Part shown: one piece after another, positions 1 to 64,000 of the stretch | Layout: each line of letters starts with the position of its first letter | How positions within the stretch are numbered: the first letter of the stretch is position 1 | Assembly (NCBI GenBank): GCA_947504205.1 | Contig: CANNGL010000001.1 | Location: 744,001-808,000 of the forward strand | Origin: an uncultured Litoreibacter sp. | GTDB lineage: Bacteria > Pseudomonadota > Alphaproteobacteria > Rhodobacterales > Rhodobacteraceae | Length of the DNA stretch: 64,000 nucleotides | Reading direction: 5' to 3' | Position numbers and translations under genes: made by a program | The notes under the pieces: model-generated | Told to the model about the DNA's origin: nothing | Database searches by the model: none | Seen by the model: only the letters and a program-made list of their open reading frames with translations

Positions 1-177
1 GCCAAGCCGCCTGTGCCCAGCATTTCTGGATAGGATTGTTGAACATGCTGATGGATTGCAGTCCATGTGTCGCGGGTTGCGGCTCTTTCCATTTAGCAAC
101 TCCTCAAAGGGAAGGGCGATCATGACGTCATGAGACGCGATCGACCCAATGGTTGCTAAATACTGATCTCAGAACGT

Positions 178-840
178 TTAATTTTTGGTTTCTTGTCCGC
201 CAAAAAGTCTGGACAAAAGCGACGTCGACAGAAGAGCAACCCCCATCTGGACCACAACAAAGGCCAATACATGATTGGGGTTGATGCCCGCGAATGTATC
301 GGAAAATGCCCGTGCGATCGTGACCGCTGGGTTGGCAAAGCTGGTGGAGGCAGTGAACCAATACGCGCCTGTAATATAAAGAGCCACAAGTATCGGAACT
401 TCGTCCGGGCGATGTCTGATCCCTCCGAAAATCACGAAGAGCAGGCCGAATGTCGCAATAGCTTCTGACACCCATTGGGCGCCGCCTGTGCGCGCTGTGC
501 TCGAGGCCTGGAATACCTCCATCCCAAATTGCACATGGGTCAGCCAGACACCAAGAATCCCGCCCGCAATCTGGCAGCCGATGTATATCAATGCGGCCCG
601 TGTGGTGATTTCTTTACGCAAGAAGAAAGCCAGAGTTACGGCCGGATTGAAATGTGCACCTGAGATCGGTCCCAAAACGGAAATCAAGAAATAAAGTGCA
701 CAACCTGTTGCGATCGCGTTGGCGAGTAGAGCAATGGCAACATTCCCATCCGACAGAGCTTCTCCCATGATGCCGGAGCCCACTACTGCAACCAGAAGCA
801 ATCCGGTGCCCAGTGCCTCCGCAACATATTTCTGGATCAT
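178..840 (-). CDS. MIP/aquaporin family channel (AqpS-like, arsenic-associated context)
   Basis: Two NPA boxes (HFNPAVT, SFANPAVT), six-TM hydrophobic pattern; overlaps the arsC-like gene by 4 nt. Confidence 0.88.
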   Translation of the reverse strand: MIQKYVAEALGTGLLLVAVVGSGIMGEALSDGNVAIALLANAIATGCALYFLISVLGPISGAHFNPAVTLAFFLRKEITTRAALIYIGCQIAGGILGVWLTHVQFGMEVFQASSTARTGGAQWVSEAIATFGLLFVIFGGIRHRPDEVPILVALYITGAYWFTASTSFANPAVTIARAFSDTFAGINPNHVLAFVVVQMGVALLSTSLLSRLFGGQETKN

Positions 841-1283
841 GAAAGTCGTCCGATATCCATAAGAACTGCTCGGTCAGTTTTATCTTTCAGAGCTGCGAAC
901 GCAATCACACGACTTTGAAGAGTTTGAAACGCGTTTTCAAATGCGAGGGGTTCATCTTCGACCCCGGCGGGGTCGTCAACGCCCCAATGCACCTGCATGG
1001 GGCCGCCTAGCCAGATTGGACAGGTTTCACCGGCGGCCGAGGCGCAGACCGTGATAACCAAATCAAGAGTGGGCGCGGCGGGACCAGAGAACTCATCCCA
1101 GCTTTTGGATCTCGGATTTTCCAGCTCTATGCCATGGCGTAGTAGCGTCCTGATGGCGACCGGATTTACCTGTCCAACGGGATGAGACCCCGCCGAGAAA
1201 CTTGTGAAGCCGTGGTGACCAAGCAATCCCTCCAACAATATCGATCGCGCGGAATTCCCCGTGCACAGCGCCAGTATTCTCAT
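837..1283 (-). CDS. arsC: Arsenate reductase / low-molecular-weight protein tyrosine phosphatase family
   Basis: N-terminal Cx5R P-loop (ALCTGNSARS); adjacent aquaporin. Confidence 0.82.
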   Translation of the reverse strand: MRILALCTGNSARSILLEGLLGHHGFTSFSAGSHPVGQVNPVAIRTLLRHGIELENPRSKSWDEFSGPAAPTLDLVITVCASAAGETCPIWLGGPMQVHWGVDDPAGVEDEPLAFENAFQTLQSRVIAFAALKDKTDRAVLMDIGRLS

Positions 1284-1362
1284 TGATGTACCCGTTGCCT
1301 GTTCTTCTTTAGGGTTTAAGAATATCCTGTAACATCCGTTTGACGCCTAACACAGATTACTT

Positions 1363-2415
1363 TCAGTCAAACATCGCCTTGAGATCAACCGAGTTGCGCT
1401 CATTCAGATCGTCCCAATGATCGCTCAGAAACTCACCTGCTGCGCGGCGGCCTGCTTGTTTCAGTTCACCCAAAACATACGGCGTGGGAATGAGCTTGGT
1501 CGCCACTGAAAGCTGCGTCATCAGATCATCATCCGCTATCATGTGGATAATCGGCTCTTTCATGACATCGTCGCTCATGCGCTTGCTTGCAATCAGACGC
1601 TGCACAAAGTGGATTGCGCGAAGTTCTCGCAGCATCGATCCGTTGAAGCTAATTTCATTTATACGGTTCTGGATGGCCTGAGGTGTTCGCGGAACCTCCT
1701 CGCGGTAGAGCGGATTGATGTTCACGATCACGATGTCGCGCGGCAAATGTTGCTCGAAAAGCGGGAAAAGCGCCGGGTTTCCCATATACCCACCGTCCCA
1801 GTAGGCCTCGAGGGCACCAGTTTTTGGGTCTTCGATCTCAACGGCCTGGAACAAGGTGGGCAGGCACCCAGACGCCAAGATCGCGTCGGTTGAGATATCG
1901 CCCTTCGAAAATATCCGGATGCGACCGGAGCGGACATTGGTTGCGCAGATACTCAGATCAGGCCCATCGATGGCGCAGACTTTGTCGAACGCGAATTGCT
2001 GCACGATGGGGCGCAGGGGATTGCTGTAAAGCATACCGAATGAATAGGGGCTTGCGAGCCGGCTTAGTGCATCGAGCCCCTGGTAGAAGGGCGACATCTC
2101 GAGTGCCTGACTGACCGCTTGGGGTGACAAACCCAGCATCCAGCCCTCGAGCATGTTATCGTCAGTGGCGCCTATTTCGGACCAGAGCCAGTCCAGCTTG
2201 TCCTTTGCACCCTGTCGACCGCCCTCGAGCAAGCCGGATTTTAGAGCAGCCCCATTCAGTGCGCCCGCTGACGTGCCAGAAATCCCGGTAATATCTAGCC
2301 GCTCTTCTTCCAACAGACGGTCAAGAACACCCCACGTGTAAGCGCCATGTGCTCCACCGCCCTGAAGGGCCAGATTTATAGACTTGCGCTTAGCCACGCG
2401 ACGTCGCGGCCTCAT
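1363..2415 (-). CDS. Patatin-like phospholipase family protein (start may be GTG at 2397)
   Basis: LALQGGGAHGAYTWG oxyanion motif, GISGTSAGA nucleophile elbow (GxSxG), DGG motif (WDGGYMGN). Confidence 0.9.
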   Translation of the reverse strand: MRPRRRVAKRKSINLALQGGGAHGAYTWGVLDRLLEEERLDITGISGTSAGALNGAALKSGLLEGGRQGAKDKLDWLWSEIGATDDNMLEGWMLGLSPQAVSQALEMSPFYQGLDALSRLASPYSFGMLYSNPLRPIVQQFAFDKVCAIDGPDLSICATNVRSGRIRIFSKGDISTDAILASGCLPTLFQAVEIEDPKTGALEAYWDGGYMGNPALFPLFEQHLPRDIVIVNINPLYREEVPRTPQAIQNRINEISFNGSMLRELRAIHFVQRLIASKRMSDDVMKEPIIHMIADDDLMTQLSVATKLIPTPYVLGELKQAGRRAAGEFLSDHWDDLNERNSVDLKAMFD

Positions 2416-2728
2416 AGGCGGCCATCATATCCTCTAAAGGTATCCCGTTGACGCTCATGCCAGTAACGTTGGCATTGGTAATTGCCAAGCCCTTTAGGTT
2501 CGCGTTGTTGATGGAGGCGTTGGAGAGGTTCACATTTTCAAAACGTGCATCGGTCAGGTTGGCATCGTCAAAGACCAAGGCGACGGCACTCACGTCACGA
2601 AAGACCGCGCTGGTCAGGTGCGAGTCACTGATCTCGACGCCTTTAAGGCTCACTCGCCTAAACTGCGACCCGCACAAATACATGTTGTCGATGTTGAGCT
2701 TGTCTCTGCCAGCCTCTTGCGCACTCAT
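2390..2728 (-). CDS. Pentapeptide-repeat protein
   Basis: A(N/D)LxxxxFxN-type repeats (DDANLTDARFENVNLSNASINNANLKGLAITNANV); start codon overlaps the bdhA stop (ATGA). Confidence 0.8.
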   Translation of the reverse strand: MSAQEAGRDKLNIDNMYLCGSQFRRVSLKGVEISDSHLTSAVFRDVSAVALVFDDANLTDARFENVNLSNASINNANLKGLAITNANVTGMSVNGIPLEDMMAAYEAATSRG

Positions 2729-3510
2729 AGCGCTGTCCATCCACCGTCAACGCTTATGGTTGTTCCGGTAATCTGTTCAGCCGCGCTGGAGCATAGAAAA
2801 GCCGCAACGCCACCTAATTGTTCTGTCGTCGCAAACTCTTTCGAAGGCTGACGTTCGAGAATGACCTTCTGCGTCACTTCTTCCTCGGTCATGTCGTATT
2901 TCTTTGCGGTGTCGGGGATTTGAGCTTCGACCAGTGGTGTTAACACATAGCCTGGGCAAATCGCATTCGCTGTAATTGGCTCTTGAGCGGTCTCAAGCGC
3001 CACAACCTTCGTCATACCAACGACGCCGTGCTTGGCCGTCACATAGGCCGATTTGTAAGGGGAGGCCGTTAAACCGTGGGCCGAGGCGATGTTGATCACG
3101 CGCCCCCAGCCTGCTTTACGCATGAGGGGCAGGGCGGTCGCCGTGGTATGAAAGACTGAAGACAGCATAATCGCGATAATCGCATCCCATTTCTCTACCG
3201 GAAATTCATCAATAGGGGCGACGTGTTGAATGCCCGCATTGTTGACAAGGACGTCTACCCCACCCAACGCGTCAGAGGCTTGTTCCACCAGAGCCCGCGC
3301 CTCTGCACCTTTTGACAGGTCCGCCTTGATATAATTTGCCTTCACTGAATGCGCCTCGGCGATCTCTCGCGCCAAAGCATGATCTTCATCGCGGTCAGTA
3401 TACGAGTTCAAGACAACATTCGCGCCAGCCTTGGCGAGCTCTTTGGCAATCCCCAAGCCAATGCCTGAGTTTGAGCCGGTGATAACGGCAGACTTCCCTT
3501 TGAGTGACAT
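2725..3510 (-). CDS. bdhA: 3-hydroxybutyrate dehydrogenase (SDR)
   Basis: MSLKGKSAVITGSNSGIGLGIA Rossmann motif, NNAG, Y-x3-K (YKSAYVTAKHG), C-terminal ITGTTISVDGGWTA; start set at 3510. Confidence 0.9.
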   Translation of the reverse strand: MSLKGKSAVITGSNSGIGLGIAKELAKAGANVVLNSYTDRDEDHALAREIAEAHSVKANYIKADLSKGAEARALVEQASDALGGVDVLVNNAGIQHVAPIDEFPVEKWDAIIAIMLSSVFHTTATALPLMRKAGWGRVINIASAHGLTASPYKSAYVTAKHGVVGMTKVVALETAQEPITANAICPGYVLTPLVEAQIPDTAKKYDMTEEEVTQKVILERQPSKEFATTEQLGGVAAFLCSSAAEQITGTTISVDGGWTAL

Positions 3511-3623
3511 GCTCTGACCTTTCTCGATCTTGTGATTGGCATGACTATGCTGCAAGTGCAGAAAATGGTCCAGACACAGCCGCGTCAACGCCAAGTCCCA
3601 AAGGCTCTTTCGGCGTTCAGGTC

Positions 3624-3652
3624 AAAAAAAACGCCAGCACAAGGCTGGCGTT
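3624..3652 (-). terminator. Rho-independent terminator on the minus strand
   Basis: Perfect 9-bp stem AACGCCAGC/GCTGGCGTT, 5-nt loop, followed on the minus strand by eight T. Confidence 0.85.
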
Positions 3653-3699
3653 AAGTTATTGAGGCAGGTTTCATACAGGCAAGAAACCTATCGAGCAGT
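3624..3699 (-). ncRNA. Candidate small RNA or attenuated 5' leader of bdhA
   Basis: Minus-strand promoter-like TTGGCT-N17-TATAAA just upstream, hairpin AGGTTTC/GAAACCT (3666-3689), then a strong intrinsic terminator; no supported ORF inside. Confidence 0.6.
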
Positions 3700-3705
3700 A
3701 CGATC

Positions 3706-3734
3706 TTTATAAGCAATGGTTTGCTCTGAGCCAA
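3706..3734 (-). promoter_or_regulatory. Putative sigma70-type promoter (minus strand)
   Basis: -35 TTGGCT (3729-3734), 17-bp spacer, -10 TATAAA (3706-3711). Confidence 0.6.
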
Positions 3735-3813
3735 GCTAAAAGTTTGAAAAGGTTGAGAACCCTCTCTAGGCTGCGGATCAATAAGAACAGGCAGATCGAG
3801 GATTGTTGCTGAA

Positions 3814-5625
3814 ATGAAACCGAATTATTTCCGGGCGGCAAGCATAATTGCTGGTCTCGCGGCTTTGATGTTGGGAACCACAGCGAGCGCTGAGCCAAAA
3901 CATGGCATAGCTATGTATGGTGAGCCTGCATTGCCACCGGATTTTGTGTCTCTGCCATACGTCAACACCGATGCGCCCACTGGCGGGCGAATTGTTCAAG
4001 GGGAGGTCGGCAGCTTTGATTCACTTAACCCGCATATCCGAAAAGGCCGCGTTCCATGGCAGCTGCGGTTTTTGGCATTCGAAAGCCTGATGGGTCGTTC
4101 TTGGGACGAACCTTTCACGCTATATGGCCTGTTGGCCGAATCGATTGAGGTGGGGGAGGACGGAAGCTGGGTCGAATTTACGCTCAATCCATCGGCGCGA
4201 TTCTCGGACGGATCACCAGTGACGACCGAGGACGTTCTTTGGTCCTTCGAGACCTTGGGCACTCAAGGCCACGGACGGTACGAAGCCACATGGTCCAAGA
4301 TCAAATCATCCACTTCACCATCCGATGGCACGGTTCGGTTTGAGTTCAACGAACAAAATCGCGAATTGGCTCTGATCATGGGCCTTCGCCCAATCCTGAA
4401 AAAAGCCCAGTGGGACGGAAAGGATTTCGCGCAAAGCGGGTTGGACACGATCCCAATTTCGTCAGCGCCCTATGTGATCGATGACTTTCAGGCCGGGCGC
4501 TTTGTTTCGCTCAAACGCAATGCCGACTACTGGGGCAGGGACATCCCGTTTCGGCGCGGCACCAACAATCTCGATGAAATCCGGATGGAGTTCTACGGTG
4601 ATTCAACAGCCATGTTTGAGGCGTTCAAGGCGGGTGTGCTGAACACCATGCGTGAGACCAATGCCGCCAAGTGGCAAATCCAATACGATTTTCCGCGCAT
4701 CGCCAATGGTAGCTTTGTGAAATCCATCATTCCGCATGAACGCCCGTCGGGTATGACGGGCTTCGTTATGAACACGCGAAATCCCATCTTCAAGGATTGG
4801 CGGGTGCGTCAGGCGATGATCCAAGCCTTCAACTTCGAGTTCATCAATGAACGTTTGAATGCAGGCGCTCTGCCGCGCATCACTTCATATTTCTCCAACT
4901 CACGACTGGGAATGAAGGACGGGAAAGCGACCGGACGGGTTGCCGAATTTCTTGAACCATTCACCGAGGATCTGCTGCCAGGAACACTGGACGGCTATGC
5001 GCTGCCGGCATCAGATGGTTCAGAGCGGAATCGCAAGGGCATCCGCGAAGCGATACGCCTGTTTGAAGAGGCAGGTTGGACAGTCAAAGACGGTGTGATG
5101 ACCAATGAAGATGGCACGCCATTTGTTTTTGAGATCGTGTTACAAAATGGCAGTTCTGAAAACACGGCCATCATCAACATCTACACTCAGGCATTGGAAC
5201 GGTTGGGTATTTTCCCCTCGGTATCGAGCATGGATTCCGCTCAGTTCCGCGAGCGTATGACCAACTACGATTTCGACATGACATATGAGCGTTGGGGACT
5301 GTCCTTAAGCCCGGGCAATGAACAAACGCGCTATTGGGGATCTGAGGGTGTCAAGAATCCGGGCAGCCGCAACCTGATGGGCATGGAAAGCCCCGCCGCA
5401 GAAGAGATGATACGGCGAATGTTGAATTCCGAAAATCAGGACGACTATGTCGCGGCGGTTCAAGCCTTGGATCGTATATTGACTGCGGGTCGCTACGTGA
5501 TCCCAATCTGGTACTCAGACGAATCCTATCTGGCGCATGACAAACGGCTCAAATACCCGGATGTGATCCCAGCCTACGGAGACTGGATCGGGTTTCAACC
5601 CGATGTCTGGTGGTGGGAACAATAA
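3814..5625 (+). CDS. ABC transporter extracellular solute-binding protein family 5 (oligopeptide / YejA-like)
   Basis: Signal peptide, HGIAMYGEPALPPDFVSLPYVNTDAP, long SBP_bac_5 architecture. Confidence 0.88.
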   Translation: MKPNYFRAASIIAGLAALMLGTTASAEPKHGIAMYGEPALPPDFVSLPYVNTDAPTGGRIVQGEVGSFDSLNPHIRKGRVPWQLRFLAFESLMGRSWDEPFTLYGLLAESIEVGEDGSWVEFTLNPSARFSDGSPVTTEDVLWSFETLGTQGHGRYEATWSKIKSSTSPSDGTVRFEFNEQNRELALIMGLRPILKKAQWDGKDFAQSGLDTIPISSAPYVIDDFQAGRFVSLKRNADYWGRDIPFRRGTNNLDEIRMEFYGDSTAMFEAFKAGVLNTMRETNAAKWQIQYDFPRIANGSFVKSIIPHERPSGMTGFVMNTRNPIFKDWRVRQAMIQAFNFEFINERLNAGALPRITSYFSNSRLGMKDGKATGRVAEFLEPFTEDLLPGTLDGYALPASDGSERNRKGIREAIRLFEEAGWTVKDGVMTNEDGTPFVFEIVLQNGSSENTAIINIYTQALERLGIFPSVSSMDSAQFRERMTNYDFDMTYERWGLSLSPGNEQTRYWGSEGVKNPGSRNLMGMESPAAEEMIRRMLNSENQDDYVAAVQALDRILTAGRYVIPIWYSDESYLAHDKRLKYPDVIPAYGDWIGFQPDVWWWEQ

Positions 5626-6161
5626 CCCCGCTTTTTCAGCAGGCGTTGCCAGAGCATTGGCAACAGATGCCCGAGCAATGGCGTGCCGTGCATGCTTTCA
5701 CTGGTTGTCAAACGCTCACGGGCGTCGCGCGGGTTGATCGTGGGCATTCGGTCCTCTCCCGGATCATTGGTTACGTTTTCAGGTTTCCGGCAGCTTCAGA
5801 CACGGTGCCCGTCTCCGTAGAGATGTGCCAAACCGATGACGGCGAGCTCTGGGTGCGGAATTTTGGACAATCGCAGTTTCGATCCAAGCTGACCTATGCG
5901 GGAAATGGTCGTCTCTATGAACGCTTCGGGACATTCAAATTCGAACTTTCTCTTCCGGTTCAGAATAGCGAGATGGCCATGCCGGTCGCGCGCGGCTGGT
6001 TTCTGGGCATACCCCTGCCCAAGTGGATATTGCCTGAATCCGAGACGCGCGAATATGTCGAAGAGTCACGTTTCAGGTTTGATGTGCGACTGTCTGCGCC
6101 ACTCGCAGGATTTATCGTGCATTATCAGGGATGGCTCGAGATCGAGGATCAGCCGCATTAG
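5610..6161 (+). CDS. DUF4166 domain-containing protein
   Basis: Resembles DUF4166 proteins (LPEHWQQMPEQWRAVH...); overlaps the upstream CDS by 16 nt. Confidence 0.7.
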   Translation: MVGTITPLFQQALPEHWQQMPEQWRAVHAFTGCQTLTGVARVDRGHSVLSRIIGYVFRFPAASDTVPVSVEMCQTDDGELWVRNFGQSQFRSKLTYAGNGRLYERFGTFKFELSLPVQNSEMAMPVARGWFLGIPLPKWILPESETREYVEESRFRFDVRLSAPLAGFIVHYQGWLEIEDQPH

Positions 6162-6175
6162 CGGGTCGCCCGGTT

Positions 6176-6907
6176 CTACTGCGCCGCGAGCGCGGGCTTT
6201 TCGCTGACGTCTTTTCCGTTCGGATAAACAAGCCCAGCCGAAATAACCAGTTTCGCCGCGTCTTCTACGCTCATGTCTAGTTCGACAATGTCACTTTTTG
6301 GCACGAACAACAGAAAGCCCGAGGTCGGGTTGGGCGTGGTCGGCAAGAACACAGAGACCTTCTGTTCCTCAACAGGTATGCCGGATGCTATTTCGCCCTT
6401 TGCTTCGGTCGAGATGAAGGCGATCGCCCAAAGGCCTCTGCGCGGGTATTCAATAAGGCAGGCCTTGTCGAAAGAGGTTTCACGCTGCGAGAACACTGTT
6501 TCTGCGATCTGTTTGGCGCCGTTGTAGATCGAGCGGACAACCGGCATCCGGTCAACAACGCTTTCGGCCCAACGCAGGAAGGAGCGCCCCAGTATACCCT
6601 TTGCCATCCAGCCCACGAGAACGGTGAAGAGCAGGAATATGATCACGCCCACGCCGCGAACGTTCACTTTGACAGGCTCTTCGGGATATCCAAGCGCCCA
6701 GTTTACCAACGCCTCAGGCTGATAGGCATTGGGCACGAATGGCCAAACCCAGCTATCGATCCAGCCAACAACGGTCCAGATCAACCATGCCGTCAATCCG
6801 ATCGGAGCCACAACAATAAGTCCTGCCAGAAAGTTGCCGCGAATGCGGGCAATCAGGCCGGGCTTCTTGGGCCGCTTGGCAAGCTCGTCTTGTTCGTTCT
6901 CAAACAT
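6176..6907 (-). CDS. DUF502 family membrane protein
   Basis: Two N-terminal TM segments followed by VPVVRSIYNGAKQIAETVF and FVPKSDIVELDMSVEDAAKLVISAG motifs. Confidence 0.87.
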   Translation of the reverse strand: MFENEQDELAKRPKKPGLIARIRGNFLAGLIVVAPIGLTAWLIWTVVGWIDSWVWPFVPNAYQPEALVNWALGYPEEPVKVNVRGVGVIIFLLFTVLVGWMAKGILGRSFLRWAESVVDRMPVVRSIYNGAKQIAETVFSQRETSFDKACLIEYPRRGLWAIAFISTEAKGEIASGIPVEEQKVSVFLPTTPNPTSGFLLFVPKSDIVELDMSVEDAAKLVISAGLVYPNGKDVSEKPALAAQ

Positions 6908-6992
6908 GTTGGCAATCGTGTAAAACCGTTAGCACCTCGAATGTAGGCACTCGGCGACTAACGCACAAGCGAAGCCGGGGTTCCAGTGGTAT

Positions 6993-7913
6993 TCAACGGC
7001 GCATCTTGTTCAATTCACCAGCGATCTGACTAGCCAGACGCGCGTTATTGAGCACGAGGGTAATATTGGCTTCCAGAGATTTGCCCTCCGTCAGCTCAAA
7101 AATACGTTGCAATAAGAATGGCGTTACCTCCTTACCGGTGATGCCGACCTCATCGGCCTCGAGCTGAGCCTTGGCGATGGTTGGGCTAAGTTCTTCAGCT
7201 GGAATCTCATGATCCAACGGAATTGGATTGGCCACCAATTGCCCTCCAGGCAGCTTAAGTGCTGCGCGCATGCGATGGGCCGCGGCGATTTCGGTGGCGC
7301 TATCAACCTGCAACGGGGACTTGATCCCAGACGATCGAGACCAAAAAGCTGGAAACTCTGCCTGCCCGAAGGCCAATACCGGGACACCATGGGTTTCGAG
7401 CACTTCTAACGTCTTGGGTATGTCGAGAATGGCCTTCGCACCTGCGGCAACCACTGTGACTGGGGTTTGGGCGAGTTCCAACAGATCAGCCGATATGTCA
7501 AAGCTGGTCTCTGCACCTTTATGAACGCCACCGATGCCGCCGGTTGCGAATACCTCAATGTCAGCTTGCGATGCTGCGATCATGGTGGCTGCGACAGTCG
7601 TTGCGCCCGTGCCATTTTGAGCCAGGCAAACGGCCAAATCGGCGCGCGAAAGCTTGGCCACATCTTTGGCCTGCGCCAATTGCTCAAGCTGCTCGTCGGT
7701 CAAGCCAATGTGAAGAACACCGTCCAAAACAGCAATCGTTGCCGGAACCGCTCCTCCATTTCTAACTGTTGCTTCAACGCGTTTAGCCATTTTCACGTTC
7801 TCTGGCCACGGCATTCCGTGGGTGATGATCGTGCTTTCCAAAGCGACGACCGGCTGACCGGAGGCTTGCGCCTGCGACACCTCCGGGGAGCGCGACAAGG
7901 GTAGGGGGGTCAT
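6993..7913 (-). CDS. psuG: Pseudouridine-5'-phosphate glycosidase
   Basis: ALESTIITHGMPWPENV, GATTVAATM, FATGGIGGVHKGAE motifs; adjacent PfkB kinase. Confidence 0.93.
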   Translation of the reverse strand: MTPLPLSRSPEVSQAQASGQPVVALESTIITHGMPWPENVKMAKRVEATVRNGGAVPATIAVLDGVLHIGLTDEQLEQLAQAKDVAKLSRADLAVCLAQNGTGATTVAATMIAASQADIEVFATGGIGGVHKGAETSFDISADLLELAQTPVTVVAAGAKAILDIPKTLEVLETHGVPVLAFGQAEFPAFWSRSSGIKSPLQVDSATEIAAAHRMRAALKLPGGQLVANPIPLDHEIPAEELSPTIAKAQLEADEVGITGKEVTPFLLQRIFELTEGKSLEANITLVLNNARLASQIAGELNKMRR

Positions 7914-8791
7914 CCGTAGGTTTCTCCTGAGACATAGGTCGCCGCCGCGTTGAGCGCCTTATCAAGCGCATTGGACGGCTCTGCGCCCTCGGCTTCGGCA
8001 GCAATGTGGGCGGCCATGAATGTGTCGCCTGCGCCCGTAACACGCGTGACCATCACCTCCGGCGGCGTTCGTTCGATGACCATGTCATCTGCGGCGAAAG
8101 TTGCAGGCCGGGATCCATCGGTGACCAAAACGCGACCGACACCGCGCCGCGCGAGTTGCGTGGCAGCTTCTTGCGATGTCTCGGGTTGCGAGTGAAGAAG
8201 CAGGCCCGCTTCTTCGAGGTTCACATAGAGCGTGGTCGACGGATGCTCCAGAAATGGCGTGAGACGCTCCGCTTTCCCGGGAGATGCTGGCGCCAGTCGA
8301 AGATCGGCTGCGGCGAAACTTGCAGACCTCGCAATATCGCTCAGCAGGGATACTGTCAGATTGCCATCGATAGCGATCATGCCCGTCCAGCCCTTCAATG
8401 CGCCCTCCAGCAGGGGCCTTAGAATTTTGTCACCCGCGGCCTCAAGTGAATGGGCGTCTGCAATGGCAGCGATCAGTCCGTTGCCGCCCTCAATCGCCAT
8501 GTAGCGATCGGTTGGCAAATCATCGGAGCGATAGACATGTGTCGTCAGCGTACCGAGACGCCCACATGCGCGCATCAACTCTTCGCCCTCATCGTCGCGC
8601 CCGATAGCCGTCAGCAGCGCCGGTGTCATACCATAGGCTTTCAGCGCCATTGCGATATTCATCGCCACGCCACCGGGCAGCCGTGTAACGCGGCCAGGTA
8701 CGTCGGAGCCGACCCGCATATGGGCATTGGCTCGGCCAATGATGTCCCAAAGTACGGACCCTATACACAAGATGTCAGGCTGTTTGTTCAT
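7910..8791 (-). CDS. psuK: PfkB-family carbohydrate kinase, probable pseudouridine kinase
   Basis: PfkB signature VTGAGDTFMAAHIA, GGVAMNIAMAL; 4-nt overlap with psuG. Confidence 0.88.
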   Translation of the reverse strand: MNKQPDILCIGSVLWDIIGRANAHMRVGSDVPGRVTRLPGGVAMNIAMALKAYGMTPALLTAIGRDDEGEELMRACGRLGTLTTHVYRSDDLPTDRYMAIEGGNGLIAAIADAHSLEAAGDKILRPLLEGALKGWTGMIAIDGNLTVSLLSDIARSASFAAADLRLAPASPGKAERLTPFLEHPSTTLYVNLEEAGLLLHSQPETSQEAATQLARRGVGRVLVTDGSRPATFAADDMVIERTPPEVMVTRVTGAGDTFMAAHIAAEAEGAEPSNALDKALNAAATYVSGETYG

Positions 8792-8877
8792 GTGCTGCGT
8801 TATGAGCCTGACTGATTGGGGGAGGCAAGTCGTCAGTAGGAGGTAGTTTGACTATTTTCGACATGGCCGGGTAAATA

Positions 8878-9504
8878 TCATCTCAAGGCAGGGTCAAAGA
8901 GTAACTTGAGATGAGAGCGGTATACCAAAACTTGGTCCGATAGTGGTTTGGATGAGTTCAGCACCCGCGAGAAGACAATACCGCCGTCGATATGAGCGCA
9001 AAGCGCGTCCGCAAGATCATCGAGATCGACTTCAACCGCCGGCGGCCGCATCGCGACCACTTTATCAATCAGGTCCTTAATGCGGGCGCGACGCAGCAGG
9101 ATAGCGTCACGGTTTGCGGCACGCACTTTCGCGTCGAACAGACGGTCGTGATAGCACGATGCCGCAACAAGGCAACCGGGATGACCACCGTCTTGCAATG
9201 TTTCGAAATGTTCAGCGATCAGACGCAGAAGCAAAAGCAACTGATCGAGAGGATCATCGCACATTGCGCTGGTCCGCGAGACTGTATCCATGAAGATCGC
9301 ATGACCCTCTTGAACATAGCGCTGCAACATCGCCCGGGCGAGTTCGGTTTTATCTGAAAAGTGATAGAAGAAGCCGTTCTTCGACAGAGCTGCAGCTTGC
9401 GCAAGCTCAGATATGCTCAACGAGCCAAAGCCGCGCGCCAGCACGGATTCTTCGGCCAAATCGAGAATTCGATCGCGGGTCTCTTCTGAAACCTGTTGGG
9501 GCAT
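8878..9504 (-). CDS. TetR/AcrR family transcriptional regulator
   Basis: N-terminal TetR HTH (ILDLAEESVLARGFGSLSISELAQAAALSKNGFFYHFSDKTELA). Confidence 0.92.
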   Translation of the reverse strand: MPQQVSEETRDRILDLAEESVLARGFGSLSISELAQAAALSKNGFFYHFSDKTELARAMLQRYVQEGHAIFMDTVSRTSAMCDDPLDQLLLLLRLIAEHFETLQDGGHPGCLVAASCYHDRLFDAKVRAANRDAILLRRARIKDLIDKVVAMRPPAVEVDLDDLADALCAHIDGGIVFSRVLNSSKPLSDQVLVYRSHLKLLFDPALR

Positions 9505-9507
9505 GGG

Positions 9508-10125
9508 TCACTGTAGCCGTGGAGAAAACAGGAGCTTGAAATAGGTCTTGCACAAACGAAGTTGCTTGGAGGTGATTGTGGGGTCATCCAGAGCCTTTGA
9601 CAAGACCAGGCCTCCCTCGATACAGGCCAAGATCATATCGGCCAAGGCATCAGGGTCCATCTGATCACGGGCCGGGTATATCGCAAGAACCTCATCGATC
9701 AGCGCACGAAAACAACCACGCCACCCCAAGATAGCCTTACGATTAAGTTCTCGTACCTTCGCATCGAACAGTCGTTCCTGATAGGCCGCCGTCGCCACAA
9801 GACAACCGGGATGTCCGCCCGGGATATCGTCCAGCGTTTCAGCGATAAGTTCGATACTGATCAAAAGCACCTGTAACGGGTCATCATGGTATTGTTTGGC
9901 ACGGGAGATAACGTCAGCGAAGAAAGCATCTTCCACAGCGATATAACGTTCAAGCAACGCCATAGCCAACGCTGTCTTGTCCGGGAAGTGGTAGAAGAAG
10001 CCCCCCTTGGTAATACCAGCACCAGCAACAAGCTCTTCGATTGAGGTTGCTTCAAAGCCTTTCTCTAAGACTGCGGTCTCTGCCAGATCGAGAAGACGGG
10101 TTCTTGTATCGCTACGGCGTGTCAT
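9508..10125 (-). CDS. TetR/AcrR family transcriptional regulator (paralog of downstream gene)
   Basis: TetR HTH (LLDLAETAVLEKGFEATSIEELVAGAGITKGGFFYHFPDKTALA); shared GGHPGCLVA and RLFDAKVR motifs. Confidence 0.92.
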   Translation of the reverse strand: MTRRSDTRTRLLDLAETAVLEKGFEATSIEELVAGAGITKGGFFYHFPDKTALAMALLERYIAVEDAFFADVISRAKQYHDDPLQVLLISIELIAETLDDIPGGHPGCLVATAAYQERLFDAKVRELNRKAILGWRGCFRALIDEVLAIYPARDQMDPDALADMILACIEGGLVLSKALDDPTITSKQLRLCKTYFKLLFSPRLQ

Positions 10126-10339
10126 GGAGGTCTCTTTGATGCCAGTTAAGTTCGATAGGTACTGGACCTGCGGTATAGTAAAGCCTGAGCAGGTCTTTGA
10201 CCAGAGATCGCGATAAGCGTGTAAGTTTTTGTATTTATTACATTATACGGTATTTTCATAGTCTGTACCGCAAGCTCACTATCGGAAAATAGGGCCCGGA
10301 ACGTATCACTCCGCCATTACATTTTGACGGAGAGTAACA

Positions 10340-11296
10340 ATGACACAGAGCCCACATATAACTGATCTATTATCCTCAGAGCAGCCATACCTGACGGATG
10401 GTGGCTTTGAGACGACGCTTGTCTTCTATGAAGGCTTCGATCTGCCTGAGTTCGCGGCGTTCACCATTATGGACACGGACGAAGGGCGCGACGCAACCGA
10501 GCGCTACTTCACACGTTATGTCGAGTTGGCGAAATCTCGTGGCCGCGGCTACGTTCTGGACACCAACACGTGGCGTGCCGGTATTGCGTGGGCTGAACCG
10601 CTTGGCCTGAGCAAAGAAGAAATCCTGGAAGCAAATCGTCAATCCTGCATCTGGGCCCGCGGGTTTCGAGCCAAATGGGAAAGCCGCGCCTTGCCAATCG
10701 TCATCAACGGGGTCGTCGGCCCAGCAGGCGACGCCTATATCGCAGATACCGATATGAGCGTTGGCCGTGCAGCGGATATTCATCTTCCGCAAATCTCGCG
10801 GCTGGCTGAATCTGGTGCGGACATGGTTTCTGCGATTACGTTGACCAACAGCGCTGAAGCGACCGGTATCGTTCGTGCGGCGCGACGTGTCGGCATTCCG
10901 GTTGTCATCTCATTCACGCTCGAAACGGATGGGTATCTTCCAACGGGGCAAAGTCTGGGCGAGGCCATCGCCGAGGTGGATGCGGCGACTGATGGCTACG
11001 CACTCTACTTCATGATCAACTGCGCACATCCGGACCATTTTGCTGAAACAGTCAACGGGTCGAAAGACTGGTTGCAACGGATTGGTGGAGTACGTGCCAA
11101 TGCCTCACGGATGTCGCACGCTGAACTTGATGAAAGCGAAGTACTTGATGATGGTGATCCGGCTGAGTTTGGTCAGTTGCACAAAGCACTGGTCGCGCAA
11201 CTGCCCAATCTCAAAGTGCTGGGCGGGTGTTGTGGGACCGATCACCGGCATGTGGCCTTCGTCGCAGATCATACAAGCCACTCTCATGCGGCCTGA
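10340..11296 (+). CDS. Homocysteine S-methyltransferase family protein
   Basis: TDGGFETTLVF start, C-terminal Zn motif GGCCGTDHRHV and INCAHP. Confidence 0.9.
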   Translation: MTQSPHITDLLSSEQPYLTDGGFETTLVFYEGFDLPEFAAFTIMDTDEGRDATERYFTRYVELAKSRGRGYVLDTNTWRAGIAWAEPLGLSKEEILEANRQSCIWARGFRAKWESRALPIVINGVVGPAGDAYIADTDMSVGRAADIHLPQISRLAESGADMVSAITLTNSAEATGIVRAARRVGIPVVISFTLETDGYLPTGQSLGEAIAEVDAATDGYALYFMINCAHPDHFAETVNGSKDWLQRIGGVRANASRMSHAELDESEVLDDGDPAEFGQLHKALVAQLPNLKVLGGCCGTDHRHVAFVADHTSHSHAA

Positions 11297-11574
11297 AAGC
11301 AGATGCGAGGCTATTTGAGAAAGCGCTGGAAGACACGCAAACAGCCTTTGCTTCCAGACATTCATGACCCGCATATCCGGCGCGATATCGGGCTGGCTCC
11401 CCAGGAGTTTCGACCAAAAGCGTGGTGTTCGCTCTTCTAGAGCGGGCGTCACACCTTTCACGCAGCAAACGACCTCTATGACACGGGCTGGCATCGTCCG
11501 ACGTGCATTGCGGGGGTTTGTCTGCGTCCCTCAACCAAACCCGAACTGAATGTTCGATCAAATGGAGACATCTT

Positions 11575-12159
11575 ATGTTTAAGACAACTTTAACTGCTAT
11601 GGCCTTCTTGGCCACTTCCACGCTGGCACTTTTTGCGGCAGACGCACCAACAAGTTTTGACGTGGCCGAAGATCACACCCGCTTCAGCTTTGCTGCGGCA
11701 CCCGTAGACGCTGACGGCATGCCACTCCACGGCAATGCGTTTGTGACCCAAGGCTATATCTATCCAGCGGGAACCCTGACAGGCGCCGAGGCTGGCGTTT
11801 TGGAAGATGGATCGCCTGCCTATCCTGATCTTGTGCTGGGCACCTGGACTTGTGACGGCTGGTTCGTTGGCGATGCGATGGCAACCAAAAGCGGCACTTG
11901 GCTCATCAGCCGGCAAGTTTTTGAATTTCGCAATGGGGACGTGCTGGTCTCGCAAGGGCCCGAGAAGGCGGATATTGGCTTGTCCTATGAGCGTCCCATC
12001 ACGGGCGCCACAGGTGAGTATGCCGATAACGACGGCGACATTACCCAGACAATGCTCGGGATGACCGACTTCATGGGTGTGAACGTGCACTTCGACATGA
12101 ATTATGAGCGCCATGCCTATCTCGGGTCAGCCAACAGCGATGAAATTGCAAACAATTAA
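11575..12159 (+). CDS. Secreted protein of unknown function
   Basis: Signal peptide MFKTTLTAMAFLATSTLALFAADA; ATG at 11575. Confidence 0.75.
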   Translation: MFKTTLTAMAFLATSTLALFAADAPTSFDVAEDHTRFSFAAAPVDADGMPLHGNAFVTQGYIYPAGTLTGAEAGVLEDGSPAYPDLVLGTWTCDGWFVGDAMATKSGTWLISRQVFEFRNGDVLVSQGPEKADIGLSYERPITGATGEYADNDGDITQTMLGMTDFMGVNVHFDMNYERHAYLGSANSDEIANN

Positions 12160-12187
12160 CGCGTAACTAATGTAGTGAGTGAGTGGG

Positions 12188-12213
12188 CCGGGGTCGCTTA
12201 AAGGCGACCCCGG
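12188..12213 (+). terminator. Terminator-like hairpin (weak U-tract)
   Basis: Perfect 10-bp stem CCGGGGTCGC/GCGACCCCGG, 6-nt loop, between two + genes; no run of T follows. Confidence 0.45.
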
Positions 12214-12237
12214 TTACCTCCGGAAAGAGTGAAAGAG

Positions 12238-12807
12238 ATGACACCAATATTTAGACCAGCCAACAGAGCCGATGCCCCTGATCTTGCAGAGCTTGTGAAT
12301 TATGCAGGCGAAGGTATGCCGCTGGCGCTTTGGACCAACATAGCAGAACCCGGACAAGATCCATGGGAGGTGGGCCGTGCGCGGGCCGCGCGCGACGAAG
12401 GCTCTTTTTCCTGGCGCAACGGGCAAGTGGCCGAGATTGACGGCACTGTTGCTGGCATGATCATGACCTACGTCACCGCTAAGGACCCAGAAGAGCTTAC
12501 CGATGACCTGCCCGCAATGTTCGTGCCTTTGGTCGAACTTGAAAACAAGGTCCCTGAAACGCTCTACGTAAACATTCTTGCCACCAAGCCGGCCTTCCGG
12601 CGCCGGGGTATCGCAAAGAGGTTGATGCTTGACGCCGAGAACAGCAAACCTGCCAATGGCATGTCGTTGATTGTTGCCGATAAGAACACTGGTGCAAGGC
12701 AGTTTTACAGCTCGCTCGGTTATCGGGAAATTGCGCGCGCACCGCTGGTTGCCGAGATGGGATGGCAGACCGAGCATGAAGAGTGGATTCTCATCGCCAA
12801 ACCTTAA
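12238..12807 (+). CDS. GNAT family N-acetyltransferase
   Basis: ILATKPAFRRRGIAKRLMLDAE acetyl-CoA binding motif A, ARQFYSSLGYREIAR motif B. Confidence 0.88.
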   Translation: MTPIFRPANRADAPDLAELVNYAGEGMPLALWTNIAEPGQDPWEVGRARAARDEGSFSWRNGQVAEIDGTVAGMIMTYVTAKDPEELTDDLPAMFVPLVELENKVPETLYVNILATKPAFRRRGIAKRLMLDAENSKPANGMSLIVADKNTGARQFYSSLGYREIARAPLVAEMGWQTEHEEWILIAKP

Positions 12808-12968
12808 TGCCAAAAGGGCTTGCGGGGCAGGGGGTGTTGGCCTATACGGCACCCACTTCACAGGTCGGGGTCGGGCCTGACGGGGAGAAATCCCGTCATG
12901 CGTCCACCGGTTGAGCGTCTGCTTCAATACCCCCGTCCGAGGATTGAAACCGGAAAGGAACTGCAAAG

Positions 12969-13853
12969 ATGGCTTTGCCAGAATTCTCTTTGCGTCAGCT
13001 CTTGGAAGCTGGCGTACACTTTGGTCACCAGACCCAACGCTGGAATCCACGTATGGCCCCGTATATTTACGGTGCCAAAAACGGCATCCACATCATGGAC
13101 CTTACACAGACTGTTCCAATGCTGGATCAGGCCCTGCAAATTGTTCGTGACACGACCGCCAAGGGCGGCCGCGTTCTGTTCGTCGGCACCAAGCGTCAGG
13201 CACAGCGCCCGATCGCAGAAGCCGCAGAGAAGTGCGCACAATACTACATGAACCACCGTTGGCTGGGCGGCACGCTGACCAACTGGAAAACCGTGTCTAA
13301 CTCAATCTCGCGCCTCAAGCAGATCGACGAAGCCATGGAGACCGGCGCGGAAGGCCTGACGAAGAAAGAGCGTCTGGGCATGGAACGTGACCAGACCAAA
13401 CTGCAAGCCTCTCTCGGCGGTATCCGCGAGATGGGTGGAACACCTGATCTTCTGTTCGTCATCGATGTGAACAAAGAAGACCTGGCCATCGCCGAAGCCA
13501 AGAAATTGGGTATTCCGGTTATTGCTGTGGTCGATACCAACTGCTCCCCTGACGACATCGATTTCCTGATTCCAGGCAATGACGATGCGTCCCGCGCGAT
13601 CTCGCTTTATTGCGATCTGGTTGCACGCGCTGCGCTCGATGGCATGTCTGCACAGATGGGTGCGGCTGGCGTTGATATCGGTGCGATGGAAGAAGCTCCC
13701 GTAGAGGAAGTTGTTGCGGAAGAACCTGCTTCAGCGGCTGAAGCAGCGCCATCGGACGAGACAGTATCCAACGATGCGATTGCGTCTGACGGTCCTCTGG
13801 ACATCGAAAGCACGCAAGAGACCAAGGAAGCTGCTGCTGAAAAAGCCGAATAA
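12969..13853 (+). CDS. rpsB: 30S ribosomal protein S2 (with acidic C-terminal tail)
   Basis: [34 protein letters not shown]; followed by tsf. Confidence 0.98.
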
Positions 13854-13941
13854 GGCTGACGCGCAGAGTTTACGCAAGCTCGATACCGGGATCCTGCCCA
13901 GCAGGTCCCGGACCACATTTTAGTTACAGGAGATCCATGAG

Positions 13942-14817
13942 ATGGCGATTACCGCTGCAATGGTGAAAGAACTGCGCGATAGCACGGGCGCAGGCATGAT
14001 GGACGCAAAAAAAGCGCTGACTGAAACCGACGGTGACATGGAAGCCGCTGTTGATTGGCTGCGCACCAAGGGTCTGGCGAAAGCGGCCAAGAAATCTGGC
14101 CGTACGGCGGCAGAAGGGCTCGTTGCCGTTCAGGTGAATGGCGGGCAGGGGGTTGCCGTTGAGGTGAACTCTGAAACCGACTTCGTTGCCAAGAACGCCG
14201 AATTCCAGGAAATGGTTTCAGGTATCGCTGCGGCTGCGTTGAGCGTGGCCGATGTTGATGCGCTGAAGGCCGCGGATATGGGCGGGAAATCTGTCGAAGA
14301 CACAATCACCGACAAGATCGCTACGATCGGTGAAAACATGTCGGTACGTCGCATGCAGAAAATCGACGGCACATCAGTCGTCTCCTACGTCCACAATGCG
14401 GCAACTGCGGGCATGGGCAAGATCGGTGTGCTCGTTGCGCTCTCTGGCGATAATGAAGCGTTTGGCAAGCAGGTTGCGATGCATGTCGCGGCCGTAAACC
14501 CAGCCTCATTGTCCGAAGATGATTTGGATGCCGCTGTGGTCGAGAAAGAGAAACAGGTTCAAATCGACATCGCGAAAGAGTCTGGAAAGCCAGACGCGGT
14601 TATCGAGAAGATGATCGTGGGCCGCATGAAGAAATTCATGGCAGAGGTCACGCTTCTTAACCAACAATTCGTGATCAACCCTGACGTCACCGTCGGCCAG
14701 GCTGCAAAAGACGCAGGCGTAGAAGTAACAGGTTTTGTTCGCCTCGAAGTTGGTGAAGGCATCGAGAAGAAAGAAGAAAACTTCGCAGAAGAAGTTGCGG
14801 CTCAACTGGGCAACTAA
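13942..14817 (+). CDS. tsf: Elongation factor Ts
   Basis: [37 protein letters not shown]; adjacent rpsB. Confidence 0.98.
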
Positions 14818-14842
14818 GACTTTTTCTGGCGTTGAAAATTAA

Positions 14843-14877
14843 AAAGCGGTGCAAGCTCATACAGCTTGCACCGCTTT
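14843..14877 (+). terminator. Rho-independent terminator of rpsB-tsf
   Basis: 15-bp perfect stem AAAGCGGTGCAAGCT/AGCTTGCACCGCTTT with 5-nt loop, immediately after tsf. Confidence 0.88.
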
Positions 14878-15133
14878 CTTGTTTCGGAACCATGCTGGGG
14901 AAGATGGACCGAAATCTGAACGCCGCCGGGTCAATCGACTATAAATTCACCCGACGGCAAATCCGGAAAACCGGACCGAAACATCAGATCCTACAATTGA
15001 AGGATGATCTCTCGGTATAAGTCCCATGGCAAAAGCCACCACTCACGGAACGGCCAAAAGATGCCGCAGAAGTTACCGAAATCAAAGTAAGGGATTCCAT
15101 ACCAACTCGCTGCCAGAGGCGAGGCAGTGGTAT

Positions 15134-15889
15134 CTAACGCTCGATCAGGAAGAACTGATTTTGGGAGCTCGCCTTGAGAATTGCCTGCGCTGTAGTGTCG
15201 ACATCCAGAGCTTCACGCGCCAAGCGCAGGTGCTTCTCAATGGTGGCCGGATTGAGGCCCATAATCGTGGCGGTGTCCTGAATGGTTTTGCCATCCGCGA
15301 CCCATTCCAACACCTCGCGCTGCCGTGCGGTCAACTTTCGACGCTGGCCCGTGGTGTGGGGCAGCTGCGTGACCTTCAAATGCATGATTTTGTTGGCCAA
15401 TTCAATTTCGGGGCCTTTTTCAGCCCACATTGCATCGACCTCATCCTGCGTTTTGCCGCGCTCAGCAGTGAGGCCAATCGCGCCCTTGGCCCGCATGGAA
15501 ACATCGTGAAAACTAATGGTGTATCCCGCAGTGACCTCCATGCGAGCATTAAGCGCCATGGCTTCCATCTCAGCTGGGCCCATCTGACCTGTCTGCATCA
15601 GCTCAGCCACCATGCGCCAGCTACAGGCCCCAACGTTTTCGGATGCCCATGCCACCATCGGTCCTTTGAAATACATGCCTTCGCCGATGAACATGTCGAC
15701 GTATTCAGGGTCATGATTTGTCAGGATCAAAGCATCTTGCAGATCACCCAATGTGGTACCCGTGCGAAAGCGCGTGTAGCCATAGATCATCCGATCAAAG
15801 CCGTACTCCGCCATCTTGCCAGTATGGAGAGACCAAGCCTCTTCCATGGTATTGGCCGAAACCACTTTATTGAGATGTTCGTCGATCAT
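15134..15889 (-). CDS. LuxR-family regulator with autoinducer-binding-type N-terminus
   Basis: C-terminal LTARQREVLEWVADGKTIQDTATIMGLNPATIEKHLRLAREAL HTH; N-terminal autoinducer-binding-like domain; ATG overlaps the aroQ stop (ATGA). Confidence 0.88.
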   Translation of the reverse strand: MIDEHLNKVVSANTMEEAWSLHTGKMAEYGFDRMIYGYTRFRTGTTLGDLQDALILTNHDPEYVDMFIGEGMYFKGPMVAWASENVGACSWRMVAELMQTGQMGPAEMEAMALNARMEVTAGYTISFHDVSMRAKGAIGLTAERGKTQDEVDAMWAEKGPEIELANKIMHLKVTQLPHTTGQRRKLTARQREVLEWVADGKTIQDTATIMGLNPATIEKHLRLAREALDVDTTAQAILKASSQNQFFLIER

Positions 15890-16332
15890 CCTGTCCCAGG
15901 TCCGTAACGATGCATAAGCGCGTCCATTGCCAGGATATAGCTGTGTGGGCCGAAACCACAAATCTGACCAACGGTCGCTGGTGCAATCACTGAGGTGTGG
16001 CGGAAAGCTTCGCGGCTATGCACGTTAGAAATATGTACTTCGATAACCGGCAGTTCAACACCCACGATCGCATCATAAAGCGCAATAGAGGTATGCGTGA
16101 ACGCACCAGCATTCAGGACGACGCCAAAATGCGTATCTCGTGCAGCATGCAAGTGATCGAGGAGGGCGCCTTCATGGTTAGATTGGCGGCACTCTACATC
16201 TATTCCCAAGCCAGATCCGTGGGCCAGACACGCTGCTTCAAGGTCAGAAAGCGTGTCTGAGCCATAAATCTCGGGTTCCCGCGTTCCCAAAAGGTTCAGG
16301 TTGGGTCCGTTCAGGATAAGGACAGAAGCCAT
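15886..16332 (-). CDS. aroQ: Type II 3-dehydroquinate dehydratase
   Basis: ILNGPNLNLLGTREPEIYG, ECRQSNHEGALLDHLH, EVHISNVHSREAFRHTS. Confidence 0.96.
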   Translation of the reverse strand: MASVLILNGPNLNLLGTREPEIYGSDTLSDLEAACLAHGSGLGIDVECRQSNHEGALLDHLHAARDTHFGVVLNAGAFTHTSIALYDAIVGVELPVIEVHISNVHSREAFRHTSVIAPATVGQICGFGPHSYILAMDALMHRYGPGTG

Positions 16333-16693
16333 TTGAGTACTCTTTTTTCACTTTTGTATGTAATCGCACGGTTGCTGTCGAGGATTTTGGGGAGAAAAAT
16401 ACCTCAAAAACAGCGCTCTATACTTAAGTATCGTCTTAGCGATTGATTTCGCATCACTAGGCAGCGTCGAAAAATGGGCCATCCGGACAGCGGCAGGTTG
16501 AGAATACTGTGGGCCAAATGGCGATCTCAGTAGCGATTATGGTTACTATCGTCTGTAAGGAGCGGGTGAATTCCTCCCTCAATCCAGCACAGCCTAAATA
16601 CTCATAATCAGTATTATGTAAATAAAATAGCTAGCCAAATAACTTCGCTTCGAGCGTTAAGCCATTGGAACTACCAGAATTGGTGATGAACCG

Positions 16694-17458
16694 CTACCTA
16701 GGTGGCAGTCGGACCGCACCGTCTAGGCGGATCACTGTGCCGTTCAGATAAGCGTTCTGCGCGATGTCACATACAAGCTGGCCAAACTCGGCCGGATCAC
16801 CGAGACGATCTGGGAACGGAATGTTGCTCACAATTTTCGAAACCGTTTCGTCAGGCAGGCTCTCCATCATCGGGGTGTGGAACAATCCCGGGGCAATTGC
16901 CATCACCCGAATACCGGTTTTGGCGAACTCCCGCGCTGCTGGCAGGCACATCGATGCGATCGCGCCTTTAGACGCGGCGTAAGCCGCCTGCCCTAATTGG
17001 CCGTCTTCATAGGCTGCGGACGCAGCGTTAATAATGACGCCGCGCTCCCCAGTATCCAATTTATCTAACTGCATCATTGCTTTAGCTGCGTATGTCATCA
17101 GATTGTACGTGCCGAAAAGATTGACTTCGATAACCTTCTGAAAGACCGGGATCGATGTATTGCCGTCGCGGCCGACGATCCGCGCCGCATCAGCAATCCC
17201 GGCGCAACTGATCGCGATCCTTGGTGCTTGCCCAAAATGATCGCAGACGCGATCCACACAGCTTTCAACGGCGTCAGCTTGTGTCACATCGCATTTCACA
17301 GCAAATCCACCGGTATCTTGAGCAACCGAGGCGGCCTTGTCTTCGTTGAAATCCAGCACTGCAACCTTGCCACCTTGGCTGGCAATCTGGCGCGCGGTTG
17401 CTTCGCCCAAACCACTTGCGCCACCCGAAATTATCGCAAGTTGATTTTTGATATCCAC
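16694..17458 (-). CDS. SDR family NAD(P)-dependent oxidoreductase (HSD17B10-like)
   Basis: ISGGASGLGEATARQIASQGGKVAVLD, YAASKGAIASM, IAPGLFHTPMMESLP. Confidence 0.9.
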   Translation of the reverse strand: MDIKNQLAIISGGASGLGEATARQIASQGGKVAVLDFNEDKAASVAQDTGGFAVKCDVTQADAVESCVDRVCDHFGQAPRIAISCAGIADAARIVGRDGNTSIPVFQKVIEVNLFGTYNLMTYAAKAMMQLDKLDTGERGVIINAASAAYEDGQLGQAAYAASKGAIASMCLPAAREFAKTGIRVMAIAPGLFHTPMMESLPDETVSKIVSNIPFPDRLGDPAEFGQLVCDIAQNAYLNGTVIRLDGAVRLPPR

Positions 17459-17491
17459 TTTAAAATCTCCGTGTAAGGCGTTGTTTTTGAA

Positions 17492-18988
17492 CTACCAAGG
17501 TATAAATATCAGCGTAATTATCGGGAACGCAACAAGGATCGCCACCCGGATGATATCGGACGTAACGAAGTACAGCACGGCCTTGTAGGTTTCGACCATT
17601 GGCGTTTCGCGATCCATGGCGTTGATGACAAATAGGTTCATGCCGACGGGCGGCGTGATTAGACCGACCTCGACGACTATCAACACTAAGATACCAAACC
17701 AGATCGCGGTCTGTTCAGTGTTAATACGGTTTAGTGAGCCGTTACTAACGCCGCGCAACTCCAAGGCCCTGATCTGCTCACGGCTGAGTTCGAGACCATT
17801 TGCCAAGCTCGTCTCAATGCTTCGAAGCATGTCTGGCGCAAGGTCCAACCCTTTCGCCAACGCAGCTTGTGCCTTATCCGCATGAAGCTGCGCCATAGTG
17901 ACGAAGTTGAAGTCCAGCTCTTGCACGACAGGCCAGAAGATCGGGATTGTGAGCAGGATCATCGACAGGCTGTCCATCAAACAGCCCAGAAGCAGATAGA
18001 ATACGAGGATTGCGATCAGAACCAACCAGGGATTAAGGCCACGCTCGACAACAAACGCGGCGACCTCCTGTGGCAATTGCGTCAGAGCGAGGAAGCCATT
18101 GTAAAATGCCGCGCCCAGAACAATGAAAAAGATCATGGCTGTTGAGCGCGCTGTCACGAAGAAACTTTCCCCCAGCGATTTGCGTGATAGCCCGCCGCTA
18201 GTCCAAGCGATAATGCCGGTTCCCAGAGCGCCGACCGCTGCGCCTTCTGTGGGAGTAAACCAGCCAGCATAGATGCCACCGACAACGGCACCGAAAACCA
18301 GCAGAACTGGCCAAACGCTCAGCAAGGCCGCAAACCGGTCCATCATCGCGACCTTGGGTCTTGTGCTGGCAGACCCCGGGTTGAGGCGGACATAGATCGA
18401 AACTGCGATCATATATCCCAGTGCCGCCAAAATTCCGGGGATGAAGGCTGCGAGAAACAGCTTCGCAATATTCTGCTCGGTGAGGATCGCATAAATCACC
18501 AGCACGACCGATGGCGGGATCAGGATGCCCAAGGTTCCACCTGCCGCTAAAGTGGCCGTGGAGAAGCCACCTGCGTAGCCGTATTTTTTAAGCTCCGGCA
18601 GCGCGACGCGGCTCATGGTGGCGGCGGTGGCAAGAGATGACCCGCAGATAGCCCCGAATCCCGCACAGGCACCGATCGAGGCCATGGCCACCCCACCCTT
18701 GCCGTGACCAAGCCAGCTTTCAGCCGCTTTGAACAAAGCCTGGCTCATCCCGCCAAGCGTTGCGAAGTGCCCCATCAGCAAAAACATTGGGACGATCGAT
18801 AATGAATAATTCGAGAAGGTCGAATAGGTCTCCGACTTGAGTCGAGCGAACCCGATTGTCGTATCTCCGGTGACGATCATGAGGCCTACAAGCCCTGCAA
18901 GAAACATCGCCAAGCCGATCGGAACACGCAGAAATATCAAAATGAGGAGGGCTGGAAACGACAACGCCCCGATTAGAATATCACTCAA
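17492..18988 (-). CDS. TRAP transporter large permease (DctM-type)
   Basis: Multi-TM, LMGHFATLGGMSQALFKAAESWLGHGKGGVAMASIGACAGFGAICGSS; with DctQ and DctP genes. Confidence 0.93.
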   Translation of the reverse strand: MSDILIGALSFPALLILIFLRVPIGLAMFLAGLVGLMIVTGDTTIGFARLKSETYSTFSNYSLSIVPMFLLMGHFATLGGMSQALFKAAESWLGHGKGGVAMASIGACAGFGAICGSSLATAATMSRVALPELKKYGYAGGFSTATLAAGGTLGILIPPSVVLVIYAILTEQNIAKLFLAAFIPGILAALGYMIAVSIYVRLNPGSASTRPKVAMMDRFAALLSVWPVLLVFGAVVGGIYAGWFTPTEGAAVGALGTGIIAWTSGGLSRKSLGESFFVTARSTAMIFFIVLGAAFYNGFLALTQLPQEVAAFVVERGLNPWLVLIAILVFYLLLGCLMDSLSMILLTIPIFWPVVQELDFNFVTMAQLHADKAQAALAKGLDLAPDMLRSIETSLANGLELSREQIRALELRGVSNGSLNRINTEQTAIWFGILVLIVVEVGLITPPVGMNLFVINAMDRETPMVETYKAVLYFVTSDIIRVAILVAFPIITLIFIPW

Positions 18989-19569
18989 CGACCTGCCTCC
19001 AGGTCAGGTGGCAGGTATGTGTGCCCCGTTAAAAACTCGGCTGTTCGTGACACGCTGATAAAGATGCTAACAGCTGCCGCGATTACACTGCCGATAAGGC
19101 TCAGGGCGTAAGCCCACCAGACGGGAAACTCGAGCAGAAACGTCGTTTGCCCCGACCTGAGCTTGCTAAGCATCCCTGCCCCCAACTGCACAGCGATGAT
19201 AATCAGGACAATGGCAAACAAGAGATCCGTGATCCACAACAGTCCACGATTCACACGCTTTGACATCCGTGAAGTGAAGATATCCACCGATGCATGACCG
19301 CCCGTGATCTGACACAGTGGCAGAAACGCGAAGATGGAGAAGGCCATACCGGCCTCAACGACTTCGAAATCGCCGTTAATCGGCCCCACACCAAGTGCCA
19401 GCAAGCCATTGGCAAGAGTTGGTACGGTGGCTTGCAAAAGCTCCGAATGCAAAATGCTGTTCATAGACCTGCCAGCGATCGACAAGCAGGTCAGGATCAC
19501 CAGAAACACAAGCATGAGGCCGCCAAGATAGGCCATGACCCGCGACAGCTTAAGAAAAAACGGATACAT
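18985..19569 (-). CDS. TRAP transporter small permease (DctQ-type)
   Basis: Four-TM small permease pattern; overlaps DctM by 4 nt; start set at MYPFFLKLSRVMAYLGG. Confidence 0.88.
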   Translation of the reverse strand: MYPFFLKLSRVMAYLGGLMLVFLVILTCLSIAGRSMNSILHSELLQATVPTLANGLLALGVGPINGDFEVVEAGMAFSIFAFLPLCQITGGHASVDIFTSRMSKRVNRGLLWITDLLFAIVLIIIAVQLGAGMLSKLRSGQTTFLLEFPVWWAYALSLIGSVIAAAVSIFISVSRTAEFLTGHTYLPPDLEAGR

Positions 19570-19636
19570 CGGCCCTCCCCGCGTGCCGTGAGCGGGTGTC
19601 ACAACTGCGACCAGACTAGGCCGCAGTTGTCTCAGA

Positions 19637-20689
19637 TTACATCTTGGCCATGGAGCCTTTGCATTGGCCGTCCATCAAGCCTTTGGCTTGGTCGATCAAA
19701 GCCTGCCCGTCGGCGCCCTTCTCGCCCATCTCGGCAATCCAGTCTGCGTAAATCGGCTGAACCACGTCGGCCCACTCTTTCGCAGCTTCCTCACTTACCG
19801 TTATGATATTGTTGCCATTGTCGACGGCGAATTGACGCGCAGGTGCATCATACTCCTGCATAACACCACCGGCAAAGACCGAGAGGCTCAGACCGGAGTT
19901 CTCATCCATTAATGCTTTCAGGTCGTCCGGCAAAGCATCATACTTGCCTTTATTCATCGCCAGGACAAATGTCAGCGTGTAGAGAGCGGATCCTTCGAAT
20001 TCGGTGTGGTTCTCAACCAGCTCGGGAATTTTCAAAGCGCCGGTGACTTCCCAAGGAATTGTCGTGCCGTCGATCACGCCCTTTGACAGGCCTTCCGGAA
20101 CCGCAGGGACGGGCATACCCACCGGCGTTGCTCCAGTCTTCTCCAAAAGCTTGTTGACGAGACGCGAGCCGCCGCGAATTTTCATGCCGTTCAGATCACC
20201 GGGAGTTTCGACCGGATCCGCAGTGTGGAACATGCCGGGGCCGTGGACCCATGTGCCAAGGATCTTCACATCCTTGAATTCACTATCGCGCATATGCTCC
20301 TCAAACATCGTCCAGTACGCGCAGGAAGCATCGCGCGCATCATTCACCATGAATGGCAGCTCGAACACCTCCGTCGTTGGGAAGCGGCCAGGTGTGTAAC
20401 CAACCACCGTCCAGACGATATCGGCAACGCCGTCAATCGCTTGATCCAACAGTTCAGGCGGTTTGCCACCCAGCTGCATAGATGGGAATCGATCAATCTT
20501 GATCCGATCCCCAGACGCCGCTTCGACCTTGTCGGCCCAAACGTCCAGAATATGCTTTGGTACGTTCGCTTGTGCTGGCAAAAACTGATGAAGCTTCAGT
20601 GTCACGTCCTGCGCGATGGCCCCGGTTGCAGTCAGCGCGGCAAAGCCGACGCCGCTCAGCAGCCCCAGCAGAGTTTTATTCAATGTCAT
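19637..20689 (-). CDS. TRAP transporter substrate-binding protein (DctP-type)
   Basis: Signal peptide, LKLHQFLPAQANVPKHILDVWADKVEAASGDRIKI, MKIRGGSRLVNKLLEKTGATPVGMPVPAVPEGLSKGVIDG. Confidence 0.93.
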   Translation of the reverse strand: MTLNKTLLGLLSGVGFAALTATGAIAQDVTLKLHQFLPAQANVPKHILDVWADKVEAASGDRIKIDRFPSMQLGGKPPELLDQAIDGVADIVWTVVGYTPGRFPTTEVFELPFMVNDARDASCAYWTMFEEHMRDSEFKDVKILGTWVHGPGMFHTADPVETPGDLNGMKIRGGSRLVNKLLEKTGATPVGMPVPAVPEGLSKGVIDGTTIPWEVTGALKIPELVENHTEFEGSALYTLTFVLAMNKGKYDALPDDLKALMDENSGLSLSVFAGGVMQEYDAPARQFAVDNGNNIITVSEEAAKEWADVVQPIYADWIAEMGEKGADGQALIDQAKGLMDGQCKGSMAKM

Positions 20690-20824
20690 GAGTGATCCTC
20701 CCTAACGTAGTCTGATCGCGGTCCTGACCGCGCTTTTCCGATATCAGCATGAAAGTCCTGTGGCCTTTGGCAAGCGAATTCTGCAAGTTCTGCGCAAAAC
20801 TACGCGCACGGGGCTTTAATCAGC

Positions 20825-21280
20825 TTAGTTGGGATCGAAACGATCCCAACCTTCACCGTCAAAAATATCAACACCAAGCTGTGCCAGAACATGTGGGAAA
20901 TCGACCATAACCCAGTTGTCGACAATTTTTCCGTCCACCACCTTCCAAAAATCCATGTACCGAATTTCCACGCGCTTGCCGGTGGGCTCAACCCCCATGA
21001 AGCGCCCTGCATGGGTGGCCTCTTGTCGACCGAAGGCCGCGGCCCACTCTCCCATGTAGAGCCGGGCCTCATCGACACATGTTTTGTCATGAAACGCTTC
21101 TTGAAAGGGCTTTTGCCAATTGTCCTGAAACTCACGCAGACCATTCTTGGTGCCGCAGCCCTGATTGCCCATCCAGCGAAAGCTTTCCGAAAAGAACTCG
21201 CCAATATCGGCGATACGGTGGTCATTGAGACCGTCGACCATGCCTTCGATCACACGCCGTGTCTCATCGGTTTTGGACAT
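20825..21280 (-). CDS. SnoaL-like / ester-cyclase family protein
   Basis: SnoaL-like pattern: GRFMGVEPTGKRVEIRYMDFWKVVDGKIVDNWVMVD. Confidence 0.8.
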   Translation of the reverse strand: MSKTDETRRVIEGMVDGLNDHRIADIGEFFSESFRWMGNQGCGTKNGLREFQDNWQKPFQEAFHDKTCVDEARLYMGEWAAAFGRQEATHAGRFMGVEPTGKRVEIRYMDFWKVVDGKIVDNWVMVDFPHVLAQLGVDIFDGEGWDRFDPN

Positions 21281-21360
21281 ATCTGTATGACGGCTGAGCA
21301 CAGCCTGTTCCGGTCTTGAGCCTTTCACAGCCCTGCCCTCCTCTGAAATCAAGTCAGAGA

Positions 21361-22053
21361 TCAGCCTAGAGCGTATCCAGCGCCGCGGACAGTGCGAACT
21401 GGGTCATCTCCGCCATTTGCACACAAAACTTTGCGCAACCGTCCGACATGAACGTCAACGGTCCTCGTATCCACGTAGATATCGCGCCCCCACACCCGGT
21501 CGAGCAACTGCTCTCGCGACCAAACGCGCCCGGGCCGTTCCATGAAGGTGGACAGCAGACGAAACTCGGTTGGGCCAAGCTTCAGGGACTTGTCTGCGCG
21601 ATAGACGCGGTGCTCCTCCATATCCATGACGATATCTTCGAACTCTAGTCGCTGGCCCAACGCCGCAGGACGAACACGCCGCAATTGAGTTCGAATGCGC
21701 GCGAGAAGCTCGGCCACCGAATAGGGTTTAACTACGTAATCATCGGCACCCGTTTCCAAACCGCGCACGCGATCGTTTTCCTCGGCACGCGCCGACAACA
21801 TGATGACCGGGATGCGTTGGCTTTCCGGGCGGGTTTTGATTTGCCTGCAAATCTCGATACCCGAAACATTCGGCAACATCCAATCAAGCACGATGAGGTC
21901 CGGGACTTCTTCCTTAACCTTGAGAATAGCTTCATCGCCGCTTTCAGCAGTATCAACCTGATAGCCCTCAGCCCGGATATTATAGGCCAGAACTTCCCGT
22001 TGTGCAGGGTCGTCTTCCACCACAAGAACAATGGGTTCTGCGCTCATCTTCAA
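21361..22053 (-). CDS. phoB: Phosphate regulon response regulator PhoB
   Basis: Receiver domain (VVEDDPAQREVLAYNI, LDWMLPNVSG, VKPYSVAELLARI) and winged HTH; in pho/pst cluster. Confidence 0.95.
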   Translation of the reverse strand: MKMSAEPIVLVVEDDPAQREVLAYNIRAEGYQVDTAESGDEAILKVKEEVPDLIVLDWMLPNVSGIEICRQIKTRPESQRIPVIMLSARAEENDRVRGLETGADDYVVKPYSVAELLARIRTQLRRVRPAALGQRLEFEDIVMDMEEHRVYRADKSLKLGPTEFRLLSTFMERPGRVWSREQLLDRVWGRDIYVDTRTVDVHVGRLRKVLCANGGDDPVRTVRGAGYALG

Positions 22054-22766
22054 GCTCCGTCTGGTGTACCCACGTAGGCGGTACGATCTTTTTTCTCGCG
22101 ATCTTCATCGGGCATTTCGCCTGTTACCAGGTAGATAACCTGTTCGGCAATTGACGTCACATGATCGCCCATACGTTCAAGGTTCTTCGCAATAAAGTGC
22201 AGATGCATGCAGGCCGTGATGTTACGAGGATCTTCCATCATGTGCGTCAGAAACTCGCGAAACAGCGCGTTATACATCTGGTCAATCTCAGCGTCGCGCT
22301 GACGAACATCGGCAGCCAGATCAATATCGCGCTGGATATAAGCGTCCAGAGCGTCTTTGAGCATCAGGTTAACCGATTTAGACATACGTCGAATTGATCC
22401 ACCCGAGCCGTTGATCATGGGCATTTCAGACAGAACGGAGGTACGTTTGGCAAGGTTCTTGGCATAATCCCCGACCCGCTCGAGATTTGCACTGATCTTG
22501 AGAACGGTAAGCACAGTGCGCAGGTCTCCCGCAGTTGGTGCGCGTACCGCGATGACGCGGGCAACTTCTGCCACGACCTCCTCTTCCAACGCATCAACTG
22601 CCTTGTCATTCTTGCGAACGATCTCGGCCAGTTCGGTGTCACGCATGTCCAACGCGCGCGAGGCATCGGAAATCGCGGTTTCGACCATCCCACCCATCTT
22701 CATGATCAGGGCTTGAATACCTTCCAGATCACGATCAAAGGCGGAGGCAATATGTTGATCTTGCAT
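22050..22766 (-). CDS. phoU: Phosphate signalling complex protein PhoU
   Basis: HIASAFDRDLEGIQALIMKMGGMVE..., two PhoU domains; in cluster. Confidence 0.95.
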   Translation of the reverse strand: MQDQHIASAFDRDLEGIQALIMKMGGMVETAISDASRALDMRDTELAEIVRKNDKAVDALEEEVVAEVARVIAVRAPTAGDLRTVLTVLKISANLERVGDYAKNLAKRTSVLSEMPMINGSGGSIRRMSKSVNLMLKDALDAYIQRDIDLAADVRQRDAEIDQMYNALFREFLTHMMEDPRNITACMHLHFIAKNLERMGDHVTSIAEQVIYLVTGEMPDEDREKKDRTAYVGTPDGA

Positions 22767-22774
22767 GATTTTTC

Positions 22775-23539
22775 CTAACCGATCCGACCAGTGATATAGC
22801 TCTCCGTCCGGCTGTCGGACGGATTGGTGAAAATCATGTCCGTGTTCCCGTATTCCACGAGATTGCCAAGATGGAAAAACGCTGTCTTTTGGCTAACACG
22901 CGCGGCCTGTTGCATCGAATGCGTCACGATAACGACTGTGTAAGAGGCGCGCAGCTCATCTATCAATTCTTCGACCTGCGCAGTCGCAATAGGATCAAGC
23001 GCCGAGCATGGCTCATCCATCAAAAGAACCTCCGGGGCCGTTGCAATTGCACGACCGATGCACAGCCGCTGCTGTTGACCACCGGAAAGCCCTGTCCCAG
23101 GTGCATCAAGCCGGTCTTTCACCTCGTCCCAAATTGCGGCCCGGCGAAGAGATTTCTCCACAATCTCATCAAGTTCTGCCTTGTTCCTGGCAAGGCCATG
23201 GATCTTTGGCCCATAGGCGACATTGTCATATATCGACTTCGGAAACGGGTTTGGTTTTTGAAAAACCATGCCGACACGCGCGCGCAGTTGAACCGGATCA
23301 ACGTCTTTGGCGTAAATATCCTCGCCTTCAAGATGGATATCACCGCTCACACGACACACATCAATCGTGTCGTTCATCCTGTTGATGCAACGAAGAAATG
23401 TCGACTTTCCGCAGCCAGACGGACCAATGAAGGCGGTGACGGCCTTGTTCTCGATCTCCACATCCACGTCCTTGATCGCGTGGGTGTCACCGTAAAAGAC
23501 ATCTACGCCTTTTGCGGCAATCTTGATCTCGTTGGACAT
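22775..23539 (-). CDS. pstB: Phosphate ABC transporter ATP-binding protein PstB
   Basis: Walker [34 protein letters not shown]. Confidence 0.97.
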
Positions 23540-23583
23540 CGTCCGCTCCGTTATTCTCATATCATTCATCATAACAGCTCCTC

Positions 23584-25362
23584 TTACCAGCGCCGTTCAA
23601 ATCGTTTGCGAAGGAACACGGCGAACGCGTTCATCAACACAAGAAAGCCGAGCAGCACACAGATTGCAGCGGCGGTGCGCGCCTCAAACGCTCTCTCAGG
23701 GAAGTCTGACCAACGGAACACCTGAACCGGCAGAACGGAGGCTGAATCGGTGATGCCGGTTGGAATATCGACGATAAATGCAACCATCCCGATCATGATC
23801 AGAGGGGCAGTCTCGCCCAAGGCCTGTGCCATGCCGATGATCGTTCCTGTCAGGATGCCAGGCATGGCCAGTGGCAGCACATGATGGAAGACCGATTGCA
23901 GTGGGCTGGCCCCCAGACCTACGGCGGCGTCACGAATCGATGGCGGTACCGCCCGAATGGCGGCGCGAGACGCGATAATGATCGTGGGCAGCGTCATCAG
24001 GGCCAGCACGATACCACCCGCCAATGGAGCGGATCGCGGCACGCCAAAGACACCCAAGAAAACCGATAGGCCGAGAAGCCCGAAGACGATCGACGGGACA
24101 GCCGCGAGGTTATTAATGTTCACTTCGATGAAATCGGTGATTTTGTTCTTCGGGGCGAACTCCTCAAGATAAATCGCGGCCAACACCCCGACAGGAAAAG
24201 CCAAGGCGAAGGTGACGACCATAGTCCAGAATGATCCAACCACAGCGCCCCAAATCCCGGCCAGTTCAGGTTCGCGTGAATCACCTGAGGTGAAAAAGCG
24301 GCTGTTGAAGACCGTTGCGACGTTGCCATCTTCGCGTAGCTCTTCGATCCACGCGATCTGGTTATCCGATACTTTACGTGCATTCGGCGCAAGCTCGGTG
24401 ACCAGTAAACGCCACTCGTCGACGTTTTCGATACTCTCCGACGGCTGAATAATGACGTCCGCCTCCGCCCTTGCGGTATCAAGCCGAGTGATCTTGAACC
24501 AGCCACCTCCCGCGCGCACAAGCACAGAGCGATTGCTTTCCGACAGGTCCTCTGCGCCAGAGGCCGACTGTGACCGGGTTTCCAAGTCTTCAGCTTCGGC
24601 TATCAATGCGTCGCGTGCGGCGCGCCGAGACACCAACTGTGCTTTGGCCTGTTTTTTCTCCGCATCTGTTTCGGCGTCGCTCAGCGCATTTTCAAAGAAT
24701 ACAACGCCATTTTCCTGAAGTTGCGCTTGCTGTCGCTTCAGTTTGGCCTGATCTATGAGCCCGTCCTTTACACGTCCCAAGGCCGCTGAAAAGTCATTGA
24801 CCGATGACGATAAACGCGCGCCATCCTCTGATAGGGCAACGGTCAGTTTCCCGTTGGTGGGCTTGTCGAACACCTCCCCGAAATCGCCTTTCAGGTATAA
24901 GTCCGTCACATCGGATGCCAAAAACTGGTAGTCGATCGTTTCGCCGATCAGATCGGGGTCCGCTGCGACCTTCTCAGCCAGTTCAAACGCGGCTCCTGAT
25001 GATGTCAGATCATAAAGCTCGCGCCGGGTGGTCCGACCCTTTGCATCCGGAAAACGTGTTTTCAGAGCATCCTTGGTCAGGCCGGAAAAATCGGCGCGAC
25101 GAATAATCCGTGGATCGTTGGTGACATCCGGATCAATCTCCGCCACCTCGAGCTTGACTGGGATGGTAACATAGCTTTCCGTCAACGCCGCTGTCGCCTT
25201 GAAAATCACTGACGATAGGAGGGCGATCAGCGCCACCGCCGCCAGAAAGATCGCCAAGATTCCATAGGCCTTGAGTCGTGTTTCGGCCCGTCGCCGTTTG
25301 CGAATGCGACGAGAGGCTTCCGAACCGGAATGCATGTTTGTCAGGGCTGTCATATCTACCAT
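23584..25362 (-). CDS. pstA: Phosphate ABC transporter permease PstA (long, DUF3333-type N-terminus)
   Basis: C-terminal permease core with [34 protein letters not shown]; long N-terminal extension; start set at MVDMTALTN. Confidence 0.93.
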
Positions 25363-25372
25363 AAATTCAGCC

Positions 25373-26749
25373 TTAATCGTAGAGTTCACGGTACTTGCGC
25401 ACGATGCGTTGCGCCGCAACGTTCATCAGAAGCGTCACGCAAAAGAGTGTGAAGCCCAGTGTGAAGGCCGGACCTGCGGCTGTCGACGCTTCGGTATCCC
25501 CGGTGATCAACATCACGATCTGAACAGTAACCGTTGTGACTGCCTCCAACGGATTAGCCGTCAAGTTGGCGCCCTGCCCTGCAGCCATCACCACGATCAT
25601 GGTCTCGCCCACCGCTCGCGAGATACCCAGTAGAACGGCGGAAACAATTCCCGGCAGCGCGGCTGGCAGCACCACTTGGCGGATTGTTTCAGCCTTAGTT
25701 GCGCCCAACCCGTAAGAGCCATCCCGAAGCGATTGCGGAACGGCATTAATCACGTCATCCGACAGCGATGAGATAAACGGGATGATCATGATGCCCATCA
25801 CGATGCCTGCCGCCAGTGCACTTTCGGAGGCGATGGATAGCCCAACGCTTTCCCCAGTATTGCGCAGAAAGGGCGCCAGCGTGATCGCGGCAAAAAATCC
25901 GTAAACAACGGTCGGGATTCCGGCCAAAAGCTCCAGCATTGGTTTGGCCCAAGCGCGGACCCTTGGCCCTGCGAAATCCGACAGGTAAATTGCAGCAAAC
26001 AGACCGATCGGCACCGCGACCAGCATTGCGATCACAGTAATCAAAAGCGTGCCGGCGAACAGGGGAATTGCGCCAACCTTATCAGGGTCGAGCTTCCCTG
26101 CTTGCACACCAGACAAAGGCGACCAGTTCGTTCCAAAAAGGTATTTATGGACCTGCCAGTCGATATTTCTGAAAAAGTTGAGGGTCTCGAAGATCAACGA
26201 CAAGACGATACCAACGGTCGTCAATATGGCGATAATCGTCATGAATGCCAGAATACGGCGGACAATATTCTCTGACCTGTTCCGCGCCCGCCAGCCTTCG
26301 CTGACATTGCTGTAGGCCCAGAAGCCCGCCAGTGCCGCGCCTAATGCGGCCAGCAGAAGCGTGCCATAATCATGAAGGGCGCTGTGCGAGGTCAGCTTTG
26401 CCGCGATCTCGTCGCGCAATGGACCCGACTTAGAGGCGATACCGCTATCGGCAATGGCATGTGCGTCTGACAGGATCAGCTCCGCCTCGATCGGTGAAAC
26501 CTCGGGTAGCGCTGCCATGATGTCCGCCATCATGGCTCGTTCGATAAGGATGCCCCAGACGCCCCCGACTACAAAAAGAAGCGCCCAGCCGATGATCGCT
26601 GCGACAAGAAATGCGAGAAACCCGTGGTAGTTCGGACGTGAGTGCAGGCGCGACACCTCTCCGCCAACAACTGCCGAGGCCCGATTGCGCGCGAGTACGT
26701 AAGCTGCACTGGCGAGCGCAAGAATCGCAAAGAACCCTAAAAACAGCAT
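25373..26749 (-). CDS. pstC: Phosphate ABC transporter permease PstC
   Basis: ELLAGIPTVVYGFFA, LGATKAETIRQVVLPAALPGIVSAVLLGISRAVGETM. Confidence 0.95.
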   Translation of the reverse strand: MLFLGFFAILALASAAYVLARNRASAVVGGEVSRLHSRPNYHGFLAFLVAAIIGWALLFVVGGVWGILIERAMMADIMAALPEVSPIEAELILSDAHAIADSGIASKSGPLRDEIAAKLTSHSALHDYGTLLLAALGAALAGFWAYSNVSEGWRARNRSENIVRRILAFMTIIAILTTVGIVLSLIFETLNFFRNIDWQVHKYLFGTNWSPLSGVQAGKLDPDKVGAIPLFAGTLLITVIAMLVAVPIGLFAAIYLSDFAGPRVRAWAKPMLELLAGIPTVVYGFFAAITLAPFLRNTGESVGLSIASESALAAGIVMGIMIIPFISSLSDDVINAVPQSLRDGSYGLGATKAETIRQVVLPAALPGIVSAVLLGISRAVGETMIVVMAAGQGANLTANPLEAVTTVTVQIVMLITGDTEASTAAGPAFTLGFTLFCVTLLMNVAAQRIVRKYRELYD

Positions 26750-26793
26750 CTGTTCCCCGAATATTCAGATGGTGGCATTGGCCGTGGCGCAAA

Positions 26794-26818
26794 GCAGGGC
26801 GGTTGGAAACCGCCCTGC
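26794..26818 (-). terminator. Intercistronic stem-loop between pstS and pstC
   Basis: Perfect 11-bp stem GCAGGGCGGTT/AACCGCCCTGC with 3-nt loop; only TTTG follows on the minus strand, so partial terminator or 3'-stabilising hairpin. Confidence 0.6.
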
Positions 26819-26841
26819 CCCGAGTGATTTCCTGGCGTGGA

Positions 26842-27825
26842 TCAATTCCACTCGTTGCCAGACATTTTTTGCAGACCGGTCACCGCGCCCTGAACCTCTT
26901 TATAGGTGTCTTCTGGCAGCGGGATCAGACCCTTATCGACAAGGTAACCTTCTTCGCCGGTAGCGCTTTCGCTCATGAACTCATCAATGAATTCCTGTAT
27001 GCCCGGAATGACGCCGACATGGGCGTTCTTCACGTAGAAGTACAGCGAACGCGACACGGGGTAGTCCCCTTCAGCGATGTTTTCGAATTCAGGTTCAACC
27101 CCGTCAACCGACGCGCCCTGCAACTTGTCAGAATTCTGATCGAGGAACGAGAACCCGAAGATGCCAACAGCATTTGGGTTGGCCTCAAGCTTGGAGACGA
27201 TCAGGTTGTCGTTTTCGCCGGCTTCGATATAAGCCCCGTCTTCGCGGATGGTGATGCCTTCGCATTCGATACCAGCGCCTTCACAGCCCTCTTCCATCAC
27301 CAACTCTTCAAACGCGTCCCGCGTGCCGGAGGATGGTGGTGGGCCAAGAACCTCGATGTTGATTGCAGGCAGCGCCGGATCAACTTCGCTCCAGAGCGTT
27401 GGCTTCGGGCCCTGCTCGGCCAGTGCAGTGACCAATTGTTCCCGCGTCAGCGCAAAAGATGGGCCACCCTTGGCGTTGGCAATAACAATACCATCATAAC
27501 CGACAACGGCTTCCGTGATTTCAGTCACACCATTGTCTGCACACAACTTGTATTCTTTTTCCTTCATGCGGCGTGAAGCATTGGCGATATCAGGGTGCTG
27601 TGTCCCGACGCCTGCGCAAAATAGTTTCAATCCGCCGCCCGAGCCAGTGGACTCGACAACCGGTGTCTGGAAATCGGTCGAGCGGCCAAACTGCTCAGCC
27701 ACTGCGGTTGAAAATGGAAACACGGTCGACGATCCGACAACGCGGATCTGATCGCGCGCAGCAGCCGTGGTGGCTGCAAGCGCTGAAACGAGTGCGGTCG
27801 TAGCAGCAATTTTAATGAAGGACAT
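26842..27825 (-). CDS. pstS: Phosphate ABC transporter substrate-binding protein PstS
   Basis: Signal peptide, RVVGSSTVFPFSTAVAEQFGR, ESTGSGGGLKLFCAG. Confidence 0.94.
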   Translation of the reverse strand: MSFIKIAATTALVSALAATTAAARDQIRVVGSSTVFPFSTAVAEQFGRSTDFQTPVVESTGSGGGLKLFCAGVGTQHPDIANASRRMKEKEYKLCADNGVTEITEAVVGYDGIVIANAKGGPSFALTREQLVTALAEQGPKPTLWSEVDPALPAINIEVLGPPPSSGTRDAFEELVMEEGCEGAGIECEGITIREDGAYIEAGENDNLIVSKLEANPNAVGIFGFSFLDQNSDKLQGASVDGVEPEFENIAEGDYPVSRSLYFYVKNAHVGVIPGIQEFIDEFMSESATGEEGYLVDKGLIPLPEDTYKEVQGAVTGLQKMSGNEWN

Positions 27826-27908
27826 TTGTCACTCCCATTGGTGGATTTCATGGACAGCAGATCCCCACGACCTGCTGCTACATGTGGCTTAGAGCTTGCA
27901 CACCGAGC

Positions 27909-27941
27909 TTTTGTGACAGTTGTGTAAAGGTTTTATGACAA
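27909..27941 (-). promoter_or_regulatory. Pho box upstream of pstS (three 11-bp direct repeats)
   Basis: Minus strand: TTGTCATAAAA / CCTTTACACAA / CTGTCACAAAA, matching the 11-bp PhoB half-site periodicity. Confidence 0.82.
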
Positions 27942-27970
27942 GGCTCATTGAAGTCGAAAATTATCGCCTG

Positions 27971-29011
27971 TCAAAAATCCTCCTTCGGAAATATTGTTGA
28001 AAAAGTGCTTCCAACACCTTGTTCCGATTGGATTTTCAACCTTCCGCGATGTCGATTTACGATATGTTTGACGATGGCCAAGCCAAGGCCCGTACCGCCC
28101 TTCTGTCGGCTCCGATCATCATCAACTCGGTAGAATCTTTCTGTTAGCCGCGGAAGGTGTATCTGATCGATTCCTTCACCTTCGTCTTGGATATCGACCC
28201 GCCAGGCAGACATGCGCAATGTGGGATCACGTTTGATCTCGCAAACAGCGATATGGACCGTGCAATCCTGCCCGCCATACTTGATGGCATTCTCAATCAG
28301 GTTCAGGAAAAGCTGGATCAATTGATCTCTGTCCCCAGCAATCTTTGCGCGCTGTTCTAGACCACTTGTTTGTACCGCGACATTGGCGTCCTTGAGCTTT
28401 CCCTCCAACGTCGCGACAACAGACCTCAAAACAGCACAAAGATTGACCGATTGACGCGGTCGGATGCGTTCATCTGCTTCGACTCGACTGAGCGACAACA
28501 AGTCTGACACCATCCGGCTCATTCTGTTGGCTTCTTGCTCCATGATCTGGAGAAAGCGCTCGCGGGCCGCTTCGTCCTTACGCGCGGGTCCTCGCAACGT
28601 CTCGATAAAGCCCATCAGACTGGTCAAGGGCGTACGTAGCTCATGACTGATATTGGCGACGAAGTTGCGCCTGATCATCTCGGATTCCTCGGCCTGGCTT
28701 CTGTCTTCGAAGCTCAGAACAGCACCTGCTCCATTCGGCAAGGGTCGCGCATGGAACATGTAGATGACCTCACCCGCCACACCGGCGAGCATGAACCGGG
28801 CCTGCCCTTCCTGACCGTCGCGAATAGCGGCATCGATCGCAGCAAGGGTCGCAGCCTGGCGCAAAATCGTAACGGCATTCTGGCCTTCGATATTGGCGCC
28901 CAAAAGCTCCTTGGCCGGATCGTTTGCAACCTCGATCCGGTAGGATGCGTCGATAATCATCAAAGGCATCGGAATGCCGCTCAATACGTCTGACAACGGT
29001 ATAGCGGCCAT
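27971..29011 (-). CDS. phoR: Phosphate regulon sensor histidine kinase PhoR
   Basis: PAS-like N-terminus, FVANISHELRTPLTSLMGFIETL H-box, GTGLGLAIVKHIVNRHRG; in cluster. Confidence 0.93.
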   Translation of the reverse strand: MAAIPLSDVLSGIPMPLMIIDASYRIEVANDPAKELLGANIEGQNAVTILRQAATLAAIDAAIRDGQEGQARFMLAGVAGEVIYMFHARPLPNGAGAVLSFEDRSQAEESEMIRRNFVANISHELRTPLTSLMGFIETLRGPARKDEAARERFLQIMEQEANRMSRMVSDLLSLSRVEADERIRPRQSVNLCAVLRSVVATLEGKLKDANVAVQTSGLEQRAKIAGDRDQLIQLFLNLIENAIKYGGQDCTVHIAVCEIKRDPTLRMSAWRVDIQDEGEGIDQIHLPRLTERFYRVDDDRSRQKGGTGLGLAIVKHIVNRHRGRLKIQSEQGVGSTFSTIFPKEDF

Positions 29012-29017
29012 GGAAAT

Positions 29018-30190
29018 TCAACCCGACAGTGATCTGAAACCGTTGGAAAATTCTTCCTTCAGCAGATCGATATTTTCGATCCCGACCGAAATACGGAAAA
29101 ATGCATCGGACATGCCCATTTTCTCACGATCATGTGGGCTCATCGCTCTGTGGGAAGAACTGGCCGCATGGCTGAGTGTTGTACCGATATCCCCGAGGGT
29201 TGGTGCAAAGGGCAAATTGGGCATCGCCCTGACGAGCTTGTTTGCCGCTTCCATGCCACCCTCGATTTCAAAGCTCACCATGTTTCCAAACCGCGGACCA
29301 AGCAGAGCACCAGCGCGGTTGTGATCGGGGTGATCCGGCCGTCCGGGGTATACAACCCGCCTGAGGCCATGCAGCCCTGCCAGATGGTCGGCCAGCTTTG
29401 CCGCATTTTCCTCAGCCCGTTCATAACGCAGTTGAAAAGACATCAATCCGCGCTCAGCCATCCAGCAATCATAGGGCGACGGTGTGAAACCGTGGGTCTG
29501 AATCACGCCATCAATCGCCGCGCTATGTGCCTCTGATTTGCAAACCACATACCCCAACATCGCATCAGAATGCCCAGCCAAAAGCTTGGTCACGGAATGA
29601 ATAACAATATCTGCCCCCTCACTCAGGGGGCGATAGGCCAGAGGCGTAGTGAACGTATTGTCGACGGCCAAGATCACGTTGTGACGCTGTGCGATTTCAA
29701 CAATCGCCTCCATATCCGCCACGCGCAGCGTCGGATTCGAGACAACTTCCATCAGGATCAGCTTGGTGTTCGGGCGGATCGCCTGTTCTACCGACCGCGC
29801 GTCGGTCGGGTCAACCAAGCTGTGTTCAATCCCGTAGCGTGGCAGCTCTTGCGTCAGCAGACGCAGCGAACGCCCATAAAGCTGATCACCCCCGATAACA
29901 TGATCGCCCTGATCCAGAAGCGCTAACATCGTGGCTGAAACAGCGGCCATGCCCGACCCCGTCATCATGCCTCCGGTAGCCCCCTCAAGAGCATCGATCT
30001 TTTGTGCCAAAACCAAAGCATTGGCATGACCCTCACGCGAATACGTGAACCCGGGCGCTGTCCCATCGTAGGTCGCGTTCAAGTCATCAGGGCTGTCGGC
30101 CCGATAAACAACGGAGGGCTGCAAAGGCGTGTTGAGCGCGTGGCCAGCCCCTTCTGAATAATGCGGCCGTCGGGCGATATCGTCAGCCAT
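29018..30190 (-). CDS. Trans-sulfuration family PLP enzyme (cystathionine gamma-lyase / beta-lyase-like)
   Basis: YSREGHANALVLAQKIDALEGA, DNTFTTPLAYRPLSEGADIVIHSVTKLLAGHSDAMLG (PLP Lys). Confidence 0.9.
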   Translation of the reverse strand: MADDIARRPHYSEGAGHALNTPLQPSVVYRADSPDDLNATYDGTAPGFTYSREGHANALVLAQKIDALEGATGGMMTGSGMAAVSATMLALLDQGDHVIGGDQLYGRSLRLLTQELPRYGIEHSLVDPTDARSVEQAIRPNTKLILMEVVSNPTLRVADMEAIVEIAQRHNVILAVDNTFTTPLAYRPLSEGADIVIHSVTKLLAGHSDAMLGYVVCKSEAHSAAIDGVIQTHGFTPSPYDCWMAERGLMSFQLRYERAEENAAKLADHLAGLHGLRRVVYPGRPDHPDHNRAGALLGPRFGNMVSFEIEGGMEAANKLVRAMPNLPFAPTLGDIGTTLSHAASSSHRAMSPHDREKMGMSDAFFRISVGIENIDLLKEEFSNGFRSLSG

Positions 30191-31455
30191 CAGTTACGCA
30201 CCGCCCCGTCTCCCGAAACGAGATACTTGAAACTTGTCAATTGTTCAGCGCCCACCGGGCCGCGCGCATGCATTTTACCCGTCGCAATCCCTATCTCTGC
30301 GCCCATGCCAAATTCGCCGCCATCCGCAAACTGAGTGGAGGCATTGTGCATCAGGATGGCGCTATCGAGCCGCGACATGAACATGTCAGCGGTCTCCTGA
30401 TTTTCGGTCATTATGCAATCCGTATGGTTCGAGCCATAGGTGCGAATATGATCCATAGCTTCTTCGACTGACGCCACCGACTTTGCGGCAATCTCCATAT
30501 CCAGGAACTCTTTGCCCCAGTGACCTTCGTTGGCCGGTACAACGCCCGCAATCTCCTGCATAGGAAGATCGGCGTCCACTGTCACTCCCTTGTCCAACAG
30601 AGCCTTGATCACCCCGCGCCCGATTGTGTCCACGACATCCTCGTGGATCAAAAGACACTCTGCCGCGCCACAAATCCCGGTTCTGCGTGTCTTCGCATTG
30701 AGAACCACATTCAGGGTTTTTACGGGGTCCGCCTCGCGATCAATGTAGATGTGCACGATGCCTTCGAGGTGTGCAAAAACCGGTACCCGCGCCTCTCGCT
30801 GGACGAGGCCCACGAGGCCCTTACCCCCGCGCGGCACGATCACATCAATGAAGTCCGTCATCGCCAGCATTTCGCTGACAGCGGCTCTATCACGGGTGGG
30901 CACCAACTGAATGGCATCTTCGGGCAGATTGCCTGCTTTCAAGCCTTCGACGAGACAAGCATGAATTGCTGCAGAGGAATGGAAGCTTTCCGAGCCGCCG
31001 CGAAGAATGACTGCGTTGCCTGCTTTCAGGCACAATGCACCTGCGTCGGCGGTTACATTCGGGCGGCTTTCATAAATCACACCAATGACACCCAAGGGTG
31101 TGCGAACACGCCTGATATCAAGTCCATTGGGTTGGGACCACTCAGCAATCACCTGTCCGACAGGATCGCTCTGCTCGGCGATCGCCCGCAGACCGCCGAC
31201 GATGCCCTCAATGCGGGCATCGTCCAGCATCAAACGATCCATCATCGCGGCGGACAGACCTTTTTGCGCGCCGAACTCCATATCCTTCTTGTTGGCGTCG
31301 ATAATCTTGGCGCGGGACGCCCAGACGATATCAGCGGCAGCAGCAAGCGCCGCCTGCTTTTGTTCAGCGGTTGCATAACTCAGTGTTGCTGCAGCCGCCT
31401 TTGCCCGGCGACCGATATCGGCCATCGTTGTGGGAATATCATTCATGTCTTTCAT
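30190..31455 (-). CDS. proA: Glutamate-5-semialdehyde dehydrogenase
   Basis: [37 protein letters not shown]; adjacent proB. Confidence 0.97.
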
Positions 31456-31521
31456 GGGCCTACCTCACACACTTGGCTGCGGTTGGAACGGGAGTATTCA
31501 TTGGTCTGTGATCGGCACATT

Positions 31522-34687
<3,166 letters not shown>

Positions 34688-34698
34688 CGTTCATTCCG

Positions 34699-35238
34699 TC
34701 AATCCAGTTTTTTGAGGTAGGTCCAGGTTGGCACAGTGGATTGTCGCGCAACAGAAAACTGTTCCGCATCACCGATATAGGTGAACCCAGCATTGGTCAG
34801 CACACGCGCAGAGGCCGGGTTGTCCTGAAAGACGGAGCCAAAGAGCGTCCGGCAAGCCTGCGGATTGGCCTCGACAATGGCCGAGACTGCGCGTGATGCC
34901 AGCCCGTTATTCCAAAGCGCCGGTGCAACCCAGTAGCCTATTTCAGATTGCTCACGATCCATGCGTTCCAAACCGATCAGGCCCAGGACTTCCGACTTTC
35001 CGTCCGGTGATGCGTCGATCGCCCATACATCTTCAGTCCTGTCTGCCGCAAGTGCGCGCAGGATGAACGCATCTGTCGATCCCGGCGGCAAGGGATGCGG
35101 GATCGAGGTCGTGGCACGGGCCACTCGCTCGTCCGCAGCGTAGAGCGAGATCAATCCCGCATCGGCGCTGGTGAGCGGGCGTAGCACAAACCCGTCAGCC
35201 GGGATAACCGGTTGGTCAATTACATCTTCAAAACTCAT
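34699..35238 (-). CDS. GNAT family N-acetyltransferase
   Basis: GFVLRPLTSADAGLISLYAADERV, GYWVAPALWNNGLASRAVSAIVE, NPASARVLTNAGFTYIG. Confidence 0.85.
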   Translation of the reverse strand: MSFEDVIDQPVIPADGFVLRPLTSADAGLISLYAADERVARATTSIPHPLPPGSTDAFILRALAADRTEDVWAIDASPDGKSEVLGLIGLERMDREQSEIGYWVAPALWNNGLASRAVSAIVEANPQACRTLFGSVFQDNPASARVLTNAGFTYIGDAEQFSVARQSTVPTWTYLKKLD

Positions 35239-35837
35239 TTCACCCCTCCTCCAAAGAGTACGAACAAAACAGACGCCACGGTCAAAGCCGCGAGTGTCCA
35301 CATCAAATACCGTTCAGCTAACGTGCCTGTGACAGTTGCCGCGATCCGGTCACCAGCAAATGTCCAGATCGGATGCAATATCAGCTGCAACCCCAACAAT
35401 AGCGCTGCAATTGTTAACGTGGCTTCAAAAGCTGGTGTTCCAGGCGCGGTGAACGCCGTGAAGCCCACCGTTGTCATGGCCCACGCCTTCGGATTGAGCG
35501 GGTGCACAACGAGCCCTGCGAGAAAACCCGGCGCTGCCCCCTCTTCAGCGGTGTTGAGCCGCATGTTTGCAACACGCCATGCCAGCCAGATGATATACGC
35601 CGCAGATATCCACTTGAGCGCTATGAAAATCCAGGGCGCAGTTTCGGCAACCTCCATCAACCCGAATCCGATGGGCCAGATGATTAGCTGTTTGCCCAAT
35701 GCAACACCCGCCACAAATGGCAGGGCGGCGCGAAAACCAAATCGCGCACCCGTTGCCATCAAAGCCATATTAGCGGGGCCCGGTGTGCCCACCTGGGACG
35801 CGGCAAAGACAGCGAAGGATCCAAGCGCCACACTCAC
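35235..35837 (-). CDS. LysE/RhtB family translocator
   Basis: TPGPANMALMATGARFGFRAALPFVAGVALG; multi-TM. Confidence 0.88.
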   Translation of the reverse strand: MSVALGSFAVFAASQVGTPGPANMALMATGARFGFRAALPFVAGVALGKQLIIWPIGFGLMEVAETAPWIFIALKWISAAYIIWLAWRVANMRLNTAEEGAAPGFLAGLVVHPLNPKAWAMTTVGFTAFTAPGTPAFEATLTIAALLLGLQLILHPIWTFAGDRIAATVTGTLAERYLMWTLAALTVASVLFVLFGGGVK

Positions 35838-36391
35838 GAGGCTTCGTCCATCTGCAAGTCAGGAGCCAAGAGACCCATAATAATGTCGTCGTGCCATTTG
35901 CCGCCGATGCACGCGGATTCGCGCTCCCGCCCTTCTTCGATGAAGCCAACCTTACGATAGGCCGCAATTGCTCGCTGATTGAAATCCAGAACTCTGAGCG
36001 TCAGACGATGAAATTTGAGTTGCTCGAACGCAAAGGCTGCCACTAGGCGCATCGCGGCAGAGCCATAGCCCTGACCAAGTCTGCTCTCATCCAGAATACC
36101 AATTGCAAGATGTGCACGATGATCCGCGTAGTTCAGACTATGCAATCGGATCGACCCCAATAGCTCACCTTCAGACTCGATGACCCAGCCGTATTTTTCT
36201 CGCGCGAGTGCATCCACCCATGCCGCCGCCGCATCTTCTGTCAGGGGACGCACGACCGATGGTTCGCCGCCGAACAAGCGATGAAGCTCTGGTGAATTGC
36301 CGAGTTTCAGCCGTCCAATAACATCTGCCTCGCACGGCGCACGCAGCGTCACACGAGCATCACTTAGAACTGCAAGCTTGGTCAGCGCCAT
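35834..36391 (-). CDS. GNAT family N-acetyltransferase
   Basis: ARVTLRAPCEADVIGRL, GILDESRLGQGYGSAAMRLVAAFAFEQLKFHRLTLRVLDFNQRAIAAYRKVGFIEEGRERE. Confidence 0.88.
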   Translation of the reverse strand: MALTKLAVLSDARVTLRAPCEADVIGRLKLGNSPELHRLFGGEPSVVRPLTEDAAAAWVDALAREKYGWVIESEGELLGSIRLHSLNYADHRAHLAIGILDESRLGQGYGSAAMRLVAAFAFEQLKFHRLTLRVLDFNQRAIAAYRKVGFIEEGRERESACIGGKWHDDIIMGLLAPDLQMDEAS

Positions 36392-36410
36392 GACAATACT
36401 CCAGAAACGA

Positions 36411-36441
36411 AAAAGGGACCGGTTTTTCAACCGATCCCTTT
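36411..36441 (-). terminator. Terminator downstream of rpmA (minus strand)
   Basis: AAAGGGAtCGGTT/AACCgGTCCCTTT stem (one wobble), 4-nt loop, followed by T-run on the minus strand. Confidence 0.75.
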
Positions 36442-36468
36442 AAATTCTTTTGCCTATTCGGGTTCGGC

Positions 36469-36738
36469 TTATTCTGCGGCCTCCGCGACCGGAAGAACGG
36501 AAATGAAGGTGCGATTTTTCAGACCTTTGTGGAAGGTCACAGCGCCGTCGACAGTCGCAAAGATTGTGTGATCTTTACCCATGCCAACACCTTCACCCGG
36601 CCAATACTTCGTCCCGCGCTGACGCACGATGATATTGCCAGGGATAGCCGCTTGGCCACCATAGAGTTTTACACCGAGACGACGACCTGCTGAGTCGCGT
36701 CCGTTCCGGGATGAACCGCCTGCTTTTTTATGTGCCAT
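36469..36738 (-). CDS. rpmA: 50S ribosomal protein L27
   Basis: [61 protein letters not shown]. Confidence 0.98.
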
Positions 36739-36749
36739 GCGTTCTCTCC

Positions 36750-37475
36750 TTAACCTTTAGCCAATTTCTTGGCTTGTTTGATCCACTCGTCGCGATCAAT
36801 ACGGCCTTTGAAATTCAATTTGTCATCCATATCAGCAACATCATCTTTGGTCCATGCTGCGATTTGGGCGAATGTTGTCACACCAAGATCGTTCAGTTTT
36901 TTGACGATAACCGGTCCTACGCCGCTGATCTGGGACAGATCGTCGGCTTCAGAAGCCTTTGCAGCCTTCTTCGGAGCTTCTTTCTTGGCAGCCTCTTTTT
37001 TCGGAGCAGCTTCCTTTTTGGGAGCAGCCTTTTTCGCCTCTGCCTTGGGGGCCGCCTTCTTAGGCTCGGCCTTTTTGGCGGGCTTGGCTTTCTTTGCCTC
37101 GCCTGCGGCCAGAGCAGCTACAGCAACGCCTGCACCACCCATCGCAGCTTTAACACCAGACTTGCCAGCGCCTTTTTCAAGGATGTCAGTCACGCGCAGC
37201 AAGGTAAGTTGCTGACGGTGTCCTTTGGTGCGCTTTGAGCCGTGCTTACGGCGGCGCTTGACGAAATGGATAACCTTTTCGCCTTTGATCTGGTCGATGA
37301 CCTCGGCTTGAACGCCAGCATCGTCCACAAGTGGAGAGCCAATCGTCGAACCAACCATCAGAATTTCGTTGAACTGAACTTTGTCGCCAGCGGCAGCGTC
37401 CAGTTTTTCGACACGCAGAACGTCACCCGATGTGACTTTGTACTGCTTGCCGCCAGTTTTAAGAACCGCGAACAT
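36750..37475 (-). CDS. rplU: 50S ribosomal protein L21 with Lys/Ala-rich linker and C-terminal helix-hairpin-helix domain
   Basis: [25 protein letters not shown]...[23 protein letters not shown] core, then (KKA)n-type linker and [28 protein letters not shown]; start set at 37475. Confidence 0.93.
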
Positions 37476-37674
37476 CGCATCTTCCTTTGTTTTCCGCGTC
37501 GCTACGGTCCCCATATGGGAGTTTTTGGCGTAAATGCCACCTCGGACAGCGCGCCCCCGGATCGGGACGAGTTTGAATATAAGTCTCGAATGGTCGAGAT
37601 GGCGGCTTATGTGCAATCGCGATGCGAAGGTCAAGCCTTGTTTTGATGGGATCTCTCTATTCTTTAGCTTGGGC

Positions 37675-38499
37675 TTATGTGTCTTCGCCCGCCATGAATT
37701 CCGCCATGGCACGACCCAACTCAAAGCTTTGGCTTTCAAAGAGGGCATCGAACCCTGCGAACAGGGCCGTATTGAGCTTTTGACCCGATGGCGTTTCTGA
37801 GGCGTCGATATAGGCCTGCACTTCATCGTCAGTCAGCGGTGCATAAGCCATGACCGAAAAGTTGATCGTCCAGTCTTCCATTTCCTTGCGAATTTCTGGC
37901 TCCTGTTCCCAGACGGTGCTTAGCATGAAGCTCTCGCTCATTGCCTCTGCATAACCCTCACCCGTCGACAAACCACGATAGAAGGCCAAGTTCGAGTTCA
38001 GCGCCCCCATTACGTTGTTTTCGATCAGACCATTCGCCTGGATAAAGGCGTGATACAGGCTCAGACGATCTGCTTGGGTGGTCTCCATATGCGCGACCTG
38101 ATCGGCCAAGGCCTCCTCAACGGTGTCGTCCATCAAAGCGCGCCGGGCATCCAATTCAATCGCGATGATTTCCTTGCCCAGATCAGATTCAAAGAAATTC
38201 AGGACATCCGAAGAGCTGTCCAGGTTATCGACATCATCGAGGGAGGTGCGGAAAACCTCTGCCATCTTTTCAGTGTCGTAAATCTTGTTCAGCCGGGCCA
38301 TCCAGGCCGGAGATGCCGAGATCGCCTGATCCTGCTCCGCAAGCTCGCGGCCTGACTCCAACCCCTCCTGTCGGAGGATCTCGAAAACCTCCTCCATTCG
38401 GAACAATTCAAAATAACGGTCGAGCAGAGCCTGATCCTGTTTGGCATATGATGCGGTCGAGATTGAAACCGACAAAAACAGAGCCGCAAGACGTAGCAT
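37675..38499 (-). CDS. DUF2059-like secreted protein
   Basis: Signal peptide MLRLAALFLSVSISTASYA; all-alpha DUF2059-like C-terminus; start set at 38499. Confidence 0.7.
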   Translation of the reverse strand: MLRLAALFLSVSISTASYAKQDQALLDRYFELFRMEEVFEILRQEGLESGRELAEQDQAISASPAWMARLNKIYDTEKMAEVFRTSLDDVDNLDSSSDVLNFFESDLGKEIIAIELDARRALMDDTVEEALADQVAHMETTQADRLSLYHAFIQANGLIENNVMGALNSNLAFYRGLSTGEGYAEAMSESFMLSTVWEQEPEIRKEMEDWTINFSVMAYAPLTDDEVQAYIDASETPSGQKLNTALFAGFDALFESQSFELGRAMAEFMAGEDT

Positions 38500-38668
38500 T
38501 GGTGACCTCGTATGTTTTGGTTTGGACAACGATAGGTCCCTGCAAGGGTGGCGACAACCGCATGGTGGGAAATCAAGCCAAATTATTCGTGATGCCGCCG
38601 AAACGAGCCCTTGCGCGTCACGCGGTGGGTCGCTAAACCGCGCGAACCTGATCACCGATCACAGGTGC

Positions 38669-38758
38669 GGAGAGGTGCCGGAGTGGTCGAACGGGGCGGT
38701 CTCGAAAACCGTTGTGGGTGCAAGCCTACCCAGGGTTCGAATCCCTGTCTCTCCGCCA
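38669..38758 (+). tRNA. tRNA-Ser(CGA)
   Basis: GGAGAGG/TCTCTCC acceptor stem pairing, anticodon loop CTCGAAA (anticodon CGA), long variable arm, GGTTCGAATCC T-loop, encoded CCA; 90 nt. Confidence 0.95.
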
Positions 38759-38977
38759 GTGCTACATAACATTTAGCAACAATGACTTACACGTCGTTTC
38801 TAACTTTTATTGACCAGCTTTTTCATCGTGTGTTTTAGGTTACTCGGACATAGTTTTGCAATCTGGGTTCTGAGGTGGATTGGCAAAAGAGAAGCTGATG
38901 CAGCCACAAACGCTCCTAAAAGAACCTTAGGTTGACTCAGAGAGCCCCGCCACACCGTTCATTCTCTAAGACACAAT

Positions 38978-39265
38978 ATGAAGGACACCTTTTTGGAGGC
39001 AGGCATTGAGGAACTTATGAGGAACGTGATCTCAGTAGGTCTGCTGGAGCGCATTGATGATATTCATTTGGTGGCCTTAATGCGAGACTGAAGGTGACCC
39101 AGCAAGCCTTGCCTGGATGAGACAAAAGGCAAGCTCAAAATTGAGCTAAAAGAGTTCATCAAGCTCCAGCCCTATCACAGGAACACCTTTCACGATGTTG
39201 GAAAAACTTTCGGTGTGCTTGGGGTAGAAGTCGATCTCCAAAATCTATTATTTCATACGCAGTGA
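38978..39265 (+). pseudogene. Short ORF of unknown family with two in-frame TGA codons
   Basis: 96 in-frame codons (ATG to TGA) interrupted only by TGA at 39089 and 39095: MKDTFLEAGIEELMRNVISVGLLERIDDIHLVALMRD*R*PSKPCLDETKGKLKIELKEFIKLQ... Confidence 0.4.
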
Positions 39266-39266
39266 T

Positions 39267-39920
39267 TTGATTGGCTGCGCTGTTGGTTTGGGGAATTTAG
39301 AATTGAAAGAACACCCAACGCCCAAAGATCAGCTGGAACAGGACATAGGCTTTCCGAGCGGGATTATAGTTTATCCCCTAGCAGTAGTTGCTTCGGCTGT
39401 AGTGGTGTGGTTTGTCTCACTAGTCACTCCGTCATGGATTGAGACAATTTCGAGCGCACTCGGGCAATCTCGATTGGACTGGTTCTGGGTCAACCTTATT
39501 GATGATATTGTTGTTTTTCACGAGGTAGGAAGAAGCTTGTTTGAAGTGCAGGCTTATTGGCTAAAGATCGTTTTTGCATTCTATACAATACTCTTGGTTT
39601 TGGTCGTACGCTTGGTTTTAGGAGTACCAGAATATCGATCATTACCGAAGATAGGCGCCTCGAAAACGGTTGCTGAATGGCTAAAAATCCTCTGTGCAGG
39701 AGCCGCAGGGATTGCCTGTATCTTCTTTATGACCTTTGTGGCTAGCAGCGAACCACAAACTCGCGGTATGGCTTGGATAGTTTCAACGCCACTTGCTGCC
39801 TATTTCCCCCCTTTAATAATTTGGGAATTGGTTTGGATCTCTGCCTTAGGCTTCATTCTAGAATTGGAGCTTTTTCAATTTGCAACGGCAGCAAGGTGTC
39901 TCATTCTTAAAGGCAAGTAA
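39267..39920 (+). CDS. Hypothetical membrane protein (accessory)
   Basis: Four to five hydrophobic segments; TTG start; AT-richer than flanks. Confidence 0.6.
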   Translation: MIGCAVGLGNLELKEHPTPKDQLEQDIGFPSGIIVYPLAVVASAVVVWFVSLVTPSWIETISSALGQSRLDWFWVNLIDDIVVFHEVGRSLFEVQAYWLKIVFAFYTILLVLVVRLVLGVPEYRSLPKIGASKTVAEWLKILCAGAAGIACIFFMTFVASSEPQTRGMAWIVSTPLAAYFPPLIIWELVWISALGFILELELFQFATAARCLILKGK

Positions 39921-39998
39921 TTTAGTAGTTAGTAGGATGAAATATGTCGTCAAAATTAGAGTGGTTCAGTAGGAACCTTTGCAAGAATTGAAAAGATC

Positions 39999-40448
39999 AT
40001 GACAAAAGGTATTTTCACAGCCGCAGTCATCTCGGCAGTACTCCTCACCGGGCCAACTAACTTGTATGCAAAGTCGTGCGAAACTCTTGTTGACGATCAT
40101 GCGGCAAACATCCGCGCTGCCGAAAATCATTTAGCAAATGGAGAATATGATGCGTTCATTTCGATAATTGATGAGCAATCAACCTTGACGCCGGAAACAA
40201 AAGCGGAAATGCGCAAGGCCCTATATGCAGACTTTCCGAATGGTTTCGCGAAGTGCAGACATCTATTATACGAAGAAGTGTCCACCGTTATGTCCCGGCG
40301 CGGTGTTGAATTCATAGATTCAAATGGACTGAGCCTTTACGTCTTTCTGTTATCGACAGAGAGCAGCACCGGAGTGCCCGATACCAGAGACATTCTAAAG
40401 GTTCTGGTTACATCCGACTTCGGCCAATTGTATGATGAGTGGAATTAG
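39999..40448 (+). CDS. Hypothetical secreted protein
   Basis: Signal peptide MTKGIFTAAVISAVLLTGPTNLYA, two Cys in the mature region. Confidence 0.65.
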   Translation: MTKGIFTAAVISAVLLTGPTNLYAKSCETLVDDHAANIRAAENHLANGEYDAFISIIDEQSTLTPETKAEMRKALYADFPNGFAKCRHLLYEEVSTVMSRRGVEFIDSNGLSLYVFLLSTESSTGVPDTRDILKVLVTSDFGQLYDEWN

Positions 40449-41245
40449 GCTTGAAAGCAGAGACCGAGAGTTGACGGTCGAACTTTGAGGCAAAAGAATT
40501 GGGACGGGAAACTCCGTCGCCGAAGCAGAACTCCACATTGCTCCCAGACGTGTCTTGGAGGCCATTTCAGGATGGCGAAGTTTGGGTCTTTTTTCTCAAG
40601 AATGAGTCGCATACTGAACTTGTCCCCAGCTTTTAAATCCATTGCTTGAAGAGACAAAACAAAGCCCTCACACGGCAACAAATCATTTTGATGCAACTAT
40701 CAAAGGTGAGCGCAAACTCAGTATCCATTTTGTCTTCGTCGAGGAGTTTCAGACCGAGGATTTAGATGAAAACGCGTGCAAAACGGCCGCTCGTATCGAT
40801 GGCGAGGTCGTAGGTTGGTCAAGGTCGGATGCGCGTACGCCTTATGCTTTTTGCGAAAAATTTTGATGGGTCACGGACAGCAGGCTCAGAGGTTGTCGGG
40901 AGCTGTTGAAATATGATTGTTAACGGGCGTGTTGGGTGACCACAAAGATGACAAAGCGCCTATGTGGAAGCAAAAAATCATCTCTGTCTCCACCCCTACA
41001 TCCACCAAGCGGTGTTAGCCGAATAGTAGGTTCTATATAAACGATATGCGAAGTTTCAGATACAAGTAGTGTGGAGCATCACCTTACTGTTCTGTCCACC
41101 TTCTGCATGAGTTTGATGTTAAATCTGAGGAATATGTCAGCAACTGAGCGGAACCGAGTTAGGTGAGTGACCCTAAAGTTATCTCTATGGTTTACCATAG
41201 CGGTAACACCTTCAAGTGGCCAAAGAAAATACTGACTAAGAGGAG

Positions 41246-41864
41246 TTGGGTGATATGAAGTCGATCTTGTTGTCGTTCAGCTTTTTTCTTGCGTCGGCCA
41301 CTTCTGCAGGAGCGGATTCTACTGCATCTGCGGTTTTGAAGGCATTGTCGGAGTTGGGTTTTACAGACGTCAAACTTGAGACCTGCGATCTCTCGTTTGC
41401 AAGGCGAAAGTTTGATGACAATCCAAATCGTTTTTTTTCGTGCTTACGTCCGCTATTTGGATCTCAAGACAATGCGGCACCTAAGCAAAGCTGATGTCAT
41501 TGAAACTTTGGAGAAAGGGAAACGAAGATACCGTCTTACGGTGCCAATAGATGAACGCTTTTATCCAATTTATAGCGAGGCAATTTTCTTTCGCTCTTGG
41601 GTTGCGCAAAAAACGGGAATTTCCACTTGGCCCTTTCCTTTTGAGGCTTTCAAGGGATCGGAACAAGCACTTCAGAACGAATTGCTGGAGAGAGTTCCAT
41701 GGTTAGAAGACCTAAATCGCTGGGATTTCATCACGGAAGACGGAACTGTCACCAACATTGAGGAAGGTTTCTCAATCAATTTTGATAGCAAGGAGCCCTT
41801 GGTCAATTTGCATCATGCCCTCCTCGATTACGCTTCAACTTCGAATTGTGTCGATCTAAAGTGA
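41246..41864 (+). pseudogene. Secreted hypothetical protein, reading frame split at a T8 tract
   Basis: Signal-peptide ORF 41246-41494 and ORF 41376-41864 join into one 205-aa protein if one T is removed from T8 at 41431-41438 (..DDNPNRFF|RAYVRYLDLKTMRHLSKADVIETL..). Confidence 0.6.
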
Positions 41865-42074
41865 ATGGTGGTTAGCTTCTGTCTCCTGTCGCTGCATCGA
41901 GAGGTAGACGAATGCTTGCCGGCGGATCTTTGAAGAAATGAACACCGGGACAAAAATGAAGCCATTGAATGTAGCTTATTCTGTCAGTCTCAGGTTTCCA
42001 GGCAAAAGCCCAGCCGAGTTCTGTCCCGTCGAGGAGGTCAACACGGACCGAGCATCAGTCTGTTCCGTCTGCCC

Positions 42075-42815
42075 TTAACCGCGCTCGCATACCAGATAAA
42101 TACTGGAACATAGGTCGGGATATTTCTGTCCCAAGGCGTAGCATCCATCCAGGTAGTCGGGGCTGACGATGTCGGTTTTAAGCAAACGGTCCCACTGAAA
42201 ATTTGCCAGCGCCTTAAAGAATATTCCTGATCGATGTACGATGCTTAGGCCCGCCTCGCGCGCTTCACGCTCCAATGTATCCAAAGAATAAGTCGCGCGA
42301 TGCCCGTGCTCGGCCTCAGCATCCGTGATCGCTGCATTGTGAGATATCAGCCCCATATGAACTGCAATCTGACGCGATGGGGCGTTCGCATTGGGGCAGC
42401 AAAGAAAAAGCCTGCCATGGTCTGACAGCCACTCGCTATTGATACGGCGAAGGGTGCCGACAGGGTCATCTAGATGCTCAAGGACATGAGTCAGAAAAAT
42501 ATTGTCATATCGGGTCGGGAGATTGACCGTCTCGAAACGTGCTTCGACAAATGAAATAGTCTCTGGCAGCCGTTGGCGTGCCTCTTCGATGGCGACGCCG
42601 GAGGCCTCAACGCATGTGATATCTTCATAGCTTTCCGTAATACGCCGCGTGAAGTCTCCCTTGAAACTACCAAGTTCCAAAGCGTTTCCGGGCCGGCGGA
42701 ACGATTGGTAAGCCTGCAGCATGTACCCATGCATGACATCGAAGTCGAAATCATACGCATATTTGCGGGCCTCGCTGTCCTCGAACTCTGCATTATAGTC
42801 GCGTGTTTTGCTCAT
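42075..42815 (-). CDS. Class I SAM-dependent methyltransferase
   Basis: ALELGSFKGDFTRRI motif I, LTHVLEHLDDPVGTLRRI. Confidence 0.88.
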   Translation of the reverse strand: MSKTRDYNAEFEDSEARKYAYDFDFDVMHGYMLQAYQSFRRPGNALELGSFKGDFTRRITESYEDITCVEASGVAIEEARQRLPETISFVEARFETVNLPTRYDNIFLTHVLEHLDDPVGTLRRINSEWLSDHGRLFLCCPNANAPSRQIAVHMGLISHNAAITDAEAEHGHRATYSLDTLEREAREAGLSIVHRSGIFFKALANFQWDRLLKTDIVSPDYLDGCYALGQKYPDLCSSIYLVCERG

Positions 42816-43270
42816 TTCATGCCTCCATTGAGGGTCCGGGCCAGTCGGACAATGTCGCCTCGCTCTTCGGTAACTCTGAAACCCAATTTATCATAGAGTG
42901 CAAGAGCGGCTCCAGCACCGCGGCTCGCCTCTAGCAGCAGTGTGCCTCGCTCGCCCTGCCCGATGGTATGAATGGCACTTGTCAGGAGACGTTCCGCTAT
43001 TCCACGGCCGCGAAGTGCGGGCAGCACGCTGACGTTCGTGACAAACACCGCTGTGCCTTCTTCGGCGTTGCAATAAGCGGCGACCAAGCCAGCGAGGTCA
43101 TTGTCCAGCCAAGCCTCAAAACGGGAGGCGTGAGTCGACAGTTTTTCGGCGTAGTCGGAAAGGTTCACTCGCGTCGACAGAGGCGGATCAAAATCCTCAT
43201 CGCAGCGTCGAAGGTGAGTCTCGACCTGTCCAGCGACGGACAGATCTCTGGTCCAGCGCAGATCCTTCAC
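42812..43270 (-). CDS. GNAT family N-acetyltransferase
   Basis: VSVLPALRGRGIAERLLTSAIHT motif A, GAALALYDKLGFRV motif B; ATGA overlap with downstream gene. Confidence 0.87.
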   Translation of the reverse strand: MKDLRWTRDLSVAGQVETHLRRCDEDFDPPLSTRVNLSDYAEKLSTHASRFEAWLDNDLAGLVAAYCNAEEGTAVFVTNVSVLPALRGRGIAERLLTSAIHTIGQGERGTLLLEASRGAGAALALYDKLGFRVTEERGDIVRLARTLNGGMK

Positions 43271-44223
43271 AACTGAAGCCGGGCGAGCCCGAAGCCATCA
43301 CGACCGAACCTGTTGCCGTTATAGAGAAGATATAACTCGTCCTCGATCTTACACAGATGAGGATAGCACTGCATCTCCGCATCCCAATCACCTGGTGTGC
43401 CGACAAGCCCTAGCTCATCGTCCAGCCTCTCCCAGTTTTGTCCATCTTGAGAACGCGCGTAGCCTAACCTGTAGCTCTTTGATGGATCGTCGCGAAATCC
43501 ATGGATGTCCCGGTAGCAGAAAACCATGTGAAACACCCCATCGTGTAAAAGCACACTTGGGAGTGCCTGACATTCGTCTACGCCAATCTTGTCTGGGATG
43601 ACGGCGCGTCCATGGCTGCTTTGCCAATTTATACCGTCCTGAGACGTGGCTTTCCCAATCTTATAGACACGGTCTGGCGCAGCCTCAGGCGAACTTCGCG
43701 CCCACCTCGTCCCGAAGATGTACCACATCATGAATTGCCCATTTGCACGGATCACGAAACCATCGCCAACAAGGAATGGCTCATGAAGGTTTGGACCCAA
43801 TACTGGGCCATCGCCTTCTCTGAAAAAGTTCAGACCACCGTCACGGCTTACGACTCTGCCGATCCCTGTATCAACTGAAACCGAAACTCTCCGGTTCCAA
43901 CCCGTCGTATATCCCCAGACTTCGTCGTCGACTCGCAGAACATTCAATGGAAAAATGCCGTGCTCATCAAACGTGCCGAGTGCTCCTAATTCGATGGCAG
44001 GTTTTTGGGCTGTGCGGCGAATAGTGCGCAGATCCCCCTCCATCTCAACGAAGCTTACGTGACTGAGAAATTTTCCAGTCTCATCCTGCGAGCGGGTCGA
44101 AAAGTATATTCTACAACCATCATCAAGCGGCAGAACTTGAGGCGATTGGGCGTGGCTCACGCACCCTTCGGGTAAAAATGGCGTCCGGGCCTCGAAGATC
44201 AGGCCAAGTTTCTCCACTTTCAT
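43267..44223 (-). CDS. Beta-propeller glycosidase-like protein (GH43/GH32-type fold suspected), paralog 2
   Basis: Repeated blade-like motifs (FDEHGIFP, HEPFLV, MMWYIFGTRW, SQDGINW, HMVFCYRD, CYPHLCKIEDELYLLYNG); no signal peptide; start at 44223. Confidence 0.65.
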   Translation of the reverse strand: MKVEKLGLIFEARTPFLPEGCVSHAQSPQVLPLDDGCRIYFSTRSQDETGKFLSHVSFVEMEGDLRTIRRTAQKPAIELGALGTFDEHGIFPLNVLRVDDEVWGYTTGWNRRVSVSVDTGIGRVVSRDGGLNFFREGDGPVLGPNLHEPFLVGDGFVIRANGQFMMWYIFGTRWARSSPEAAPDRVYKIGKATSQDGINWQSSHGRAVIPDKIGVDECQALPSVLLHDGVFHMVFCYRDIHGFRDDPSKSYRLGYARSQDGQNWERLDDELGLVGTPGDWDAEMQCYPHLCKIEDELYLLYNGNRFGRDGFGLARLQL

Positions 44224-45188
44224 AAGCCAGCCTCCAGACGGGCTAACCCAAATCCAAACCGACCGACGCCTTCCCCAAGATAAGCCATGTATGTTTCGCC
44301 ATCGAGTTCGAATACATGGGGATAGCTGACCGAGCCTGAATCCCATCCATCTTCTGAGGGGTCAAGCGCTGCGGCGGTATCATCGCGATGCCATTCGTTC
44401 AGATCACTGCTTGTTGCGTATCCGATGCGATACCCGCGAGCGCCATTGCGATATTCTTCAGAATGACGGTAGCAGAAGAACATATGGTAGCGTCCGTCGC
44501 GGCGTAGCACATCTGGACTAGCTTGGGCTTCGTCGTTCTCTATGCGCGGCGCAATGAGATCCACGTTGTGTTTACGCCATGTGACGCCATCAGAGGATAC
44601 TGCACGGCGTATACGATAAACCGGCTCTGGTCGCCCTGCCACCAGCTTCCATTGGCGCCCTGCGATATAAAAAAGATGCCATTCTCCGTCCCAACGACGA
44701 ACTTTTGGGCCGCTCATGACAAATGGCTCATCGACACTGTATTCAATAACAGGACCCGCTCCGAGCCGTGAAAAGGTCTCGCCGCCATCCAGACTTTCGG
44801 CGCAGCCAATTGCGGTGTTGAAAGGGACGCTTTCGCAGCGTGTCCAGCCTGCGTAGTAGCCTAAAACGCGCTCACCATCGTCGACTGCCGAGAAGGGATA
44901 GGTTCCGAATTCATCGAAGCAACCTAACTCGCCCAGTTTCAAAACAGGTTGGCTTGCAACGCGAAGTACCCGCGTCAAATCATTTCGGTCGAGATCGACC
45001 CAAGCAGAGTAGCTGACATATTGCCCGTCGGCATCCGGTGCCGGACGGCACGAGAAATAGACCCGTACATAGGTTTCGCGCACAAGTGTCGCTGGCGCCT
45101 GAGCAAATTCGTGCAACCACGGCCGCCCTTCGGACCAATCACGTGGGTCAAAGACGCGCCCAAGTTTTTGCCACTTTAGCCTAGTCAC
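44220..45188 (-). CDS. Beta-propeller glycosidase-like protein, paralog 1
   Basis: FDEFGTYP, DEPFVM, HLFYIAGRQW, SSDGVTW, HMFFCYRH, SYPHVFELDGETYMAYLG; aligns along its length with the next gene. Confidence 0.65.
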   Translation of the reverse strand: MTRLKWQKLGRVFDPRDWSEGRPWLHEFAQAPATLVRETYVRVYFSCRPAPDADGQYVSYSAWVDLDRNDLTRVLRVASQPVLKLGELGCFDEFGTYPFSAVDDGERVLGYYAGWTRCESVPFNTAIGCAESLDGGETFSRLGAGPVIEYSVDEPFVMSGPKVRRWDGEWHLFYIAGRQWKLVAGRPEPVYRIRRAVSSDGVTWRKHNVDLIAPRIENDEAQASPDVLRRDGRYHMFFCYRHSEEYRNGARGYRIGYATSSDLNEWHRDDTAAALDPSEDGWDSGSVSYPHVFELDGETYMAYLGEGVGRFGFGLARLEAGL

Positions 45189-45922
45189 ACATCATCCTTT
45201 TCGAGAATGTCGTATTCATTGCGCAACATCTTCGCGATCTGTTCAGGCGGGTTAAACATCATAACATCAACGATCGACAAGGCTGGCTCAAAGGAGTCAT
45301 GAAATTGGTGATAAGTAATGTCACGAGTCTGCAGGAAACGAAGCTCGACATTATTCTTTAAAAAGACGTTGGCCTCGTACAATTCTAGACCGCCTATGGG
45401 ATTGGTGTATGTGCTCGCCTTGAGGTCATTGCAAATCCCCAATACACGATCCTGACCGCGCAGGTTTGAACTACTCTCCACTTGAGACGAAATGTCGAGT
45501 GGCGTGTCGATTTTCAGAAAGTTGCAGACCTGCTCGAGGGAATAGAAGATGAAATCGAACAGGTTTTGAGACTGATATTTTAAGATCGTTTCGAGCAACG
45601 GCATTGTCGCTTTGAAGTGCGGTGCCTTTGCGTAAGCACCCCGGAACTGGTTCGCCAATTTGATTGGATCAAAGCTTTCTGCCACCTTTCTTTCACGAAC
45701 ATCTAGATGATCCGAGGCTTTTGCCAAAGGAATGGAGAAAGTTGCGGGCATACCATTCCGCAACATGCGGTTGCGATTGACCCAACCCTTCTTCGTGTAC
45801 TCAATGCGATCGTAGACCACGAAACGGTCCACATGCGCGATCAACTGAAAATACCCGATATAGGGTAAAAAGTAGGGCTGCATTATGCCAATATTTGTCA
45901 TGTTCAGAGCTTGCTGCTTCAC
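45185..45922 (-). CDS. WbqC family protein
   Basis: IGIMQPYFLPYIGYFQLIAHVDRFVVYDRIEYTKKGWVNRNRML is the WbqC-type N-terminus. Confidence 0.9.
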   Translation of the reverse strand: MKQQALNMTNIGIMQPYFLPYIGYFQLIAHVDRFVVYDRIEYTKKGWVNRNRMLRNGMPATFSIPLAKASDHLDVRERKVAESFDPIKLANQFRGAYAKAPHFKATMPLLETILKYQSQNLFDFIFYSLEQVCNFLKIDTPLDISSQVESSSNLRGQDRVLGICNDLKASTYTNPIGGLELYEANVFLKNNVELRFLQTRDITYHQFHDSFEPALSIVDVMMFNPPEQIAKMLRNEYDILEKDDV

Positions 45923-47025
45923 AGATCAGTCATCAATGCAACGATCCGGTCAACCGAGTCATTTGACAGATCCGGGTAGATCGGCAGGCACAGTATCTCA
46001 CGCGATGCACGATAGGCGTTAGGCAACAGTTGCAACCGCGCAGTGGGCAGATTTTGGTACATCTCGAACTCTGGAATAAGCGGATAGAAATATCGGCGCG
46101 GATGCACACCATGCGCTTTCATGTGTTCATAAAGCTCGTCACGGCTCAGGGGAAACTCCGCCCCAATCAGCACTGGAAAGTATGCGAAATTCGCAACCGA
46201 CTCGTTCGTATCGCCCAAACAGGTTACCCCCTTCACCCCATCCAGGGACGCGCGATACTGTGCATCGATTTCGCCTCGACGCGAAAGAGCTTCCTTAACA
46301 TGACGCAACTGAACCAAACCGAAAGCGGCATTCACCTCGCTGACCTTGCCATTTAGCCCGGTAGCAACCACTTTGGTCTCTCCGGCATGGCCAAAGTTCT
46401 TTAGTTGATCAACATAAGCCTTGAGCTCCGGTGTTTTGGAGACAATGGCCCCGCCCTCGAAGGTGTTGAATACTTTTGTGGCATGAAAGCTCAGCACCGA
46501 GGCGTCACCGTGATTCAAGACACTTCCGCAGTGACACTCTACACCAAAGGCGTGCGCAGCATCATAGACAACCTTGAGGTCATGCTTGGCGGCGATCTCG
46601 TCGATCGCATCTACATCGGCCGGATGACCATAACAGTGCACCGGCATGATCGCTGATGTTTTTTCGGTAATGGCTGCCTCAATGGCGGCCGGGTCCATGT
46701 TAAGTGATGCAGGATCAATATCGACGAAAACCGGCACGTTTCCATTCCAGAGAACAGCATGGGATGTCGCAATGAAGGAATAAGGTGTAGTAATCACCTC
46801 ACCACTGACATTCAGCGCCCTCAGCGCAGTCATCAATGCAATCGTTCCATTGTTGAAAATCGAAATATGTTCGACCCCCAGAAAGTTCTGTAGCTCAGCC
46901 TCCAACTGCTGATGAAATGGGCCGCTATTCGACAGAACGCCGCTATCCCATATTTTTTCGAGATATTCGGTAAATTCTGATAGCGGGGGCATACTCGGAC
47001 GCGTGACAAAGATGTCGTTGCTCAT
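45919..47025 (-). CDS. DegT/DnrJ/EryC1/StrS family PLP aminotransferase (nucleotide-sugar type)
   Basis: NGTIALMTALRAL, PVHCYGHPADVDAI, VYDAAHAFG, SFHATKVFNTFEGGAI (PLP Lys); start set at 47025 with GGGAG 7 nt upstream. Confidence 0.9.
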   Translation of the reverse strand: MSNDIFVTRPSMPPLSEFTEYLEKIWDSGVLSNSGPFHQQLEAELQNFLGVEHISIFNNGTIALMTALRALNVSGEVITTPYSFIATSHAVLWNGNVPVFVDIDPASLNMDPAAIEAAITEKTSAIMPVHCYGHPADVDAIDEIAAKHDLKVVYDAAHAFGVECHCGSVLNHGDASVLSFHATKVFNTFEGGAIVSKTPELKAYVDQLKNFGHAGETKVVATGLNGKVSEVNAAFGLVQLRHVKEALSRRGEIDAQYRASLDGVKGVTCLGDTNESVANFAYFPVLIGAEFPLSRDELYEHMKAHGVHPRRYFYPLIPEFEMYQNLPTARLQLLPNAYRASREILCLPIYPDLSNDSVDRIVALMTDL

Positions 47026-47150
47026 CGTCATGCTCCCAGCGTCCATAGCGGATATCTTAAACAGCCCGCCCGCAGTCCGAAGGGTCATATTGCATCCACC
47101 AGTTAAAACCGTCAAACAGAAAACCGGACACGGATGACGACACGGCATGT

Positions 47151-48437
47151 GTGATGATTGCGTTGCGACAGAACAGTCAGACAGGGAACCAAGCAACCGT
47201 GCGGCGCATCCTCAATTCGCGAAAGATTAGCCGGATCAAAGCAAAGGGCAGCCGCTTCAGAACTCGGCTCCGCGAGATATATTATGGCCTCACAGAGCGA
47301 CAAATACTGTCTGTCGATGATGCCTTGCCTGATTTCCCCGCCGAATACGTTTTCCGCACGCCAATGCCTGACGTTCCATTTGCCAACGTTGTCGATATCG
47401 ACTCGCTTGACAACTGTGAAGATCTCAGTTCACCCACATATGAGGCGTATCTTGCGAGATTGAAGCGCGCGACGATTTTTGGTGGGTCTGATTTCATTCT
47501 CAATTCCGCTTACCAAGCGGTCAACGACGTCGCCGCAGACCCAGATTACGGCCGTGCAACCTATTATCGGAGCGATCAATGGCTTAAAGGCCGTGACGGC
47601 GACATGGGTAAGTTTGTGCGATTTCCGCCTACGCGCGAAATTCGGCAAGCATTTCATCTCAGCGGCTATCTATCTTCTCATTTTGGGCACTGGGTTTGTG
47701 AATATCTGCCGCGCTTGCGCCACCTCGAAAAACTACCCGGCTGGAAAGAAGTTCCAATTCTAGTAAATGACGATATGCCCGCGTCGCATTATGAAGCGCT
47801 TAGCTTGGTGGTTGATAATCCATTGATACGAGTAGCGCGCGAAGAAACGTTACTTGTTGAGACACTTTATGTCGCCCCGACCATCAATTTCATGCCACCG
47901 GAGCTATTGCCCGATTACACGGTCCCTATCGAGCGCCACGCCGTTTGGTCTGCGGAAGCGATGCAGTATTTGCGCGCGCGTATTCTCAGACAGGTAGAAG
48001 CGCCCGCTGAGCCGGTTGGGAAGATTTTTTTCAGTCGGCGCAACAGCGTCTGGGCGCGGCCTTTGAATGAGCAATTGGTCGAAGATACTTTTGCAGATCA
48101 CGGTTTCCAGACATTTCTACCTGAACGACTTAGCTTTACCGAGCAGGTTCAGGCCATGCAGTCTGCGGATTTTATTGCTGGACCGTCCGGGTCTGCGTTT
48201 AATCTCGCGATGTTTGCTCGGCCCGGAGTGCCGATACTGATGCTCGCGCAGGGTCAACCACATAACTGGGGAGGTTGGCTTGGGCCCATGCGCCAACTCG
48301 GCTTCGATGTGCGTTTTCTTTTGAGCGAAACCGCCAGTGCTACAGAAAAACTGATGTCATACGAAGTAGATGCTCAGCGCATTCCAGATATCATCGAGCG
48401 CATGCAGGAAGACGCAGAAGCACTAGTCGTCAACTAA
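47151..48437 (+). CDS. Glycosyltransferase family 61-like protein (DUF563)
   Basis: HFGHWVCEYLPRLRHL, KIFFSRRNSVWARPLNE, FIAGPSGSAFNLAMFARPG. Confidence 0.82.
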   Translation: MMIALRQNSQTGNQATVRRILNSRKISRIKAKGSRFRTRLREIYYGLTERQILSVDDALPDFPAEYVFRTPMPDVPFANVVDIDSLDNCEDLSSPTYEAYLARLKRATIFGGSDFILNSAYQAVNDVAADPDYGRATYYRSDQWLKGRDGDMGKFVRFPPTREIRQAFHLSGYLSSHFGHWVCEYLPRLRHLEKLPGWKEVPILVNDDMPASHYEALSLVVDNPLIRVAREETLLVETLYVAPTINFMPPELLPDYTVPIERHAVWSAEAMQYLRARILRQVEAPAEPVGKIFFSRRNSVWARPLNEQLVEDTFADHGFQTFLPERLSFTEQVQAMQSADFIAGPSGSAFNLAMFARPGVPILMLAQGQPHNWGGWLGPMRQLGFDVRFLLSETASATEKLMSYEVDAQRIPDIIERMQEDAEALVVN

Positions 48438-49502
48438 CTTAATAAACAAGGCGGACCCCATCACAAAAGACAGCTTTATGCTGCTCGCATTTTCGCGAAG
48501 GAAATCGTCGCCCGCTCGCTTCGGGCCGTCGCCATATGGCCAGACATAGTCGTCCAGTACAATCCAACCGCCAGAGCGCACAAGCGGACACCAAGCTGCG
48601 ATATCGGCGCGCACCGCTGGTTCACTGTGGTTGCCATCGATATGCAACACAGCCACATCACCTTGATACCTCACCGCTCCGAATTCGGAGCTGACGATCT
48701 CGCTTGATGCAACGTACTTCTTGGCGGCCTCAACTGACGGCATTCGAAGATAGTTTGCATCACTCTGCACGTACGGCAAAAGATTTGTCGCGAAGATTTC
48801 GAAAGCCGCATCGGGATCGACTTCCACCTTATCGACCAAGCCACCTTCATCATTTTGCGCCAAGAACTCCATCGCCCATGGATCGACGCAAAGCAACGGC
48901 CCCGTGCCATTCAGACGCGCCAACCTCAACAGCAAGAAGGCCGACTTACCCCACCAAGACCCCACTTCCACGATATCGCCCGCCGGTGCTGAGCGAAAGA
49001 TTGAGCAAAGAGCCCGGGTTTTCTCGTGATCGCACATGCCGGGTATGGTTTCGACATGGTGATAGATTGCTGCCAGCTCTCTGCCATTGGGCAAGTCACG
49101 CTGCGAGATATCAAAGAGTTGAAGCGGATCTTGGGCCACGCTCTGCGCAAAAGCCTCTGCCTTTGCATAGGGAGCAGTGACTTCCGACATTGGGCTGCGA
49201 TTGACAAGTCTCAACCCGGGAAAATCTTTGGCAAGGCAATCATTTAAGACATCCCAGATTACTGCATTGGGCGTGTAGACCGCCGTGATTTCATGTGTCT
49301 TTACGGCAGCTTTCAACATTGGGATGAATTCTGGGTCAGTAACGAACGGAATATGCAACCAGTGTTCATATTGCGTGCTGGCTGGATCATGACCTAGCGA
49401 TGAAGCCCCGATGACATCGCGACCGTCGGCGCGCGCTTGCTCGGCATACGCCAGAGACCTGGGCATGCCGCCAGGAAAAACCAGAATTCGACTTTCTGTC
49501 AA
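48423..49502 (-). CDS. Class I methyltransferase (Methyltransf_24-like) with N-terminal preATP-grasp-like domain
   Basis: C-terminus VEVGSWWGKSAFLLLRLA, HIDGNHSEPAVRADIAAWCPLVRSGGWIVLDDY; N-terminus RILVFPGGMPRSLAYAEQARADGRDVIGASSLGHDP. Confidence 0.72.
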   Translation of the reverse strand: MTESRILVFPGGMPRSLAYAEQARADGRDVIGASSLGHDPASTQYEHWLHIPFVTDPEFIPMLKAAVKTHEITAVYTPNAVIWDVLNDCLAKDFPGLRLVNRSPMSEVTAPYAKAEAFAQSVAQDPLQLFDISQRDLPNGRELAAIYHHVETIPGMCDHEKTRALCSIFRSAPAGDIVEVGSWWGKSAFLLLRLARLNGTGPLLCVDPWAMEFLAQNDEGGLVDKVEVDPDAAFEIFATNLLPYVQSDANYLRMPSVEAAKKYVASSEIVSSEFGAVRYQGDVAVLHIDGNHSEPAVRADIAAWCPLVRSGGWIVLDDYVWPYGDGPKRAGDDFLRENASSIKLSFVMGSALFIKLVDD

Positions 49503-49702
49503 TTTATTGCTCTCGCACCAATCAGTATAACGCTAGCGCAAACTCAACCAAGTCGACACTGAACGCAATAGCTTCAGGCCCCTACAAAGGCCGCAGCCCA
49601 GTTCAGTTCGGAACAGGCTTAGTCAAGAAACGACCACCAAAGTTTAAGCGAAGCAATCTAGATGAATGTGCGCCATCGTGTTTGACGAGTTCAGGCAAAA
49701 CC

Positions 49703-50458
49703 TCAGAAATTGTCCTTACGGGATCTGAGTTCTGCGAAAACCTCTGCATCGCTGGCAGCTTCCAGCCCAAGATGCGCGCGGATGGCGGGGTCGCCTGCGC
49801 GCAGGAACGGATTGGTCGCCAATTCGTCCGACAGAAGGCTCGGAACGGTCGGTTGTTGGCGCGAGCGCTTTTGCTCCACATCATCAACCCGGCGTTTCAA
49901 AGCCGTATTTTCCGGATCGACGCTGATCGCGAATTTTGCGTTGGCCAACGTATATTCATGGCTGCTGTAGATCACAGTCTTCGGTTTCAGCGCAGCCAGC
50001 TTGGACAAGCTCGCCCACATCTGCTCAGCACTGCCCTCGAACAGGCGCCCGCAGCCAAGAGAAAATAGTGTATCGCCAGTAAAGATGACATTCTGCTCGG
50101 CAATGTGAAAATTCAGCATGTCGAGCGTGTGTCCTGGTGTATGGATGACATCGACGGTCAGGCCGCAGAAATCAAAGCTGTCGCCACCGTTCAGTGCCTC
50201 ATCAACGCCTTCCACACCTGCTGGCCCAAACACTTTGGATTGGGTCATCGCCTTGAGCTTGCCCAAACCCTCCGTGTGATCCCAGTGGTGGTGCGTGATC
50301 CAGATATTATCAATGGTCCAGCCCGTCCGCTCGGAGGCTTTCAAATAGGCCGCCGTGTCACCTGCATCAATTGCAGCTGTGCAGCCCGAAACAGGATCGT
50401 GCACCAATACACCATAATTATCGTCATTGTATTCAAATTGGAAAAATTCAAGAGCCAT
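49703..50458 (-). CDS. gloB: Hydroxyacylglutathione hydrolase
   Basis: THHHWDHTEG metallo-beta-lactamase motif, HTPGHTLDML, FTGDTLFSLGCGRLFEGSAEQMWASL. Confidence 0.95.
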   Translation of the reverse strand: MALEFFQFEYNDDNYGVLVHDPVSGCTAAIDAGDTAAYLKASERTGWTIDNIWITHHHWDHTEGLGKLKAMTQSKVFGPAGVEGVDEALNGGDSFDFCGLTVDVIHTPGHTLDMLNFHIAEQNVIFTGDTLFSLGCGRLFEGSAEQMWASLSKLAALKPKTVIYSSHEYTLANAKFAISVDPENTALKRRVDDVEQKRSRQQPTVPSLLSDELATNPFLRAGDPAIRAHLGLEAASDAEVFAELRSRKDNF

Positions 50459-50473
50459 ACTGTCCTCGTTTAT

Positions 50474-51649
50474 CTATGGCGAAATTCGGTAGAGAGCCCC
50501 TTGCTCGACAGACAAGAACCAAATGTTGCCATCCGGCCCCTCCATAATCTCGCGCACGCGGCCTGTTTCACGGGATTTGAGCTGCTCGACTTCGCTGACG
50601 GCACCGCCGTCCAAACGGGAGATGTAGTCGAACTTCAGCGATCCTACAAACAAATCTCCACGCCATTCTGGCCAAAGTTTTCCGGAATAAATCATCAAAC
50701 CAGAGGGGGCGATGGATGGATCCCAATAATGCTCGGGTTGCTCCATGCCGGGCCTGCTTGAGCCTTCCCCAATCGGCTGCCCCGAATAATGAACTCCATA
50801 TGAGATTACGGGCCAACCGTAATTTGCGCCTTTACGCACCCGATTGACCTCATCCCCGCCCTTGGCACCATGTTCGGCCGTCCACAGGTTACCGCTCAAA
50901 TCCAAGGCAGCGCCTTGTGGGTTTCTGTGACCGAAACTCCAGATTTCCGGGCGAACGCCGTCTTGTCCGACAAACGGATTGTCTGCCGGCACTTTTCCGT
51001 CGCGCGTTACGCGAACGATAGAGCCGTTGTGAACCGAGAGATCCTGAGCGGACGGACGATCCCCCCGATCCCCGATGGTCAGAAACAAAGTGCCATCACC
51101 GGCTTCTATGACGCGGCTTCCGAAATGCCGTCCGGACCGACTTGGATCCATGGCGAAAATCTGTGTGAATTCTTCGAGCGCCGAGCCATCAGAGTTGAGC
51201 TTTGCCTTTCCCAAGGCCGTTCCGGTGCCGCCGCGCAGACGAGCAGAGTAGCTCAGGAAGATTTCCCGCGTTTGTGCGAAGTCGGACGGAACAAGGATAT
51301 CCAACAGACCTCCCTGCCCGCGCGCGGCCACCCTTGGCACGCCCGTGACATCATTGCGTTTGCCGTCTGCATCGACATGGATGATGGCGCCTTCGCGCTC
51401 CGTGATCAGAAGACCACCGTCAGGCAGGAAATCAAACCCCCAGGGTTGATCCAAGCCGCTCACTACAGCCGTCACACTCAATTGCCCCATGGTGCTGTCT
51501 AGGGCGGATGCTGACGATCCGAACAATGAAATGCTTAAAACAATAGCAATGTCTTTAAGTCGCAAAATAGTCTCCCGATCTCTATCCTTGTCAGATATGT
51601 TCCCGGCGCTTGGTTTCCATACCTCTGACTTGAACGTGAAGATTCTCAC
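50474..51649 (-). CDS. PQQ-dependent sugar dehydrogenase / soluble aldose sugar dehydrogenase family (true start probably downstream)
   Basis: LDQPWGFDFLPDGGLLITEREGAI, GHRNPQGAALDLSGNLWTAEHGAKGGDEVN. Confidence 0.9.
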   Translation of the reverse strand: MRIFTFKSEVWKPSAGNISDKDRDRETILRLKDIAIVLSISLFGSSASALDSTMGQLSVTAVVSGLDQPWGFDFLPDGGLLITEREGAIIHVDADGKRNDVTGVPRVAARGQGGLLDILVPSDFAQTREIFLSYSARLRGGTGTALGKAKLNSDGSALEEFTQIFAMDPSRSGRHFGSRVIEAGDGTLFLTIGDRGDRPSAQDLSVHNGSIVRVTRDGKVPADNPFVGQDGVRPEIWSFGHRNPQGAALDLSGNLWTAEHGAKGGDEVNRVRKGANYGWPVISYGVHYSGQPIGEGSSRPGMEQPEHYWDPSIAPSGLMIYSGKLWPEWRGDLFVGSLKFDYISRLDGGAVSEVEQLKSRETGRVREIMEGPDGNIWFLSVEQGALYRISP

Positions 51650-51749
51650 GCAGAAACATGCGCAACTCCCCGTAACGGAACCCCTTTTCTTTTGGACAGA
51701 GCCAAATTAGTGTCCCGGGCAATATTCAAACGACTGGGAGGTCACTGAT

Positions 51750-52943
51750 ATGAAAAAACTGTTGCTCGCAACAGCTGCCACCTCATTGATGGCAGGCACC
51801 GCCTTTGCTGATGGACACGCAAAAGAAGTCAAATTGGGCATTATTCTCGGCTTCACTGGGCCGATTGAATCGCTAACACCGTCCATGGGCGATGCTGCCG
51901 AACTGGCGATGAAGGAAGTCACCGATAGCGGTTTGCTGCTGGATGGTGCCAAAGTAACGCCCGTCCGCGGAGACTCGACCTGCGTTGATGCTGGTGCGGC
52001 GACTGCCGTTGCTGAACGTCAGATCACAGGTGACGGCGTAAAAGGTATCGTTGGCGCCGATTGCTCCGGCGTTACCGGCGCAATCCTGTCGAACGTGGCA
52101 CTGGCCAACGGTGTCGTCATGGTGTCGCCTTCCGCCACATCGCCAGCGCTGTCGACCGCAGAAGACAATGGTCTGTTTTTCCGTACGTCGCCATCTGATG
52201 CGCGTCAGGGTGTTGTGATGACCGAAGTTCTTATGGAACAAGACATCAAAGAGGTCGCACTGACCTACACCAACAACGACTATGGCAAAGGCCTGGCCGA
52301 TAGCTTCCAAGCTGCTTTCGAAGAAGCTGGCGGCACAGTTACCATCAACGCTGCACATGAAGACGGCAAAGCTGATTATTCGGCAGAAGTTGGCGCTTTG
52401 GCAGCCGCTGGCGGTGATCGTCTGGTGGTCGCAGGCTACGTCGACCAGGGTGGGTCCGGCATTGTACGCGCTGCACTGGACTCGGGCGCGTTTGACAGCT
52501 TCCACTTCCCTGATGGCATGATCTCCGCCAAGCTGGTGGAAAATTTCGGTTCCGAGATTGATGGCTCATCGGGTCAGCACCCCTCCCCATCTGAGGAGCT
52601 GTCGCAACGGTTCACAGATCTTGTCGGTGGTGCGTTCGAAGCAACGTCACCTTTCACACCTGAAAGCTATGACGCTGCAGCACTCATCCTCTTGGCAATG
52701 CAGTCTGCCGGTTCCATGGAGCCAGGCGACTACAAAGACAAAGTGATGGATGTCGCAAATGCGCCGGGTGAGAAAATTCAGGCGGGTGAATTGGCCAAAG
52801 CTCTGCAAATCCTCAAAGACGGTGGCGACATCGACTATGTTGGCGCGACTGACGTTGAGCTGATTGGACCAGGCGAAGCTGCCGGTAACTACCGCGTCGT
52901 CGGCTTTGAAGGTGGCGCTGAAGTCACAGCCGGTCGCAAGTAA
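51750..52943 (+). CDS. ABC transporter substrate-binding protein, branched-chain amino acid (LivJ-type)
   Basis: Signal peptide, VKLGIILGFTGPIESLTPSMGDAAELAMKEV, VGADCSGVTGAIL; upstream of livGFHM-type genes. Confidence 0.93.
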   Translation: MKKLLLATAATSLMAGTAFADGHAKEVKLGIILGFTGPIESLTPSMGDAAELAMKEVTDSGLLLDGAKVTPVRGDSTCVDAGAATAVAERQITGDGVKGIVGADCSGVTGAILSNVALANGVVMVSPSATSPALSTAEDNGLFFRTSPSDARQGVVMTEVLMEQDIKEVALTYTNNDYGKGLADSFQAAFEEAGGTVTINAAHEDGKADYSAEVGALAAAGGDRLVVAGYVDQGGSGIVRAALDSGAFDSFHFPDGMISAKLVENFGSEIDGSSGQHPSPSEELSQRFTDLVGGAFEATSPFTPESYDAAALILLAMQSAGSMEPGDYKDKVMDVANAPGEKIQAGELAKALQILKDGGDIDYVGATDVELIGPGEAAGNYRVVGFEGGAEVTAGRK

Positions 52944-52961
52944 GCGACGGATAAGAGTTCT

Positions 52962-52995
52962 AAAAGCAGCCCGGGTTCGCTCGGGCTGCTTTTTT
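52962..52995 (+). terminator. Rho-independent terminator / attenuator after the substrate-binding protein gene
   Basis: AAAAGCAGCCCG-loop-CGGGCTGCTTTTTT; lies inside the ABC operon. Confidence 0.85.
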
Positions 52996-53009
52996 ACAGG
53001 GGGACAACA

Positions 53010-53789
53010 ATGATCGTCGTAGACGACCTACACAAACACTTCGGTGGGTTCCATGCGGTAGACGGCGCGAGCCTGTCCATCAGCGAAGGCTCGATCACTG
53101 GATTGATTGGGCCCAACGGGGCCGGAAAAACCACACTTTTCAATGTAATCGCTGGCGTTCTTAAACCAACCTCTGGCCGCGTGACTATGGCCGGTCAAGA
53201 CATCACTGGGCTTCCTCCACATACATTGTTCCACAAGGGCTTGTTGCGGACGTTCCAAATTGCGCATGAGTTCTCGTCGATGACCTGTCGGGAAAATCTG
53301 ATGATGGTGCCGGGCGACCAGTCTGGTGAGGCGCTCTGGAATACTTGGTTTGGGCGCAAACGAATCGCGAATGAAGAACGTGCCCTGCGCGCCAAGGCTG
53401 ATGAAGTTCTGGAATTTCTAACAATCGAGCATCTGGCAGACCACGGCGCAGGCCAAGTGTCTGGTGGTCAGAAAAAGCTGCTTGAGTTGGGGCGCACCAT
53501 GATGGTGGACGCCAAGATCGTGTTTCTTGATGAAGTGGGTGCTGGTGTAAACCGCACACTACTCAATACCATCGGTGATGCGATCATCCGCTTGAACAAG
53601 GAACGGGGTTACACCTTCGTTGTAATCGAACACGACATGGATTTCATCGGTCGGCTATGTGACCCGGTGATTTGTATGGCAGAGGGCCGCGTTCTAGCCG
53701 AAGGCACGTTGGATGAAATCAAAGCCAACGAGCAGGTTATCGAGGCCTATCTCGGCACTGGTCTGAAGAATAAGGCAGTCGCAGGATGA
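53010..53789 (+). CDS. livG: Branched-chain amino acid ABC transporter ATP-binding protein (LivG-type)
   Basis: GPNGAGKTTLFNVIAGVLKPTSGRV, VSGGQKKLLELGRTMM. Confidence 0.94.
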   Translation: MIVVDDLHKHFGGFHAVDGASLSISEGSITGLIGPNGAGKTTLFNVIAGVLKPTSGRVTMAGQDITGLPPHTLFHKGLLRTFQIAHEFSSMTCRENLMMVPGDQSGEALWNTWFGRKRIANEERALRAKADEVLEFLTIEHLADHGAGQVSGGQKKLLELGRTMMVDAKIVFLDEVGAGVNRTLLNTIGDAIIRLNKERGYTFVVIEHDMDFIGRLCDPVICMAEGRVLAEGTLDEIKANEQVIEAYLGTGLKNKAVAG

Positions 53790-54622
53790 GCGGAGAAGCA
53801 TATAGTTCGCGAGGCAACAAGGATGCCTCGCTTGGTAAAGATCCCGGCCGTCCGATTGGTGGCAGCTCCGGCGCGCAACGCACCGCTCATCAGACAACCT
53901 CTGGCTCGGCGGATGAGCCGTTTTTGATCGGCGACACCATGTCTGGCGGATACGGGACCGGGCCTGACATTTTGCATGATTGCACGATTGCGGTGAATAC
54001 AGGTGAGATCGCCGTTATCGTCGGGCCAAATGGCGCAGGCAAGTCAACGGCCATGAAAGCGGTTTTTGGAATGCTGGACGTGCGCCAAGGCGCGGTGCGG
54101 CTCGATGGAGAAGATATCACCACGCTTAGCCCACAGGACCGCGTGGCCAAGGGGATGGCTTTTGTGCCGCAAACCTCGAACATCTTCACGACCATGACTG
54201 TCGAGGAAAACCTTGAGATGGGCGCTTTCCTGCGGCGTGACGACATCTCAACCACGATGGCGCAGGTTTATGAGTTGTTTCCGATCCTGAAGGACAAGCG
54301 ACGCCAATCCGCGGGAGAGCTTTCCGGCGGGCAACGTCAGCAAGTGGCCGTCGGACGTGCCCTGATGACCCAACCAAAGGTCTTGATGCTCGATGAGCCA
54401 ACGGCGGGCGTGTCTCCGATCGTCATGGACGAGTTGTTTGACAGAATCATCGAGGTGGCGCGAACCGGTATCTCGATCCTGATGGTCGAACAAAACGCAC
54501 GTCAGGCGCTTGAGATCGCCGACAAAGGTTATGTCCTCGTGCAAGGACGAAACAGATATACGGACACCGGCAAGGCGTTGCTGGCGGATCCAGAAGTCCG
54601 CAAAAGCTTTTTGGGGGGCTGA
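53786..54622 (+). CDS. livF: Branched-chain amino acid ABC transporter ATP-binding protein (LivF-type)
   Basis: GPNGAGKSTAMKAVFGMLD, LSGGQRQQVAVGRALM; extended N-terminus. Confidence 0.93.
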   Translation: MSGEAYSSRGNKDASLGKDPGRPIGGSSGAQRTAHQTTSGSADEPFLIGDTMSGGYGTGPDILHDCTIAVNTGEIAVIVGPNGAGKSTAMKAVFGMLDVRQGAVRLDGEDITTLSPQDRVAKGMAFVPQTSNIFTTMTVEENLEMGAFLRRDDISTTMAQVYELFPILKDKRRQSAGELSGGQRQQVAVGRALMTQPKVLMLDEPTAGVSPIVMDELFDRIIEVARTGISILMVEQNARQALEIADKGYVLVQGRNRYTDTGKALLADPEVRKSFLGG

Positions 54623-54623
54623 G

Positions 54624-54974
54624 ATGAGAGTTTTTGTAATAGCCTTAACGTCGTTCTGTTTGGCTGGGGCCGCAGCGGCACAGACCTGCACCTTTGTATC
54701 CGAATGTGTGAACGAAGAACCCTGCCAGGCGACGGAATTCGACATGGATGTGAAAACCAGCGACGACTACGCCAGCGGCACGCTTAGCTCGGTTGCCGGA
54801 GATGTGGAGACACGTATCACCAATACCCAAGCCGCATCCTTCTACAGTGGCTATCAGAGCGATAGTTTCCACCTGCTTACGCTCTTCAAAGCAAATATCT
54901 CGAAATACACGGTCCACACCGTCTGGGCCGATGATGGTGTTTTGTCGGTTACCTATCATGGACGGTGCGTCTAA
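54624..54974 (+). CDS. Small secreted Cys-containing protein of unknown function
   Basis: Signal peptide MRVFVIALTSFCLAGAAAAQ; four Cys in mature region; stop overlaps next start (TAATG). Confidence 0.75.
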   Translation: MRVFVIALTSFCLAGAAAAQTCTFVSECVNEEPCQATEFDMDVKTSDDYASGTLSSVAGDVETRITNTQAASFYSGYQSDSFHLLTLFKANISKYTVHTVWADDGVLSVTYHGRCV

Positions 54975-55984
54975 TGGATTTCCTCAACGCACTTGTAGCT
55001 TTTCTTAATTTCGTTCTGGTTCCCGGAACCGCTTATGGCGCGCAGCTTGCGCTGGGAGCGCTGGGCGTGACGCTTATCTACGGCATCCTGAGGTTCTCCA
55101 ATTTTGCCCATGGGGACACCATGGCATTTGGAACAATGTTTGTGATCCTGATCACGTGGGGCCTCCAAGGGCTTGGTGTAAGTTTTGGGCCCCTTCCGAC
55201 CGCACTTTTGGCGCTGCCTTTCGGAATTCTCGTTTGTGCTGCGTTTTTGCTGATTACCGATCGCTTCGTATACCGCTTCTATCGACGTGAGCGGGTCAAG
55301 CCCGTCGTTTTTGTGATGGTATCGCTGGGCGTCATGTTCATCATGAACGGTCTGACGCGCTTTATCATCGGCCCCGGTGATCAGCGCTTCGCCGATGGGG
55401 AGCGTTTCATCATCCGCGCGCGCGACTTCAAGGAGATGACAGGGCTGAACGAAGGGTTGGCGATCAAGACGACACAAGGGATCACGTTGGTCACGGCCAT
55501 CATTGTCGTTGCGGTCCTGTTCTGGTTTCTGAACAAAACCCGCACAGGCAAGTCCATGCGCGCCTTTTCCGATAACGAGGATCTAGCCCTGCTCTCCGGT
55601 ATCAACCCAGAGCGGGTTGTGATGATCACATGGTTAATCGTAGCTGCATTGGCAACGGTCGCAGGTACACTTTATGGCCTCGACAAAAGCTTCAAGCCAT
55701 TCACCTATTTCCAGCTGCTGCTACCTATCTTCGCAGCAGCTATTGTTGGTGGCCTTGGCAATCCGCTGGGCGCGATTGCAGGCGGCTTTGTCATCGCTTT
55801 TTCCGAAGTGACCGTGACCTATGCATTCAAGAAAGTTGCGGGATATGTGCTTCCTGACGCATTGGCTCCCTCAGGCTTGGCGCAGTTGTTGAGCACCGAT
55901 TACAAATTCGCGGTCTCGTTCGTGATCTTGATCATCGTGTTGCTGTTCCGGCCCACGGGACTTTTCAAAGGACAATCGGTATGA
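54974..55984 (+). CDS. livH: Branched-chain amino acid ABC transporter permease (LivH-type)
   Basis: LALGALGVTLIYGILRFSNFAHGDTMAFG; multi-TM. Confidence 0.94.
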   Translation: MDFLNALVAFLNFVLVPGTAYGAQLALGALGVTLIYGILRFSNFAHGDTMAFGTMFVILITWGLQGLGVSFGPLPTALLALPFGILVCAAFLLITDRFVYRFYRRERVKPVVFVMVSLGVMFIMNGLTRFIIGPGDQRFADGERFIIRARDFKEMTGLNEGLAIKTTQGITLVTAIIVVAVLFWFLNKTRTGKSMRAFSDNEDLALLSGINPERVVMITWLIVAALATVAGTLYGLDKSFKPFTYFQLLLPIFAAAIVGGLGNPLGAIAGGFVIAFSEVTVTYAFKKVAGYVLPDALAPSGLAQLLSTDYKFAVSFVILIIVLLFRPTGLFKGQSV

Positions 55985-57279
55985 GCTTGCGGGATGCTTC
56001 ATTCTTCGCCCTGATTGCGGTTTTGATCGTCGGCACCGGCTTTATCCAGTCTTGGAATACGGCATTGCTGATCGTCAACATGGGTCTGATCTCAGCAATT
56101 ATGGCCCTCGGGGTCAACATTCAGTGGGGCTACGCCGGTCTCTTCAATGTGGGTATTATGGGTTTTGTGGCGCTTGGCGGGCTTGCGTCGGTGATTGTGA
56201 CCATGCCGCCAACAACAGAGGCTTGGGCCGTGGGTGGCTTGCGTGTCATCGGAGGGTTGCTGCTTGGGGCTGCGACCATCGTTGCCGCGATCCTGACCTA
56301 TTCCCGGATGCGCGCCGGTCGCGCAAGAAATATCACGATGTTAGTCATTTTGATCGGTGGTTTTTTCCTCTTTCGGGAAGTCTATGACCCTGCTGTCGTC
56401 GCCATCGAAAAGGTCAATCCGGCTGGTACGGGCTATCTCGGCGGTCTTGGCTTGCCCGTTCTGCTGGCGTGGCCCGTAGGCGGCGTGCTTGCAGCCGGTG
56501 CGGCGTGGATTATCGGCAAAACTGCCCTTGGGCTACGGTCTGACTATCTGGCCATCGCCACGCTCGGGATTGCGGAAATCGTCATTGCGGTTCTGAAGAA
56601 TGAAGACTGGCTGTCGCGCGGTGTGAAAAACGTCGTCGGGCTGCCGCGGCCTGTGCCTTACGAGATCGACTTGCAGAACACGCCGGAATTCGTGGAACGC
56701 GTGACCAACTGGGGATTTGACCCCACGACGGCCTCTTCCATCTACGTCAAGCTCTCCTATTCGGTTCTCTTTACGATTGTCTTGGTAATTCTGCTTTGGC
56801 TGGCCCAGAAAGCGTGGAATTCACCTTGGGGTCGTATGATGCGCGCGATCCGCGACAATGAGGTTGCTGCGGAAGCGATGGGCAAGGACGTGACCGCCCG
56901 CCATCTGCAGGTCTTTATTCTGGGGTCCGCTGTTTGCGGTGTCGCTGGTGCGATGATGACCACATTGGACGGCCAGCTTACACCGGGCACCTATCAGCCC
57001 TTACGGTATACATTCCTTATCTGGGTGATGGTGATCGTCGGTGGTTCCGGCAATAATTTTGGCGCGGTTCTGGGTGGCTTTCTGGTCTGGTTCCTATGGG
57101 TTCAGGTCGAACCTATTGGTCTGGCCCTGATGCAACTGATCACCGCAGGAATGGCAGATGGCTACTGGTTGAAGAAACACCTGCTCGACAGTGCGGCGCA
57201 TATGCGACTGCTCACAATGGGCTTGGTGTTGCTGTTGGTCCTGAGATTTAGTCCGAGAGGTCTCATTCCGGAAAAATGA
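55981..57279 (+). CDS. livM: Branched-chain amino acid ABC transporter permease (LivM-type)
   Basis: MALGVNIQWGYAGLFNVGIMGFVALGG, SDYLAIATLGIAEIV, GRMMRAIRDNEVAAEAMGKDV. Confidence 0.94.
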   Translation: MSLRDASFFALIAVLIVGTGFIQSWNTALLIVNMGLISAIMALGVNIQWGYAGLFNVGIMGFVALGGLASVIVTMPPTTEAWAVGGLRVIGGLLLGAATIVAAILTYSRMRAGRARNITMLVILIGGFFLFREVYDPAVVAIEKVNPAGTGYLGGLGLPVLLAWPVGGVLAAGAAWIIGKTALGLRSDYLAIATLGIAEIVIAVLKNEDWLSRGVKNVVGLPRPVPYEIDLQNTPEFVERVTNWGFDPTTASSIYVKLSYSVLFTIVLVILLWLAQKAWNSPWGRMMRAIRDNEVAAEAMGKDVTARHLQVFILGSAVCGVAGAMMTTLDGQLTPGTYQPLRYTFLIWVMVIVGGSGNNFGAVLGGFLVWFLWVQVEPIGLALMQLITAGMADGYWLKKHLLDSAAHMRLLTMGLVLLLVLRFSPRGLIPEK

Positions 57280-57314
57280 CAAGAGCGGCATACGCGCCGC
57301 ATTGTGAGGTTTGA

Positions 57315-57677
57315 ATGTCAGTATTTGCGATGATCCTTGTGGCCCTGATTGCGGCGCTGCATCTCTACATTCTCTGGTTCGAGATGTTCGCGTGGACATC
57401 TCGCGGACCGAAAATCTTCCGGTCCTTTCCGAAGGACTTGTTCGAACCCACAAAGACGATGGCTGCCAATCAGGGTCTCTATAACGGCTTTCTGGCAGCA
57501 GGGTTGATCTGGTCGCTTTTGATCCGGAACCCAGAATGGTCAATCAACATCGCGACCTTCTTCCTGCTCTGCATCGCCGTGGCAGGACTCTATGGCGCTA
57601 GAACCGCCTCGCCACGTATCCTCTACGTGCAAACGGTACCCGCGCTAATTGCCTTGGCTCTGCTCTATTTGACCTAA
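57315..57677 (+). CDS. DUF1304 family membrane protein
   Basis: ALHLYILWFEMFAWTSRGPKIF, ANQGLYNGFLAAGLIW; four TM. Confidence 0.88.
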   Translation: MSVFAMILVALIAALHLYILWFEMFAWTSRGPKIFRSFPKDLFEPTKTMAANQGLYNGFLAAGLIWSLLIRNPEWSINIATFFLLCIAVAGLYGARTASPRILYVQTVPALIALALLYLT

Positions 57678-60085
57678 GCGCGCAGCTTCTCGCCCTTGGG
57701 GTCAAACGGAGGCTCGCTCAAAACAACACCACGATGGGGTTTACCAAGGACCATCACATCGACCATCTGCCCCGCCTGCACGCCTTTGAGAAAGCCGAGG
57801 GCAAGCGATTTGCCCACCGTGTAGCCGTAGGTTCCCGAACTCACCCGGCCGACCGGCGTACCATCGGTCAGAAACACCGGCTCCCCTCCAGTTGCATCGG
57901 CGTTGTCGACATCAAGTACTTCGATGATTGAAAGATACTCACGGGCAGGCTTGTCTTTAATGGCCAGATAAGCGTCTTTGTTCAAAAAATCCTTTTCGAG
58001 CTTGATCAGGCGCTCCAGCCCCACCTCTTGCGGCCAGTATTCCGGCGAATACTCCCGCGACCAGGAACCATAGCCTTTCTCCACACGCAGGCTCATCAGC
58101 GCGCGCGACCCGACTGGCCCAGCACCAAACGCCTGCCCTGTTTCAAGTAGTGCCGCATAGAGCTTAGCTTGGTCTTCGGTCGCACAATGTAACTCCCACC
58201 CCAGATCGCCGGTGAAGGAGACGCGAAGCGCCACACAATCGACGCCTGCAAGCTCTATCTTCTGCGAACGCATGAACGGGAATGCCTCTGTGGAGAGATC
58301 CGCGTTGGTCAGACGCTGCAACAGCGCCCGCGATCGGGGGCCGGCCACGTTGAAGCCGCACATCGCCTCGGTTCGGCTTGTAAAAACCACGTCGTCGGGA
58401 CGTTCGACCGCGTTGAAGAACCGTTGATGATAGCGCTCTGCCATTCCGGAGCCAATGATCAGGAACTCTTCCACGTCCAGCCGCGTGACGGTGAAATCAC
58501 CCGCAATCCCGCCCCGTTTTCCGATCAGAGGCGTTAAGCAGGATCGGCCGATGACCTTTGGCATCGTGTTCGCAAAAATCGCATTCAGCCAATCTTCCGC
58601 GCCTGCACCAGTGACGCTGTATTTCGCAAAATTGGATATATCGATAATACCGGCACTGTCGCGCAACATCCGGCATTCATCCCCCACGGGTTCGAACCAG
58701 TTCTGGCGCATAAAGCCATTGGTGTCTTTGGTCCCGGGCGTCGAGGCGAACCAGAGCGGATGCTCCCAACCATAATTCAGACCAAAGACGGCGCCCAAAT
58801 CGTGCTGTGTTTCGTAGACCGGCCGGGTGCGAACCGGTCTGCCTGCGCTACGCTCTTCATTTGGGAAGTGAATGGAAAAACGATGGGCATACTGATCGCC
58901 AACCCGCGCCTTAGTGAAAGATTTACCGGCCCAACTGCCGAACCGGGCCATATCCCAAGCAAACATATCCAGATGCGGCTCACCCGTCACGATCCACTCG
59001 GCCAACAAATCCCCGAGGCCACCCGATTGCGAAAAGCCGGGGATGATACCGTTACAACAGAAATACCCTTTGAGTTCTGGCACCGCACCAAACAGCGCGT
59101 TTGCATCAGGTGACCAAATCATTGGACCGTTGATGACCCTTTTGATGCCCGCCTCACCTACCGCTGGTACGCGGTCAATCGCACGCATCATGTTTTCTTC
59201 TATGCGTTCGAGATCATCGGCGAATAGCTCATGCCCAAACCCCTGAGGCGTCCCATCCTCGGCCCAGAATCGCATGTCGCGCTCATAAGCCCCAACGAGC
59301 AGACCGTTCCCCTCTTGTCGCAGGTAGTATTCGCCGTCTCGATCCGCCACGGATGGCAGTCTGCGATCCATGCCTTTGATCTCCGCGATTGCTTCGGTCA
59401 CGAAATATTGGTGCTCGGTTGGTTGCAACGGCAGCTCAAGCCCCGCCAGCGCTGCCACTTCGCGCCCCCAGAGGCCCGCCGCGTTAACCACGACATCGGT
59501 ATGAATGTCCCCTTTGGGCGTTCGCACGATCCATGAACCATCAGGCTGTTGGTCGGTTGCCGTTACCGGCGTAAATCGATGGATTTCCGCCCCGGCGTTT
59601 CGGGCGCCAGTCGCATAGGCGTTGGTGACACCCGATGGATCGACATTGCCGCCATCGGGTTCGAACATGATGCAGCGGATACCATCATAGTTGACCAGCG
59701 GATGGATGCGCTCCGCTTCGTCGCGGCTGATCTCGTGGAAGTTCAGGCCATAATACTTTGCCTTTGCTGCCTGCAGCCGTAACTGATGCTCCCGATCTTC
59801 TGTTTGCGCGAGATAAAGGGAGCCCGGCTGAAAGACACCACACCCCTGCCCTGTGATTTGCTCCAGTTCTTTGTACAGGTTCATCGTATAATGCTGGATG
59901 CGCGTGATGTTGTTATTGTCATGCAGACCATGGATATTGGCGGCCGCGTGCCAAGTCGATCCTGAGGTCAGTTCATCACGCTCCAACAGCACAACATCTG
60001 TCCAGCCGTGTTTTGTGAGGTGATATAAGATTGAACAACCAATGACACCTCCGCCAATTACAACGGCCTGAGCGTGGGTTTTCAT
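57674..60085 (-). CDS. FAD-dependent oxidoreductase with GcvT domain (dimethylglycine/sarcosine dehydrogenase-like)
   Basis: VVIGGGVIGCSILYHLTKHGWTDVVLLERDELTSGSTWHAAANIHGLHDNNNI; C-terminal GcvT folate-binding region. Confidence 0.93.
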   Translation of the reverse strand: MKTHAQAVVIGGGVIGCSILYHLTKHGWTDVVLLERDELTSGSTWHAAANIHGLHDNNNITRIQHYTMNLYKELEQITGQGCGVFQPGSLYLAQTEDREHQLRLQAAKAKYYGLNFHEISRDEAERIHPLVNYDGIRCIMFEPDGGNVDPSGVTNAYATGARNAGAEIHRFTPVTATDQQPDGSWIVRTPKGDIHTDVVVNAAGLWGREVAALAGLELPLQPTEHQYFVTEAIAEIKGMDRRLPSVADRDGEYYLRQEGNGLLVGAYERDMRFWAEDGTPQGFGHELFADDLERIEENMMRAIDRVPAVGEAGIKRVINGPMIWSPDANALFGAVPELKGYFCCNGIIPGFSQSGGLGDLLAEWIVTGEPHLDMFAWDMARFGSWAGKSFTKARVGDQYAHRFSIHFPNEERSAGRPVRTRPVYETQHDLGAVFGLNYGWEHPLWFASTPGTKDTNGFMRQNWFEPVGDECRMLRDSAGIIDISNFAKYSVTGAGAEDWLNAIFANTMPKVIGRSCLTPLIGKRGGIAGDFTVTRLDVEEFLIIGSGMAERYHQRFFNAVERPDDVVFTSRTEAMCGFNVAGPRSRALLQRLTNADLSTEAFPFMRSQKIELAGVDCVALRVSFTGDLGWELHCATEDQAKLYAALLETGQAFGAGPVGSRALMSLRVEKGYGSWSREYSPEYWPQEVGLERLIKLEKDFLNKDAYLAIKDKPAREYLSIIEVLDVDNADATGGEPVFLTDGTPVGRVSSGTYGYTVGKSLALGFLKGVQAGQMVDVMVLGKPHRGVVLSEPPFDPKGEKLRA

Positions 60086-60235
60086 GATCTGTCCTCACTG
60101 TGGTTCCCTTGAAGTCTAGGAAGGATGTCCGGCACATGATTTGCCGCAAGACGACAGAACTTGTCTCACCGCGACAAACTGGCCTTGAGGGTAAGTTTGC
60201 GTTTAGGCTCCCCGGAAACCACGCGGAGAAGCTCC

Positions 60236-60991
60236 ATGCCCAACCTGAAAAGTCGTCTCAAGAACGGTACTGATCGACTGACGATGCATATGTGCACCAT
60301 ACCATCAGCGGCGGTGACCCAGGCCTTGGCAGCCGCAGGCGCTGATAGCGTGTTTATAGACCTTGAACATGGCGCAGTGGACTATGAAAGCGCGCACGCG
60401 ATGATCGCCGCCACCGCCGGGACCGACTGCGCCCCTTTGATCCGCATTACCGAGAACACGCCCTCGCACGTAAAGCGGGCGCTTGATCTGGGCGCAGAAG
60501 GGATCGTCTTCCCTTTGATCAGAACCGCAGATGATGCAGCCCGCGCTGTCGCTGCACTGCGCTACCCGCCGAATGGCACTCGCGGTTTTGGCCCGTTTCT
60601 TGCTGTCTCTCGCTGGCAAACCGAGCTTTTGGATTACCGCACCGAAATCGAGGATCAACTGGTCTGTGTTCTTTTGGTGGAAACAGCCGATGCCGTTGAA
60701 AACATAGACGAGATCTGCGGCGTCGATGGGATCGATTTACTGGTCCCTGCACCTTTTGATCTTTCAACCTATCTGGGCATCTCAGGCCAGTTCGATCATC
60801 CGGACTTCATTGCAGCCGTCAACAAGATTGAGATGGCCGCAAAGGCCGCTGGTCTGCCACTCGGGGGAATCGGCCTGACGCAGGAACAAACCGCGACTTT
60901 GATCTCTCGCGGATACCGGGTTTTTGCAGGTGTCGATGTGTTGTGGCTGCGCCAAAAAACTGCGGAAACGCAAAGCTGGCTCGACGCTTGA
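60236..60991 (+). CDS. HpcH/HpaI aldolase/citrate lyase family protein
   Basis: ADSVFIDLEHGAVDYESAHAMI, RGFGPFLAVSRW, VETADAVENIDEICGVDGIDLL; start set at 60236. Confidence 0.92.
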   Translation: MPNLKSRLKNGTDRLTMHMCTIPSAAVTQALAAAGADSVFIDLEHGAVDYESAHAMIAATAGTDCAPLIRITENTPSHVKRALDLGAEGIVFPLIRTADDAARAVAALRYPPNGTRGFGPFLAVSRWQTELLDYRTEIEDQLVCVLLVETADAVENIDEICGVDGIDLLVPAPFDLSTYLGISGQFDHPDFIAAVNKIEMAAKAAGLPLGGIGLTQEQTATLISRGYRVFAGVDVLWLRQKTAETQSWLDA

Positions 60992-60992
60992 T

Positions 60993-62291
60993 CTACTTGT
61001 TGTGGATCCGATCGGATACCTTCAGGTCCAAGCGGTCCCGGTCGTCTTTGAAATCCAGAATGTCACTGGCACGCCGATAGAACACATCCGCAGCATTCTC
61101 AGCAGCCTTTTTCAGATCGTCAGCCGGATGTTTCATCAAGCCATTGAGAACGGTCTGCAAGATCAACTGGACCTCAACAAAAGCGGCCCCGTCTCTTGCC
61201 AGCGCACCGAAGCCATCATCCAGCAGTTCGTCGGCGTCAAGCGGCGGAACCCAAAGCGAGGGATACTCCACCTCAACATTGGTTTGGGTCTCGTCGCGGT
61301 AGAATGACAAGATGCGGCCAAGCCGTGTGATAACGTCGATCGCTGTACCGGGATCGTTGATACCGGGTGACAACGCCTTGGAGGCAATCTCTCCCATCAC
61401 CATCAGGCCGAAGCGCGGGTCTTGATCATACGTTCTGAGATCCCCCATCACAATGTTGTCGCGGATCAGGTCTTCAAGGCTCTCGTCTTGCTCTTCTGGA
61501 TCGTCGATCTCTCCAGAGATATATGCCAGCGGTTCATTGAGAAAAACGAAGCTTCCGATTGGGCGCGTGAGATAAAGTTCAACTCCGTGTGCGCGGGCAT
61601 GCACATCCAGCGCCTCTGCGTAAATGTGCTGGATGTAGCCGCTCCGTGTCGACTTAAGCGGTTTTGCCTTCTTTGGTGGTGCTTTGGTCAAGGCATTAGC
61701 ACCGAGACAGGGGTTCTCTAACCGCTCCTTGAACTGACGGGTCGTGATCTCCTCGACCTGACGTGTCGTGTCAAGCAGGCTTCCAAAGGTCTGCAGGTGC
61801 AGGACCCACCGCACCAATGAGAAGACGATGAAGGCCAAAACCAAAACCGTTAGGACAAAGAGAACAAAGGCCCGATCATCAGGATAAACGCCCAGTTCCC
61901 TCAATATGATGGCAATCAGAGCATAAACATATGTCCCGATAAACGTGGCCAAGGTGTTTTGGGTCGTCGTGTCCTGCATGATCAGGCGGTGAACACGGGG
62001 GGTCCATTGCGTGGATGACGCCTGATAAATTGATACCATGACCGTCAGCGAAAATATCGTGACGGCCAGCATGGCATTGGCAATAATATTGAGCAGCCGA
62101 TCGACTGCTTCGCCTGTCAGATATGAACCGAGTTTTTGGGGAACATAAAGCTCGATGACTTGCGTCACAGCCAAGGCCATTACCGACAATAGGCCCATGA
62201 CGATCACACGCACCCAAAGTGCGCGCCAATACTGCAACAGCTTATGCAATATCGTCTTGGGAAGAGAGATCAGATTATCCACTGAGCCCAA
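60993..62291 (-). CDS. DUF2254 family membrane protein
   Basis: N-terminal TMs with FSLTVMVSIYQASSTQWTPRVHRLIMQDTTTQNTLATFIGTYVYALI, ALSPGINDPGTAIDVI. Confidence 0.9.
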   Translation of the reverse strand: MGSVDNLISLPKTILHKLLQYWRALWVRVIVMGLLSVMALAVTQVIELYVPQKLGSYLTGEAVDRLLNIIANAMLAVTIFSLTVMVSIYQASSTQWTPRVHRLIMQDTTTQNTLATFIGTYVYALIAIILRELGVYPDDRAFVLFVLTVLVLAFIVFSLVRWVLHLQTFGSLLDTTRQVEEITTRQFKERLENPCLGANALTKAPPKKAKPLKSTRSGYIQHIYAEALDVHARAHGVELYLTRPIGSFVFLNEPLAYISGEIDDPEEQDESLEDLIRDNIVMGDLRTYDQDPRFGLMVMGEIASKALSPGINDPGTAIDVITRLGRILSFYRDETQTNVEVEYPSLWVPPLDADELLDDGFGALARDGAAFVEVQLILQTVLNGLMKHPADDLKKAAENAADVFYRRASDILDFKDDRDRLDLKVSDRIHNK

Positions 62292-62414
62292 CTTAGCACG
62301 TCATCACAAAGTTCCCCATAGACGCGGGCAATCAAGTTGATGTCGGTTTCCCACTAGTTGTTTTCAAAACACAATTCTACGGTAGCCCAAAACCCAAATA
62401 CACGGAGACCCACC

Positions 62415-64000
62415 ATGAAAACCACCACCAGAGTTGTCGTCATTGGCGGCGGGGTCGTTGGGTGCTCGGTGCTTTATCATCTGACAAAGCTGGGTTGGTC
62501 AGACGTGATGCTTCTGGAGCGCTCTGAGCTAACATCTGGCTCGACGTGGCACGCTGCTGGCGGCTTTCACACGCTCAACGGCGACACCAATATGGCCGCG
62601 CTTCAGGGGTATACGATCCGCCTCTATCGGGAACTGGAAGAAATTACTGGTATGTCCTGCGGCCTGCACCACGTAGGCGGCATCACTCTGGCAGATAATC
62701 AAGACCGATTTGATATGCTCGTCGCTGAGCGCGCCAAGCATCGCTATATGGGTTTAGAAACCGAGATCGTAGGTCCGGAAGAAATCGCCAAAATCGCCCC
62801 CATCACCAACACCAACGGTATTATCGGGGCTCTTTACGACCCGCTCGACGGACATCTGGATCCGTCCGGGACGACCCACGCCTATGCAAAGGCTGCACGT
62901 CTGGGCGGCGCTGCAATCGAAACGCATTGCAAGGTCGAAGAGACCAATCAACGGGCTGATGGCACGTGGGATGTGGTAACAAACAAAGGCACCATTCATG
63001 CAGAGCACGTGGTCAATGCAGCGGGCCTTTGGGCCAGAGAAGTCGGCGCGATGGCTGGCGTCTACTTTCCGCTTCACCCCATGGAACACCAATACCTGGT
63101 CACCGAAGACACACCGGAGATCTATGACCGGGACAGTGAGCATCCACATGTCATGGACCCGGCCGGAGAAAGCTACCTTCGCCAAGAAGGTCGTGGGCTA
63201 TGTATTGGATTTTATGAACAACCCTGCCGCCCTTGGGCCGTCGATGGCACCCCTTGGGATTTTGGGCATGAATTGTTGGCCGATGATTTTGAGAAAATCG
63301 AAGACTCTATCGCCTTTGCCTTCAACCGCTTTCCAGTGTTGGAGCGCGCTGGGGTCAAATCCGTGATCCATGGCCCGTTCACCTTTGCTCCGGACGGCAA
63401 CCCTCTCGTGGGCCCGGTGCCAGGCATGCGCAACTATTGGTCCGCCTGCGCAGTAATGGCCGGATTCTCTCAAGGAGGCGGCGTCGGTTTGATGCTGGCA
63501 CAATGGATGATCGAGGGTGAGACTGAACGCGACACATTCGCGATGGATTGTGCGCGTTTTGGCAAGTGGATCACGCCGGGCTATACGCGGGCAAAGGTTA
63601 TCGAGAATTATCAGCGCCGCTTCTCAGTCAGCTACCCCAATGAAGAGCTGCCCGCCGCACGCCCACACCGCACAACGCCGCTATATGATATCTTCGACAG
63701 CATGGGGGCGGTCTGGGGGCATCAGTTCGGATTGGAAGTACCGAATTACTTCGCAGAAGGCGATGAACCTCGCTTTGAAACACCTTCCTTCCGACGCTCA
63801 AACGCATGGAAAGCGACAGCGCGAGAAGTAGCTGCCATGCGTGAAGCCGCAGGCATAAATGAAACCCACAATTTCGGGAAATTCTCGGTTACGGGCGCAC
63901 ATGCGCGGGCGTGGCTCGACAAGATCCTGGCGGGCCGCGTTCCGAAACCGGGCCGCTTGTCTCTCACTCCGATGTTGTCGCCCAAAGGCCGGCTTATCGG
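62415..64000 (+). CDS. FAD-dependent oxidoreductase with GcvT domain, truncated by the window end (absent from the supplied ORF track)
   Basis: ATG at 62415: MKTTTRVVVIGGGVVGCSVLYHLTKLGWSDVMLLERSELTSGSTWHAAGGFHTLNGDTNMAALQ...; open to the last base. Confidence 0.92.
   Translation, partial: MKTTTRVVVIGGGVVGCSVLYHLTKLGWSDVMLLERSELTSGSTWHAAGGFHTLNGDTNMAALQGYTIRLYRELEEITGMSCGLHHVGGITLADNQDRFDMLVAERAKHRYMGLETEIVGPEEIAKIAPITNTNGIIGALYDPLDGHLDPSGTTHAYAKAARLGGAAIETHCKVEETNQRADGTWDVVTNKGTIHAEHVVNAAGLWAREVGAMAGVYFPLHPMEHQYLVTEDTPEIYDRDSEHPHVMDPAGESYLRQEGRGLCIGFYEQPCRPWAVDGTPWDFGHELLADDFEKIEDSIAFAFNRFPVLERAGVKSVIHGPFTFAPDGNPLVGPVPGMRNYWSACAVMAGFSQGGGVGLMLAQWMIEGETERDTFAMDCARFGKWITPGYTRAKVIENYQRRFSVSYPNEELPAARPHRTTPLYDIFDSMGAVWGHQFGLEVPNYFAEGDEPRFETPSFRRSNAWKATAREVAAMREAAGINETHNFGKFSVTGAHARAWLDKILAGRVPKPGRLSLTPMLSPKGRLI

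Follow-up and report, generated by a model that had tools for sequence, protein, structure and literature searches.

Introduction

SorX and SorY are two small RNAs (sRNAs) of Rhodobacter sphaeroides that are bound by Hfq. They co-immunoprecipitate with it, as does CcsR1; SorY limits malate import, and SorX limits spermidine uptake (PMC5036791). SorY has its own promoter (PMC6238624). Further described sRNAs of alphaproteobacteria are AbcR1 and AbcR2 (alpha-r15), small Hfq-binding RNAs of 114–120 nt with three stem-loops and CU-rich anti-Shine-Dalgarno motifs, located beside a LysR-type gene, and MmgR (alpha-r8), a 77-nt Hfq-dependent trans-sRNA with an anti-SD motif (PMC7143759). MmgR is linked to PHB granules in Sinorhizobium. 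For R. sphaeroides, one list gives 79 sRNAs, 38 of them orphan (PMC8625941), and microarray probes have been designed for 144 sRNA candidates (PMC3688512). Ninety-nine sRNAs have been reported for Ruegeria pomeroyi (PMC4809877) and 167 for Paracoccus denitrificans (PMC5107571).

Here we describe an sRNA gene of 76 nt on the minus strand at 3624..3699 of the window, the whole 64,000-nt stretch of DNA that was analysed. It is probably a free-standing, single-copy gene found throughout the Rhodobacterales, and its product most likely is a trans-acting regulator that pairs with its targets with the assistance of Hfq.

Results

Comparison with described RNA families

The sRNA has the same order of parts as SorX and SorY, and all are about 73–83 nt long: a 5' hairpin is followed by a pyrimidine-rich single-stranded linker ending in ACUU and by an intrinsic terminator. 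The linker itself differs, being CCUGCCUCAAUAACUU in the sRNA and CCUCCCUGUUGGACUU in SorX/SorY. Because of this SorX/SorY-like build, we take the sRNA, by analogy, for a trans-acting base-pairing regulator.

No family of Rfam 15 reaches its gathering threshold for the sRNA, and in the whole window only a tRNA passes. The best sub-threshold match, to asX2, scores 25 bits versus 70 and is on the wrong strand. Membership of the SorY family (RF02651) was rejected, the score being 13.8 bits and the cut-off 111 (E = 0.8–2.2), and the best SorY match of the genome is at another locus. There was no match to SorX (RF02784, cut-off 46.6) at E up to 5–10, and the CCUCCCUGUUGGAC linker is absent. In the reverse comparison, a covariance model of the sRNA, which includes one sequence from a plasmid record, gives SorY 23 bits versus 105 for itself, with an E of about 0.002 on a rough calibration. 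A distant common origin of the sRNA and SorY is thus conceivable. MmgR/suhB (RF00519, cut-off 41 bits) also gave no match at E up to 5–10; unlike MmgR, the sRNA is not found in Rhizobiales, and its proximity to bdhA is not constant. The sRNA has no Rfam match to AbcR either. AbcR1 and AbcR2 regulate the mRNAs of ABC-transporter binding proteins, an analogy which suggests that such mRNAs are a plausible class of targets.

The genome from which the window comes has two SorX-type sRNAs of its own, at about 607,038–607,112 of G000:C1 (L164:1039–1113) and about 979,927–980,003 of G000:C2 (L165:1028–1104), both on the minus strand. They score 49.3 and 64.8 bits (cut-off 46.6), have the CCUCCCUGUUGGAC linker in common, and resemble the sRNA in build, with a hairpin, a CCUCCCUG linker and a terminator. 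SorY/SorX-like matches occur in 53 of 61 family genomes (E ≤ 0.001), one to three in most of them.

Parts of the sRNA gene

The promoter has a −35 box TTGGCT (3729..3734) and a −10 box TATAAA (3706..3711) on the minus strand, with a spacer of 17 nt and a predicted +1 at 3699; ACUGCUCG is the conserved sequence where the primary 5' end is expected. The RNA, ACUGCUCGAUAGGUUUCUUGCCUGUAUGAAACCUGCCUCAAUAACUUAACGCCAGCCUUGUGCUGGCGUUUUUUUU, starts with a near-invariant block of 41 nt (3659..3699, minus) that takes in the 5' tail, hairpin 1 and the start of the linker and is presumed to be the functional part. Hairpin 1 (3666..3689) consists of 7 bp, AGGUUUC/GAAACCU, with arms at 3689–3683 (AGGTTTC) and 3672–3666 (GAAACCT) of the minus strand, and a 10-nt loop, UUGCCUGUAU. 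The single-stranded linker (3652..3665, minus), which is pyrimidine-rich on its 5' side, is a possible anti-Shine-Dalgarno or pairing region; the pyrimidine-rich stretch CCUGCCUC extends across the hairpin 1 arm and the linker. The intrinsic terminator (3624..3652, minus), AACGCCAGC-CTTGT-GCTGGCGTT with eight U, ranks first among 20 terminator-like sites that a scan of the window's first 10 kb listed. A fold of −23.5 kcal/mol is predicted for the 77-nt strand, versus a mean of −12.7 for shuffled sequences (z = −4.25), and none of 200 shuffles equals it.

A first-pass annotation had placed a promoter, the AGGTTTC/GAAACCT hairpin and a terminator with eight U here, and all of its coordinates were right when the minus strand was read again. 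A simple sigma-70 scan missed the promoter because it requires T as the final base of the −10 box. Nevertheless, the conservation of the −35 box, the −10 box and the start, with free spacers between them, supports the promoter. It was also confirmed that the minus strand has no gene from the terminator to the divergent gene at 3814, as previously stated; neither of the two short ORFs overlapping the region contains a Pfam domain, and the 63-aa ORF at 3707–3898 gave no Pfam match.

Distribution

With the 214-bp intergenic region as query, a match was found in 36 of 36 other genomes of the family and in none of 24 other alphaproteobacteria, "family" and "order" being the kinship labels of the genome collection searched. 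The part conserved in the diverged genomes of this search runs from the −10 box to the terminator. A query of promoter and RNA found the sRNA, mostly in a single copy, in 195 of 199 family genomes, a sample drawn across the family with nearly one genome per genus; the four negative genomes are assemblies that are 73–92% complete. Furthermore, the 22-mer hairpin core GGTTTCTTGCCTGTATGAAACC is present exactly in all 101 genomes of the order, and a reversed control pattern gave 0 matches. Conservation of this extent is far beyond chance.

The sRNA is absent from 286 other alphaproteobacteria. Among 290 genomes from across the class, proper matches are seen only in family members, and the remaining five are fragments of 19–33 nt with E of 0.002–0.009. 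A mobile or phage origin was rejected, as there is no match in 50,697 phage records. The matches in plasmid records are only to Paracoccus replicons of 1.46–2.24 Mb. These named Paracoccus records place the family of genomes in Rhodobacterales; NCBI taxonomy has Paracoccus under Paracoccaceae. Two genomes contain second, degraded-looking relatives, L106 (G216:C2, about 1,019,892) and L107 (G175:C101). L106 retains TGCTCGATA and TTTCTTGCCTGTATGAA, with the stem partner lost, and scores 28 bits. These could be paralogues or relics.

Conservation and structure

Across 88 distinct loci, conservation covers the −35 box, the −10 box and positions +1 to about +41 of the RNA, and leaves out the spacer that separates the two boxes and most of the bases from the −10 box to +1; the selection of these loci itself fixed +3 to +39, so that the edges of conservation rest on +1, +2, +40 and the flanks. 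The sharp edge exactly at the predicted +1, with free bases just before it, supports the start site at 3699, where the first-pass annotation had also put it.

The core can be viewed without this bias in a diversity-enriched alignment of 35 rows, of which only five (L091, L094, L097, L101 and L103) deviate inside the 41-nt block. Diverged members (L088–L104) share the core and differ markedly in their promoters, which have a −35 box of the CTTG type. In this alignment, the terminator helix shows compensatory changes at seven of its eight pairs. Hairpin 1 is invariant except for one mismatch in one row, and none of the 35 rows shows a compensatory change in it. Overall, 98.1% of the alignment cells are paired, versus 34–51% with slid partners, and RNAalifold recovers both helices unaided. 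The compensated terminator together with the frozen 5' part shows that the block acts as RNA, the terminator being maintained for its structure and the 5' portion for its sequence.

The invariance of the paired stem exceeds what most base-pairing sRNAs need, and this counts against the pairing view. A sequence-specific protein partner, with the RNA serving as a sponge, scaffold or protein cofactor, would account for both the frozen stem and the frozen loop; the lack of any compensatory change in hairpin 1 and the practical invariance of the 41 nt over about 200 genera both favour such a partner. However, the RNA has no match to known protein-binding RNA families, it contains no GGA and hence no CsrA-sponge signature, and its general build is that of an Hfq-type sRNA. 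We consider it unlikely, then, that the RNA works mainly through a protein of this kind instead of by base pairing.

The divergent gene and the shared promoter region

The gene at 3814..5625 on the plus strand encodes a YejA/MbnE-type peptide ABC-transporter substrate-binding protein (SBP; SBP_bac_5) of 603 aa, as judged from profile and PDB matches and synteny. The best PDB matches are to MbnE of Methylocystis parvus, a family-5 solute-binding protein (4ony) and 7z8e, and E. coli-type YejA entries come lower; 3lvu is a partial chain. The SBP gene is followed by an overlapping ORF of 183 aa (5610–6161) and then by a minus-strand gene (6176–6907). No permease or ATPase genes follow it, so the binding protein appears to be an orphan here. 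Of 99 loci, 95 have this gene divergent from the sRNA; one of the remaining four is truncated by a contig end. The sRNA thus has a constant partner in the SBP gene, which had been overlooked in the first-pass annotation.

The predicted promoter of the SBP gene, TTGAAA-N17-TAGGCT (3744..3772, plus; consensus TTGnnn-N17-TAnnnT), has conserved TA...T positions in its −10 box and abuts the −35 box of the sRNA promoter. The conserved 16-mer CAAACTTTTAGCTTGG (3731..3746, minus), which is essentially specific to this locus, is therefore most simply read as two back-to-back −35 boxes. We rejected it as a regulon-wide operator, as copies with ≤2 mismatches beyond the locus are no commoner than those of a reversed control.

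This arrangement raises the question of a local function, in which the sRNA would act on the SBP gene through back-to-back promoter transcription or by base pairing to its mRNA. The constant divergence of the SBP gene, the abutting −35 boxes and a distance from the sRNA +1 to the SBP ATG that is 115 nt in 38 loci would fit this. On the other hand, the two transcripts do not overlap, and there is no conserved pairing with the start region of either SBP (mean z −0.2 to −0.7) or bdhA. Moreover, in the diverged loci L089, L092 and L098, the invariant core is kept without an adjoining SBP gene; these three are helpful for telling local from trans functions. A local action thus seems rather improbable to us.

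bdhA and the question of attenuation

On the other side of the sRNA, bdhA (2725..3510, minus), for 3-hydroxybutyrate dehydrogenase, is on the same strand and starts 114 nt past the terminator; the earlier identification of this gene was correct (TIGR01963, 367 bits versus a cut-off of 307). A small pentapeptide-repeat protein is encoded at 2390–2740 on the minus strand, overlapping the 3' end of bdhA, and next comes a patatin-like phospholipase gene (1363–2415). These three genes look like one operon.

The first-pass annotation had left open whether the terminator ends an sRNA or is a premature one in a bdhA leader, which would control hydroxybutyrate/PHB metabolism by attenuation. The first alternative is supported by the sRNA's own promoter and terminator, the conservation across the order of precisely this unit, the compensatory changes in the terminator and the independence from the next gene. 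What speaks for a leader is the position of bdhA, which in 61 of 94 distinct loci follows the sRNA in the same orientation and no more than 450 nt away. At the remaining 33 loci, bdhA is either missing or more distant; 19 of them have a first long downstream ORF that is encoded on the other strand, with the RNA unchanged, which makes a leader function impossible there; the neighbours were counted with mechanical ORFs, so that single cases may err, and the trend is clear. Thus, the constant position and strand of a regulated gene that a bdhA leader would have are not seen in these 94 loci. Furthermore, the sequence from the terminator to bdhA is unconserved, and no alternative antiterminator pairing is apparent, as hairpin 1 and the terminator can form together. 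The attenuator reading is refuted as a general explanation, and we regard it as very improbable that the sRNA is a bdhA leader at all.

Finally, a 7-residue peptide, MKPASIT, can hardly be the product, since, even though the core contains ATG AAA CCT GCC TCA ATA ACT TAA, L097, L101 and L103 lack the start codon, ATG is followed immediately by a stop in L094, the frame stays open as far as the terminator in L037 and L095, and there is no Shine-Dalgarno sequence at the proper spacing.

Discussion

Comparative genomics establishes the predicted gene as a unit that does not depend on bdhA, together with the boundaries and structure of this unit. In sequence and conservation, the sRNA is an independent intergenic unit with its own promoter and terminator, as in the trans-acting Hfq-dependent class, and the source genome encodes Hfq (PF17209, 116 bits), as is also required for this class. 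From the Hfq gene and the U8 tail we infer that the ~76-nt RNA would be bound by Hfq and act in trans. The invariant 5' tail, the loop UUGCCUGUAU and the linker CCUGCCUC would then pair with the translation-initiation regions of several unlinked mRNAs. Pairing would block translation or trigger decay by RNase E, in the manner of SorX/SorY and AbcR. If many targets share one stretch of the RNA, the 41 nt, including the stem, would barely change while the terminator drifts.

What are the targets? The duplex energies of the sRNA with all genes of the window show no outlier, the best z being −1.8 with accessibility left out of the calculation. Exact 11-mer complements of the linker and loop in 37 genomes give no conserved site at translation starts. 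For the loop, none is above control in these genomes; for the linker, complements are about twice as frequent as the control in the family, and the 31 places cluster away from starts, solely within a single coding region and a single repeated element. The stretch around TATTGAGGCAG is identical in three genomes of two genera (G000:C2:786189, L134; G017:C7, L157; G021:C6, L163), and is probably a mobile or recently transferred element.

It is also possible, and we put this forward tentatively, that the RNA is an order-defining sRNA of the last common ancestor of the Rhodobacterales, a global regulator that possibly combines protein binding with base pairing and belongs to no described family or function.

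The sRNA may well be an unnamed entry in a published RNA-seq or sRNA catalogue. Genome G096 probably belongs to R. sphaeroides 2.4.1, as the SorY match in it starts at 1,632,645 and the published 5' end of SorY is 1,632,642 (PMC6238624). The G096 copy of the sRNA, at about 1,443,996–1,444,071, is flanked on its two sides by the SBP gene and bdhA. The R. sphaeroides candidate RSs1386 would presumably fall roughly in this region. StsR (RSs0827), a 72-nt orphan sRNA of R. sphaeroides, is like the sRNA in length and orphan status, and its expected position differs: RSs0827 should be near 0.88 Mb, as estimated from the roughly linear RSs numbering (RSs1543 at 1.633 Mb, RSs2430 at 2.566 Mb), versus about 1.444 Mb for the sRNA. 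For "Intergenic 134" and "Intergenic 60" of P. denitrificans (PMC5107571), identity with the sRNA was not confirmed; both reportedly have homologues beyond the Rhodobacterales and the sRNA has none there, which counts against identity. The core sequence was not found in the literature searched, nor was a functional study. Given this, and the lack of an Rfam match, we call the sRNA a new family of a known type.

The roseobacters, Rhodobacter and Paracoccus all belong to the Rhodobacterales, an order of major bacteria of the sea and the soil. A core sRNA that is kept nearly letter for letter over about 200 genera and is missing from Rfam 15 represents an annotation gap, which one covariance model would close. 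As the gene is well bounded, present in a single copy and deletable in any model strain, the role of a universally kept alphaproteobacterial sRNA becomes directly testable.
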